Shown here: piece after piece, positions 1 through 64,000 of the stretch
How the letters are laid out: every line of letters starts with the position of its first letter
Position numbering within the stretch: position 1 is the stretch's first letter
Assembly: GCA_003508835.1 (NCBI GenBank)
Contig: PUFA01000066.1
Span: forward strand, 9,132,501-9,196,500
Direction of reading: 5' to 3'
Origin: Eonycteris spelaea
Taxonomy: Eukaryota > Chordata > Mammalia > Chiroptera > Pteropodidae
Length of the DNA stretch: 64,000 nt
The notes under the pieces: model-generated
What the model saw: the letters and a program-made list of their open reading frames with translations, nothing else
Database searches by the model: none
Told to the model about the DNA's origin: nothing
Translations under genes and position numbers: made by a program

Positions 1-987
1 GTTCTTGATTCGCTGTCTCGAGGAGGACATTTACTTCCAAGTGAATGGCTGCGTATAGTCCAGGCTGTGCTTACCCGTGGTCAGTTTTTAACTTGGAAGG
101 CAGATTTTGCTGACCGCTGCCAGACCATCGCTGCTGCCAATGTAAAGGACCCTCATTCCCCAACAGCATCCTGGACTTTTGATAAGCTTACGGGACAGGG
201 CAGATATATCTCTGAAACTAGGCAGCAGCGCCTCCCCCTTGGTCTTTTATCTCAAGTGAAAGATGCGGCCTTGGGCGCTTGGATTTCACTCCCTGCTTCC
301 GGGACTGCTAATACTCCCCTAACTAAGATTACTCAAGGCTCGCAAGAAGATTACAGTGAATTTGTTAGCAGGCTGTTAGAGGCCGCCGAAAGAACACTTG
401 GTTCCGAGGCTGCCAATGATAAGATTGTAAAACAGTTGGCCTATGAAAACGCCAATTCGGCATGTCGAGCAGTCCTCCGAGGTAAGACTCGGGACAAAAC
501 TCTTGATGAAATGCTGAGAATGTGTAGAGATGTTGATCCTTTTACATCTAAAGTTCAAGCCCTTTTAGCTGTAGGTGCCGCTGTTCAGACTCCCCCGGCT
601 TCTTATCCTCCTCCCTTCCCCAGGGGCGCATCGCCTATGCGTAACTGCTTTAAATGTGGACAGCCAGGCCATTTCGCTCGCCAATGCCCTACCACGGCTC
701 CTCCTCCTAGAGTTGGGTCAATCCCCGGCATTTGCCCTCGCTGCCATAAGGGGCGGCACTGGGCCAAAGAGTGCCGTAGCAATCCAACAAATCCTTTTTA
801 CAGCACCACAAATCCTTTCACCCCCCCCTTTCAGGGAAACGGGCTGAGGGGCCAGCCCCGGGCCCCCCAGCCAATTCCATTCCAGCCGGCCTCGGGGAAC
901 AGCCAAGCTGTAGCACTCCCGCCCTCTATCGGGCCACACCCGGGAGTGCAGGACTTGACCTCTGTGCCTCCTCCTCAACAATATTAA
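1..987 (+). CDS. gag: gag, 3' part (capsid C-terminal region and nucleocapsid)
   Basis: The frame is open from base 1 to the TAA at 985-987 (328 codons visible); no start codon belongs here because the gene begins outside the window. Counting base 1 as codon 1, a major homology region of capsid (Q-G-x-x-E-x-x-x-x-F-V-x-R-L) begins near residue 112. Two CCHC zinc knuckles follow: CFKCGQPGHFARQC at residues 216-229 and CPRCHKGRHWAKEC at 245-258. Between and after them lies a proline-rich tail. Gag builds the immature particle and the knuckles bind genomic RNA. No PPPY or PTAP/PSAP late motif is seen in this part; it would be expected further upstream. The visible part shows no break. The last 50 codons overlap pro in the -1 frame. 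Confidence 0.93.
   Translation, partial: VLDSLSRGGHLLPSEWLRIVQAVLTRGQFLTWKADFADRCQTIAAANVKDPHSPTASWTFDKLTGQGRYISETRQQRLPLGLLSQVKDAALGAWISLPASGTANTPLTKITQGSQEDYSEFVSRLLEAAERTLGSEAANDKIVKQLAYENANSACRAVLRGKTRDKTLDEMLRMCRDVDPFTSKVQALLAVGAAVQTPPASYPPPFPRGASPMRNCFKCGQPGHFARQCPTTAPPPRVGSIPGICPRCHKGRHWAKECRSNPTNPFYSTTNPFTPPFQGNGLRGQPRAPQPIPFQPASGNSQAVALPPSIGPHPGVQDLTSVPPPQQY
834..866 (+). promoter_or_regulatory. gag-pro -1 ribosomal frameshift signal
   Basis: The heptamer G GGA AAC lies at 834-840 with its last two triplets in the gag frame, the standard X XXY YYZ layout and the kind of site known in betaretroviruses. A step back by one base enters the frame that carries dUTPase and protease and stays open. 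Downstream, GGGGCC (848-853) can pair with GGCCCC (861-866) around a 7-nt loop, 7 nt after the heptamer, a usual spacing. Alternatively GGGCTG (841-846) pairs with CAGCCC (853-858) while 848-852 pairs with 862-866, which would be a pseudoknot but with no spacer. Which fold forms is not known from the sequence alone. Confidence 0.85.
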
Positions 988-1756
988 CACCTGAAGAGGG
1001 AGTTACAATTATTTCTACAGGAATTTATGGCCCACCTCCAAAAGATACCTATTTTCTAATTTTAGGGCGAGCTTCCACCACGATAAACGGCCTTATTGTC
1101 CACCCTTCCTTAGTTGACAATGACTATACTGGAGAAATAAAAATTCTTGCTAGTGCCCCTCAGTGCCCTGTCAGTATTATGAAAGGCCAGCGCCTTGCGC
1201 AGGCGCTCCCCCTCCCTTTAAGTACATCTTACCCTGCTATCCATAAAAAGCGAGGCCCCTCTACCCCAGGTTCTTCAGACTTATATTGGGTCCAGGCTAT
1301 TACTAAAGAACGCCCTACCCTTAAACTTAAGATCCAAGGAAAATTATTTGGAGGGATTTTAGATTCGGGGGCCGACTCTACGGTCATATCTCAGGCTTCA
1401 TGGCCCCCCAGCTGGCCCTTACACGCCTCCTTGACCCATTTGCAAGGAATTGGGCAGTCAAGAAACACTTTACAAAGTTCACAGTTATTGAACTGGGAAG
1501 ATGAAGTAGGAAATACGGATTCATTCAGCCTTTCGTAGTTCCTGGGTTGCCGGTAAATCTTTGGGGAAGAGATATCCTTTCCCAAATGAAGGTCATCATG
1601 TGTAGCCCTAATGAAGTTGTAGCACAGCAGATGCTTTCACAAGGTTACCTCCCTGGTCAAGGGTTGGGCAAACTAAAACAGGGAGATCCCAGCCCAATAC
1701 TGGCTACGCCTAAGACAGACCGCTCAGGTTTAGGGTTTGAAAAACATTTTTTGTAA
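840..1756 (+). pseudogene. pro: pro: dUTPase, aspartic protease and G-patch, one frameshift
   Basis: Read in the -1 frame from the gag slip site. First comes a trimeric dUTPase with the start motif RATPGSAGLDL near 930-960, GRAS near 1068, YTGEI near 1125 and GQRLAQ near 1185; it hydrolyses dUTP. The protease follows with the catalytic LDSGAD at 1359-1376, serine in place of the commoner threonine, and a flap-like segment after it. Between about 1512 and 1523 the homology passes to the neighbouring frame (net loss of one base), so the original frame stops at 1536-1538. The second frame carries the protease end with NLWGRDIL near 1556 and a glycine-rich G-patch (GYLPGQGLGK, about 1642-1671), then stops at 1754-1756. 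The protease cannot be completed in one frame as read. Confidence 0.88.
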
Positions 1757-2829
1757 GGGCCGTTGCTCCTCCTGCACTCCAAGCAGACAAGATTACTTGG
1801 AAAAGTGATGTTCCTGTCTGGATCGATCAATGGCCCCTTACTACTACAAAATTAAATGCAGCCATAGAGTTAGTGCAGGAACAGCTGGCTGCTGGACATA
1901 TTGAACCTTCTACATCCCCTTGGAACACTCCAATCTTTGTAATCCAAAAGAAATCAGGCAAATGGCGGCTCTTACAAGACCTCAGGGCGGTCAATAAGAC
2001 TATGGTCCCTATGGGCGCATTACAACCTGGAATTCCCTCTCCAATAGCCATCCCTAAAGGGTATGTCAAATTAGTTATTGATCTAAAAGATTGCTTTTTC
2101 TCCATACCTTTACATCCTGATGATTGCAAACGTTTTGCCTTTAGTTTACCCATTACCAATTGTGTAGGGCCTTCTCCTCGGTTTCAATGGAGAGTCCTCC
2201 CACAAGGAATGGCCAACAGCCCTACTCTTTGCCAAAAATTTGTAGCCCAGACTATAGACCCCTTTAGGTTGCTCTTCCCCACTTTGTATATTATCCATTA
2301 TATGGATGATATTCTTCTTGCCGGTCCTGACCAGCAACAGCTCTATGCGGCCAGTCAGCAACTAGTCACTGCCCTCCGAGATCGAGGACTACACATTTCC
2401 CCAGAAAAAGTCCAGGTCCACCCCCCTCAACTATTTTTAGGCTTTGAATTATTTTCTAATAAAATCCTCACTCAAAAAATTCAGCTAAAGAGAAGCTCCT
2501 TAAACACTCTTAATGATTTTCAGCGTCTGCTAGGAGACATCAATTGGCTTAGACCTTATTTAAAACTGACCACCGGAGAGTTAAAGCCCTTGTTTGATGT
2601 CCTACGCGGAGATCCTGATCCCTCCTCCCCCCGCTCGCTTTCACCAGAAGCACAAAGGGCGTTAACCATTGTAGAGCGGGCTATTTCTGAACAGACCATT
2701 AGCTACTTCTCTCCACATTTAAGTTTGTGGCTGCTCATTTTTCCCACTCCCTTCTCCCCTACAGGAGTCCTTTGGCAAAACCATCCACTATTTTGGGTTC
2801 ATTTGCCAGCCTCCCCCCTAGAGTCTTAG
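1741..2829 (+). CDS. pol: pol module 1: reverse transcriptase, open
   Basis: This frame opens at 1741 after a TGA at 1738-1740 and is meant to be entered by frameshift, so a methionine start is not needed; an internal GTG at 1873 is not a real start. The fingers and palm are present: the segment KWRLLQDLR, the catalytic aspartate in LVIDLKDCF, LPQGMANSP at 2197-2223 and the YMDD catalytic motif at 2299-2310, followed by thumb residues (LLGDINWLRPYL). The enzyme copies viral RNA into DNA. The frame stops at 2827-2829, but the homology continues in another frame right after a run of six C at 2813-2818, so this stop reflects a one-base loss and not the natural end. Confidence 0.93.
   Translation, partial: KTFFVRAVAPPALQADKITWKSDVPVWIDQWPLTTTKLNAAIELVQEQLAAGHIEPSTSPWNTPIFVIQKKSGKWRLLQDLRAVNKTMVPMGALQPGIPSPIAIPKGYVKLVIDLKDCFFSIPLHPDDCKRFAFSLPITNCVGPSPRFQWRVLPQGMANSPTLCQKFVAQTIDPFRLLFPTLYIIHYMDDILLAGPDQQQLYAASQQLVTALRDRGLHISPEKVQVHPPQLFLGFELFSNKILTQKIQLKRSSLNTLNDFQRLLGDINWLRPYLKLTTGELKPLFDVLRGDPDPSSPRSLSPEAQRALTIVERAISEQTISYFSPHLSLWLLIFPTPFSPTGVLWQNHPLFWVHLPASPLES
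1747..1753 (+). promoter_or_regulatory. Candidate pro-pol -1 slippery site
   Basis: T TTT TTG sits in register just before the pro stop codon at 1754-1756. Slipping back one base enters the frame that is open from 1741 and encodes reverse transcriptase. The heptamer type is a recognised slippery sequence. I see no convincing hairpin directly downstream, so the stimulating structure is unproven. Confidence 0.65.
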
Positions 2830-3475
2830 CTACCTATCCTCAATTAGTTGCTGCCCTCTTACGTTTAGGCCGAGAGGCAGCCCTCAAGTTGTTCGGGAGA
2901 GACCCTGAAGTTATAACCCTCCCATACAACACGTCTCAGTTACAATGGCTTATTCAACATGATGATGATTGGGCAATCAGCTGCACCTCCTTCCAGGGGA
3001 CAATAGACAATCATTACCCTGCGGACAGATTAGTCCAGTTCCTTCAAAAGACCCCGGTTGTCTTTCCCAAAAGGACTAAAACCACACCAATTGCTGGGGC
3101 CGTAATGGTGTTCTCTGATGGGTCCTCCTCCGGTATAGCCGCCTTCAGCATTAATGGGCAGATTACTCGAATACAGACAGACTCTCCTCTGCACAGCTTG
3201 TTGAATTAACTGCAATAATCAAGGTTTTTGAGCTTTTAATAGATGCCCCCTTTAACCTTTACACTGATAGTGCCTATGTAGCCACCTCTGTTCCCCTATT
3301 AGAGACAGTGCCTTACATACGTCCCTCTACAAATGCTTCCCCCCTATTCGCAAAATTACAAAAACTAATTCTAAACCGCGGTGCCCCTTTTTTCATCGGG
3401 CACATACGCGCTCACTCTGGCCTTCCGGGGCCGCTTGCCAAGGCAATGACAGGGTTGATCTGGCAACTCAATTAG
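2800..3475 (+). pseudogene. pol: pol module 2: connection and RNase H, broken by frameshifts
   Basis: After the RT frame breaks, the connection domain continues one frame over up to the stop at 3207-3209. It contains the first RNase H aspartate in FSDGSSSG (gat at 3118-3120). Around 3180-3192 the homology moves to a further frame, carrying a second RNase H motif LYTDSAYVA (aspartate at 3266-3268) and the C-terminal AHSGLPGP segment. Around 3434-3443 it moves again, into the integrase frame; the RNase H frame itself meets a TAG at 3473-3475. RNase H degrades the RNA strand of the hybrid during reverse transcription. The motifs survive but no single frame covers the domain. Confidence 0.88.
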
Positions 3476-4362
3476 TAGCCTCTGTCACGTCAGACTCACC
3501 CTTGGTTGCAGCCCAACGGGCTCATGAACTACATCATCTCAATGCTCACACTCTTAGACTCAAATTTTCAATCACCCGAGAACAGGCCCGCCAAATAGTT
3601 CGGCAATGTCAAGGATGCCTAACTCTCCTCCCAGAGCCTCATACCGGAATCAACCCCCGGGGGTTAGTCCCAGGAGAGATATGGCAAATGGATGTCACTC
3701 ATTACCCTCCCTTTGGTAAATTAAAATATATTCATGTGTCTATTGACACCTGCAGTGGTTTTCTATGTGCATCCTTGCAAACGGGAGAGGCAACTAAAAA
3801 CGTTATTACCCATGTTCTCTCATGCCTGGCATATCTGCCACAACCTAAAGTTTTAAAAACTGACAATGGCCCTGGATACGCCAGCTCTAGCTTTAAACAG
3901 TTCTGTGCACAGTTAGGTATTAAGCACATAACGGGAATTCCTTATAATCCCCAAGGCCAAGGTATTGTTGAAAGAGCCCACTTAACTCTTAAAAACATGT
4001 TATTCAAACTTCAGTCGGGGGGAGAAGCACTCTACCCGAAAACAGGTAATGCAAAGACACTCCTAAATCATGCACTATTTGTTCTCAATTTTCTTACCCA
4101 TGACTCCGCGGGTAAAACCGCTGCTGATCGCCTTTGGCATCCCTCCACGGCAGATAACTATGCACAGGCTATGTGGAAAGATCCGATGACCAACACATGG
4201 CACGGGCCTGACCCTGTACTCATATGGGGGAAAGGACATGCTTGTATATATGATGCTAAGGTACAAAATGCCCGATGGCTCCCAGATAGACTCATTAAAC
4301 CCCTAGACACAAATAAAAGCAAAAACAATAATAATTCCAATCCAGGGCATATTAACCCCTGA
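3440..4362 (+). CDS. pol: pol module 3: integrase, open
   Basis: The frame is open from about 3440 to the TGA at 4360-4362. The N-terminal HHCC zinc-binding domain has histidines in HELHH (from 3523) and the cysteine pair in CQGC (3607-3618). The catalytic core shows the D, D-35-E triad: Asp at 3691-3693 (WQMDVTH), Asp at 3862-3864 (KTDNGPGY) and Glu at 3970-3972 (GIVERAH). The C-terminal DNA-binding domain ends in a lysine/asparagine-rich tail. Integrase inserts the viral DNA into the host chromosome. All key residues are present; the module is joined to RT only through the broken RNase H stretch. Env begins 37 bases after the stop. Confidence 0.93.
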
Positions 4363-4399
4363 GAAGCCTTCCCTTTTTGTTTATTTTCAGGAGGCAAAA

Positions 4400-6399
4400 A
4401 TGAAGACATGCACGCTACTGATCCTCGTCATGGCCCTTCGCCCCGTTTGGACCCATCAAATTCTCAATTTCACCTGGACAGTCACCAATGAAGCAGGAGA
4501 CGTCGCCTTCAATTCTCCACATTAGCAAGTACCCCCCCTGGCCCGTTCTTACCCCTGATCTCTGTGATCTGGCTGCCGGAGCTTCCGCGGCCTGGGGACT
4601 CCCAGACCTTTACCTCCCCCTTCCCAAGCTCCCCCCCTTGACAATGCTCCCACTCACTCTAGCCCGTTCCCCTGGGTGTCATACCGCCGTAAAAAGAACC
4701 TATCTCAGAGAAACAGAGTTTTATGTTTGCCCTGGAGCTCATAGAGATCGAACCCTTAACTATAAATGTGGATACAGAGACTCCTATTTCTGTGGCTCCT
4801 GGGGGTGTGAGACCACGGGAGACGCTAGTTGGAAGCCTAGCTCCACTTGGGATTATATAACTGTAAGTAGGACTTGGAATCCCAAGCGTAACTCAACCGT
4901 ACCCACTCCCGAATGTCAAAACACCGATCCACAGGGGGACGATGTACACCGCTCTCCATTGCCTTTACTGACAAGGGAAAAAGGGCCCCTATTGATGGAT
5001 GGCTCAGGGGACATGAATGGGGGCTAAGGCTTTATATTTCAGGAACTGACCCTGGGCTCACTTTTAAATCAAATTACTTCGATCCATTCCAAACGCCAAC
5101 AAGCACGTTATCCTTGGCCCTATTGCCCCTAAGACAAAAGACCCAAAACCTTCTAACCCTTCCCCCCTGTCTGCTAGTACTGTTTTCCAGGCTTTGCTCC
5201 CCCCGGTTTTACCCTCTACAGGCGAAATCCTTAAAGGCCTGGCTAATGTGACTGCAGAATCCCTTAACTCCACTGGATATAGCGAGTGCTGGTTATGTTT
5301 CTCCCCCGTTCCCCCGTTTTACGAAGGGATAGCAGTTTTAGTCAATACCTCAGCAGACCTCATACTTACCAATGACTCCAGCAAGACTCGCTGGTCAGAT
5401 CCCTTCCGTTTTTCAGAGACCTCTCCGGGTCTCACGTTGGCTCAGCTTTCGGGAATAGGCCTCTGTATACATAGCCCCCTCTTGCGTCTACCCCCTCAGC
5501 TAGTACCCATTTGTAACAGCTCCTTCTCACCCCCGCTGTCCTATGAATATCTTGTCGCACCCAACGGTACTTATTTTGCTTGCTCCTTTGGCATAACGCC
5601 CTCCGTTAACCCGCGCTTACTAATATCTAACAATGAATATTGTGTTTTAGTCATGCTCATGCCCAAAATTTCCATACATCCCACCGAAGACCTCCTTCCA
5701 TATTACTCGGGCTCTGCTCGTACTAAGCGTGAGCCGGTAACCGCCATTACCTTATCTGTATTATTAGGATTGGGAGCAGCTGGGGCCGGAACAGGCATTG
5801 CCTCCATAATTACTTCTAAACAACAATATTATGCTCTTAGTCAGGCTATTGATAAAGACATACAAAATCTGCAAGAGGGTTTAGACAGCCTGAAGGAATC
5901 TGTTGTCTCTCTCTCAGAGGTAGTGCTCCAAAATCGCCGAGGGTTAGACCTCCTCTTCTTGAAAGAAGGAGGCCTCTGCGCTGCTCTTAAAGAAGAATGT
6001 TGCTTTTATAAAGACAAAACAGGATTAGTACAAGATAGCATCGATAAAGTTAAGAAAAACCTAGAGGCCAGGCAAAAACAAAGAGAAAAAGATGAGGCCT
6101 GGTACAAAAACTGGACCTCTGCCACCCCTTGGCTAACTACTCTGATCCCCGCCATCCTTGGACCCTTGGCAGGATTCTTCCTTTTAGTGTCTCTTGGCCC
6201 CTGGGCCTTAAGAAAACTGACAGTTTTTATTCGAGAGCAGGTTGACCAGCTCGTCAAGCCAGCGGTTGCTGTTCATTATCACAGACTTACAGCCTGTGAT
6301 GAAGAGTCTTGCATCGAGCCAACCAATGCTCCAGGTCTCCGGTTCTCAACTTTACAGGCGCCTCGACCGTGGTACCATCGATTTTGGCGCCGTACTTAA
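4400..6399 (+). pseudogene. env: env, gammaretroviral-type, SU half broken
   Basis: The ATG at 4400-4402 opens a hydrophobic signal peptide (TLLILVMAL) but the frame ends in TAG at 4523-4525 after 41 codons. SU homology continues one frame over, past a run of seven C at 4532-4538, until 5025-5027. Near the five-G run at 4934-4938 it shifts again, and between about 5060 and 5107 it moves to the frame that stays open to the end. So at least three shifts plus a nonsense codon hit SU, while the C-terminal part is spared. Several Cys and N-x-S/T sites fit a secreted surface glycoprotein. SU would bind the host receptor. As read it cannot be made whole. Confidence 0.88.
5107..6399 (+). CDS. env: env C-terminal open frame: SU end plus complete TM
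   Basis: This frame is open for about 430 codons to the TAA at 6397-6399; an in-frame ATG is not near its start (5194 is CTG-like), so translation as a separate protein is uncertain. Order of features: CWLC at 5287-5298 (the SU motif that isomerises a disulfide with TM), furin-type RTKR at 5719-5730, a glycine/alanine-rich fusion peptide, a heptad helix, an immunosuppressive-type segment beginning [13 protein letters not shown]6CC at 5977-6003, a second helical stretch, a membrane span from about 6130 to 6210 and a cytoplasmic tail of about 60 residues. The TM subunit drives membrane fusion. All structural landmarks are intact, in contrast to SU upstream. Confidence 0.9.
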
Positions 6400-6719
6400 T
6401 ATGGCTCATATGCTGGTCCGCCAGAACCAGGCATACCCCTAAGTATATGAGGGTATGGGCATCGAGATGAGTGCGAGACAAAGTACTGCAAGGGAGGGTT
6501 CTTCTAGAACCTCTCTGGTCCTCCCTGAGAATACGCCTGGCTTGCATAGAGGTTGGTATCCATATGTACATAAAGCCTTGATATATTAAGATCAATTTGG
6601 CTTTCAGCTCTGCCTCTCCTCCCCAAAAGATACCGAGAGCATTTGCAGGATGTTACCCTGCTGGAGGAGCCAGGCCTCTATTCCCTCACTCGATTAAGGC
6701 CCACCTTTCTAAAATAAAT
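6400..6719 (+). other. env-LTR spacer with candidate RNA hairpin
   Basis: No gene is seen between the env stop and the polypurine tract. In type D retroviruses this position carries the constitutive transport element, which exports unspliced RNA. Here GGTTCT (6498-6503) pairs with AGAACC (6507-6512) around a 3-nt loop, enclosed by AGGGAG (6492-6497) pairing with CTCCCT (6522-6527). I do not recognise the two-fold loop sequences of the known element, so function is a guess from position and shape. Confidence 0.4.
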
Positions 6720-6733
6720 AGAAAGGGAGGAGA
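6718..6733 (+). promoter_or_regulatory. Polypurine tract
   Basis: A run of A and G (about 6720-6733, with AAAGGGAGGAGA) directly precedes the TG that starts the LTR. This is the expected RNase H-resistant primer for plus-strand synthesis. Confidence 0.8.
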
Positions 6734-6813
6734 TGTCGGGAGCCACACAAAGACAAAAAGATGGCCACGGTTCATGAGGTTCCTGCTTCACTTCCTGGAG
6801 ATTAGCTGCAAGC

Positions 6814-6847
6814 CCGCGCGCGCCAACAATGAAGCCGCGCGCGCCAA
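6814..6847 (+). promoter_or_regulatory. Repeated GCGCGCC block in U3, E2F-like
   Basis: The 13-mer CCGCGCGCGCCAA occurs at 6814-6826 and again at 6835-6847, 21 bp apart. On the minus strand the second copy reads TTTTGGCGCGC, which contains the E2F consensus TTTSSCGC; the first copy is one base off. Binding is inferred from the motif only. Confidence 0.5.
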
Positions 6848-6978
6848 AAGATACTCTTCTCTCCCCTCCTTCCCCATTATCATATACCAATCAGAATGTA
6901 GCTTATTGCCACCCCTGCTACGCGGCCAATCCCCTGCCTACATGTATCCTATAGCCCACTCCGCCCCTGAACACCAGT

Positions 6979-6987
6979 GTATATATA
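6979..6987 (+). promoter_or_regulatory. LTR TATA box
   Basis: GTATATATA at 6979-6987 in an LTR-like setting, with CCAAT motifs 60-95 bp upstream. Transcription would start at about 7008-7015. Confidence 0.75.
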
Positions 6988-6999
6988 CCCCTGTCTCAC

Positions 7000-7005
7000 A
7001 ATAAA
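7000..7005 (+). terminator. LTR polyadenylation signal
   Basis: AATAAA at 7000-7005. It lies between TATA and the predicted cap site, so in the 3' LTR cleavage would follow shortly after R begins, as in other viruses with a short R. Confidence 0.75.
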
Positions 7006-7119
7006 ATTTGAAGGCTTGATCAGAGTATTGTCTTGCCTTCGCTCTTCTCTCGCCCCCATTTTCTTTCAGGTCGGATCCTCCTCGTCCCCACAAATAACTA
7101 GGTCCCGCGGGTCGGGACA

Positions 7120-9124
7120 CACTGGCAATCTGCGGTTACCTTCCGCACGATCTAATTGAGGACCCAGTGGAATAGACCAAGTGTCACAGGTTCTCCGTCT
7201 CAGAACCTGCAGGCATGTGGAACCCCTCACCCCACCACTGAAATGCTGAACGCTGCCTGGGGCAGAGTCAGGCCACATGTGGGGACTGTCCCCCCACACA
7301 CACCTTTTCTGATCTAATGCAAAGTTCCCGGGGGACAGGGCATCCCAGGCAGGATCGTGGGGGGTGGGGTAGAAATCCTGGGTTTCCGGAGTAGACATGA
7401 ACCCGATGTCCAGGGAGGCGTTCTGTTCCGTTCTGTTTTGAGGAAAGAGGTGTGGAATGCTCCCCACTCCCTTGTCTCTCCATTCTGAGCATCTGTGAGC
7501 ACGGAGCTCGCATTGGGGAGGCAGGGCTGGTCCTGGGGTGGGCCCCTGAGCGGGACAGATGCAGACGGGCACTTCGGTGGCAAGAGATGCCCTGGCAGAG
7601 AGACAGAGAGCGGGAAGGAGAGGGAACGAGAGAGTGAATGGATCGTGGTTGCTGTCACGGGGCTGTGGTGGTGGCCTGTCCTCCTCCTGGCCACGGGCCC
7701 TTCCCCACCACGCGAGTCCAGGCACCGCGGAGTCGGGGGCACTGGCCCTCGACGCCCCTCACGCCTGTCTCCTGTGCTCTCTCTGCCGTCACCTCTGCCG
7801 TCACTCCCACGGTTCCCCAGGGACTCTCTCCGGGGTCTTTGCAGCAGCACCCGTCCCTAGAAATCGACATTCCCACGGGGGTAACACATTTCTTAGCGGT
7901 GGGACGGGCAGGCAGTGACCTGCCTGTGTGCCGCACGCAGCACGCAGCCCACCGTCTGCCTGCGCGGGGGGACGGGAGGCTCGTGCTGGTGACAGCCGTG
8001 GCCCCCAGTTCCTCGCCCCATGCAAGGTAGAAAAGGTCTTTCAAATTCTAACTATGGATTCTGTCGATAATTCTAATAACAGCTTGTGATAATTAAATAG
8101 AATCAGCCTATAGGTTTTTAACATGAAAGGAGAAACAATTTGCTGAGATAAGCCAGTTTGAAAAAAAAAATGAAACTGCTTGTGTCATGTATTTATGGAG
8201 AGAAACTCATTTTCCCATCCAATTTTAGCGCGCTGTTTCATGTTGGGGAATAAATAGGCGCTTCTGCTAACAGTGGCCGCCTCTGACGGAGACACAGGTG
8301 ACACGTCACGTCGCCGTCTCCTCAGACCCAGGCCAGTGATGGAAAACGGTCGTTAAGGTGTGAGAACCTCACCGACCCGCCAAGCTACTTCCTGCGCCCT
8401 CTTTTTATTTACACTCCTCACCTCAGTGCTCCCGTCCTGGGCACGTGTGTGAACTTGAACCTCCTCGGCTAGGACGTTTGTGAGCATGTGAGGGTGGCCT
8501 GGGCCGGGCCAGGTCAGCATGCTGGGCCGCACCTGCCCGTCAGGCCCCTTATGACACTTCCGGCCGTCCTCGGCATGCCGGGGCGAGCACAGTTTGCCAC
8601 CTGTTTCTGCTCGGTCCCTCACAGGAAGTGTTTGCAGAACTGCTCAACAGGCCCTCCCTGGGCTCCGGGGCCCAGCCTGGCCATGGGAGTCAGCATGGCG
8701 GGCGGGGGACCGAGAGGAGGCGAGGCTGGTGAGGCTGAGTTCCTATTAGGTGGGGCTTGGGGGCGATTCGCTCCTGGAAAACGGAAGAGAGCCAGAGAGG
8801 CACGAATAGGGGGACTGGTGCCAGGTCCAGGGAGAGCGCCCAAGCTGCTCAGTGTGGGACGTTGAGCAGGAGGGAGAGAGCATCTGAGGGCAGTGGAGGG
8901 GGAGGAAGGACAGTGAGGGACAGCGCGGGGAGGCGGGAAGGGGATTTGAAATCAAAGCCTCGCTGCGCTATGGGTTAGCGCTGCCTCCTCTTTGATGTTC
9001 TTTGACGAGCTCCAAGAAGCAGTGGAGTGGCCGCTCTGCTCTGCGGAGTGTGGTGGCTGTGCTTCTCCATGTGGCTCCTTCCGCAGCTAGGTCATACGCT
9101 GCGGTGACACGTGGCCCCGTTGTG
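7120..9124. other. Unique GC-rich host DNA with one AT-rich island
   Basis: The first host sequence after the LTR. Overlapping frames on both strands at 7300-8030 come from GC-rich, stop-poor DNA and show no recognisable domain. 8040-8275 is an AT-rich, CpG-poor island that contrasts with its surroundings. 8860-8945 is purine-rich. No repeat family recognised. Confidence 0.5.
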
Positions 9125-9255
9125 TAGGACACGGAGCCCCAGACCTGGGTTCGATCCCGGCTTGGCCACTTGAAAGCTGATGGGAGACCTCGAGCGAGTT
9201 GCCTCGCTTCTCTAAGCCTCCGTTTCCTTAGCTGAGAAGTGGGCACCCTGGACGG
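9125..9255 (+). repeat. MIR SINE
   Basis: Contains the tRNA-like GGGTTCGATCCCGGC box followed by the MIR core pattern (GCCACTT, then a line of CT-rich sequence ending in a TTTCCTTAG-like segment). Old and diverged. Confidence 0.75.
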
Positions 9256-9984
9256 CAGCTTCCTGACGGGGCCGTTTCAAGGTCCGCGTGAGACGGACAG
9301 AGGCGGAGACGCCGTGGCCGGTGCGTCACGTGCTGAGCCGTCACTGCGGAGGAGACGCCTACTTCTCCGTCCTCCTCCTCACCTTCCGTCCGCTCCCCGC
9401 CCCGTGTGTAGGTCTGACACCCCAGCCGTCTGCGCACTTTGCAGAAAGGACTGTGCCCTGTGATAGTTGGTGCCCCCGAGCTTTCCCGCTGTGGGTGCGC
9501 GGGGGGGCCCAGCGACGCCAGCCGATTGGCATGACCCTCTCGTCACCCCGATCAGGAGGGCCCGTCCTGTGGCCGCACACTCACTCGCTGGGCTGCTCTC
9601 CAGCTGTGCTGACCGCGTCTGAGTTTCTGAACTCTGATTGTGAGGGTCTGATGAGGGGCCCACTTTGCCCAACCCTAGAGACAGCGCGTACGCAAACCTG
9701 CTCCCATCCTAACATCCCGCAAGGAGCCGTGAACCTATAACCGCACTGGGCTCCTCAGCCAGGCACACACTCGTCCGAGCTAAATGCTGAACACTGCATA
9801 GAGCGGGGGAAACCCGCACCGAGCGTGTAGCTTAAAACCCACGACTGACTGTAATTTAGGGGTTTTGGCTTAATCGCAGCCGACCACGTCTGAAGTGACC
9901 AGGTCGTGTGGGAGGCGGAGCAGAGGGCGGCTACAGGCCAGCCGAACGGGGCTGGCGGGGCCAGGTTCGTGAGCCAGGCCAACG
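9256..9984. other. Unique GC-rich DNA, nothing recognised
   Basis: No repeat family, RNA gene or plausible exon seen. Confidence 0.4.
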
Positions 9985-10130
9985 GTCAGTTTGCCTAAGT
10001 CAGTTGCAGCCTCCCTGGAGCTCAGTTTCCCCATCTGTACTAAAGGAGCTGAGGGGCTGTGAGCAAACTGACCGCACCGAGTGCCCAGGACACACCATTA
10101 GCCGCTGCCACTACTATTTAGAATTAGTAC
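9985..10130 (+). repeat. MIR SINE
   Basis: CTCAGTTTCCCCATCTGTA at 10021-10039 is a hallmark of the MIR core; the tail resembles the MIR 3' end (GTGCCCAGGACACA, then CCACTACTATT). Confidence 0.75.
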
Positions 10131-13100
10131 CTATTCGCTCCTCCTGGAAAATATGATGCCTTATTATTTTTTGTATTCCGAAGTGGGATAAATATTTCAG
10201 TTGATCGATACAGGATGTTCTGTATCTGGCATCCTGGCGAGCGTTCACTAGTGGTCCTCAAGGAACCAGAGGCTCGATTTTGCAGAAAGACACATCTTTG
10301 CAACTAGCAGACTTGTTGTTCACCACTGCGAACATTATTGGGCTTCGGCTGTTTGAATGTGTATCTTCACCAAAAATACAGAGGGGGCTGCGTGACCTCA
10401 AATTTGCATTAGAACGACAGGTATCCATGAACGTATAAGCTGTTGCGTCAAAGCTAAAAATGAAGACACATTTATGAGCATTTCATTCAGAGTAGGACTT
10501 TCTCGCAGAGGGAAAAATGGGACGGCGAGATGGTGACTGAGACCGGAGTCCCCACAGTCTGTGGAAAGGCCAGGGATTAGGGTGCACACCCGGTGCCCAG
10601 TCTGTCTGACTGTTTTCAGATGAATAGCCTGAAATGCGTAACCACTGACCGCGCTCCATCTAACGATTGTAGAGGGTAAAGTCCAGTCCAGACCATGAGC
10701 AGCGAAGAGAAGGCGATCGGAGGTTTGGCGATGGGTGGGCGCTGGGCTCTTTCACTTCTCCGTCCCAATGCCAGGGCTGGGCCTTATTCCGCGACTTCTG
10801 CTGGACCTTTGGTCCCGCAGGAGCAACGCGGCCGGCCCAGGTCTCGGTTTTGTCTTGAGAATAGCAAGAAGCCGCTGCGGGCGGCGCGCGGAGGAGCGAG
10901 AGGCTGAGGGCGGGTCCCGGGAGCTCGTGGGCCGCGGTGGGGGTGGGGGTTGAACGGGGCCAGCGGAAGCGTCCGCGGGCGGGACGCAGAGACGGTGGGG
11001 TGTGCCGTGGTGGTGGCCGCTGGCTGACGGGGACTCCCGGACGGTCCCGTCTTCCACGGCGGCCCTCACGCTGGAGCGGAGCTGTCACCAGTTTCTCTCT
11101 GGGGCGGGATGGAGACAGACGAGAACCTTCCACCACCTGCTTCCGCGAGGAAGGGCGGGTCTCACCTCTGACACACACAGGCCGCCTCCAGCCCAGGTCA
11201 AACAGTAGAGGCGACGTTTGGCGCTTAACTCGTGTTCTCTCAAGATGGACGTTTGAGAGGCAGCTTAACGTCCGAAGGAGCACTATTACTGGAAAGGGCG
11301 GAAGCCCCGGATGCAGCAGAACAGCTTTGCTGCTGCCAGCCGGTTCCCCGAGACCCGAGGAGCCCGCAGATTAAAGCTGCACCAGCACTTTTTTTTATTA
11401 ATGCTCCTTGAAAAGGTGACATGAAAGTTGAGGCAAAAAGTGATATTTCCACAAGTAGGAAGCACAGCGGACAGAAGGCGGGGTCCGGGGAGAGGGGCCA
11501 CAGAAGAACGGTCCGCGGGGAGAGCCCGTCCGCCGTCCTCCCTCTCCCGTGACCAGCGTCTCGCGGGGGAGAATCGGGGGTTCAAAGGCTGCCCTTTGGG
11601 GTGGTGCACACGGAGGCCCAGGCCGGCCTTCCACGGGCACCGCATCGCCACGTTCTTAAGCTTATTTGTCACACTCATGTGGCTGCCATAATTAGTTACC
11701 TAATTATGATGTGTAAAACCAGAAATTAGTGAGGATACAAATGATGAAATTTAATCATTTTGTCACCCTAAGGTAATGAACTTCCATCCAACCTCATATG
11801 TTGGGGCTGCAAAGGAGATTCCCGAAAAATGACGCTTGCTGGGCAGAACTCAGGACGCAGGGACGCTGGTCACATGTTTCCTGGGCCCGTGTGAGGGGCT
11901 TACAGGTGGTAGGATAGGTTCGGTGTCGTGATGGTGGCCACAGCCAGGGGCTCTGGGCTGGGGCCCGTCCTCACTCCCGCCTGGGGAGTCAGTTCTGCAG
12001 TGGGCTCCATCACGCAGGCCGGGGCCAGGGGCCAGGCAAGGCCAGGTGGCCGCGTCCGGCTCTGCAGGGAGCCACGCCGTCCCCCGCACTCCGGTTTGTA
12101 AGTGCTGCGTCCAGCGTGGAGAAGGCAGGGCCTGGATGCCCACGTGGCATGTGGCTCAGAGCAAGACACGTGCTCAGTCTCTGTCCCCTTTTATGGCACA
12201 GAGCCACAGAGGTGGCTGTGGCTCTGCCGATACGGTGACTTTGGGGCCGTGCCTAACCACGGGGGCTGGTCATCCGCAGGAGCGGGCCGTGTGGCCACAG
12301 GGTCGGCACCTTCCGGCCCAGCCCAGCATGCCCGCGGATGGCGCGCTCGGGGGCCTCCAAGGCCTGTCCTCGCCCTGGGGCCCTGAGCCTCCCACAGGTC
12401 ACTCACAGCCGTCCCCAGACCTGTTGCCGCCAGTTGTCCTGGCTGGTGTGATTGTGTCACGTGATTAAACACTGCGTAAAACGACAACATCTGAGCGCAA
12501 AAGCGAAGAAGGCTGTTGTTAGTGCAGCAGCGGCTGAGGGGTTGGAGAGCTTCCGAAGGCGGGAAAGGTTTTCTCTCGCAGCGTGTTTCTGCGAGACGGC
12601 GGTGAAGGGTTGAACGGGAGAACGTCATGATTCTGACCGGAGGCCGTGCTGCCGTCGCCTCAGGTCAGCCTGCGTTCTCACGGCAGGTGGAGTGGACCGG
12701 ACGTGGCGTCACGGGGGCCAGGGCTGGCCTGCAGGGGTCAGCAGCCGCACTGCGGGACATGCTTCTGCGGGTTTCACCTGGGTGTAGGACGGCTGCTCTG
12801 CCGTCTGTGGCTCCCCCTGTGCGGGGCTCCGTTCCCTGCTCCCGCGGAGCCGGGCGAGGGGCCGCCTGCCGACGAGGCGCTGCGACCGAGGACCGTGAGC
12901 TCCTGCGGGCTCCGGAGGCTCAGACCAGGCTGAGGCCAGGCCCTCGGCCCACAGACCGGAGAGGCCGGGCGTCACGTTAGCCCACAGGGCCGACCGAGGC
13001 CGAGGGCGGGTGAGGCGGCCGTCATGACCCCTGGCCGTGCCCGGCGTGGCCCGCGCTGCGCGTGGTGCGCCCCGTGGTTTCCGGCTGGTTCCCTGCGCCC

Positions 13101-16100
13101 CCGCCGTGCGAGTCGCTGCAGTGTGGAGACACAGGCCGAAGCCAGAGCTTCCCTCGCCGCGACGCGGCTTCCTTCCGCCGGGGCCGCACGGGGTGGGCGC
13201 GGGGCTCAGAGCTCCGGCGGTGTCTGGGGCCGTGTTCTCCGTGGCCTCCGTTGCTACGTGAGCAAACCGAGTCGGGAGGGAAGGGGAGCCCCGCTCCGCG
13301 GGGAGGAGCGACGGTGCCCGGCCGCACTGCGGGTGCGTGGAGTCCCAGTGCCAGCATGCCTCCAGTTTCCATCGCTGCTGTTACGAAACGGAGACGGAAG
13401 GATCCAGAAGAAGGGCTCACTTATCCCTCTGAGAAGTTGTCTGCGTGTCTGGTCAAGGTCCAGGTTTTCATGTGGGTACATGTGTGTCTATACGTTTATT
13501 TCCCTATTCCTGAGAGGGTAAGCGAAGGACAACTTTCCTTTGCTCGATTCACAAAACACATCTTTCTGAACACACAGAGACTCACTTCCTGAGCCTGAGA
13601 AAGGCAGCGCAGGGGTAGGCGAGGTGCCGGCTGCCGGCCCCTCGGGTCCCTGGGGTGGCTGCCGGCCGGCCCCTGACGTGACAATGCCACGTCCTGCAGG
13701 AGGCGCGTGCCAAGCGTCCCGCTCGGCTGTCAGCTTAGAAGGCGATACCGTTTACGAGGTGAAATAGGGCGCGTGGGTTATTTCACAGCATTTAGCTCCT
13801 GCTATAATAAAAAAGCAGCATGTAGCACTGAAGTGAGTGATTTATGGAAGCACATAGAGGACCACGTTCCTCGTGGGTCACGGGAATTTAGTTTAGAGGC
13901 GTAGACCCGGACGACGGGGTGCGGTCTAAAGCGGCCCCCTCTTCTGGGTAACGTCTCACGCGCGGCCGGGGTGGTTCCGCCTCCTGCCATTCTGAAGACA
14001 CGTGGACACGGCTTTGTCACGCAGCGCAGGAGCGTCCCCCCCTTCTGCTCACGGCGCCCACCTCCCCCCTGGAAGCTCCAGAAGAGCCGCCCGCCCCGCA
14101 GCGCGCTGTCTGCGTGGACATTCTGCCACGGCCCTCGCTCCCTTCGCTGTGCGCCCCCCGCCCCGCGCGGTCCCCGCCCCGCGTGTTCTCCGTGACCTCC
14201 GTCTCTCCTTGGACGGTCATTCCAGTGCTTTGAGCTCTCAGTGTTTGACCTTCTCTCCTCCAAAGAGCGTGTACTTCTCCCCCCGTCAGCCGCTCCGTCC
14301 CGCTGGTCGTATGCTAGACCCCTGGCCCCCGACCTCGGGAGCTCCGGAAGGTTCCCGTACGCAGGCTGTGCCTCAGAACTTCTGTTCAGGGTCCACAAGG
14401 ACGAGACCGAGGTGTCCGCATGCTGAAGCTCTCCAGCGGCTCTGACTCGGTGGCCGAGGCCGAGAGTCGCCGTGCTCGACCTGGCGGCCCCCGTGAGCGC
14501 CACGTCACGCCGCCTCGTGAAAACCACACGCCCCGCTTTCCATGGCCTCAGCTCCGCAGCTCATCGCTTTCATCACGACCCACATTCCTCTGCGTCCCTT
14601 CAGCATCACCTGCCCCATCACCTGGCGGAAGGGGAGCCAGCCCGTGGCCGCCTGCGCTTCCAGATTGTCCAGACTGGGTGTTGTAGCTAAGCCCCTCACA
14701 AGCGCACTGCTTTCCCGGACAGGAAATCTGTGTGCACAGCTCCCAGCCCGTCCACCCTACAGCGGCTGCCTCGAGATACCCCTCCCGGAGCGGGGGGAGG
14801 GCTGCACGCACCGCGACCGAGCCCAATTATGTTGAAAACTGACAGCCGGATGTCTCTTCCCTGGCAGTTCCTCGAGTGTGAAGGGAGAAGGAACAAACAG
14901 ACCAGGAAAAACAGTCCCGGCGCCTTCGACGAGAGGGTGCCGCAGCCGGCTGCGCGCTGCGCGGTCCCCCCAGAGCTGGCAGAGGCGGTGGGTCCCTGCC
15001 CCCGCCCCCCGCCCCCGATCGAAATGTGCACTGCTGTCACCCGGGCTCTGTGCTTGGTTCCACTTGCCTTGAGGTGTGTTTGGGCAGAAACGGCCCGCAG
15101 AGTTGCCAGCGCCCTCATTTTCTTTCTTTTTAGTAATGAACTTTGTATCGAGTTCCCCACCAAAGCGAACAGCCAGGCCTTCGTTCCAGATAAAAACTGC
15201 AGCAAGAAACAAATGGGAGTTGAAATAAATAACGCCACGTTGCTCGATAAGTGCATTTGCAGAAGCAGCAGAGACTCCGCCTGAGGAGGTGTAATTACGC
15301 CCCTGACCTGGCGGAACCCTGGCTCTGCAGAAGGGGGAGCGGGCGGGCAGGGCCGGGGTGGGGCGTCTCTAGGGCTCGTCCTGCTGGAGTCACTCAGAGC
15401 GAAGCCGGGGCGGGCGATTCCCGTCAGCCTCTGCAGTCCGTCCCTCTCTCCTCTCCCCTGCCCCCTCTCTCTCCCGTTGAAACTGCACCTGCCTTCTGTG
15501 CCTTCTCTGCTAAACCTCGTTTCATCCCTTCACTTGTCAAAGGCGCCTAACAGCTTAGGGGAAGTGCAGAGGCGGGAGAAGAGTCTTCAGCTTCCACCCT
15601 CGAGGCTGGTGGGATGTACAGTTGGGACCTTTTCTCTGGGGCAAGGGTGTGGCGAGCCTCCTGGTGGAACTGGAGGAACTGGCCTGTGTTCCCCTGGGGG
15701 ACATCTCCGGGAAGGTTGGGAGGGTCTGCTTGGGGACTTCTCATGGGCGGGGTAAGGACAGGTGGGATGTCCTGAACCGTCTCACGCCCCTCGTCCTGAG
15801 CAAGGCACACGGCCGTGACGGCGCGGCCCCTGCTGCTGCCTGCCTGCCATGCGCGAGGCTGAGGAGCAGGCCGTGGCTCTCAGGTCTGAGAGCCCAGGCG
15901 GAGCCCCTCTGCTGGCTGCAGTGGGGAGGGGTCCAAGGCTGGACCGGATGCTCACAGGCTGCCATCGGGGCAGTTGGAGGGCGCCCTTCCTGGGCCCCGG
16001 ACTCCCGCCCAGAACTGCGCAGCGGGCCTGCCTGCCGGTCAGCACTGACCCCCACAGCCCAGAAGGCTCAGACGGTAGGGACCGAGCGGCCCCCACTGGG

Positions 16101-16559
16101 CGTGGCACCCTTGGGAACGCCCTTCCCCAGCAGTGACACAGGGAGGAGGGCCCGTCCGGCTCTGCGGCCAGTGCACAGCTGCCTCTCCACCCCCAAGACA
16201 GGCTCCTGGGTTGGATAGCAGTGGAGTGCCACCCGGCGCTCCCTGGCCTGCTGCCAAAATCCAGAGGCGGCTAGGGAGACTCCACACACAGCCTCCCCCG
16301 CTGCCCTCCCTGCCGGTGGTGCCTTCGCTGCGGTCAGTGCACCCACTCACGCGCCAGCATCACCCGGAGCCGTGCCTCACACCCGGGCTCGCTCCTGGCG
16401 GTGCACGTCCCAATGGGCTTGGACCAGGGTGCTATGCCGTCATCACAGCACCGTCTGCCGCAGGGTCACTGCCCCGCGCGGCGTCCGTGTGCTGGTGAAA
16501 GGCCCTCTCCTCTTGCCGCTTTCCCTTCCCGCCCTCACCGCGCTGCCGCTGACCCCGTC
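10131..16559. other. Unique non-coding DNA with CpG-dense stretches
   Basis: 10140-10480 is AT-rich and repeat-free. CpG-dense stretches lie at about 10860-11140, 13000-13320 and 14040-14220 and could be CpG islands; none is followed by a recognisable first exon. 11640-11830 is an AT-rich island. At 15115-15135 a pyrimidine tract ending in AG precedes an AT-richer segment (to 15300) that is splice-acceptor-like, but its frame has no recognised domain. The open frames here are short and lie on both strands. Confidence 0.45.
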
Positions 16560-16670
16560 CCCCACCCCGTGGCCTCGCCCTATGTAGAGGGTCACGTGCT
16601 TGGAATCAGGTCGGCTTCTTTCGCTCAGTAACATGCCTTTCAACGTTCTTAGGTTGATTTTTGCACTGAA
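16560..16670 (-). repeat. Antisense L1 3' fragment
   Basis: GGAATCAGGTCGGCTTCTTT followed by CGCTCAGTAACATG resembles the reverse complement of old mammalian L1 3' ends. Confidence 0.45.
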
Positions 16671-18299
16671 ATGACTTTACTGTCGCCAGAATCAGCACCA
16701 TGGACGGAGAACTCATGGCGGCGTTAATGGAGACCAGAAACACCGAGCCGGGGAGGGTGAGCGCGTCCCAGCTGGAAGCCCTCAATTACCAAGGGGCTGA
16801 GCGCAAGGTCTGTTTCCTCTGTTGGAAAGATAAGCGAGTGAAAGCGAGGTGTCAGGGGCCCCGTCAGGGGGCTGGTTCTGTCTTCCTCAGTGGGGGAGTG
16901 GCACACGGTGACGAAGGGGCCACACACGGCTGTGCGGGTCAGCGGGAGCGAAGCGGGCGGCGTGGTGGCGAGGCCTTTCTCACGTCCTCGTTGACCTCCA
17001 CTCTTGACGCGCGGGCGTGTCCCGCGGGCAGGTGAGGAAGCCGGGGCGCGGTGGCGCCTGCCTTCCGGGCCGCGGCCGGTGACCGGGGTGCATGTATTTA
17101 AGCGGATCATGCATGGTACAGGGAGACTGGCAACAGGGCGTACTCGGGTCTTTCCCTCCCGTCACGGGGCCACATGGGAGGGGGAGATGGAGGTGGAGCC
17201 ATCTCATCTAAGCCGCGTGTGGGACACTGACCGGTGGAGGGCAAAGTGGACGGACATGGCCCGGGGGCCCAGACGCTTTGTCTGCAAACAATGGAAACTA
17301 TGGAGGCCGAATAAGTGGGCTGGGACCCCTGGGAGCACTCTGCTGACCTCGGTTCTTAACCAGGGCGGAACGTGGCAGAGCAGGATCTGTCGCCCAGGGA
17401 AAGGAGTTGGCGAGGACCCGGCAGGGCGACAGACCCATGAAGGTGGTGGAGTTTCAGGCGATGTTCTGGGCCCCTTGGGGCCTGGAGAGAGCTACTCAGG
17501 GACGCCCTAGTCATCCAGACAGCGTGACATGGCAGGAGGCAGAAGTGGTTGACCTGGGGGTGGGGGCAATGCCAGGTGCCAGACCCTGGGACAGCACCTC
17601 TGCACCGGGCAGAGCAGGCGAGAGCCGGCGCCAGCCCCGGCGCGACCGGGTCTGCTTAGTCGTCCTCTGTCCGCCGCCTCCTCGGCGACGCCGTCCTGGG
17701 CAGCTGCACGGCAGCCTGCTCTCTCGTCCTCACCGCCTTCCCCCGTGAGCTGTTACCCCCATCCATCATTCCATGAATTTTAATTCTGTACATTGGCATC
17801 GTGTGGTTCTGCCTAGCGGGGTCAGGCAGGAGGTCTCACCTTCTGGGCGTGTTGCGAGTCTGGGCCAAATCCTCCTTGAACGAAGGAGGGGCTGGGGCTG
17901 GTGGATGTCTCGGTGAGGCTCACAGCGTCTGCAGCAGGAAGCGTTTGCCCTCGGCGGGGCTGCAAAGGGATTGAGCTCTTCTATTCCATCTTTGTCGAGA
18001 GCACATTTTCATGATGTAAACTTTAACCAGAGCCAATGTGCCAGAGAATTAAACGTGAAACCCACAGTGCTTTGTAACAGGGACGGGGTTAATTTCTGTA
18101 AAGCCGACTTCAGACTTATCCCCATTTCTGTTCTTCTTTTTCAGGGAATCATGGTTAGAAATGCAAAGATACTTCTTTAAAATGTCAATTAAAAAAAAAA
18201 AAGACCCAAATATCCCCCTTCTACACAATGTTAGGTAGAGGAAATCTAGCCAGGGCTTTATTTTGGTAATTCTCTATTCATTCCCACTCACATACGTAT
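16671..18299. other. Unique DNA, nothing recognised
   Basis: No convincing exon or repeat. 17960-18230 is AT-richer and ends with an A-rich tract at 18190-18202, but the sequence before it is not a recognised SINE. Confidence 0.4.
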
Positions 18300-18400
18300 T
18301 TCTTTGTTTAATCATCCATTCAATCAGCAAACACTGTCTAGCGCCCACCGAGTCTAGGTGTGACATGCGATGAAGAAGCCGTATCCTTGGGCCAAATGTT
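18300..18400 (-). repeat. L2 3' end, antisense
   Basis: CATCCATTCAATCAGCAAAC followed by CTAGCGCCCACCGAGTC matches the reverse complement of the L2 3' tail. Confidence 0.55.
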
Positions 18401-19324
18401 TTGAAGGTCAAGGAAGACGGTGATGGGGAACGGGCATCGGATGCAGACGACGGGGAGCTGCCTGCGGTCTTCCGGTGCGTGTCTCGTGAGGATATGAAGA
18501 GAGGGAGTGAAGGCGTTACGAGTGATGGATGCGCAAAGAATCGAGAGAGTCTGTGGATGCTGGTGTGGGTAAACCTGAAAGGAAAGAGAAGAAAGCAAGG
18601 GAGCACTGTGAGGAAAGTGCAGGGTTGGAAGCTCAGCGTTGGAAGTGCGTGTGAACGTCGCTTTCACGGGCGGAGAGTGGTCAACGGAGAGAGAAGTTGA
18701 CACAGGGGAGCAGGGGCCCCACGGGAGTCGTTCATGCGCGGACCCTGCCGGAAGGCTCGGCAGGGAAGCAAGCGCGGCGCTGAGGGCCGTGGAGGATGCA
18801 GGAAGGCCTGTGGGGCCCACCTTCGGCTAGACTCTTGGGTTACCCTAACTCAGGGGACCCCTGAGCACTGTCCAGTGCCACCGCATTACCTGCTTCTGCG
18901 GTGGTGAGCATGGCGGCATCAGGGGCGAGCGGGGTGGTTTGCTCGGGGACTCTTCCCGCTACCGTGGAGGGGTTTGTAGCTGTCCACGTGTTGTCCAGTG
19001 GAGGCCTCCTCTGCATCTGGGCCTGGAAAGCCCAGAGCACAAGAAGTAACTCACAGGTATGGATGGTGCCGCGAAGGCGCCCCAGCCCCTCCCCGCGAAT
19101 GCGTGAGCTGAGGTGCTCGGCCCCCGTCAGTGGCAGCGGGAGGGGCGCCGGCGTCCGGCTGTGCTTCTCCTTTTGCGTGTCTTCCGGGGCGGTGGCCGCT
19201 GTCATCGGGCCGTCGCCGGACGCTCCAGCGTGCCCAGCAGCCACGTGGCACCATCGGAGCACGCTTCTCCCCGAGCGCCCGCCAGCCATCAGCACTGGCG
19301 CTGTTAAGCTATTGCCCGTTTGCT
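18401..19324. other. Unique DNA, nothing recognised
   Basis: May continue the antisense L2 at its left side, but the match is too weak to claim. Overlapping frames on both strands carry no recognised domain. Confidence 0.35.
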
Positions 19325-19700
19325 GGGTGTAAAGCATAACTCGTGATCGCTTTAATTTGCATTTCCTGATGCCCTGTGACTTTGAGAATCTTTTCCATAT
19401 GTTTGTTGGCCTTTAGGATATGTTTTTGTGAATCACCTATCAGTTCATTTCGTGCATTTACAAACTATTTGGATTATTTATTTTTTCTCGCCATTTTTCT
19501 GCATACATTATAGCTGTCAACCCATTGCCTTGTTATCGGTATTGCAAATGTTGCTTTTATAATTCCTGTATACCTATTGCCTCGTTTGTGAAGGGTTTTG
19601 CTGCATAAACTTTCTCACTTTTTCCGCAGCCGAGTGTGGCTGTCTTTTCTCTCCTCACGCCATCCGGGGCTCCAGTCTTGGCTAGGAATGCTTCCCCTGC
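19325..19700 (-). repeat. Antisense L1 fragment
   Basis: TTTAATTTGCATTTCCTGAT followed by a CTTTTCCATATGTTTGTTGG segment is the reverse complement of the common L1 3' region. Its AT content contrasts with the flanks. Confidence 0.7.
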
Positions 19701-22689
19701 CATCAGATTCTGGATGGAATCGCCTAGATTTCTTCTGAGATAACACCCCTCCCCCCACACCCAATAGAGCCGTGTATTGTTGGAAGCTTTAATTAAATTT
19801 GAAATGGGAGAAATATGAACAGATGCAGACTTGTCGCCTCAGTATTATTTTATAATCCAGTGTCAAGACCCTGTCGAGGACTGTTGCAAACAAGTGTTTG
19901 AACAAAACCTTTGGCAGGCAGAATTGGCTTGACGTGATTTGATGGCAGACAGCTTATTCGCAGTCTCCTACCTCCCGGCCGTCGATGGCGATCTGAGTAG
20001 GACCGTGGTATCCTCCCTCCCAGCGCTACCTGGAAGCCACGCCCAGCCCAGCAGGCCGGCCTTTGAGCTGACCTGGGGGCTGACCTGGGGCGTGAGAGGG
20101 CAGACGCACTGCTTCGTGTCCGGGGGCTCGTTTTCCTCAGGCTCACCTGCCGTTGCTCATCACTGCTGGTGTGCACTGTCTCTGAGCAGCTTGACAGTCC
20201 CGGGAGGGAGCACACTGCACTCACGCTGTCAGACCATGTCTTGTTCTGCATGTTTCCGTGGCTCTATCAGTCACCAGCGTGTTAGGAGACACCCGATGCT
20301 GAGTCCAGGATAAATCCTTGACAGGCTTCGGTATTGCGGCGAGCTCATTTGGACCTATCTTTGGCGAATACAGGTGACTCCAGGCTCACCTGACCAGGTA
20401 ATGCGGTCCCGATGTTCAGTCAGCATCCTGGAATCTGCCATAAAGAACAGGGACGGGTCCTGGCTGCAGAGCTTTTTCTCGGAGCTGCCCGTCTGTGAGG
20501 CTGGACAGGGGACACTTCCGTCAGGGCCGGGTGGAGGAGGACGTTGGCTGGGGAGCGCCAGCTTTGGCTCAAGCATTTGACCCCACGGCACCGGGGGGCC
20601 TTCCCTGAATGCGATGACGACGCGTGTGCTCGTGGCCCGGGAAGCCCACGTTCCTGCGTTTCGATGCTGCTTTTTCTGGTCAAAACAGTTTGTGACGCAA
20701 GTTCAGTCCGGCGGTTTATGGGGGACGCGCCACACCGTTCGACTGGCTTTCCCGAAGCGCGCGGGGCCGGGCTGGTCCAAGGCCCGCAGGGAGGCTCGGA
20801 GCTCGGCGGGGCCTGACGCGCTGACGCCGGGCTCCCTCGTGGCGACTCCCACGGGACGGCGGCAGGCGGCCCGCCCCCCCCCCCACGCGAGCGTCTGCGG
20901 CTCCGTCCGCCCCGGGTGGCCTTGGCGGGCAGCACGATTCTAGAACATTCCCTCGTTTACACATTATCCATTAAAAATATTGATTTCACACCTGTGATGC
21001 AGATTCCGTGCTGGGAAAAACTAGATGGGGCCCCTGCCGTCTGCAAGGGCAGAACCTAGGAGCGAAGACAGGTAAGAATTTTAAAACTTAGACAGACGTG
21101 CGTGAAGTCCACTGCAGACGCGCTCAGAGAGGCAGAGCCGGGTGCCGTCAGCGTGAACGCTGGAGGATCTGCGCTGGTTTGGGGAAGGAGAGGGTGGGAG
21201 GCCTTCCTGGAGGAGGAGGCGACTGCTCTGCGAGTGAGGGGAAGAACGCATGTTCTGGAGGAGGGGATGGCACGCGCTTAGCTTTCAAGGAACCGGACGG
21301 AAGTTCCATGGCCGTGAGCTGCAGAGCGAGAGGGAAGTAGCGGGACGAAGCTGGAGAGGGCTGGAGGGCCCGCCGCGCAGACTTGTCCTGAGGACAGGGA
21401 CGTGCACTCACCGCCACGTGTCTCGCGTGACGCTGGTTCCGTGACCTGTGTTCCCAGCCCTCCCTCCGCGCCGTGGCGCCGTCCACCTGACCCGGCTCTC
21501 ACGTCTGATCTCTCCACCTCCCCCGCTGTGTCCCCTCCTCCTGACACCTTGCCCCCGGACACCCCACACCTCTGTGGGTGACGTCACACTGCCCCCTGGG
21601 GCGCTGACCTCAGACCTGCCAGGTTTCTGTCACACGCATTCTGTCACCCATGTTCAGTCCTGGACCCCCGATGCCTGCCGGACGGGTGAGTCAAAAGGAC
21701 CGCGAGGACGGGAGCCCCCGTCGCCATGGGATTGGGACCCTGTGTCCCTGCCAGACTGGAAGCTGCTGGAAGCCGGAGCCCTGGTGCGCCCCTCCCCTGC
21801 CCGCGCCTGGCGCCCAGCACAGAGCTCAGAGGGCAGCCGCCCCAGGGGCGCAGGGCGGGCGAGGGGACCCCGGCTCCCCGCAGGCCCTGCCCGCGAAGCC
21901 AGCAGCAGAGGGGCCGCTTTTCACAACGGACAGACCGGCAGACAGACAGCCGGTAGCAGCCGGCAGACGGTGCTGGTGGGAAGCAGGCTGCAGAAGCGCG
22001 CCCGGGCACCGGCATCTAACACCCAGAGCCATTTTCACATGCTCGTCACAGACATTCTGCGCCGCGTTCGAATGAAGCAGAATTCTGAGTTACCTTCTCG
22101 ACAGCACAGGAAATGACTGTCACCCAGAAGGAGGAAAGGGCATGACGAGCTTCTAAGGTAAAAATCTGAGAAGGAGAAAATCCACAGCAGGCAGCTCGAA
22201 TCTTCTCATGCACCAGGCGGTTCTCTGTCTTCCCCTCCGGCCCCAAGTCTGGTGACGTGGCGGAGCGGGAGGCGCTGGTGGACCGAGGCTGGGGGCGAGC
22301 TGGGCCCTGGGACCGAGCGTGTCCCTGCTGAGGAGCAGCGGGGCAGGGTGACGGTGCCAGGTGACGGTGCCGGGCCTCACCGCAGAGCCCTGTGCGTGAG
22401 GCGCGAGGGAGGCCCAGGCCTGTGCAGCAGCTAGCTGGCTCAGGCCGGACAGGCCCCCCTTCCGGTCAGGCCCCCACTTCCAGCCCTCGGAAGAGTGGTT
22501 TTGTGGACAGCTGGACAACTCCCTCACGTGCCTTCCCCTTTCATTCCCCACGTCTCCTGTCAGAGCCCGGCAGCTGCCAAGGGGTGTCTGTGTGTGACCC
22601 CGGAGGCCTCGGTCACAGTGTCCCCAGCATCCTCTGCCTGCGTCTGCCCTGGCTCGCCCGCCAGCCCCATGCTGCAGGCACACCAGTCA
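19701..22689. other. Unique DNA, CpG-rich patch
   Basis: 20720-20940 is CpG-dense with a run of C at 20874-20884. The rest shows no recognised repeat or exon. Confidence 0.4.
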
Positions 22690-22950
22690 CCCTCCACGTC
22701 CATCAGACCAAGGCCCGCCCCTCACACACACCAGGTGGCCTTCGCACATGCTGCCCCAGCTTCTGGAAGGTTCTGCCTATTCCCCTCGCCGCTGCTTCTC
22801 TCCTTTAAGTCTCAGCGTGGATGTGATCTCCCCAGAGAGGCCTCGCTCGGCCCCTCTCCGCAGTGCGGTCACCTCAGAGCCTGCTTCCACTCGCGCCTGT
22901 TGGGCCCCTCGGCTCGGTTTAGTCTCCGTCTGCCCCACACAAGAGGCGCC
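22690..22950 (+). repeat. L2 fragment
   Basis: The stretch with CTTCGCACATGCTG, TTTAAGTCTCAGCGTGGATG and CCAGAGAGGCC follows the L2 3' half in order, with GC-shifted bases. Confidence 0.6.
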
Positions 22951-24809
22951 TGGGCCCTTCGTGCTGTTGCCCTGTGCAAAGTGCAGCGTCAGCCGCTCGT
23001 CGGGACCCAGGAGAAGGTTCGTGTGGTGAAGGCAGAGGTGCCCCCGACAGGCACGGCCGGTGCCCGGGCCGCGCCTGGGCGTGGGCCTCCCCCACGGGAG
23101 ACAGGGGTGCTGGGGCGCGGCCCGGGCTCTCTATGAGTCTGCCTGGCAGGCACGCCGGAGGGGGTGGTGGTGGGGACCAGGCCAGCAGGAGTCCTCAGGC
23201 TTCGCTCTTCGTCGATTCTGCCTGCAGCGGCCGGGTCAGCGCATGGCGGCGTGCATCGTCGGGACCAGTAAGTGACGGTGGCCTCCTGCCTGGCCCGGGC
23301 TGAGGGGTCGGCGGTTCTGTGTGGGCAACTCCCTCCCTCCACAGTGGCCCCCCATGTCCACGGGACAGCTCGGACCATCGCCACGCTGCCACAGGTCCCA
23401 GCAGCCAGCACCTGCATCCTCCGTCGAGCGTGCTTTCGCTGACAATCCGTTTCTGTCCCCGAATGCCGCGTTTCTCAGAGAGGTTTGCGCGTCAGACTGG
23501 CAGGCGGGTGGCCGCGTGCCATGTGTGCCGAACGGGGGCACTCAGGGACAGAGGACGCCAGTCCAGCCGCCAGGGCACGTGCGTGTGCGCCCTGGAGAAA
23601 GCTGTCGCTGAGGGACTGTCCGCGGACACCCTCGGTGTCACTGACGCCGAGGCTGAGTTCTGGCCCGCAGCCCTGTGCGTGAGTTTCTGCGTCGTGGGCC
23701 AGGCTGTCGGTGCACGGTGTTCATGCCCACGATCACCGTGGCCCTCGCATGCCGGGTCCTGTGCACGCACGCGTGGGGCCTGTGTGTGCTTGACCCGTGC
23801 CCCGGCTTCTCGGGCTTCAGGGTCGGGCGGCGAGGCGGCCGTGCAGAGCGGGGGCTCTCGTCCCGCCTGCTGCAGGAGATGCGCTCAGGTGTCCAGGGGA
23901 GGCAGGCAGGGCCGGGCGGAGGTGTCGTCCTCGCGTTTCCTCCGCAGAGCCACCACCTGTCCCGTGGCCACAGCCACTCATGAAGGAGGACCAAGCTCTC
24001 GCGCCTGAAGGGCCGGTCCACGCCCGGTGGGCTCGCCCGTGGGGGGCACCTCCCGCTGCACCCACAGCAGCCTGTTTACGTGACCCTTGTCAGGCGCCCT
24101 GCGAGGTTCGGGGGGGCCACTGCGGGTGTCCCCGCCTTCGCTCTCCAGCGTCTGGGAAACAGAAACGTCACATACGTCACCCTCCCCCGTCCTCGCCAAA
24201 TAACCAGCCTTCCACCGAGAACAGGCACTGCCCGTGTCCTCTGAAGACGGGACAGCAAAGGGCTGGGGCCGTGGTTTCCAGAGGGAAACGGGAAGGGTGC
24301 TGAACGCTCGGGGCTTCGTCACACACGCGGAGGGGCTGAGCCTGGAACCCGGGACGGGGAGCGCTGCGGGCGACCCGGCCGGCGCTGGTGACGGGCGGGT
24401 CGCTGTCTCGAGCTGGAAAGATCAGCTTTGGCATTTGGAGAGCGAGTCCGATCCGCCGCGCATGTCGGCCCGGCTTCCCTCCACACGCGGCGGCTGGGGC
24501 GGCCGTGAAAGTCTGGCTGGGAGGCACGCCTCCCGCTTCGGGTCTCCGCGTGGTTCGGGGGTGGCTGGTCAGGGAGCTAGACCAGACTGCAGGGGCTCGG
24601 GAATTGGAGACGGGAACAGGGCGTCTCCGTCTCACCTTTAGTCGAGGTCGGGGTGCGGTGACCTGGGCACGCCCATACACGCATGGCTGCTCACGTGGAG
24701 ACCAGCAGTGCCCGCTGCACACAGAGCACTTCAGCGACTCCCTGGCCACCACCAGGCCCTCGCGGCCAGCTGCAGGTGGACCCCGTGGCCGTCTTCCGCT
24801 CCCTAGGGT
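22951..24809. other. Unique very GC-rich DNA
   Basis: Long overlapping open frames on both strands (up to about 230 codons) reflect scarcity of A and T, not coding. No domain, no recognised repeat. Confidence 0.4.
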
Positions 24810-25150
24810 GTGACAACCCTCACTCCCGTCTGCCACGGGGCATTTGCACGTGCTGCTCCCGCGGCCTGGCCTGCTCTTCCCTCACCCTGCCCGCTGGGTC
24901 CTGCCACAGGATGGCTCTGAGAAGACAGAGTTCTTCTCATCCGCTTAAACGTCGCCTCCTCAGAGGGCTCCTCGGACCACCCACTTCAGGTGGCCCTCCT
25001 CCCAGCCCCTGGCCACTTCCACTCACTCCCTTCGCAGTGCGACCGGAGCCGGATCCGTCCTGTGCCTCCCCGAGTGTCCTCTCGGAGGGTGGGGGGCCCG
25101 CTGGTCTCCCTCGCTGCTGCGCCCCCGGCACCTGCCGAGCACATGCGTGG
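24810..25150 (+). repeat. L2 fragment
   Basis: GGCATTTGCACGTGCTGCTC, then AAACGTCGCCTCCTCAGAGG and a tail ending near GGCACCTGCCGAGCACATG follow the L2 3' consensus order. Confidence 0.65.
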
Positions 25151-26499
25151 ACCGACGGGTCCTTCCAGAACCCGTTCAGAGGGGCTCTGACCTGTTAAAA
25201 AGGAGGCAAAATTACACCTGCAAGGCGAGCGAGGAAAGGGGTTTACTGAGATTCCAAAAGGCTAATGTCTGTCAGAAACGTCACAAATCCATACAATTGC
25301 CGGATGCTTCCATTTGTGCCCTGACTATACAATACTTTCTTTTCCCTACCTTGCTCCGCCGCACGCTTTTTGCCTCTTCACGTGACAAAGATTCCGTGGC
25401 GTGGTCCCCGCAGAGAAGCCGGAGGGTGGTCCCGCGTGTGTCCTCGTGTGGTCGGCGGAAGTGGGCGCTTGGTCATGACCAGCGGGTGACCACGCGCCAC
25501 GCGCAGGGCACGTGGGCACGCCCGCGGCTGCGGCGTGCGAGTTGCTCGCGCATTCGTTTCACCCACTGGAAGGCCGGCCCGTCGGCACCTGCACGTCCGC
25601 GCCATGGGCGCCTCGGCGGGGCGCGGGGCGTCCATTCTGACGGCCGCTCGTGAGGACCGTCTCGCCTCGCGGTGGCTCTGCTACGACGGGCAGGACCGTC
25701 CACCGCCGAGCTCCCGGCCCCGTCGTCCCCCGTCCCTCCTCCGCGAGTGCCCGGGGCCCCGACCGCTACAGGGCAGGACCCGTGTCGGGGTGAGTGAGGG
25801 CCCGCGCCGCTCACGTGGCAACCTCGGAACCTCGTGCGCACCGGCGCCCACGGCGCAGGGCGGAGTCCGCAGCCCCGCCGGCCTCGCGCCCCGACCCCGG
25901 CCTGTCCCTCTGGCCGCAGCAGGCCGGCTCGGAGGAGCAGTTAGGGAGTCAGCTGACATCTTCCCCGAGAGCTCTTGGGTCACAGAAGCTAATTAACCTT
26001 CCTCTCGCCTGCCAAACAGAGCAGCAGCCTCCAGGGAGGGGGAAAGCGCCGTCTCTGTTAAAAAAAAAAAAAAGGCAGAAAATTCATTAAACACGGTAGA
26101 GCCCGAGGAAGAGCACTGGTGGGAGGCAGCGGCCCCGCCGCGGCCGGGCCGAGGGGCCACGCTCATCTGGGTGCCTCTGGCCAGCAGCGGAAACACAAGG
26201 CTGGTTTGTCGTCCGGGAGATTCTGGAGGGGACCCGGACGCGGGAATTCCTGAGGCACCCTCAGGTGCAGGTGGGGCCCATTGGCACCTCGTCGATGGCC
26301 TCGCCAGTGCCTGGGCAGCTCATGGCGGCCCGGACGTCCCGGGTGGATCCGGACTTGCTGGATTCACCTCGGAACGCACCTGAGATCTCGAAGCCCATGT
26401 GAGGCCGGCCGGGCTAACGGCGCCCCCGGGGCGTTCCCCTCTGAGAGGCCTGCGGCTGCACAGCTGAGGACCTCGGCTTTCTGTGGCACAGAGCTCAGA
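25151..26499. other. Unique DNA with CpG-dense core
   Basis: 25380-25920 is CpG-dense and could be a CpG island. 26060-26072 is a short A run with no recognised SINE before it. Confidence 0.4.
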
Positions 26500-26590
26500 C
26501 GCCCATCCTGACCCTTGCTGGCGGTGTGACCAGTCGTTTCTCAGACTCCACCTGTCTGCGCACCCCGTCCCACTGCTGAGTCTGTGTGTG
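26500..26590 (+). repeat. Possible MIR fragment
   Basis: CTTGCTGGCGGTGTGACC followed by TTTCTCAGACTCCACCTGTC fits the MIR core, with much divergence. Confidence 0.45.
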
Positions 26591-28639
26591 ACCACTGAGG
26601 GGTGGCCGCAGGACACCAGCTCTGTCGCCTCAGCTCTGGAGGGCGGGCGTCCACATGAGGGTGCCCAGGGCCAGCTGCCCTCTGATGGCCTCGGGCAGAA
26701 TCCTGCTTGCCTCTTCCTGGCTTCCGGCGGTCGCTGGTAACTTCGGGCGTTCCCTGGCTCAGCGCGTCACTGCCGTCTCTGCCTCCACGTTCCCTGTCAC
26801 CCCGCATCGCCTCCTCCGGGCATCTCATCCCTTTGCAGAAAGTCCTGCATGTGAGAAAGATTAAAAGATCATTGAAAGTCCAATAACTTCCACACTGTAC
26901 AATGCAGTGACATTTAATGTTGTGTTCAGGTCACACTCTAAGTCTTCCGGCTGCCACCAGTGGGGCGCGGCCCACGCGTGGGGAGCTTCGCACTGGGACG
27001 TGGTTATTGTCAAGGTGATGAAGCTACTCGTCTGACAGATGACTGGGGGGGGGGTTACACTTTTACCTCCAAAGTGCCACCCTCTTTTCCTGTGTCTTGG
27101 ACATTACTGAGGACCACGCATGGCTTTTCGAGGAACGTGGAAAAGCGACTGAACTGATTGTCTCTCGTCTTTACTGAGTCACCACTCCAGCTCCAACTGC
27201 ACAGCTCTTACGGATTCTGAGCCGGCCTATCTCTGCAGCAGTGGTACAAACCCCTGCGTGATAAATTCAGACACGTTCCACTTTGTCATGCCGCAAACAA
27301 GACGCTACTCCCAAGTCTTTGAAAAAGTACTTTCGAGATAAAATATGTACTTGTGGTTCTGCGGGTTTTTAAGAAGTCCTGAATCTTCAAAGATTTACGG
27401 AGGGTAGGAGGGGGTGTTTCAAGCAAAATGTGTTTTTCTTTGACGTTAGAGGTCTGGCAGAGTAGTTTATTATACATCTTGTGGACATCTTGATATTTAA
27501 TTAAATTTCGGAAATATATTCTGTGTACTCATAAGAAGGAGTATGAAGAATGTATTTATTCTGTCTATTTGTTATTCTTTTTCGGTTTCTAACACAAAAT
27601 TATCAGTTGGAAGTAAGTCATCAGAGGCACTTAAAATTTTTCAGGGTCAGAAATCTAATTAACCCCAGCAACTGTGCTTAAAATGTTGAATAATATAAGA
27701 CAAGTCCTTACAGGAATCTTTGGTAATATTCAGTCTGGGTGATGTATTTACAGCTACTTTTTTTTTAACTGACCTTTATGTCTATTTTCAAAAGGCACGA
27801 GGAATGGAAAGCAGAGAGAGAAACGAGTCACTTGCGAGGTCTCATCTAATACATTCGAGTGTGTTACTGCTGAGTGTAAGCAGCAGAATTAGCAAACTGT
27901 TTTATGCCTTTACATTTTTATAGGCTGAATTAAGCGTGAGTTCACAGTAAATGGACCACGTGCCTGAAAATAACTTTCTCCCCATTTAAACGTGACATCG
28001 AAGGATAAAACCCAAATGTGTTGCGTCTGTAATTTTGGGGTGAACGCATTTTGCATCTGGTGGGTTTGCTCGCTGCGGGTTAGGCCTTTTTGTCTCCTGA
28101 CGACGTCCGTGGGCTGCGTCCATCTCCCGTGGACGGTGGGACAGTCTCCTCCACAGCCGCTGTCAGGACGCGTCAGGGTCCAGCCTGCTTCCCGGCACAG
28201 CTGGGAGGGAGAGTGTTACTTTTGCCCCTGACGCGTCAGAGTGCGCCGAGGGAGGTGGTCACGCAGGAGGGGAGCCTGGGCGGGAGACAGACACACGGCG
28301 GTCGGTGGGTGCGGGCCGTGTGGGGGGCGGCGGGCGGCGGGCAGGGCTGCGGGAGAGGGGCGGCGGGGCGGTGGCCAGGGCTGCGGGGGAGGTGGGGCAG
28401 CACCGCTGGCAGCTGGTCAGGTCTTTGCCCACGGGGCCGGACAGGAGCAGGAGAAGGAGGTGAGGGAGGACGCCTGGGGCACGCGCCGGTCCCTAGTGGA
28501 CAGACGGGCCGAAAGGTCACGAAGCCGAGTGGAGTCCGCGCTGGCCGCAGGTGCGGAAGTGGACGCCGGTCCAAGCGGAGAGCGGGCCGGGAAGGCCCAT
28601 TGTACATGACATAAGTGCAGTTAAAGTGTCTCGCGTCCA
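26591..28639. other. Unique DNA with a long AT-rich island
   Basis: 27170-28060 is AT-rich and repeat-free by eye, flanked by GC-rich DNA. 28290-28420 is G-rich with repeated GGCGGCGGG-type runs and may fold as G-quadruplex. No exon recognised. Confidence 0.45.
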
Positions 28640-29180
28640 CCCTTGCGTTCTAGGGCATTGGGCCATTATTTGTTCCCTGTTGCTGGGTAAACAAGTCACA
28701 AACTCAGCGCGCTTTAGACAACAGGAATTTAGCACCTCACTATCCGAGAGGTCAGCAGCCTGCATGGGTCCCATTGGCTGGCACCAAGGTGTCGGCAGGG
28801 CCTTGGGCCTCCAGAGGCTCCAGGGGAGGGTCCTCTTCCTTGTCGCTCCCTCCTGGGGGCCACCCGCACTCCCTGGTCATGCCCCCCCCCAAAGCCCACG
28901 GCAGTGGTCCGAGCCCCTTGCACCGACAACTCTGGTTCGTCTGCCTCTGTCTTGTACTTGCGGGGCGTTGTGGTCACTGAGGGTCACCCCGGTGATCCAG
29001 GGTGACCACACCCCCCGGGCCTGCTTAACCTGCTCACAGATTCTGGGTGCCAGGGTGTGGGCATCGGGGGCTGTCATGCTGCCGCTGTCACCAGTGCAGA
29101 ACAAAGGCTTGTCACGCGAGAGAAAACCAACCAGGACTGGTGCCAAGTGGGACACGGGGGGAGGCGCGTTGACCTTCGGC
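28640..29180 (+). repeat. Old interspersed repeat, family not named
   Basis: The series GTTCCCTGTTGCTGGGTAAA, ACAACAGGAATTTAGC, CCAAGGTGTCGGCAGGGCC and CAGGGTGACCAC matches a common mammalian repeat whose members share the pattern 'ctgtaacaaattaccacaa, then aaaacaacag'. I cannot name the family with certainty. Confidence 0.5.
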
Positions 29181-29189
29181 TCTGCCGTG

Positions 29190-29460
29190 TGACATAGCAC
29201 CCCGCAGTTTAGGGGTGCAAAGCAACCGGTTTGCTATGCTCTCAGAATCTGTGGGCAGAACAGCCCGCCTCTGCTCCTGACATCTGAGGCCTCAGCGGGG
29301 AAGATTAAAAACTGGGTGACTCGGCGGCTGGGGGCTGCGGTCTCAAGGCCTCTTCACTTCCGTGGTTGGCGGATGATGCTGTCACCTCAGGCCACGAGGG
29401 AAGCTGCTGGCTCTAGCGGGAGCACCTGCACGCGGCCTCCCCCTGCGACAGTGCGCCCCC
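29190..29460 (+). repeat. Old interspersed repeat, related type
   Basis: ACATAGCACCCCGCAGTTTA and TCTCAGAATCTGTGGGCAG, then GGTCTCAAGGC, resemble a second common mammalian repeat of the same general kind. Family not named. Confidence 0.4.
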
Positions 29461-29834
29461 CCCCCCGTGGCTGCAGAGGGCTCCCGCGCCCAGTGTCTCG
29501 GCCGGCACAGTGGGCTGCGTGTCGCTGTAGACGCCACACCGTGACGCTTCTGCCCCGTTCCACTGGTTACAAGCAGGTTCGAGCCCCCTTCCCTCGACCC
29601 ATCAGGAGGGGTGTTAGGGGCCATCTCGGTGGGGGCGCGGCAGGGGTCAGATCGGCGAAGAGCATGCAGGATGGGGAGCTCGTCCTAGGACAAGCCATCT
29701 GCCCCTCCCCAGCAGGACCCTGGCCTGGCCAGCCCTCAGCAGGAACGTTCTGGTTCTTTCTGGCCGACCTCCACTGCAGGGTTTCCAGACTCAGCACATA
29801 ACAATACAGGCTGTGCAGTTAACTTAGCGTTTCA

Positions 29835-29960
29835 GACAGTGCATTTGAAACCACAATTATGTCCATGCAATATTTAGGATCTACTTATAACCAAAAAAAA
29901 AAATTGTTGTTTTTCTGAAACTATGTAACCGGGTGCCCCATATTTTATGCAACAGCCATA
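29835..29960 (+). repeat. Old DNA-transposon-like repeat
   Basis: ATGTCCATGCAATATTTAGG, CTACTTATAACC and CGGGTGCCCCATATTTTATG follow in order the pattern of a common mammalian repeat. Exact family uncertain. Confidence 0.45.
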
Positions 29961-32164
29961 GTCCATTCTGAGTGTCTGTGGTTAGCTATGTTGGCCGTGC
30001 CCTCTGGATTCTGGGGAGGTGGCAGGAGGGACGAGGGGCCACTGCTGAGAGGGGGCCCTGGAGGAGGCGAGCGAGGTCTGCGAGGCCCTCAGCCCCGAAG
30101 GGGTTAAGCTCACTCCTGCCTCACCATTTCCTGACCTGTCCCACTCACCACGTCTGTAAAAATACCTCCCAGCCTCCCGGTAATTAATGGGAAGCGTGGA
30201 ACCCATTCTTCTGATGAGCTTTCAATTAGCCTGTGTCTAATTTTCAAATGCTCATGAATAAATGATTAACTCAGATCAGAATCAGAATCAAAGACCGCAC
30301 CACTCACAAACAGAGCGCTTTGAGAAATGACTCATCGGCGTTCCCATCACCCTCCCGCCGCTGCTCCCCAGGAGGACCCGGCCCCGGCCTGGCTCTTGGT
30401 TTCTCTGTCCCACTCTCTGTCCCTCTGTGTCTGCAGAGCGGACGTCCCTCGGCTGAGGACAGGAGAGCCCACACGGGCTCGCGGTCAGCATGCGGCTGCG
30501 CGGTGGCTTCCCACGGCGGTCTGTCCCGAGCCGCCAGCGAGAGCCAGTCCTCTCGGAACTGGGCTTTGCAGACGTGACGGGGCTCAGGACGGGATCGCCT
30601 TGAACTTAGGTTGGGCCCCGCGTCCCATGACGGTGTCCTCGGAAGACGAAGGGAGGTTCGAGACACACGGGGAGGGAGGTGGTCGTGGGAAGATGGGGGC
30701 AGAGACGGGGTGACACCCCCCAAGCCAGGGGCACCCACGACTGCCGGCGGCCAGCAGCTGGGAGGGGACCGGCCTGCGGCACAGCAACCCTGGGCTTCGG
30801 GCCCGGCCAGGGGGACGATACCTGCCCGTCGCCCTGGGCTGCCGGTGTGTGGCGGTTTGCCGCGGCAGCCCGCACGCTGAGGCTGGCAGTCCTCAGCTTA
30901 CAGGTGGCTCGACCGCCCTGTCACATACCCGTGACCTCGTGGCCCCCGGACCAAGCCGCCACGTTGCTTTTCACCCCACAAAGCACGGCGTTCGAGTCTC
31001 CGTTTGTATGTGAGACACAAACGGTGATTTGTCGTTTCGAGCCGGCCTCGGCCGGCCTCCTGGCCCTGGAGGAAGACACATCGTCGGCCAAAGCCCTGCC
31101 GCGGTCTTCAGAGGGGAGCGTAGAGTGACGCGCAGTCTGTGCGCTTTTCTTAGTCAAAGAATCAAAACTGCGGTTCTTATAACTTGAGCTACGAAAGCGC
31201 GGGAGTCAGCTGCCGGGGCGAGCCGGCCAGCCGCCTACGCTCACGCACGTGGCTCCCGGAGCAGGTGTGCACACACCTGGGAGGGCGGGAAGTCGCTCAC
31301 GCAGAAGCTCGCTGACTCTGAATCACAACCCAGCGCCTCTGGTTTTAGGCAGACTCTGAAAAGCATCACGGATCCTGCTTCCCTTTGTGCAAACACCCCC
31401 AGGACGAGGTGGGGCTGAACTGGTTTTGCTGGTTGGCTCATCTCTGGGGCAAATGGCTCAGTGCCCCTTCAGCCCGTGGCATCCCTCAGTGCCGTGAAGG
31501 TGAACACTGTCACGTGCCCCCCGCCAGTGCCCGCGGGTCGCCCTTCTGTTTGAGGGTGAGAAAGCGGGGCTCTGGCTGCGGGCCGTGCTCAGCACCTGAA
31601 AACGGCTTGTGCAGAGCCAGCCGACCCTCATCCCCCCGAGCTTCGTGAAGGGCCAGTGCACCCAGAGCCCCCCGAGCAGTCACTCTGGGGGGACATCGAG
31701 GCGCTGTGGCACGTTTAAGGGCTTGCCGAAGGTCCACTTCGAAGCCCTCGAGCAGGGCCGGAGTCGGCCCAGCACAGAGCCGGCCGGACGGGACCCTTAG
31801 GCTGTGCCTGTGACTTGCTAGTGTGACCACAGGAAGGAAGGACAGAGGTGACCAGGGCACTGATGAAGTAAGGCACATTCTGCCATTCATGTCCAGGGGT
31901 TCTTCAAGGTGGACACTGTAGGCAAAATCCCTGGGATGCGGGGACATGAGGAAGCCACACTGGAGGGTGGTACTCGTTGCCGAGGTGCCCAGACTGCCCC
32001 CAGACTGCCCCAGATTGCCCCAGACTGCCCCCAGCCCGGCCTCGGGGACGGTAGGGGCCTGGTCTTTGGGCTTGGGTTTCTTTTTCCCTTCTTCCCGTCC
32101 CTGAGCACTGTGCCCTGTGGGCGTGGACAGCTGGGGATGAGCCCAAGGCCCCCCACTGTGGCTA
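29961..32164. other. Unique DNA; small AT-rich island and short tandem motif
   Basis: 30180-30295 is AT-rich with TAATTA, CAATTAG and ATGATTAA homeodomain-type motifs, CpG-poor in a CpG-rich setting. 31990-32036 repeats an 11-14-base CCCAGACTGCCC motif about four times. No exon recognised. Confidence 0.45.
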
Positions 32165-32310
32165 TGCCTGTCACTGGTTTGTAACCTGAGCAAGTTTTGT
32201 CCGCTCAAACCTCCCTGTCCCATCAGTAATGGGGATGAAGCTGTCCCCTTACTAGTTTCCCAGGGTGGCTCGGAAGATCAAATGAGGGTGTGGACACCCA
32301 GGAAGTGGGA
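32165..32310 (+). repeat. MIR SINE
   Basis: GAGCAAGTTTTGTCC, TCCCATCAGTAATGGGGATG and GATCAAATGAG are in MIR order. Confidence 0.75.
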
Positions 32311-32334
32311 CCGACGGCCACGGACGCTCGCCGC

Positions 32335-32480
32335 GTGCCAGCGCTGTGCTGCACGCCGTCCACTCAGAGCACGGACCTGCTGCCTGCTCCACCCAGAGAG
32401 GTGAAGGAGCCCACCCAGGTCACGTGGCCAGGTGGCAAGTTAGGGTTCCAGCCCAGGTCAAAGCTAGTGCCGAAGTCATT
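32335..32480 (-). repeat. MIR-type fragment, antisense
   Basis: GAGGTGAAGGAGCCCACCCA, GGTCACGTGGCCAGGTGGCA and TTCCAGCCCAGGTC fit the reverse complement of a MIR. Confidence 0.55.
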
Positions 32481-32499
32481 TGTTTAAGTCATCCAAGTT

Positions 32500-32665
32500 T
32501 TTGTGAAGGACCAGATAGTGAGAATTTTGGGCCGATGGACCATTAGGTCTTCATTATATCTACTCAGCTCAGCACAAGCATAGCTGTAGGCGATACATAA
32601 ATGAGTATGGCTGTGTTTCAATAAAGCTTTATTTACAAAAACAGGCAGTGGAATGGGGAGAAAGG
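32500..32665 (-). repeat. hAT-type non-autonomous DNA transposon fragment
   Basis: GTGAAGGACCAGATAGTGAG, CTGTAGGCGATACATAAATG and AATAAAGCTTTATTTACAAA lie in the order of a common mammalian non-autonomous element. Strand is tentative and the family not named. Confidence 0.6.
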
Positions 32666-33004
32666 GCTGAACGGCTTTGTGGTTTTACTTTGGAGTGACG
32701 GGAATGTGTGGAGCAAGAGTGATGCCTTCACAGTGTGGTGCTGCAGTGCCACTGGATTGTTCATTTTACGATGATTGACTTTATGTCCGACGTCTTTCAC
32801 GTTGACAAATTATTAAAAAGAAAATCCAGGGGGTGAACCCAACTTGGTTCGTGGGCGATGGTTTCCTGACCCCTGCAAAGCGTCCCTGGTCCCAAACCGA
32901 GTTACATGAAGGTGTTTTGAGAGGGGCTAGGAATCTAGTGTCAGCCGCCAGTGCATTTAGAGAGCTGGGACTTGCCTCAGGCAGGGAAGGCCACCACACA
33001 GGCG
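32666..33004. other. Unique DNA, nothing recognised
   Basis: Short non-coding stretch with no recognised feature. Confidence 0.35.
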
Positions 33005-33125
33005 TGACGAGCCGGGCCCAGCGCATCCTGGCTCTGTCGAGTGTCCTCTGAGTCCCTGTGGACAAACCGTTCAGTGTCCCTGGCCTCCGTTTGCTCCTCT
33101 GAGGGCTTGCGAGGGTGAGGCCAGG
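33005..33125 (+). repeat. MIR fragment
   Basis: CATCCTGGCTCTG, then CCTCCGTTTGCTCCTCTGAG and GCGAGGGTGAGG, in MIR order. Confidence 0.5.
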
Positions 33126-33244
33126 CGCCACGCGTGATGGGCGGGTCTGCGTGTGAGTGTTTGCGGCCTCCCTCGCCTCCTGGCTACGCGGGCTTGTAAA
33201 CGGGCGCTCAGCAGGCAGCCCCGTTTGCCCCCCTCAGCCTAACT

Positions 33245-34245
33245 GAGACACACCTGCCACATAATGCTGTGTAAGCGGAAGGTGCACACCACGACGTGAT
33301 GATTTGATTGCACATCCATCGCGAGGCGATCACCACAGTGAGGTTCGGTAACACACAGAGCACGTCCCGCGCTTCCCTGGCTTTGTGGTGAGGGCACTCA
33401 GGACCCACTCCCTGAGCACCTGTTCAGCGTCCAGTGCAGAACCGTGGGCTGTGGCCACCACGCGGCCCACGCCCCGGCACTTGACCATCTTACACCTGGA
33501 AGGGTGCGAGCACCACTTCCCCGCCCCTGGCTGCCACCATGCTGCTCTCGGTTCCTCGGAGGTGGGCCTTTCCGGGCCCCGCACGTGAGGGGGATCGTGC
33601 GGTATCGCTTTCTCTGACTGACTGTACCTAGCAAAGTGCCTTCACGCTGCGTGCGTGTTGTCCTGGGCAGGCTTTGTTTTGCTGGCTGAGTCATTCTCCA
33701 TTGCGTGCGTGTGTGTGTGTTACGTTTTCCTCATCCGCTCGTCCACAGACAGGCACTTGGGCTGGTCCCGCGTCTCGGCTGTTCTGAACGATGCTGCCAC
33801 GAACGTGGCCGTGCAGGTGTCTCTCCCTGAGAGTAATTTTATTTCCGTTGGATAAATCCCCAGAAGCGGAATTGCTGGGCCAGCTGGGAACACTGGTTTT
33901 CACTTTTTGAGGAACCTCCACACTGTTTCCCACACCGTCTACACCAGTTTACGTTCCCACCAGCCGCGCACGAGGCGTCGCTCTCTCCGCATCCTCACCA
34001 ACACTTGTGACCTCTTATCTTTTTGAGAACAGCCATTCTGACAGCTGGGAAGCCAAGTCTCATTGTGGTCTTGATTTGCATTTCCCTGACTAGCGATGTT
34101 TGGTGCCTTTTCATGTACCTACTGGCCATGAGTGTGTCTTCTTTGTAAGAAGTATCTATTCAGGTTATGTGCCCATTTGTTAATTGGATTGTTTGTGGGC
34201 TTTTTGCAATTTAGTTGTACGAGTTCCTTAAATATTTAAATATTA
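33245..34245 (-). repeat. Antisense L1 3' end, about 1 kb
   Basis: A long ordered match to the reverse complement of a mammalian L1 3' UTR: GACGTGATGATTTGATTG, GACCATCTTACACCTGGAAG, CCAGAAGCGGAATTGCTGG, TTTTTGAGGAACCTCCACAC, TCATTGTGGTCTTGATTTGC and CTTTTCATGTACC. The element points to the minus strand. Many A or T positions of the usual pattern are G or C here, notably at 33725-33830. Confidence 0.92.
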
Positions 34246-37124
34246 ACACGTACATATACATATATACATATGTATCGGTTTGGGGCGTAACGTCTCCCAG
34301 GCCCCTCGGTGTATGGTGATGATGACAGATGGGAGTATAGTTGGATCCTCAGGGGAGCGGAGCTGCTCCCGGCTCTGCGGTCCAGACCACGGGCAGTGGG
34401 CCAGCCAGCCGGGCGTGGGCCTGCCCTCTCTACACAGCTGTCGGACCGCAGGGACTTTAGAATCTCTTTCCCGCCTCCCAAAGCTCCCACGAAGACGCTT
34501 TTATGTGGGGACGGGTGCCAAACTGTGTGGCCGAGGGGAGCTGGGGGGGTGGGGCTCTTGTTTTGCCGTCTCGATGCCGTGCTCCTCGCCCTGCCTGTGA
34601 GTCAGCGCAGGCAAACTCCGGGCAAGCGTCACGACGAGGGCCGTTTAGAAGCAGCTCCAGACAGGCGTGGCTACTTCCTGGGACTCAGGCGTCTCTGTGA
34701 GCGAGACGGGGCTTGATGACTTGTGTGTATCACGAGTTTCGCACAGATGGCTCCTAACTTCTCACAGCTCCTACCGTTGTCCAGGTGATGGTATAAGAGA
34801 CTGTGTCTGTTTGGCCACAGATCGCAGGCCTTAGCTGGGTGGCCATCGGGTTTCAGGAAAAGAGCAGACTGGGAACTGGTGAAGCAGGAAATTTAGTAAA
34901 GAGGTATTGTCCGGAGAGTGGCACGTTGGGAAAATCCTAGGCTGTTGATAGTGGGAGAACTGAAGATGCTGGAGAAGGGGGTAGCTGCAGAGTCCCGGAG
35001 AGGAGAGCCGCGTGGGGCTTCTGCCGCACCGAGCAGGCACACGGCAGAAACGGTGGCTTCAGGAAAGGATGCAGCCCACGTGCAGCGACGGATGGAGCAG
35101 AGAGGGACCAGAGGAATGAGTAACTCAAACGTGCTCATTCCCAGGCGGGCTCGCCCCCTGGGGCCAGAGCTGGGCGTCAGTCCCTCCAGGCTCGTGCCAT
35201 CTGCTCAGCAGGCATCTCAGCCAGCATCCGGCACTTTCAGTGAAAGTCCCAGGGAAGGTTCTGATTGGCCAGGATTGAGTCATCACTGTTTCCGGTAGGA
35301 TAAAGTGTTCTGATTGGCTAAGTCTGGGGTGCAAAGGGGGTTAGGCAAGAGCAAGAAGTTTCGATACCAAGACAAGGAAGACAGGAAATGCAGCAGGTTA
35401 GACTTATATCCACGGACATCTCTGCCCTCGTTCCCAGCCGGCCCACTGTGCATCGCCAGCACCTTCCGGAAGGCCGCTGACCGCCTCGTGTCTTTTTATC
35501 CTAAATGTGGATTACTCCTCTCCCCTCCCTTCTGAGAGTGGGAGTAAAATCAGGCTATTTTAATATTTATCAAAACTTCATTGAAAACTTTGCGGGGCAG
35601 AAAGAAATTGAGAGAAGGCTGGAGTTTCGTTCACAGCAACGATGCCCCTCATGCTGTCATGCCGAGTCCCCTTCTGCTGGCTCAGAATTTCTCCATCACC
35701 AAAGAGGGCCGTGGCGTCCCCTCTGCAAAATTAAAGGCTCATTGAAACGTTTTCTTTTCCTTTGTTTTTCTGAAATAAAAGAGCAAAGGTGGTTCAAAAA
35801 TCGTTGAGAGCTTTAAAATAGCAGCACGTTTCCACCCCCACCCATCAAGTGTTCGAAAATATGGGGTCTCGACTCAGAGTACACGATTTACATAAGGGTA
35901 AATTAAAATCAAAACGCATTATCGCAAAAATCTATTTCCTGCTGGGAAAAATTGCCTGCTGTGTCAAAGGGGAACATTCTAGAAAGATGTCTCAAATTCC
36001 CCTCGCCATGGAGAGTCGTAGCTGGACCTCAGGGGCCTACAGGTTGGGAGCTCTGTCGATTCGGCAGAAGGCATTCTCCCTTCTTCTACCCACGTCCAAA
36101 GCTACATTATAATCATTCTCTTATTTTTTTATTAAAAAAAAAATCCCAGCCAAGAGTTCGCAGTTTCCGTGATGGGGATGCAGGAGATGGAGACAGCCTC
36201 GGGGACTTTGCTCTGAGGCCCCAGGGCCCCGAGCAGTGGGGGGCGTTTTGCTGGCAGAGATTTAATTGGTGCCTTTGCATTCTGAAGCTAACGCTGCTCT
36301 ATTATCTGCTATTGTCATAATGTTCCCCACTTCTGCCGCTGCTGGTTCGCTGCTGGTTCTCAGTGAGGAAACCGGCTGAGATCAGTATGGGCGTTAAGTA
36401 TTGATCCGAGAGGCAGGGCGACCGTGGTGGAGCGCGGCCAGCAGCCGCCACCTCCGTGCAGTGCTTTCCCGGTCCCCTAGTTCTTCCCGGGTCCTCAGGA
36501 TCCCACCCTGCTTCCGTGCAGGCCTGACCAGCGATAGGGCGTCAGCCCCCCACCGCCTCCACCCCGGGATCTGCCCAGCACAAGTGTGAGGCCACGGCGT
36601 GTCAGCTTTCGGCATGGCGCATGCGCGCCCCGAGCTGCTCGCTCCTTCAGAAGCACGTTGCTCCGGGCCCAGCACACGCTCCTCGGAGTCCTCGGTGCTC
36701 CAGGGGGCGGCGGGCCAGCCGCGGGATGTGCTCACGTCCACTGCGGGATGTGCTCACGTCCACTGCGGGATGTGCTCACGTCTGCCGCGGGATGTGCTCA
36801 CGTCTGCCGCGGGATGCACTCACATCTGCAGGAAGCGGTGGCGGCAGCAGGGCCCCGGGGCTCTCTGTTGCGAGCTGTCCATGGTTTCCGCGCGCCACCA
36901 TGCTGGGGACCCCCAGGGCGGCTGCGTGCGGGGTGGGGCCCATTCTGAGGGCATCCGTCTCCAGGCAGAGGCGCCCCCTCCACGTGCATCACGACAGGCT
37001 GCTGAGTTTGAAGCACAACAGCCTGAAGGGGCTGAGAAAGACGAATCTGCAGACACACAGTTTCCTGTGATCTCAGGGGGTCCGAGCTGCAGATCCCCTG
37101 GTCTCCAGTCTGCTCTGAGCACAT
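34246..37124. other. Unique DNA with AT-rich island and paired ATTGG boxes
   Basis: 35262-35322 has two TCTGATTGGC boxes about 47 bp apart. 35505-36330 is AT-rich, CpG-poor and repeat-free by eye, a candidate conserved element. No exon recognised. Confidence 0.45.
36721..36830. repeat. 22-bp minisatellite, five copies
   Basis: Units starting GCGGGATGTGCTCACGTC begin at 36721, 36743, 36765, 36787 and 36809. The first three end in CCACT, the last two in TGCC, so at least two sub-types exist; the final copy has two substitutions. Confidence 0.95.
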
Positions 37125-37830
37125 TCATTCATTCATTCATTCATTCATCCATCCATCTATCCATCCATTCATGAATGCACATGTTTATTAGTTAACAAGC
37201 CATAGTGAAACCTGGGTGAGTAAAATAGACACAGTCCCTACCCTTTGGGGATTATAGCGTTGGGAGAGTTTCCAGACTCCCAGCAGATAAACGGGTAGAG
37301 AGTCACACACTGAGCCGTGCTCCAGATACACCCAGGTCAGCTGTGGACGTGTGCTGGCGTGGGCATGGGCGGCTGTCCGTCCCCTGGAAGGCTGGTCAGC
37401 GAAGGCCTAGGTGAGGATGTGCGTCCAAGCTCTGCGGGCACAGTGCTGGGGAGCAGGTCCAGGCAGGGGCAGGACCTGGGCAAAGGCCCCGCAGGAAGGA
37501 CGCCCGGCCCAGCCCAGGGCAGAGGCCAGAGTGGTCCAGGCACGGGGAACTGAGGAGGAGCGGAGGACGGTAAACGGGGCTAGACCCTGCAGAGTCCTGG
37601 AGGGCGGGCCGGAGTCTGGACTTTTCCTCCAAGTTCAACAGGAAGTCAAGCAAGGAAGTGACATGACAGCTCGATTTAACTTCACGTCCCTTCTCAGCTG
37701 CAGGAAGAGATTGTGCCGAAGGGGCAGCAGTGAGAGACGGCGAGCTGGGACAGGGGTCCCGGCGAGAGATGGTGACAGGCGAACTCGGCGCGGCAGGGAT
37801 GGCGGGCGCAGGCCAGTTTGGGGTATACAC
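37125..37830 (-). repeat. L2, antisense, about 700 bp
   Basis: Starts with ATTCATTCATTCAT, the reverse complement of the L2 tail, and continues through CAGTCCCTACCCTTTGGGG, GGCAAAGGCCCCGCAGGAAG, AGGAAGTGACATGACAGCTC and GGCGAGAGATGGTGAC in L2 order. Confidence 0.8.
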
Positions 37831-39114
37831 GTGGCACCCTGCAGGGCTGGCTCTCTGTCATTTTTTTTAAAGCCCTGAGTGTCAGGGTTTGCCAGGTTCG
37901 TGGGTAAATGCTCCCACCACTGGCCACTGGCTGATTCTAGGCCCCCGTGTGTGTGGTTGCCAGACCTGAGCTGGGGGAGGCCACGTGCACGGTCCAGCCG
38001 CAGCCCCTGCTGGGGGGCAGGAGGGAGCCCCCGCCGCAGGCTGGGCCAGAGAGAGTAGGGGGAGGACAGCCACCGAAGAGGCTCCCGCTTTGTGGTTCGA
38101 GTAGCCGAGAGGGCGGCTGAGCCCAAGGCTGAGGCGGAGGCCGGAGGGGCCCAGGTCCGCCGAGGGGGCAGGGCCCACGGAAACGGCGTGTCCTCCAGCC
38201 CGCGAGGCCGCGCCTCTCCCTCGGCCCTGGGCCCTGTGTTGGTTCTCATGACTAGTCCTCTGGAACCCCCAGGGCCCTGCTCGCTCAGTGTGCACCCCCT
38301 CGCCGTCGCCACGTGCGACACTGATAGGCCCTGGGGGACGCAGGTGCTGGGCTGCAAAGCCGGACACTGGGGACAGCCTTAAGCTTGTCAAGCTTGGGGC
38401 TAAGTGACTGCCGGGTGGCTCAGACTCAGGCCTTCCGACCCGAGAGGGCCAGCCCTCTCCTCTACGCCCAGTTGTCAAGAATCTGTTAAAAATAAAGCAT
38501 AAACTAAGCGGGTTTTTATCCTCACTTTCCTCCTCTGCCCCTACATTCCCCATGAAATTGTGATGCACGGGGAGAAGCAGCCATGCTGGGCGTGGACAGC
38601 TGGCACGCGCCCTCCGGCCGGCCGGGGAGGGGCGAGGAGCCGCCGCACGACCCGACACCGCGGCGCGGAGCGGCGATGTGTTCGCCGGGAAACGGCACCG
38701 GGCTGGGCTCGAGCTTCGAGCTTGTTCTGCGCCCGGCCGGCAGGTGCCGGTTCACCTGAGGCCTTGCGCCCGTGGCCCGTCGTCTGAGCCCCGCCGAGAT
38801 CAAAGGCTCCACCCCCACAGCTTTCTGCTGGTTTTCTCGGCGTCTCCCGTGGTCTCCAGACCCGCTGCGGACAGTTCCGGAGGGACCGTCAGCGCTGGCA
38901 GATGAGGATGCACATCGGGCCGCTGTTTGTACTCACCGAACCCCCGATGGCAGCCGGCCTGCCCGTTAGGCGTCGATGACACACACGGTGCCGACGAGTC
39001 CCTCGGGAGGCTCGTGATCTCGGACCTCCACGCTCTAGCCCAGGACCTGCACCAAGCGACGTGTGCAGAGGAGGAGCCGGGACCCGGGGGCGGGCCGCGG
39101 GGTTTGGCTGCACG
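37831..39114. other. Unique GC-rich DNA, nothing recognised
   Basis: 38580-38720 is CpG-dense. A frame of about 258 codons on the minus strand (37882-38658) has no recognisable domain and is best read as chance. Confidence 0.4.
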
Positions 39115-39225
39115 CGGCTTCGTTCTCTGTGTGATTCGGGCGCGTTTCTTAGCCCCTCTGGCCTCACTCAGAGTCCCCGTTTGTGAGGGGAGAGTCACCT
39201 CAGTCGCACCTCACAGAGATGTTGC
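39115..39225 (+). repeat. MIR fragment
   Basis: CTGTGTGATTCGGGCG, then CTGGCCTCACTCAGAGTC and TTGTGAGGGGAGAG, in MIR order. Confidence 0.6.
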
Positions 39226-40879
39226 GCCACGGCACATCCATGGTCAGTCCTGCTAGCCACGGTCGTTATCATTGGAGCCCAACAGACATGGGCTGAAACC
39301 CTGGCGGTGCGCCCCACGCTGCGGTCCCCCGCTCACCCTCCGCAGCGTGTGTGGGCGCCCCGCACGGGTCTGGTGTGGCCAGGTCATTGGCCCGCAGTCC
39401 AGCTCCCGCCGGCCCAGAGATTCTGCTCACCCTGAGCCGCCCTTCCGCACCGCCCTCTGCAGGGCCGGGCGCGCCCTTTCCTGGCCTCGTGTGCCCGTCC
39501 CCTCGCCCGGCCTGACGTCTGGCCCTTCCCCTCTGGCGCGCACATGCTCGCCTACTCGTAGGGGCCGGGGTGTCCACGTGTCCGGGCTGGGGGGCTTTCC
39601 ATCCGTCTGTCCTGAGGCGCCCTGGTGCCATCGGCACTGGCACTTGCACACTCACTCTTCCTCACTCTCTCCCTCCTCTGGCACTGTCCAGCCCCAGGGC
39701 CCGTTCCTGCTGGACTTCCTCCGCCTCCAGGCAGACGCCCGGATTCCCAGGCAAGGGCAGGAAGGCTCTGCTCCCAGCTCCTTCCTCCTCCAGTCTGAAG
39801 ACCCTTGTCACAGTCTCTCCAAAAAACTTACCTCGAGACATTCCCTTGCCCACCTCCCTGATGGCACCAGCCAACCGCACAGATAGTCCGAACTCTCTGA
39901 GGGTGAAGAGCAGGAATGTCAGGAGTCCATGGGAAAGCAAGGCTTAGCAGGGGCAGCGTCCTCTGAGCGCGGCCAGGAGGGGCTGCTGTCCGTGGTGCTG
40001 AATGTGTGATCCCGCAGTGAAGTCCTGCTGCACGAGGGCCTCATTGAGATGAGCAATCGGGAACTGGTTACCACATTAAGAGTTAAAAGGAAAAAAGGGA
40101 CTATTAATTTTCCATTTTTAGCCATGAAATTTGCAGCTGTATGCTTTTGAAAAGTATTATTTTAACCTTTATATTTCTCTTTCCATTACTTTCTTGAGAC
40201 AAAATTAAAAGTTAAAAATTGATACCTGACATCAAAAGCCCAGTGTGCTAAAGGGTACAAGCCATGAAAAAAAAATAAGAAGAAACGGTGGCCTTTGAAG
40301 ACGTTAAGAACGGAAATACATCGGGAGAGCTTGAATCGTCCATAGAGACACACGTCAGAGAAATGGCCTATAGAGGTCTGTGGCAGGGAAAGAGAGCATG
40401 AGACCTTTAGAATGAGTCCCCATGATGAAAATCACATGACACATCTGAAGAGGGTTCCAGAAGCTAATCAGGACAGTGCACAGTCACGTCCACCGTCCGC
40501 TGGCCTGTGTCCCTGGTGTTCACACACCGTGGGGGCTTGTGTCCCCAGGACTAATGACACGTTGATTCTCAGCTCGTCATCCCTCCTGCTTTGGTTGGGG
40601 CCCCTCGTGTCCTGTGACCTGCCTGGGCCCAGTGCACGCGGCGCAGGGGCTGTGTGGGGTGGAAAGTTCCTGTTCGGCTCTTGAGGCCACTCTGTTGAAG
40701 CCCTAAGATTGACTCCTGCACATCTCTTCTGATTGCCAGAAAAGTCTCTGTAAACAAGCCATGGTTATAAAAAATACAGACCAGATAATTATCTTGTTGG
40801 GGAAACATTTATCTACCAAATCAAAAGACAGTAGATCGAATGATAGAAAATAATAATAACGGTAATGACAATAGTGAAA
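39226..40879. other. Unique DNA with an AT-rich part
   Basis: 39265-39310 may be a fragment of a further MIR. 40060-40330 and 40780-40880 are AT-rich. No exon recognised. Confidence 0.4.
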
Positions 40880-41060
40880 TCACTGGCATTTATTCAGTGC
40901 TTAGGATGTGTCTGGCGCTTCAGCCCTTTTTTTAAAATTCTGTACAACGACCATGGTAAGTGAATATTATCATCACCTCCAGTTTTACATGAGGAAACAG
41001 AGGCTTGCAGAGGTTGGTGGCGGCCTGCGGACGTACGGCCAGAAGTCCTGGGTGGGGTAG
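40880..41060 (-). repeat. MIR SINE, antisense
   Basis: GGCATTTATTCAGTGCTTAG, TATTATCATCACCTCCAGTT and ACATGAGGAAACAGAGGC are the reverse complement of the MIR 3' half. Confidence 0.8.
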
Positions 41061-41934
41061 TGGATCCCATGCCGCGGCCCAGGGCCCGGCACACGGGTGT
41101 TCATAAAGGGCGGGCCCTGCCCTCCTTCCACCAACCACCAACTTAGCTGGGCACGACGTCCAGGAATCACGCACATGCGTTTTCACCCGTCGCTGTCTGA
41201 AGGACGTGGAGTTTTGTCGAAGGGCATCCTGGGCCATCGCACCGCAGACGCCGGTGCCGAGAGCCTCAGCTCCCCCAGTCTTCCCTTCAACCGCCTGAAG
41301 AGTCCGGGCCCCTCACTGTCACACGTCTCGGCGCCTCTCGGCTGATGGATTCTTCAGAAACCCCTAGACATGCTGTCGCCTGTTCCCGTAGCTTCTGCCC
41401 ACCTCCCACCCGCACCCATCTTACTACACACAGCAGACAGCGGGCAGCCCAGTTCCCAGCAGCATGCACGTGGGTTCTTGCTGCGGGAGGGGCTCCACCC
41501 ACCCCAGGCCCTGGGGCTCCTTCCCCCTGCACCCTGAGCCCCTCTGGTTGGGCCCCGCTGGTGACCGGACTCACCCAGACAGACACACCCCCTGCCTTGG
41601 CGCCTGGATGCCGCACGGCGGCGGCGGCTTCGGCTTTGCTGCCCGTCGGCAGAGCTTCCCAGACGCCAGGCTTCCTCTTCACTCGTTTCGGCCCAGCCCT
41701 TCCTCATGCGGGAGGGCCAGCGTTTGCGCTCGCCGCACCTGTTCTCCCCGGTACCCGAGACTGCCTCGAAGAGCAGGATCGGTGCAGTCGGCAAATACAG
41801 CCCAGGGTCCAGGGAGTGCTCCACTCCAGGATTAAAGAGAGACAGGCGGGAGGAGGCCTTTGCTGTGACTAAAAGCCTGTCGGACTGTGAGGCCCTGACA
41901 GGGTCGGTGGTCGCAGGGGTCCAGCCTTCCGTCC
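41061..41934. other. Unique GC-rich DNA, nothing recognised
   Basis: No repeat family or exon recognised. Confidence 0.35.
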
Positions 41935-42030
41935 AGGTTGGCCCTTCGTTTACTGAGCACCTACGACACGCCGGACACCACCCCAGGTATTGGGGTGCAC
42001 ATGGAGCCGGGATTAGTCAAGTCCTCATAT
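41935..42030 (-). repeat. L2 3' end, antisense
   Basis: CGTTTACTGAGCACCTACGA followed by CACGCCGGACACC and CAGGTATTGGGG is the reverse complement of the L2 tail. Confidence 0.65.
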
Positions 42031-42144
42031 CAGAAGTACGCAGGACACCGAATGCCCTTACTTTCTTTACGTCAAAAGAGTGACCACTCTGAGCCTCCCT
42101 CCTTCCCGGCAGGAGGAAAATCCAGCCACAGTTCGGGGGGATCA

Positions 42145-42265
42145 GCTCCATCAGTGTTTCATAGAAATGCAGGGTCTGAGGCCACAGTCGGACCCTGAGG
42201 AGGCGGCTCTGGCTGCTGGTCCTCAGGCCAGGGCATCTGCATCCCAGGTGGATGTCCATGTAGAC
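42145..42265 (+). repeat. MER5A-like hAT fragment
   Basis: CATCAGTGTTTCATAGAAAT, GCAGGGTCTGAGGCC and CATCCCAGGTGGATGTCCAT lie in MER5A order. Confidence 0.5.
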
Positions 42266-42469
42266 CCAGGGCTCTGCCTCGTGCCTGTCTTGAGCTATAA
42301 GGACCTTCGGCCGGGAGCGCCAAGGTGCAAGACGACAGGTGTACGACACAGGTGTGCCCTGAGATAGAGCCAAGGCAGCAGCTGCGTACAGACCCCCAGC
42401 CCCGTCCCTTTCTGTCTGTCTGCTCCTGGGAGGCGTCCCCGTCCCTTCTTTTTACCTGCAGGTTCCACT

Positions 42470-42895
42470 CCTTTCCAGCTGCACGACCTCATCTCCTTGT
42501 TTCGTCCCCACCTCTGCCACTCCGGACGCCTGCCAAGGTCCCCTCTGCCCCAGAGCCTTTGCACCTGCTGCTCCCGCCGCTGCCGGCCCTCTTCCCTGGG
42601 TTTTGCTGTGTCTTAGCTTTGACCTCATCGCGATGTCGTTTTCCGTGGTCACGCGCCCGGATGAGGGCTCTCAGCCCTCGTCACTTTCTCTCATGCACGC
42701 CGTTAGCTTGTCTTTGTAAAAGTAAGCCATCAGCTGACTGCGTTACGCTCGCTTGCTTAGCGCATGTCAGCCTCAGCCGAAGGTAACCACAGGGAGGCAA
42801 CGACTTGCCCTGTCTTGTCCACCACGAATCCCCAGTGACCTTCCCCGCTGCATCGCAGGTGCTCCGTGAATACCTGTTGAAAGAATGACAGAGGC
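42470..42895 (+). repeat. L2 3' half
   Basis: CCAGAGCCTTTGCACCTGCT, CTGGGTTTTGCTGTG and the tail GTGAATACCTGTTGAAAGAA with TGACAGAG follow L2 to its 3' end. Confidence 0.75.
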
Positions 42896-44085
42896 ACATG
42901 GGGAGGCCGGCTCCTCCCATGCTAACGAACCCTTCGGATTCCTGCCTCCCTGCTCCAAAGAAGCCCTCTGACTGGAGTTGACTGACGTGAGAAGCAGGCC
43001 ATTTCATCTCCTTCCCAGATCGTGTGGAAGACATCTATTTCTATCTTAATTAAAAAATAAGAAGAGACAATAAAAAGTGTTGTTGCAGATTGGATGGGTG
43101 AGACAATCGGCTTGACAGTAATCTAGAAATTTAATTACAGCAAAAGATGCCTGTGCAGTACACACATCAGGAAGGCAGCGCTGAAGAGGCCCAATGAATC
43201 ACTGTTTTTAAAGACGGGAGCAGCCTCCGTAGTCGTCCCGCTGCTGCTGGTGCGGCCCGAGGAGGCCGTGCGCGGGCCGGGCGCCCCGCCTCGCACGCTT
43301 GAACGTGCGGGTGTCTCTCGGGAGGGAGCAGCTCTGTGCGGCCTCGCGTGGAAAGCCATTCCTCGGGGTCGGGGAGTGGGCGAGCCTCGCCCTTCGCGGC
43401 CCGCTGCTCGGTCCCACGCAGCCTGGAGCAGGTGTGAGGGCGGACAGGAGGCGGCTGCCGCCCCAGGTGGGCAGTGACCTGGCGCCGGCAGCTGGCCCGG
43501 CCGCAGCCAGACCTGACTGCCCCGCTCTGGCTCAGGGGGCCGAGACCTCCCTTCTAGGGCGCACTGCCTGGGGAGGGTGCAGGGACCGGCGCTCTCCCTG
43601 CCTTTCCGCTCCGGCCCCTCCGAGAGGCCCCCTGCCTGTCCGCTGCAGGACCTCCCCTCGCCTCCTGTTTGCGTCATGCGTTTACCTGTTTAATCTTCGT
43701 CGAGTATTTGTCACCGTCGGAAACTGTGGCGTCCGGTGGTTTATTTACACGTCGTGGGGCTCCCTAGGGAATGTCGGCTCCGAGACGGGGGGCGGGGTCC
43801 CATGTGCCACGGCTCGGCCGCAGGTCTCTGGACTGGCGCCAGGCCCTGCCGATGTGTGTGGAGCAAATGAGGGAGTCCCCAGGATGCAGTGTCGACCGGA
43901 CCCCGAAACGGGTGCTCCCCACACGCCTCCTCCTCGAGGAAGCGGGGGTGTAGTAGGGGAACGGGCATCTCTCCGGTGGAGACCTCGACCTGCCGGGGTC
44001 TGCAGGGGGTCCATGGGCTGCGGTCTGAGTGAGTCTTAATCGTTTATAACACTGCAGAGGGCCACACCCTGCGAGACGGCCCTTA

Positions 44086-44160
44086 CCGTGCACACGCACA
44101 CACACATGTGCACACGTGCGTACGTGCGCATGCATGTGTACACACACGGGTCCACGTGGT
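44086..44160. repeat. Alternating CA/TG tract
   Basis: Mixed CACA, CGTGCGTACG and GCATGCATG steps, mostly alternating pyrimidine and purine. Confidence 0.8.
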
Positions 44161-44629
44161 ATTACTTGTGTGTGGCCGTGGCACATATGTGCGCATGTAA
44201 TTCATGTTTGATTATTGTGAATGAGCGTACTGACCACCGCTGGGAATCATTACCCGTTTCTAGCTGTTGCTCGCGTGTGTTGTACCCCATTCTGGCCAGT
44301 GAGCTGTGAGTGGAGTGGGCACGTGCTGCTTCCGGTCCAGACACTCAGCTGCTGGCGTGCGGCCCTGAGACCCCTCCTTTCCTCGGCCGCCCCGAGCAGC
44401 AGCGTGCCGGGCGCAGCTGCGTGGCGGGTCAGCCCGGGTCCCGAGTGGGCGGGTCACGGAGCGGAGCTGGGAGGCCCCGCAGGGCACCCCACTGAACCGG
44501 AAACGGGCCTGGCTGCTGGAAGCCCCTGCGCTCAGGGACCTGGTTGTGATTATGACATCACAAAGGGGTGGAACTCGCCCAAATTACCACTGCCAAAGGA
44601 TCCGTGAATGTTCCAGAGGATATTCTGGA

Positions 44630-44760
44630 GTGAGTGTGTGCGTGTGCATGTGAGTGCATGCATGGCTGCATGTGCGCACGTGCACGTGCATGTGTGCATG
44701 TGTGCACACGTGTCTGTGTGTGCACGTGTGTGTGTGTGTGCACACGTGTGTAATGCACAC
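44630..44760. repeat. Alternating TG/CA tract
   Basis: About 130 bases of TGTG, TGCATG, CACGTGCACG and GTGTGTGTGTGTGC, nearly pure purine-pyrimidine alternation. Confidence 0.85.
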
Positions 44761-47398
44761 GAGACCAGCACAGAGACGCCCACACAGTTGTCACCTGCCC
44801 TTGGTTTTGTGGCTGTGGTCGGTCCTTAGACAGTCTCGTCTTCTGACATTAACAAGTAGCAAATCGGAGCCCATGGCAAGGCCTGGGTTCAAGGCGCCTC
44901 CATGCTCCAGGCTGAAGAACGGGCAGTGAGGGTCCCAGTGGGACTTAGTATTTGTAAGGAAGCCGGGGTTTAGGAGGGATCGTAAAGACGCGGTCTGGCC
45001 CCTGTCACCTTCAGGGGAGCCGCACTGTGGCGCGGCCCTTCCCCCAGGGGACAGCTCTGGCGCTCCTGCTTCCCTGGTCTGTGGGTCGGGCGGGGCCACC
45101 GCCCCCGCCAGCCACCAAGAGCCCCGGCCCCAGCCTGGCCCATCGCGCAGGATGCTCCTCGGTCACAGCCGCGTGCAGCGATGACGTGACACTCACAGCA
45201 GTCCGCCGCGCGAGCCCAGGCTTCAGTCGGGCTCCTCTCTGCCAGAGCAGGACGCTGGGGGTGGGAGGGAGCCCGGGCTGCTCCCCGCCCGGCCGCGTCC
45301 TCAGCTGCTGGGACGTGTGGGGCCAACGTGTCGTTGGGGCCCAGCCCCGGACCAGGTGCCGCACCTTCTGTGCGCTTGCACAAACGTCCTGTGACCGTGT
45401 CCACCGTGACGGTGTCGGACAGAGCAGCTTCCCTGCCCTGAAAACCTCCTCTGCTCCCCGTCGCCCCCGCCCCGGAACGCATGGCTGCGGTCGGCCCCTG
45501 TGTTTGCCATACACCGCGAACGTTTCCTCATGCCAGTAAACGTTCTTGACGAGGGACCCTTTCAAAGGTGCTTCCGTTTCGTGGTTCCTGGCTGCGAAAG
45601 ACACCTTGGCCAGTCGCGACGGGGGCGTTCAGGCCGCGTCCATCACGACACCATCATGCTGGATGCCGGTTCCCACCGAGGCACCCGGCAGCCGCGTCGT
45701 CGCTCCCCCGGGGGAGAACGCCGTGCCACGGAGCCTGCCGGCCTCGGCAGGGTCCTGAGCGGCATCCCCGGCCGCGGCCCCACCGCGTCCACCCACACTA
45801 CCCCCAGGCGTCGCCGGGGTCTCGGGGCGCGAGGCCGCCTCTGTCCAGAGCCACTGGTGTGTTCCCGCACAGCCATCGTCTGCTCGAGCCTGCGTCCCGT
45901 CGTGGAGCCCGGAGCTCAGGCTGCTCCAGGCGTCTTCAGCGCCTTTGACGCGGTTTCCCATCCCGCCCTTCGCAGGGCGTTCGCCGGCCCGGCTGTATGA
46001 CGCCTTCCACTCCCAGCGCTGTGCCGCGGTGGGGAATGGGGCGTCTGCGGTCACAGCGCATGGGAGCTGTGGTGTGGAGGCTTCACGGGCCCTCCCTTTG
46101 AGGGGCGACAGGTGCAGCAGGTAAAGCTCACGGCAGGTGGTCGTGTTCACCTGGCGTTACCCGCGCCCAGCGCCGGCCTGACCTCAGCAGACGTGTGACG
46201 GGTGGCGCTTGGCATTGAGCTTCTGCTGTTGGCAGACGCACCTCCCCCTGGGCCATCCCAGCTGCACGGTGGGAGCCGGGGACGGTGGGGGACGAGGGAC
46301 CCGCTTCCTCTTGCAGAGCCCTACAGATGGGTGCTCCTTGCAAAGGGGCGATTGGGGGACCGGTCTCCCACAGACGCAGGCCCCGCCCGCTGCTGCCCCC
46401 CAGGGTTCTCTGCCAGGGTCCTGTTTGTGCTTCCGGGTGTCCCCCCCTTGTGCACAGGGACCGGTAAAGATGGGCGACTAAGAATTCTCTGTGCCCGGCA
46501 TCACCTGAACAATTAGCTGTCTGTGTTGGTGGCTCATTCATCCCTCCGTCAACTCCCGCAGCAGAAGGCCGCGTCGTCCCCGAGCCCACCACCCCGCCCT
46601 GCTTCACCTCGTGGGAGGCGGAGGCCGCAGGGCTCATCTCGGGGTCCGCGTCCCGGAGCCGCGTGTCACGGCTAGACGAGTCTGAGCAAGAGCCCTCGTC
46701 TCAAAAAGTGTGAAAAACAAAACCCTGTTCATGGAAACTGCTCATCCACATTTCTCGTCTGCACGCAGATGGGCGCGGAGAGAAAGCGGGGTCCCTCGGG
46801 GTCCCTCGGGGCCTCACGTCGCTGTGGTTTCAGCACGACCGTGCAGGGTCAGCGCAAGACTCGGTTGTCCGGGGGGACTTCTGGGACGACCGGACACGTG
46901 TGTTCTGGGCCTCACGAAGCGAAGTTCTGGAGTAACTTCAAGACCGTGGGCGGGGGGTGTTTGTGGAGCTGCACCCTCTTCCACAGCTGTGGCCCGAGGG
47001 CCCTGCGGCAGGTCAGTTAGGTCGGAAACCACTGGCCGGCAGCCTCTGGGCTGCTTTTATGGCCACGCGATCCCGCACACCTTGGGGGCTGAGCAGTGTC
47101 CTGGGCCAGGCCTGAGCCAGAAAACAAAACTCTGACGAAAATGTTGTAAGTTCCAAAATTATCTAAATTCCCATGGCTCTTCCCTCACTTACTCCCCTGT
47201 CAACGCTGCCTGTTCCCACAGTATATGGGGGTGGGGCGGGGAGCGGGGCAGAGAGAGAGATCGAGAGGGAGGTATTAGCAGTCTTCACAGCTCGTCCTGA
47301 GGGCGCCAAGCTTATCTTTAGTCTTTTTCATAAGCTGTGTCCACACTCCTTGGGGCTCCTTGCTCAGCCCCCAAATCCTTAACCGTGGATGAGAGAGG

Positions 47399-47515
47399 CC
47401 AGTGGCTCTCAGGTGTGGTCCCCAGGCCACCACCTGGGAAGTTTACCAGGTGATTCTTAGCACCCCCTAGGCCACCTGCAGCAGGAATATGGTGGTGGCA
47501 GGTGATGCTGGTACG
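47399..47515 (+). repeat. MER5A-like hAT fragment
   Basis: CCAGTGGCTCTCAGGTGTGG with TCCCC, then CACCTGGGAAGTTTACCAGG, follows the MER5A start closely. Confidence 0.75.
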
Positions 47516-48335
47516 TGTCACCTCCTGGGGACACAGAGGTCACATTCCACCGCACACGCTCACCATTCCTCCTGTTCGCAGAGGGCTCTAATTTTTCGGG
47601 TGAGCTGGGCTAGTCTAAATTAGCTGAGACTCGGGAGGAAGGGGGGCCAGAGCAGATGGCGGGCCATTCTCACGTCTGTCTTGAGGAAGTCCTGGCAGAT
47701 GGGGAGAGGGGAGCGGTGGTCACAGAGCAGGGACTTGGGCCAGGCTCCGGCTCAGACTGAGCTCGGCTGCGTCTGGCTGTGTGCCCTGGGCCAGCCCCCC
47801 CCCCCCCGCCCCTTCGTGCTGTGGCTTCTTTGCAGAACGGCCGTCCGTCACGCCTGCTTTCTGCAGGTGCCGAGTGAAGGCAGACGGTGGGACCCCGAGC
47901 CGCGTGCCCAGCGAGGCGGGCTTCCGCCGGGGGTAATTTCCGGTTCCTCTCCCTGGCAGTGACGCCGCTCAGCAGGGCTCTTCTCTGCAGGGGCGAAGGT
48001 GGACGCGGCACCCGCATTCCCGTCTTGACCCAGAACGTGACTGACCGCGCTCAGGTTTCAGAGACGCACTCGGGCTACGCGGACGGGCGACTGGTGTCCG
48101 CACAAAGGCATCTGAAGATGGGCCGGTGCCGATGGGCCGTGCTCACAGAGACCGCTGCCTCCAGGTCTGCGTGGCTGGACCTGGGCCACTCCCGATCCAC
48201 TCCCGGTCCATGCCTCCGGCCACATGTTGAGAACTAATGACTTGACCAATCAGGACGCATTGCGACCGGGACTGGGGGCCTCATGCCTTGGGGAGAGTCA
48301 GGGCCGTGTTGGCAGGAACTGTCCGTCCTCTAGGG
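47516..48335. other. Unique DNA; weak MIR trace
   Basis: 47725-47795 shows a weak MIR-like order (GGACTTGGGCCAGG, CTGGCTGTGTGCCCTGGGCC) followed by a run of C. Otherwise nothing recognised. Confidence 0.35.
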
Positions 48336-48559
48336 CAGTGGTCCCCAGCCTTGTGGCACCAGGGCCCGGGGCTCTCATGAGAATCTAACGCCTGATGGTC
48401 TGAGGCGGGGCTGGGGTGGTGATGCGGTGCTGGGGGGCGGCTGCGGATGCAGATGGAGCTTCGCTCACTTGCCCGCCGCTCACACCCCTACTGTGCAGCC
48501 TGGTTCCTAACGGGCCACGGACTGGTACCCGTCCACAGCCTGGGGGCTGGGGACCCCTG
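48336..48559 (+). mobile_element. hAT-type (Charlie-like) non-autonomous transposon, complete ends
   Basis: Begins CAGTGGTCCCCAG and ends CTGGGGACCCCTG (48547-48559): 13-bp inverted ends with one mismatch. The flanking octamers CTCTAGGG (48328-48335) and CTCCAGTG (48560-48567) agree at 6 of 8 positions, as for an aged 8-bp target duplication of the TCTAG-rich type that hAT elements prefer. At 224 bp it is too short to encode a transposase. Family not named with certainty. Confidence 0.85.
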
Positions 48560-51344
48560 CTCCAGTGCCACAGCAGTAAGTGGGGCCATGTCGGGGCTCA
48601 CTGCTGCTCTCCTCCGAAGGGTGAGGGCGTGGCAGGAGTCCCGGGGTCATCCTGGAATCAGGGCCGTGGTGCACCCGACCCCCCACACCGCCGCAGAGCG
48701 CAGGGGCACCGTCCGGCCAGGGCACACGGCCGCACGGCTCCCCGTCAGGCTCCTGGACACTCGCTCCCGGGTGCCGCCACCCGCACCCGTGGCCGAGCGC
48801 GTCTGCCCTGTGGGCAGAACCCCCCTTGTCGCCTCTGGGTTTGCAGCGCCGGGGGCAGCGGCCGGCACAGAGTGTGCTCCAGGCGCCTTCGCTGCAGGAG
48901 CTGGTGGTGGCCCCTTACGGCAGGCGCGACGCGTCCTCCGTCCGCCGGGCATGGTTCCCCGGAGTGCAGGTGTGAGAACAGCTGCCTCAGGGCGCGTTTG
49001 GTTTGGTGACGCCTGGCGTGACCCGGGACGCGACGAGACCGTCCCCGCCCTGCGCTCCGCGGGGACCACGTTCTGGCCGTTGCTGGAGCTCTGTACTGTG
49101 CAGGCCATGTACCCGCGGTTTGTTTCTTCTGAATGATGAAAGGATTTTACTTTGTGTGCACGTGATAGATGACAGACAGACAGACAGATGTAAACTAGAC
49201 AGATAGCCCGAGAGCAAAAAAAAGTTACTGGACCCGCTTACATTGGACCCTTTGACCCTTTGACCCTTTGAGCCGCCAGGGCTCCTCAGCAGCGATGCCC
49301 CCTACTCCTCTCTGTCCCGGCCCTCCGGGGGAGGAACGTCCACGCACGTGGTGTGAGTCCAGTGCCTCCTTGAGCGTGGCCAGCCTGGTACAGCCCGGGT
49401 CTGCACCTTCCCGAGGGGCCAAGGGGCCCTCGTAGGAAATCACGGCGCTAAGTAAGCCCCAGGGCAAGCTGCGGCCCTGCCTCCTGCGTGGTCCATGGTG
49501 CTGGGCAGGGGGGAGGGCCGCCACACGCCCCCACTCGGCCTGGGATGGGGAGTCGGGGCGCTGTGGGGGCGGGCGCTGGCCGGGAACAGAGGCTTGAGCT
49601 GATGTAGAGGATGGAGAGGAATCAGCCAGGCGAGGCTGGGGAGAGGTCACGTAGGGGGCGACGAGCAGACCCCGAGGCAGGGAGGCGCGTGACAGGTCCT
49701 AACGCTGCACACGTGGCTCGTGTGTCATTTGTCTGCTTTGGGCTGCCCGAGTGGACCCGCGCCCAGGGCCCGGGGAAACTGCCCCACGTGCCTTCTGCTC
49801 ATCGTCTCCCGTGAAACAGCCAGACGGGGCCAGGCCCTGCTGTCCCCGAGACCGTCAGGCCAGGCCAAGGGCGTCAGCCCAGGGCAGGGTGGGATTTAGA
49901 ACTTGCCGGGGACCAGGCAGAGGCAAAGCATCTGGTGGCCGCGGTGCCAGCCCGGCTTCCCTCGGTTTTTCCCCTTTCCCAAGCCTGGTGCTCTGGCTTC
50001 CGAGCCTCACGGTGTCCCGCTCTCCCTCATCACTTCCGGTGGCCAGGGAGATTGTCCTGGGGCCACCCAGAGCCCCGGCCCTTACGGAGGATGGAGTGGC
50101 CGAGGCCTGGGCTACCAGGGAGAAGGCGCTGAGAGGTGAGCATCCTCCCCCCACCCCAGCACGCAGGGCCCTGGCGTGGGAGGGCTCAAACACAGGGCCA
50201 TGGGGCGCGTGCTCAGGGCCCTCCGCGTAACGGTCTCGTCACTTCCTGGGGGACGAAGCGTCTGAAAGACAGACTGGAGAGAGGTGTCTGCTTTCTGTGT
50301 CTTTTGAACATCCGGAAATGTGAAGAATGTTAATTTTTGAGTCGCCACTAGGGATGATGAAAGAAGCCGGTTATCCATTTAGAGGATGATTATCAAGCTG
50401 CAGCCCGCACGAAGTCCATTTTCAGAGCTCACTCCGACCCCCTGAAACGCGGAGTTTATAATGACACTTTGGGTAACGCTGTGAGTTTAGTGGCAGAGCA
50501 ATAAAGAAACCTAAGTGGGAAGTGCTTGTCCTTCCTGCCTGAGTCCTTCTCACAGCGAAATTTCACTTCAAGTGTCTTTTCGTAATAACATAATTCCGCA
50601 TTCCAGCTGAGCGCGCCACGCTCCCCCTCACTAGTCATGTCCAAAGCCTGTTTTCTCACGGCCGGGCAGGATTTGCTAATGGGCACTTTATTGCTAAGTG
50701 CACTGTCCCTTTGGGAGAAAAATAATTTTATCCCAGCGCACGCCTCGTCTCCCAGCTTCCTGATCCGTGGTGGCGGCGAGCTTCCCGAGCGCTATGCTGA
50801 TGTCCTTCTTTTCCAGGTAAAGGAGTAAAAAACGCTAAAAGCAAAAAGCAAAAAGCTAAGTGTGTGTGGGGGGGGAGGGGGAGTCACTGCCGCCAAATCC
50901 GTGTTTACCTTACAAGCCCCCGTGTTTCGCGGAAGGCCCTGCTCGCCACGCGAGTCGGCGAGGCTGAGACTCGCACGCGCCGCCCAGCTGCCAGGCTCGG
51001 AGCCCGCGTCTCGCTGCGGGGAGGGAACAGCAGTGCGCGCAGCTCCTGAAATCCCTGTGGAGACGTGCGGAGGCCGGGCGTGCGACGGCGTTGGCACTCG
51101 AGACGGTCCCTTCTCAGCTGCCCTGAGGCGCGCAGACCAGTGTAGGGTTGTGGTAGAGAGAGCGTCTGCGTCTTTCTCTTAACACTCGCAGAATTTGTTA
51201 GAGCAAACAGACTCGCCTAGGATTCAGTGCCAACACGGGCCGTTTGCGTCACGACGGCTGGTGACGTCTGGGGTGAGTGTGAGTGTGAGTGCACGTGTGG
51301 GTGTGCGTGTGCGCGCCAGGGGCGTTGTTCACACACAGTCTCGT
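48560..51344. other. Unique DNA, small tandem motifs, AT-rich island
   Basis: 49165-49202 is GACA/GATA-rich. 49246-49271 has 3.25 copies of GACCCTTT. 50270-50480 and 50560-50740 are AT-richer and repeat-free. 51268-51316 is TG-rich. No exon recognised. Confidence 0.45.
49246..49271. repeat. 8-bp short tandem repeat
   Basis: GACCCTTT begins at 49246, 49254 and 49262, followed by GA. Confidence 0.9.
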
Positions 51345-51445
51345 AGACGAGTGAACTGATCCTTAGGAGGTGGAGCCACCTGCCCAGAGTCAGAGTCAGA
51401 ACTTGGCTCCGAATCCAAGTGCCTCAATCCCAGGCCCGGCCACTT
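51345..51445 (-). repeat. MIR fragment, antisense
   Basis: GAGCCACCTGCCCAGAGTCA, CAGAACTTGGCTCCGAATCC and AAGTGCCTCAATCCCAG follow the MIR reverse complement. Confidence 0.65.
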
Positions 51446-52267
51446 CATACTAAGAAATCCTGTCCCTGACTTGTCGTCCTTTGGCGCTTTCCGTCCTGAA
51501 ACAGGGCAGCCGGGATGGAGCACAGCCCGGGAGCCGGTCATTATTAGAATGTTCCTGACACTCGGCACCAATGAGCCCCAAGGCCGGGGCGTGACCGTCA
51601 CACAGGTGTCCTGACCGCGGAGCGTGTGCCCAGCTCATCAGGCGCGGGCTGCCAGGGCCTCTTCTCCTGCCTTGCCAGGGAGCCTCGGCCTCCTCGGTGG
51701 CAGCTGGCTGGAGACAGAGACCGGGCAGGCGCTGAGCCGCTCTAACGATCATTGCCAGGCAGCCCCCGCGTTCTCCCCCGAAAGCCGCCGTGAGGGTGAC
51801 CTTCCCACTGGTGAGCGGCGGCGCGTCCCACGCTCGATTTGTGGCCGCCAGACCAGAGGGGGAGCTAAAAAAAACATTCGGTTTTCATTAGTAAATACAC
51901 AAATGACTATAGGAAATAGTATACAAAATATACAAAATAATAAACCATATAAATAATATACTAGTACATCTCTTGTCGTGAAACCTCTCGCCGAGACCTC
52001 TTAAGTAGAGACACCTGCGATTCTAGGGGACCAGCTGGCAGCTCTCCTCCCCCACACTACCTCTGCCCTGCCGTTTGGGGGGGTTTCACAGAGGAAGTGG
52101 GGGGAGTTCAAGTGCATTGCCAACCAACCGACTATGGAGTGGGGGGTTGTACCATGCTGCGTGGAAAGACTCTAAGCCCCTGCGCTGTGTCTGATGCAGT
52201 CCACTAAATTTTAAATTCGTGAATATTAACCAGCTAGGTCTGAGAATCTCCTGACTCCTCCTCTTCC
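51446..52267. other. Unique DNA, nothing recognised
   Basis: 51868-51960 is A/T-rich (repeated ATACAAAATA-like words). No exon. Confidence 0.35.
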
Positions 52268-52425
52268 ACCATTTGGTGACGTTTTTGGTTGTCACATCTG
52301 GTGGCGGGGGAGCTGCTGGCATCAGGTGAGTAGAGCCGAGGGCTGCTGCTGAGCACAGGACGCCCCACCACGAAGAACTACCTGGCCCCAAAGGCCGATG
52401 GTTCAAAGGTTGAAAAATCCGGCTC
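52268..52425 (+). repeat. MER20-like hAT element
   Basis: CCATTTGGTGACGTTTTTGG followed by TTGTCAC, GGGGGAGCTGCTGGCATCAG and CACCACGAAGAACTACCTGG match MER20 in order. MER20 is a placental-mammal element, which supports the host assignment. Confidence 0.85.
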
Positions 52426-52649
52426 TAAGTTTAAAACAGAAAACTGGACAGGAAAACAATACATCAAAAATCATCAATTTCTCTGCGCATCAAAGCGAAA
52501 GATGAAAAATAAAACCTGGTCACTCTAGCCTCTAGATTTAATCACCAATTTATAGGCAGGAAATTCAGGGCAGGGGGACATGTTCCGTGTGCCGTGGGGA
52601 TGCAGTCTGCAAAGTTCAGACTTTGGGGGAGTCTGTAGGACATGCGACC

Positions 52650-53060
52650 TTCCCAAACGTTGTGAAAATAAAACTTGAGATATCTATTCATTTATTGCAA
52701 TGTTTGGACCATATTTGTAGAAAAAAAATGAATGTGTAAGATGATTGGGAGGTGAACACCGACTGGAAGTTTCATGGTGTTAAGAAATTATTATTTTTTT
52801 ACTGCAATATAGCATGATCATCAGAGATAAAGGAGCCTCTATCTTTGAGATACATTTTGACATATCTATAGATAAAATGCCGTTTGAGTTGCGCTTCAAA
52901 ATAATCTGAGGGCGGAGTGTTTGCGGGCGTAGCTGAAGCTAAACTGGCGTGTGTTAGTAACTGGGTCCAAGTGGGTGGGTGCAGGGGCTCGTTATTCTGT
53001 TCTCTCTGCTTTTGTCTACGCGGGGAACGTCCTTCCCACAGGAAAATGTTTTTTAAAAAC
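52650..53060 (+). repeat. LINE-type 3' tail (L1/HAL1-like)
   Basis: TTTGGACCATATTTGTAG, TTTGAGATACATTTTGAC, GCGCTTCAAAATAATCTGAG and TTCTCTCTGCTTTTGTC follow in the order of a common mammalian LINE 3' end. Sub-family is inferred. Confidence 0.6.
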
Positions 53061-56000
53061 AAGCAGTGCCAAAGCCACGGGGCTCCGCCCGCCACATCCC
53101 GGCGGCCCCGGGGCCGGTGCGTGGTGCTCCAGGCTCGTCCATGCCCGCCTGCCGTCCCCGCCACGCTGCGACGGCTCCCGTCGGCTCGTGTTGGGGGTGC
53201 GGACGCGCAGGCTGCAAGCCGCTGCCTGCGGACGTGAGCCCGCGGCGGTGAGCAGGCGTCCGCGCTCAGGCCTGCTAGCCCCGGGTCGTGGTTCTCTCTG
53301 CTGCAGCCCCGGGGGCCGCCTCCCTGCGGGGTGCAGGTGTCGGTGTGTGGGCTCGGTGGGAGCACGCACGGCCTGCAGGAGCCTCCGCTCATCCGCTCCC
53401 TCCCAAGTCCGGGTGCGGGCTTTTCCCGTCAGCGGGTGTTTGGACCGCTGACCCTCGAAGGAGCCACAACATGTTTGATTCCTACCCTGAGAGCTGTAGT
53501 CTAACCCCCGGTTGGAAACGTGAACACTTTCCCCACAGGGAGGCTGTTTGAGCTGATTATAAATGGGACAGCCCGGCGGCTCTTAATATTGATAGCTGTT
53601 CCTTGAAAAACGGCTTCAAGGTAGCAGCGCCCAGCTGTCTCCCGGATGGAGAAGGGAGCACGCTGCTCTGCGGACACCTCGCCGCGTGTTTGTAGACGCG
53701 TGCCTTCCAGAGCCGCCGGGGGACGAGCCGGACGAGTCATCCACCGTGGATAAAGCGGTTACTGGAGTCTGTACTGGACTTCGCCCTTACCAAATTCCTT
53801 TGGGAAAAAATTGGCCACTGCCGCTGTGCTGTCTCTGCTGCTTACTGCGCCGATCTGGCCTGGCACCTGACGAGGGCCGGGACTGTTCTTTCCCACTTGG
53901 TAAATACGTAGCTGTGCACTCGGCTAAAAACACCCGGATGGTTTGGTCACTGGCTTGTCACGATGTTTGCTGTGCTCTGTGTTCCTAAGACTCCCATGTG
54001 CGTGAAGGTGCGTGGCGGTGAGCTGTTTGCTGTGAGACGCATCAGGGACTTTGGTGCTTCCTCCTCAAAGCCCTTGGTGGCGACCGGGGTGGCGAGGTGG
54101 GGCGAGCAGACTCTCGGGCACCCCGTTGGAGTTCGGGCGCCTGTAATCCCTCTCCTTGAGTGTGGACGTGATCAGTGGCTGGCTTTGAACCAACTGACCA
54201 TGGCGACAGTGTGAAATGTCCTCTCTGTGACAGACTTAAAAAACACTGCAGCGTCTGTCTTGCTAGGAGACTCTGTCCCTTGCTGGCTATGTTACAGCAG
54301 GGGGTGCAGGGGGCCTCCCGTGATGGGGGACTGAGGGCAGGCTTCCAGCTGCCGGTCAGCAGGAAACTGTGACCTCGCTCTGAGGGCCGCCAGAGGCCGA
54401 GTTCTGCCCACGGCCGTGCTCCCCGGTTCAAATGCAGGCGTCACTACTGGAGACCCCTGACTGACGCTCGGTCACAGTCCGCACTGCAGCGATGGCCTGC
54501 GGGGCGCAGCTTCCGCCCTGCGCGGGGGCTGGACGCTGAGCACCCTGCACCCTTCTGCCCCGCGGGCCTGGGCCACGCACGCCTGCTTCCCGGGGCGTCT
54601 CCCAGACAGTCCGGCCGCCCCGCCCCCCGCCCCTGATTGACGACGTTCAGCACGCGCCGTGGGAGGAGGACGCGGGAAACTGCGAGGTCCTGCGGACAAG
54701 GCTGCCCCCAGCTCCGACTCCAGAACCCAGGCATTGTTTCTGTTCTTTTTAAAGAAAAATAAGCCGGTGTCCCTTTGACGAGGCATGGAAAGACCTGGAG
54801 GTAAATCTGAACATCACGATGTGGAAAGCAGCCTGGCCCTTGCCGCGGGCTCCAGCTTGGCCTGCAGAAGCCTTCGGGGCGTCACGAGCTCACAAGGCAA
54901 GTGTGGCGCTCGGTCCTCCTGATACAGGAATCGCGGGACCTGGAAACGCGGGGGACGGGGGAGGCGAGGGCATCGGCGAGAGTCGCGCACACGCCAGGCG
55001 CTCCCCACAGTCATCCGCAGCGCGCACGTCGGAGGCCTGAGGAGCTCGGGGCATGCCTTGCGACGGGCTGTCCTCACCCACAGCAAGTCTGAGGTCAGGA
55101 TCCCACCCGGCCGCTGGCGGCCCGTCTGGGGTGGTCCGGCCGCATTGCTCATGCATTCATCCATCCATCCATCCTCTATCCCTCCATCCATCCATCCATC
55201 CATCCATCCACTCATTCACTCGGCAGCGCTCACCGCACGATGTCGTGAGCACAGCAGACCCGGGGCCCCCTCGCTTCCCCGGGCTCTCCCCCTCCGGCAC
55301 AAGGTGGGGGGCCGTTCGACATGACTCCGGAGCGGTGGGCACGGTCCAGACCACGTGGAAACCCACTGGCCACGTTGGGAATTTTTTTTAAGAATTGGTG
55401 GACGTTAAAATTAGGATCACGCTTTGCTCTAATATGTGTTTATTTAAGATGCTGGCTTGGGGAATTCTGGGTGTTTTCATCAGGGGAAAAAAAATCTCAT
55501 GTTTTGATGCTCAAGGAAAACGTATGAAGACGTAGAGACTTTTTCTGCTCGTTATTTATGTGCTCAGTTTTGTGTTTCGCGTATTGATTTTTACACTGGG
55601 ATCTTTCTCTCGGCATTTTTAATTAGAATGGGCCGCGTGCCAGGCCTTCCTGGCGTCGGGATGCAGGAAGGGGTGTGAGGACGAGCAGGGCTCGCCCGGC
55701 CCCTCCGGCCCCCGTGTTTAGCCGTGTGCACACAGTCCAGTATGCCCTCACACCTGGCCAGGGCAGCGTCCCAGGGCAGAGGCACTCTTAGCCTCGAAGC
55801 AACGGCCTTCTCTTCTGGTAAACCATGCCATCACTTCTATTAACTCTCAGTCCATCTATGTGGGAAAAAAGTACCTTCTGAACAGCCATATGGTTGCCTT
55901 TTAATGAATGCGGAATACCCGGATGTCACAGGACCGCTTCTCACGGGCACACAGATCCGTCAGCGTGGTTTCCTGCCACATGCCAACCCCGGGTAAGATC

Positions 56001-58854
56001 CTCTCCTGCGCGACCATGTCTCTGTGGCCGCATATCTGAAAAAGGGAAGGTTCACAGAGAGGGCACGAACCAGCGATGCGTGTGCAGCGGCTCGTTCCCG
56101 GGAGTCAATTAAGCCTGGAGCTGTCGCAGTATCAGAGCCAGCGGGGCGGGTTCTGAGCGGTAACGAGAGACGAGAGACTTTTCTAAGGGCGCGTCCGCCC
56201 CTCCTTTCACGTGGGCTCACTGGCGAAACGAAGCGAGCGCCGCGCTGTCAATCAGCGAGGATTCCGGGACATGCCGCGTCGGGACGGCTGCGTGTGGAGC
56301 TGCGTTTGTCAATTCCCCGTAACGGACCGCGCAGATCCCTGCGCGTGTCCAGCGACCAGGGCGCAGGGCGTGTGTGACGAGGAGGGGAAACCCCGCGGGT
56401 CTCGGGGTGATTTCAGTCGCGACGGTGCCGTGTTCTTGGTGTCAGACACGTGCGAACACACCGGCCCCCACGCGCCGAGTGTGCATGCGTGTTCACACAC
56501 ACGCACACGTGAACGCCGCGCCTGTTGGTCTGCTGCTGCATCAGAGCAGCTATGCGCGTGACGTATTTCCCGTATTTTTTTCATCTTAAACAAATCCTTC
56601 ACTGGAGACTCACGGGAGGGAGCGTGCTGCCAGCGAGCGCGCGGAGGGCCAGGGGCGGCGGCGGCGACGACGCTCGCTGGGCGGAGAGGGCCCGCGGCCG
56701 GGACAGGCCCACGTGTCTCCCGCTCCGGCTTCACGCAGAGTTCGAACGAAGCCGTGCCTTATTTTCGGAGGTAAAATGGGAAGCGTCAGCTGCCTCGGGC
56801 TCAGTCCCGCTCTCCTGTCCTGCTTCCGTCAGCTCGGCGGGAGTCCAGGCTCTGTCCCCCGATGCTGGTCCACCAGTCCCCAGTCCTCCCCCGGGACCTG
56901 GGGCCCTGCACCTCACGTCCTCACGGGACTGTGCGGAGGCCCCCGTGGGCCCCACCCGGCCTTGGGTTACCAGGCCTCTGCAGGACACAGCTTCGCCCGT
57001 GGCCGCCCCCGGCCAGGCTCCGGGGGGCCCCGTCCGGCCTGCCTCCCTGGCCTTTCCCCGAGCTCTTCGCGCCTCTGCCCCTCTGCTCTGGCTGCCCCGT
57101 CTGGCTGGGACAGCCGAACGGACGGGGAAGGACAGACCCGGTCAGCATGTCCGTGCCCCGCTGAGACGCCTCCGCTCGCTGGGTCCTCACACGCACGTTC
57201 TCTCACTCGTCGTTCGGGACGTCGTTGTGGGCATGCTGCAGACGGTGGGGCTCCGCGTGACCCTCCGGTCGCGCCCGAAGGAGCGGCCCTCCAGCCAGGG
57301 CGGACGGTGCGGAGGCCAGTGATGGAGAGCGTGACGTCCCGTGATCTGTGCGGTGGTTGGGGGCGCCAGGCGCCGCATGGGTCCGGGGGCCGTCGTCGGG
57401 GCCTCCGCGGTGCGGCCACCTCGGCCCACGCGCTCTTCGTGAACGAGGCCTTGGCTGGTGCGGCGGAAGCCCGCAGAGGCGGCCGCGCTGGCGGAGCCTG
57501 TCCGCGCATTACGCGGTGTCTGCCAGGCGCTTCTGGAAGATGCACACAGCCGTCCCCGCTGCAGCCGTTCACCAGGCTCTCCAACGTGGCACGCTGCGTC
57601 CCAGGCCCCGGCGCACACGCTGGCCATGGCTCTTGCGGGGGCGTCGGTGAGGAGGAGGCCGGAGCAGGCGGCAGGCGGCGGGCGTCGCCGTGGCCAGCTG
57701 TAGGGAAGCCAGCAGGTGGGACTTCTCGGGCCCAGCGGACTGAGGTGTCACCCGGGGCCCAGCCCTGAGCTGCCCCCAGGCGTGGTGCGGGCTGAGGACG
57801 TGCTTCTGCAGCGAGGTCCCGTGCCACTGCTGTGGCCAGCGTCAGGACACTGAGGAGGACACGCGGCCGAGGCTGGAGGGGAGGGGGCCGGCGGGGCCTG
57901 GGGTGCGGTGAGCGGGCGGGGACCGGGCTGGGGGTCAGGTGGCCCGGACCGTGGGCATCGCCGCAGCGAGGGGCCGAGGGCCTGACCCGGTGGCAGGGGG
58001 CGCAGCGGGAGCGGCAGGGGCGATGTGGCGGCTGTGCTGTCTCCTAGGGCCCTTCTAACGAGTCAGCACACGCCGAGCGGCTTCAAACCACAGAACCGTG
58101 CTCCCTCCCTGTCTGGGGTCGACGTCGGGCGTGGGCTCCCGGGGTGAATCACAGCGTCGGCCAGCGGAGGCCCCAGGGGGAACCGTACTGCCCACCCTCT
58201 CTAGCTCCTGGCCTCGCTCCTTGGCCCGTCCCCTCCCTCCGCCTTTAAAGCCAGCGACGGAGGCCAGCCCTTCCCTGGTCCCCTCCCCGTCCCCTCTTCC
58301 ATGCTAGGGGTGCTTGTGGCGGCGAGGGCCGGTGCAGGTAACCCGAGATCCCCTCCCCGTGGTCAGCGGACTCGCCGTCTTCACGGGGACATCGCCTGGC
58401 GTGTGTCTACAAGGGACTGAGAGCTCGTGCCGTTGAGAGAATGGGGTGGGGTGGGGCAGCACGGGCTCGGGGACCAGGCCAGGCCGCGCGGGCCCAGGCG
58501 GGGAGCGGCTTGACCGCGGCGAGGGGAGGCAGGGCCCGTGGGGGCTGCACGCGGCGGCTTCGAGCAGGATGGATCTGCTGGTGATTGTTAATGGGGGGCG
58601 GGGGGAAGACAAGGGTCAGGCCGAGGCACGAGGCAAGAGGCTCTTTAATCCCACTCACCGGGCGGATGCTGAGGTTGGGGAGAATTCTACCTGAAGAGGA
58701 TGAAGCTAGGCCTGTACGTGCCTTACGGAATCTGTCACTCTGGGGGTTGACACTTAACTTGCCTTATGGGTCCAAAGGACTCTGCATCAATTCTGGAATG
58801 TTCCATAAACAAAAGCAGGTTGTTTGGAGACCAGACTTGGAAGGCAGTGTGGGC
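53061..58854. other. Unique, mostly very GC-rich DNA
   Basis: 56560-56760 is CpG-dense with a (GGC)n core at 56654-56668, the best CpG-island candidate of the window. 57340-57700 is also CpG-dense. Frames of up to about 351 codons here overlap on both strands and show no domain, so I do not call genes. 55380-55620 is AT-richer. Confidence 0.45.
55152..55225. repeat. (TCCA)n microsatellite
   Basis: Two runs of TCCA (55159-55175 and about 55183-55209) separated by TCTATCCC, followed by CTCATTCACTC. Confidence 0.95.
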
Positions 58855-58990
58855 ATCTGGGATGGGCACAGGCCGGCCTGGGCTTGATCCCAGCTGGGCC
58901 CGTACTGGCTGGGCCACCGCAGGGGCATGCTTAGGGTCCCCGCGTCTCTCGGCCATCTGGGAACTGGGCCTGAGAGGTCTGCTTTGCAGG
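58855..58990 (+). repeat. MIR SINE
   Basis: GGCCTGGGCTTGATCCCAGC is the tRNA-like box of MIR; CTCGGCCATCTGGGAACTGG fits the core. Confidence 0.55.
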
Positions 58991-60120
58991 GTAGTTGTGT
59001 GGACTGCCTGTCGACCTGAGAGCTCACTCCTATGTCGGTGGCTTCTGGCCAGTGACAGTGGCTTGGAGACCTTTGTTCTTCCACAAGTACCTTGAGGTGA
59101 TGACTTTTGGGGCTGCTATTGACTTTAGAGAGTCAGTTAATATGGCCCATATAAGGCTCCTCAGAACAGGCAAGAATTATATGAAGCATTGTTGTTTTTA
59201 ACATCAGCATCCTTGAAAAGTATTCTTATTATTTACCCTTCTGGACGGGCCCGTGAGCTATAAGAAGTTTTTCTAACTATTTGAGAATCTCTGAAAAAGC
59301 GAACCGGTTATCTTTGAGATGTAGAAAACATGAAATATAGAAACGATGTTGTTGGTATTTCCTGGACTGCCCACCGCCACCCTGCCCACGATCCGCTCCT
59401 CGTCTCTGTCCCCTCCTGTCTGGACCCACGGGCAAGCGCCGCGCAAAAGTCAGAGGCGTGATACGTTTGTTTTTCACACTGGTGGCGGTCGGCGGGTCTG
59501 ATGCCAGTCTGAACGCAGTCCCGCGCACCGGCTGCCTGCGCGCGACGCCTCCCCCTGAGCGGGACGCCTCCCCCTGCGCGCGACGACTTCCCCCCCCCCG
59601 CCCCCCCTCGCCGAGCGGAACGCCTCCCCTGCGCGCGACGCCTCCCCCTGCGCGCGACGCCTCCCCCTGCGCGCGACGCCTCCCCCTGCACGCGACGCCT
59701 CGCCACCTGCAGACAAGGGGAATTTGTTTCCCCATTTGTATTCACGACACTCAGGATCTGAATCGGCCATTCGACTGTCCCCAACCCTCTTTGAAACAAA
59801 TTAGTGGAGTCAATTGCTTCTGGCCGAGGTCTCACGTGTTGTGCGAAAGCGACCTAGATGCCAAGCTGCGTTCCAGCGCCAGTCTCCAGCGCAGGAGACA
59901 TAACGGGGCCGTGACAGGCCTTCTCCCCGGCCTGGAAAGGGGCCAGCAGTGCGGGGCACGGAGCAGCTGTCTCAGCCCCACGCCCTGAGGTATCGTGTCC
60001 AGGGGACGAGGGGGCGGAGGCGGTTCCCCCACAGAGGACAGACGAGAGGGTGGAGCGCCATGGAACTGCGCCCCAACCCGGGGAGGGGTCCAGCCCGCGG
60101 AGGGGAGGCTGGTGACATTA

Positions 60121-60123
<3 letters not shown>
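58991..60123. other. Unique DNA with CArG box and a minisatellite
   Basis: CCATATAAGG at 59147-59156 fits the SRF-binding consensus CC(A/T)6GG. 59160-59350 is AT-rich. The 19-bp array is listed apart. No exon recognised. Confidence 0.45.
59534..59705. repeat. 19-bp CpG-rich minisatellite
   Basis: About nine units of the form GCGCGACGCCTCCCCCTGC. Some units carry GAGCGG in place of GCGCG, and one is stretched by a C run at 59591-59608. Confidence 0.9.

Positions 60124-60152
<29 letters not shown>
60124..60152. repeat. T29 homopolymer
   Basis: An uninterrupted run of 29 T. On the minus strand it is an A tail, so it may end an antisense retroposed copy that lies to the right. Confidence 0.9.
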
Positions 60153-60154
<2 letters not shown>

Positions 60155-60224
60155 CAACAGATTTCAAACTCTTTTACTTTCACTGTGATTACTTTTGCAG
60201 AACCTAAGGTTGTTGTGTGTGGCT

Positions 60225-60845
60225 TTTTTTAGACCACTATTTAATAATATTATAAAGGTGAACTACCCAACACACGGTTTACGACAAAGTCAAATACAGA
60301 AGATGGAGAGATGCAGAAGAGTGAATTAGGGTTTACTTCACTCCCTATCCTTTATTCTGGTTCCTAGAAGTGATATTTTTAGTTTTGAGCTGCTTCGTTT
60401 CTCGTGTGTCCTTATAGAAATATTTTGCATTTGTCACAGCATCATTTATGTGATACTTACAGGATATTTATAAGCCATCTCCGTGATACACATGCATTTG
60501 AGAAGCCTGATTCAGATGAATGCTCCCCATTCCAAATGCACCTTTTCCTCGTTCGAGTAAGAAATATTTCCCGGGCACAAGGGTACACGCGGTGGGGGTT
60601 CTGCGCCTTGTCTGAGTAACAGACCGGCGTCTCTGCAGCCGTGAGCGCCCTGCGTTCTGTTCTACCCCAATTCTGTATTTATTGGTTTTGTGTGCTTTTA
60701 GACTTCATCACGTGTGCCTGTCTCTGGAATCGGCCAGCGTTTCCTGCATGTAAACGGAGTCATCTGTCGTTCTGTGGCTTCGGGACAGCCATGTGTGTGC
60801 GTTAGTCCAGACCAGTGCGGTTGGCTCACTCAGTCCGCTTCCTGC
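60225..60845 (-). repeat. Antisense L1 fragments, diverged
   Basis: CTCGTGTGTCCTTATAGAAA and later GCCTGTCTCTGG with TGTAAACGGAGTCATCTGTC resemble reverse complements of old L1 3' regions. Confidence 0.5.
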
Positions 60846-61039
60846 GCTGTCTGCGTGGGCCAAGGCGCAGCGGGGCAGCCCCGGGCGCTGGATTCACGCG
60901 CCCGTAGAGGCGCGTGTCCGAGGTGACGGAGCGGACGACGACGAGCATTTCCGTCCGGGACTCTTGACATGCAAACACCCATCACTCCCCAGCCAGTGCT
61001 TCGGCGCCTCCGCCCAGGGCCCGGTCCGGTCCTCTCCCC

Positions 61040-61835
61040 ACCCTCAGCGCTGTCCCTTGGCCCTGGGCCACCGTCATCATCTGCTGCCTGGGTTACTGCG
61101 GCGGCCTCCGGACTCAGCCGCCTGCCTCCCCCTGCGACTCTGCGCAGCGTCCTTCAGAGCAGCGAGAGAGCTGCCTCTTAGTCACAGGCGAGGTGGCGTC
61201 CCAGCTCAGCTCAGCTCACGGCCCTTCCCCGGAGCCGTGGTCCTTCCTGTCATCTTCCAGGTCCGTCCCAGCCGCCCCCAGGACCCCCAGGACCACCTCC
61301 CCGCTCCCTCCACCCCCTTGCTCCCTGCACCGCAGTCCCCAGGACCCCCGGGACCACCTCCCCGCTCCCTCCACCCCCTTGCTCCCTGCACCACAGTCCC
61401 CAGAACCCCAGGACCACCTCCCCGCTCCCCGGCTCCCTGCACCGCAGCCCCGCCGTCGGGCCAGGAGATGCCCACCCACTGCTGCCCACAGACCTCCCAC
61501 CTCCCGGCAGAAAGCCGCGGGCTGGCTGCCTCGCCTTCCCCAGCTGTAAGCTTCTTGCCAAGGTCTTTAACCATTCTATTTAAAATCGCGTCCTCCTACC
61601 CGCTCTCACAAGTCCCTATCCCATATCCATGGTAATTTTTAATGCTGCTTATTACCTTCTTACGTATTATATAATCTAGTCATTTCTGAGGTTAATATCT
61701 TTCCTAGCAGAATGAAAACTCCTGCTGGAGTATTAGCGGGGAGTTTCATTCCGTTCTCTGATACATCTCGAGCATCCAGAAGACTACCTGGCATATGGTG
61801 GGAGCTGTGTAATTGATGGATTAATAAAAATGGAA
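61040..61835 (+). repeat. L2 copy interrupted by a minisatellite
   Basis: ACCGTCATCATCTGCTGCCT, GTTACTGCGGCGGCCTCCGG and CAGAGCAGCGAGAGAGCTGC follow L2. After the 61-bp array, GAATGAAAACTCCTGCTGGA and the CTGGCATATGGTGG tail return to L2. Confidence 0.75.
61275..61455. repeat. 61-bp minisatellite, about three copies
   Basis: GGACCACCTCCCCGCTCC begins at 61290, 61351 and 61411. The third unit is shortened after the CCCCGCTCC part. The array lies inside an L2. Confidence 0.93.
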
Positions 61836-62819
61836 CCGCTGAATACACTATTGGATATGTGTGTCTGGGTATATTCAATATGTGAGTTAGGGTAGAATTC
61901 AAGGATGGAGATAAAACACAGAGGTGTTTGAAGCCAGAAGTCTTGAAGGAAGGAATCATGGGTGTCAGCAGAGCATAAGATGGCACTGAGAAGGTGTGAT
62001 TATCCAGGTAGGAGGTGATCCAGGTGAGGGTGACGTCTTGGAAGCCTTGGCCATGATCTGGGGATGCGGAGATGCTTGGTGGTCTCGCAGAGTAGAGGGT
62101 GTCAACACCCAACTGTGGCGAGATTTAGGGAGGAGGTGGCATCGAGTGGCATCGAGGGGGAAGAGAAATGTAGTTGCCGGAGAGGGACGTGAGCTCAGAG
62201 AGAATTTTTTAGGGCGAAAGGGATTTGGCTCATCTGTGCATCGATGATTCTTTGGAGAGAAGAAAGTGGCTGACATGGAAACAAAGGTGGGACACATGTG
62301 GGCAGGTGAGGGGCAGCGGGCGGGTCCTTGAACTGTAAGTCTACGGTTTTGGAGACCGGCCGGCGTTTGGCTACGAAGCAACATGAGCTGGAAGTTAAAC
62401 GGTGGCGAGGGGCTGGAGGATGTGTGGCTGCTGTGTGGCTTCACCGGCGGGGACGGGTCTCAGGACCGTGTGGGCAAGCGGCTGAGGTCAGGAGGAAGGC
62501 AAGGGCGTTGCGAGAGAGAGCGGCAAAGCGTCGAGGAGCCAGGGCGCTGTGACGATCGTCTTCCTAAGCCCTGGGGTTGGAGCACGTCGGAGGGGAAGGT
62601 AGGCTGGTGACAGTGGCGACGCCCGCTCGCAGGGGCTGGTTGCCATGGGGAACTGGGTCTCTGGCTGCGAGAGGTGGAGGGGTAGCTGCGGGCCCTGGTG
62701 TTGGACATGACGCAGGGCAGACGCGCGAGTTCGAGCGCGTAATGACGTGAGCGCCAGGCTGTTCACGGACGCACGTCGTACTCCCATCGCAGCCAGGCGC
62801 TCGGCTGCCTCGGTCTGCC
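61836..62819. other. Unique DNA, nothing certain
   Basis: 61840-62290 is AT-richer and may hold a further antisense LINE fragment (GGTGATCCAGGTGAGGGTGA), not certain. No exon. Confidence 0.35.
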
Positions 62820-62960
62820 GTGGTCTTTGTAACTGCCCCGTGAGGAAGGCACTGCCTGCGTGCCTTTTACGGATGACGAGGCTGTGCCGCGGAGAGGTTA
62901 AATTGCCCAAGGTCGAGCAGCTAGTCGGAAGAGGAGATGAGCCCCCACGCCAGGGGATGG
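62820..62960 (-). repeat. MIR SINE, antisense
   Basis: GCGGAGAGGTTAAATTGCCC, AAGGTCGAGCAGCTAGTCGG and AAGAGGAGATGAGCCC are the reverse complement of MIR. Confidence 0.75.
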
Positions 62961-63154
62961 GATTGGGAGCCCGCGTCCTCATGGCTGGCATCGCGCTGCA
63001 CCCCACCTGCCCGACGCGGCTGTGCACAGCGAGCTTGGCCCCGACCACAGTGCCTCTGGCGGGCGGAGGGCTCGGGGTCACCGTCTGCAGAGCAAGCCGT
63101 GAGCGGCGGAGCAGGTGGCGAGCGCCTAACACCCAGTATCGACTCACTCTGTCG

Positions 63155-64000
63155 TTCCCCTCCAATGTTATTACAGAAACGTTTAAGCATACAGAGAAGC
63201 AGGCCACCTGGGACAGTGGCCCTCTGTGCGCACCCCCTAGGTTCCTCCGTCCGTCTCCACTGTTTCGGTCTCGTCGCGCACCCCTCTCTTCATTCCCTCT
63301 CTCCCAGCATCAGACCCTGTGGATTCTCGTGTATTTCAGAGTAAGCTGCAGGCATTAGTGCGCGTTTCCCTGAATTCGTCAACGCATACGTTACAAACTA
63401 GAGTTCGATATTTATTTAGTTTTTTAAGGTAAAATTTGCATTAAATTAAATGCGCAGATTTAAGCTAATTACTCCATGAGTTCTGACAAATACGTACAGT
63501 CACCCGGCGCACACCCCGACTGCGACACAGAACTGTCCCAGCCCCACAGGAGGCTCCCTCCTGCCGGCCCCCACCCATTCCACCCCCACCCAAGCCCCGG
63601 AGGGGCCGTTTCTGGGTATTTCCCACCGTAGATTGTTCTTGCCCGTTCTAGCGCTCTACACGTGGAATCGTAGCCCGTGCCGTTCTGGGTGGGCTTCTGT
63701 TGCTCGGCGAAATGATTTTGGGGTTCCTTCGTGTTGAAGCCCATGCTCTGTCCCACGAAATGACTGAACACAGTTATCCTGTAGGTGTCCCTCGGATCGC
63801 TTATCTGTTCTGTCCACCGACAGTAGCTTTTCGTTTGTTTGGGCTGCTGTGAATGAACCTGCTGTGCACACTGCGTGGAAGGCTTCTCCGCACCTCCTTT
63901 TTGGGGGCGAGACCAGGAGCAGAGCTGCTGGCTCATGGTTCAGATCTACACTGAGCCTCCTCGGAAAGCCCACCGGTCCTGTGTGGGACTCCCGGTTCTT
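63155..64000 (-). repeat. Antisense L1 3' region, runs off window
   Basis: ACGTTTAAGCATACAGAGAA, TTTCAGAGTAAGCTGCAGGC, CATGAGTTCTGACAAATACG and GAATCGTAGCCCGTGC follow the reverse complement of an old mammalian L1. Much of the A/T content at the right end has been replaced by G/C. Confidence 0.8.

What the first reader, a model, noticed from the sequence alone, without database searches (positions are those of the whole stretch)
1..7119. Type D-like endogenous retrovirus with betaretroviral core and gammaretroviral-type env
The dUTPase-protease-G-patch gene in a separate frame and the RTKR/CX6CC envelope belong to different retroviral genera; the mix is known from simian type D viruses but sets this copy apart from most mammalian ERVs. 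It may represent an unnamed lineage in its host.
Basis: partly seen in the sequence, partly recalled or inferred. Interest (0 to 1): 0.75.

Follow-up and report, generated by a model that had tools for sequence, protein, structure and literature searches.

The report
Broken betaretrovirus with gamma-type envelope
The window starts with the damaged remains of an ancient mammalian retrovirus whose core genes and outer-coat gene came from two different retrovirus groups, a mix already known from several animals, although a relative suggests that the outer part of the coat was exchanged while its tail stayed with the core.

Summary
Bases 1-7119 are the 3' part of one + strand provirus, from mid-gag (cut by the window edge) to a 386-base 3' LTR (6734-7119). 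Gag, dUTPase-protease-G-patch, RT and integrase are betaretrovirus-like; Env is gamma-type (RTKR, CXXC, CX6CC). Pro, pol and env are broken.

The reading is partly right. The mix is real, but the Env is not shown to be the simian type D one: its receptor-binding piece matches gammaretroviral surface structures, SDGG is absent from the readable env pieces, and its TM lies in a 34-row clade (of 59; 99/99) apart from classical gammaretroviruses. Betaretroviral cores with gamma-type envelopes are already described (bat group VIII, marsupial MEBrv 1, pangolin ERV-Beta.a). Host, copy number and 5' LTR could not be checked: all 12 own-genome searches did not complete.

One new thing: a database envelope (P0016, Retroviridae sp.) is nearest a Manis ERV-Fc record over most of its ectodomain, then switches at the membrane span to a tail 90% identical to this provirus. 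P0024 looks like the converse. This suggests that the ectodomain is exchanged and the tail stays with the core; P0016 may be a chimeric assembly and neither core has been seen.

The parts
1..987 (+). gag, 3' part: capsid (from within the p24 N-terminal domain) and two CCHC knuckles; open frame from the window edge to its stop
   Evidence: frame 1-987; PF00607, PF19317, PF00098, PF14787
834..840 (+). gag-pro -1 slippery heptamer GGGAAAC in the right phase, followed by a GC-rich hairpin
   Evidence: position and phase; hairpin predicted but not better than shuffles (z -0.80 for 834-920, -0.69 for 841-910). Role inferred from retroviral frameshift sites (recalled)
780..1538 (+). pro: dUTPase plus N-terminal part of protease
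   Evidence: PF00692; PF00077 positions 2-67; best PDB chains 2d4l, 1nso, 3sqf (recalled as M-PMV)
1505..1756 (+). pro continued in another frame: C-terminal part of protease and G-patch
   Evidence: RVP positions 73-98, G-patch 9-44
1747..1753 (+). possible pro-pol -1 slippery heptamer TTTTTTG, just before the pro stop at 1754-1756, in phase with the pol frame
   Evidence: role inferred
1741..2829 (+). pol: reverse transcriptase with thumb
   Evidence: RVT_1, RVT_thumb; PDB 7sr6, E 1.3e-113; tree
2703..3209 (+). pol piece in a second frame, between RT thumb and RNase H
   Evidence: 130 of 155 aligned residues identical to P0121 232-394; no Pfam match
3155..3475 (+). pol piece in a third frame, RNase H
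   Evidence: PF00075; 84 of 87 identical to P0121 395-481
3271..4362 (+). pol: integrase (Zn, core and DNA-binding domains at about 3511-4302)
   Evidence: best PDB 7usf, 3jca (recalled as MMTV integrase)
4400..4516 (+). env start (signal-peptide region), within frame 4307-4525
   Evidence: 34 of 38 residues identical to P0003 1-38
4422..5027 (+). env SU piece with receptor-binding domain (about 4527-4886)
   Evidence: TLV_coat 32-155; 4 PDB sequences: 1aol, 9fqt, 9uat, 1lcs; RBD tree
4892..5251 (+). env SU piece, middle part, in the same frame as the env start piece
   Evidence: 48 of 73 identical to P0001 175-247
5068..6399 (+). env: SU C-terminal part with CWLC, RTKR cleavage site (5719), TM with CX6CC (about 5977-6003)
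   Evidence: 428 of 443 identical to P0001
6100..6396 (+). membrane span and long cytoplasmic tail with YHRL, the part shared with the otherwise different envelope P0016
6720..6733 (+). polypurine tract immediately before the LTR
6734..7119 (+). 3' LTR, 386 bases, TGTCGGG...GGGACA, TATATATA at 6980, AATAAA at 7000
   Evidence: sequence; no second copy in 7120-64000. The 5' LTR lies off the window, so length and target duplication are not confirmed by pairing

Best explanation
This is the 3' 7.1 kb of an inactivated class II (betaretrovirus-like, type D layout) provirus that entered a mammalian germline. Its gag-pro-pol is betaretroviral; its env was acquired by recombination from the gamma-type pool, from a lineage with an MLV-like receptor-binding domain. 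As a virus it would have made Gag-Pro-Pol by two -1 frameshifts, packaged its own RNA, and entered cells through a disulfide-linked SU-TM Env. The copy no longer does this: pro, pol and env are broken. Shown: domain make-up, frames, breaks, tree positions. Inferred: frameshifting, host class, route of acquisition. Within this lineage the exchangeable part of Env appears to be the ectodomain, while membrane span and cytoplasmic tail stay with the core, probably because the tail must fit Gag matrix; this last step rests on two database envelopes and is tentative (see the section on the most novel reading for its odds).
For: Domain order and E-values. RT: PDB 7sr6 best with 383 bits against 177 for the next; RT tree of 118 rows puts the window with P0121 (96*), in a 7-row (98*) and a 20-row set (97*) that holds the rabbit 'ERVK-11 Pol' record P0124. 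Pro and integrase best PDB hits are betaretroviral by recall. SU piece: all 4 PDB sequences matched are surface proteins; 1lcs is named feline leukaemia virus, 1aol (GP70) I recall as Friend MLV. TM ectodomain: clade W of 34 rows against 25, 99/99 (97* among 121 rows). RBD: window in a 15-row set of 31 rows, all of clade W, 96/94. Tail: P0016 ectodomain with P0055 (Manis) and P0045 at 99/95, AU test against joining W p 0.031; span and tail with the window at 100/97, 82% identity; 20-residue windows switch at residues 561-580 of 656.
Against: No 5' end, so provirus structure and age are unproven. No M-PMV, JSRV or MMTV Pol was available, so placement among named betaretroviruses is open. P0016 is a metagenome-assembled record and could be a chimera; it was picked after seeing the data, so the AU p is not clean; and its first 190 residues are not ERV-Fc-like (29-44% to P0055, 14-65% to P0001; its RBD groups with Sarcophilus P0017, P0036 and P0109 at 97/94). 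P0024's junction was not mapped, only cut at the same place, and its tail is a long branch. Sarcophilus P0017 is in clade W by TM but outside it by RBD. GP[WF] alone does not separate the tails (20 of 22 clade W rows counted, but also 11 of 86 others). The tail tree rests on 89 columns, with Monodelphis/Gracilinanus rows among W tails. Envelopes compared are the best 120 of 640 hits, themselves from a capped candidate list.
Confidence: 0.85

Rival explanations
1. It is a copy of an already named family, most likely the pangolin ERV-Beta.a-Mpen (betaretroviral core, Lys-1,2 primer site, gamma-type Env, LTR about 387 nt), so nothing about the lineage is new.
For: PMC12584738 gives an LTR length of 387 nt for the pangolin betas; here 386. 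P0016, whose tail is 90% identical to this one, has an ectodomain nearest a Manis javanica ERV-Fc record.
Against: The paper says that ERV-Beta.a Env SU and TM are closest to gamma ERVs of the pangolin genome, which would fit P0016 rather than this Env; the nearest named relative of this Env is from Pteropus alecto (67%). The host of the window is not identified, and LTRs of this size are not rare in type D-like viruses (about 300 in PMC3621094, 453 for MEBrv 1 in PMC11334065).
Confidence: 0.3
2. The Env is the same one as in simian type D viruses (RDR group, ASCT2 users), acquired once by the ancestor of group VIII betaretroviruses.
For: Hayward 2013 argued for a single event for group VIII. 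The AU test does not reject 4jf3 (recalled as M-PMV TM) joining the clade W rows (p 0.127).
Against: RBD piece matches gammaretroviral surface proteins, SDGG absent from the two main env pieces and from the 120 listed relatives, many of them partial; TM core only 46 of 100 identical to 4jf3, which groups with syncytins 1 and 2 at 100/99. PMC11334065 already infers at least two separate events.
Confidence: 0.1
3. Membrane span and tail are not a betaretroviral module at all; the whole Env including tail came from one gamma source, and P0016 and P0024 are assembly chimeras or misread.
For: P0016 is a MAG record; P0024 is from unnamed assemblies. No betaretroviral beta-type Env tail was compared, and P0024's junction was not mapped.
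Against: The P0016 switch falls exactly at the domain boundary and in frame; P0024 changes affinity across the same boundary in the other direction and stands for 12 member sequences.
Confidence: 0.35

Closest known systems
Group VIII betaretroviruses of bats (PvERV-betaJ, K; PaERV-betaA), Hayward et al. 2013, PMC3621094
   Same: Betaretroviral gag-pro-pol with dUTPase, gamma-type Env; nearest named Env relative here is Pteropus alecto LOC107195369 (67%)
   Different: The extra ORF from 40 bases after env to 15 bases into the LTR is absent here; primer site not in the window; no direct sequence comparison was possible
MEBrv 1 of dasyurid marsupials, PMC11334065
   Same: Type D core with an Env that clusters with type C gammaretroviruses, apart from M-PMV; Sarcophilus Env P0017 lies in clade W by TM
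   Different: Only 49% Env identity and outside clade W by RBD; that P0017 belongs to MEBrv 1 is inferred
ERV-Beta.a-Mpen of Chinese pangolin, PMC12584738
   Same: Beta core, gamma-type Env, LTR of nearly equal length
   Different: Env ectodomain described as nearest to pangolin gamma ERVs; host of this window unknown; no sequence compared
Simian type D viruses (M-PMV, SRV, SMRV; RDR interference group)
   Same: Gene order, dUTPase-PR-G-patch, CX6CC Env in a betaretroviral core (recalled and PMC3758190 passages)
   Different: RBD piece like gammaretroviral surface proteins, no SDGG in the main env pieces, TM core 46 of 100 to the chain recalled as M-PMV
ERV-Fc env in betaretrovirus-like genomes of mouse and rat, Diehl et al. 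2016, PMC4798954
   Same: Precedent for ERV-Fc-like Env in betaretroviral genomes, as P0016 suggests
   Different: The passages seen (12 of 25 places) do not mention a junction at the membrane span; the whole paper was not read

Membership tests
Betaretrovirus-like (class II) core | dUTPase in the pro frame | tested here: met
   PF00692 5.2e-21; best PDB 2d4l
Betaretrovirus-like (class II) core | two zinc knuckles in NC, G-patch after PR | tested here: met
Betaretrovirus-like (class II) core | RT and integrase group with class II | tested here: met
   but PDB virus names are recalled and the RT tree holds no named exogenous betaretrovirus
Betaretrovirus-like (class II) core | lysine tRNA primer binding site | not testable with these tools
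   5' end lies off the window; own-genome search unanswered
Gamma-type Env | CXXC in SU, furin site, CX6CC in TM | tested here: met
RDR interference group (simian type D Env) | SDGGGXXDXXR receptor motif | tested here: not met
   SDGG absent from the pieces 4422-5024 and 5068-6396; parts of SU in other frames were not tested
RDR interference group (simian type D Env) | TM groups with M-PMV/syncytins | tested here: inconclusive
   apart at 100/99, but AU p 0.127 for joining; M-PMV name of 4jf3 is recalled
Bat group VIII (Hayward 2013) | beta gag-pol with gamma-type env | tested here: met
Bat group VIII (Hayward 2013) | extra ORF between env and LTR (bat members) | tested here: not met
   no + strand stop-to-stop frame of 60 aa or more spans 6443-6581
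ERV-Beta.a-Mpen | LTR about 387 nt | tested here: inconclusive
   386 here, ends set by sequence alone; no sequence of that family was available
ERV-Beta.a-Mpen | nucleotide identity of at least 80% to the family | not tested

The most novel reading that the evidence does not exclude
In this betaretroviral lineage the envelope is modular at the membrane: ectodomains of different gamma-type origin (clade W here, ERV-Fc-like in P0016) have been plugged onto a conserved, core-matched membrane span and long tail, and a W ectodomain has in turn been plugged onto a gamma tail (P0024). The window would be one of two ectodomain states of the same backbone, possibly in one host order.
Probability: 0.35. 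Interest if true: 0.5.

Novelty: new member of a known kind. Interest (0 to 1): 0.3.

Why it matters
Betaretroviruses with gamma-type envelopes are a known outcome of env swapping. A copy with an MLV-like receptor-binding domain adds to the evidence (already in print for marsupials) that this happened more than once. If the tail-module reading holds, it gives a structural rule for how such swaps succeed: the outer part that meets the receptor changes, the inner part that meets Gag does not.

Tried and rejected
Named viruses in IMG/VR: three scans (RT; RT alignment A2; Env alignment A3) gave no relatives. Phage collection: no match. Rfam: nothing at gathering score in 64 kb; in 6380-7260 only a chance CRISPR repeat at E 8.7, so no Rfam family marks an RNA export element there. 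Folds of 6400-6549 and 6550-6699 are not better than shuffles (z -0.40, 0.53), giving no support for a transport element like that of M-PMV. Host genes: 10 frames, then the longest 148 of 585 frames of 60 aa or more in 7120-64000, gave no Pfam match; the host was not identified this way. No second LTR or retroviral piece in 7120-64000. Dating by LTR divergence was not possible. GP[WF] as a tail marker was tried and rejected as not discriminating.
Full report
What is there. Bases 1-7119 hold, on the + strand, the 3' part of a provirus. Pfam finds capsid and two zinc knuckles (1-987), dUTPase and the first part of the protease (780-1538), the rest of the protease and a G-patch in another frame (1505-1756), RT (1741-2829), RNase H (3155-3475), integrase (3271-4362) and a TLV_coat envelope in two main pieces (4422-5027, 5068-6399) (frames). 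A polypurine tract (6720-6733) leads into a 386-base 3' LTR, 6734-7119, with TG...CA ends, TATATATA at 6980 and AATAAA at 7000. The provirus runs off the window start inside capsid, so 5' LTR, leader and primer site are not seen. No other retroviral piece or LTR copy was found in 7120-64000.

State. The copy is broken. Protease is in two frames. Pol lies in four pieces in three frames, where the relative P0121 (532 aa) is continuous over the RT and RNase H part. Env lies in four pieces in three frames (4400-4516, 4422-5027, 4892-5251, 5068-6399). The last env frame, 443 residues, is 428 of 443 identical to P0001, a database envelope of 665 residues, so relatives with an uninterrupted env frame exist. 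A GGGAAAC heptamer at 834-840, in phase between gag and pro, and TTTTTTG at 1747-1753, in phase between pro and pol, look like the two -1 frameshift sites of this gene layout; the hairpin after the first is not more stable than shuffles. That they worked is inferred.

Core. The RT piece scores 383 bits to PDB 7sr6, against 177 for the next chain; dUTPase and protease score best to 2d4l, 1nso and 3sqf, integrase to 7usf and 3jca. I recall these as HERV-K, M-PMV and MMTV; the tables give only molecule names. The RT search listed 120 of 930 hits; I left out P0135 (the window's own translation), two more covered under 200 residues, and 117 plus the window went into the tree (quick, SH-aLRT only). 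The window pairs with P0121 (96*), then lies in a 7-row set (98*) and a 20-row set (97*) with the rabbit record P0124. Most rows have no name, and no M-PMV, JSRV or MMTV Pol was available.

Envelope. The SU piece matched four PDB sequences, 1aol, 9fqt, 9uat and 1lcs; 1lcs is named feline leukaemia virus, the others I recall or take as gammaretroviral. The 443-residue piece listed 120 of 640 hits, scored from the 7975 candidates sharing most words. With the TM ectodomain of all 120, the window lies in a 34-row clade (97*); in a careful tree of 59 rows (58 chosen of the 120, plus the window) the same 34 are one side of a branch at 99/99. I call it clade W; it holds records from Pteropus alecto, Sarcophilus, Apodemus, Suncus and Cricetulus. 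KoRV, GALV, FeLV, MuLV and ERV-Fc rows lie outside. In the RBD tree the window lies in a 15-row set of 31 rows at 96/94, all of clade W, but Sarcophilus P0017 falls outside it, so SU and TM do not agree for every row. SDGG, the core of the RDR motif, is absent from the two main window pieces and from the 120 listed relatives, many of them partial. PDB 4jf3, which I recall as M-PMV TM, is 46 of 100 identical and groups with syncytins 1 and 2 at 100/99, apart from the other 45 of 48 rows; forcing it to the clade W rows is not rejected (AU p 0.127). So a separate origin from the simian type D Env is likely on the RBD, not proven on the TM.

The tail. Identity by segment (120 rows) showed one odd row. 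P0016, named 'MAG: envelo...' of Retroviridae sp., is 34% and 54% identical to the window in the SU C-terminal part and TM ectodomain, but 67% in the membrane span (37 residues) and 90% in the tail (61 residues). Its TM ectodomain is nearest P0055, an ERV-Fc-type Env record of Manis javanica (113 of 128; 99/95 with P0045 and P0055; AU p 0.031 against joining clade W, with the caution that the row was picked after seeing the data). Its span and tail group with the window at 100/97. In 20-residue windows identity to P0055 is 47-100% from residue 191 to 560 and at most 55% from 571 on, while identity to P0001 is 80-100% from 571 on; both are 75% at 561-580. The first 190 residues of P0016 are like neither (29-44% to P0055, 14-65% to P0001), and its RBD groups with Sarcophilus P0017, P0036 and P0109 (97/94), so a third source for the RBD is possible. 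A search with span and tail of P0001 alone found 7 proteins, the query included, among 131 candidates; P0016 is at 82%. P0024 looks like the converse: TM ectodomain best to clade W rows (99 of 128), span and tail best to gammaretroviral rows (36 of 69); its junction was not mapped. Against this: P0016 may be a chimeric assembly; the tail tree has 89 columns, three extreme branches and Monodelphis/Gracilinanus rows among W tails; GP[WF] occurs in 20 of 22 clade W tails counted but also in 11 of 86 others (12 of the 120 rows could not be counted). A review states that the tail is involved in contacts with matrix and determines core preference (PMC9967133, passages), which would explain why tails stay with cores; that link is my inference.

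What is known. Papers seen: PMC3621094 (outline, sections 5 and 9, passages) describes bat group VIII, betaretroviral cores with gamma-type env; its bat members carry an ORF between env and LTR that is absent here. PMC11334065 (passages) describes MEBrv 1, a type D core with type C-like env, and infers at least two acquisitions. PMC12584738 (parts 1-3 of 5 and passages) describes pangolin ERV-Beta.a with 387-nt LTRs and a gamma-type Env nearest to pangolin gamma ERVs. PMC10536682 and PMC3758190 (passages) review env swapping. PMC4798954 (passages) reports ERV-Fc-like TM in two betaretrovirus-like rodent genomes. For a paper on a junction at the membrane span I made two searches: one listed two papers, which I did not open, one listed none. 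Hence the provirus is a new member of a known kind at most, and perhaps a copy of a named family.

Open. The host is unknown. The near-equal LTR length and the Manis-like P0016 ectodomain hint at pangolin; the nearest named Env hints at a pteropodid bat. Neither is a test. Rfam and Pfam (148 of 585 flank frames in the larger scan) gave nothing, and the own-genome search was unanswered in all 12 calls. Age, copy number and lineage status therefore remain open.

Noticed in passing
P0016 residues 561-580 (database protein): Envelope of an unnamed Retroviridae record switches from ERV-Fc-like to this provirus's lineage at the start of the membrane span; its RBD fits neither.
   Followed up: partly
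P0024 (database protein): Looks like the converse mosaic: clade W ectodomain with a gammaretrovirus-like span and tail.
   Followed up: partly
window 7120-64000: GC-rich flank (mostly 0.5-0.7 per kb); a self-comparison of the window gave only two repeat matches over 60 bases, few for a mammalian stretch.
   Followed up: no
window 59535-59701 and 61276-61429: Minisatellites of 19 and 61 bases.
   Followed up: no
P0135: A 203-residue protein identical to part of the window RT is listed with a contig of 4788 bases and no source name.
   Followed up: no
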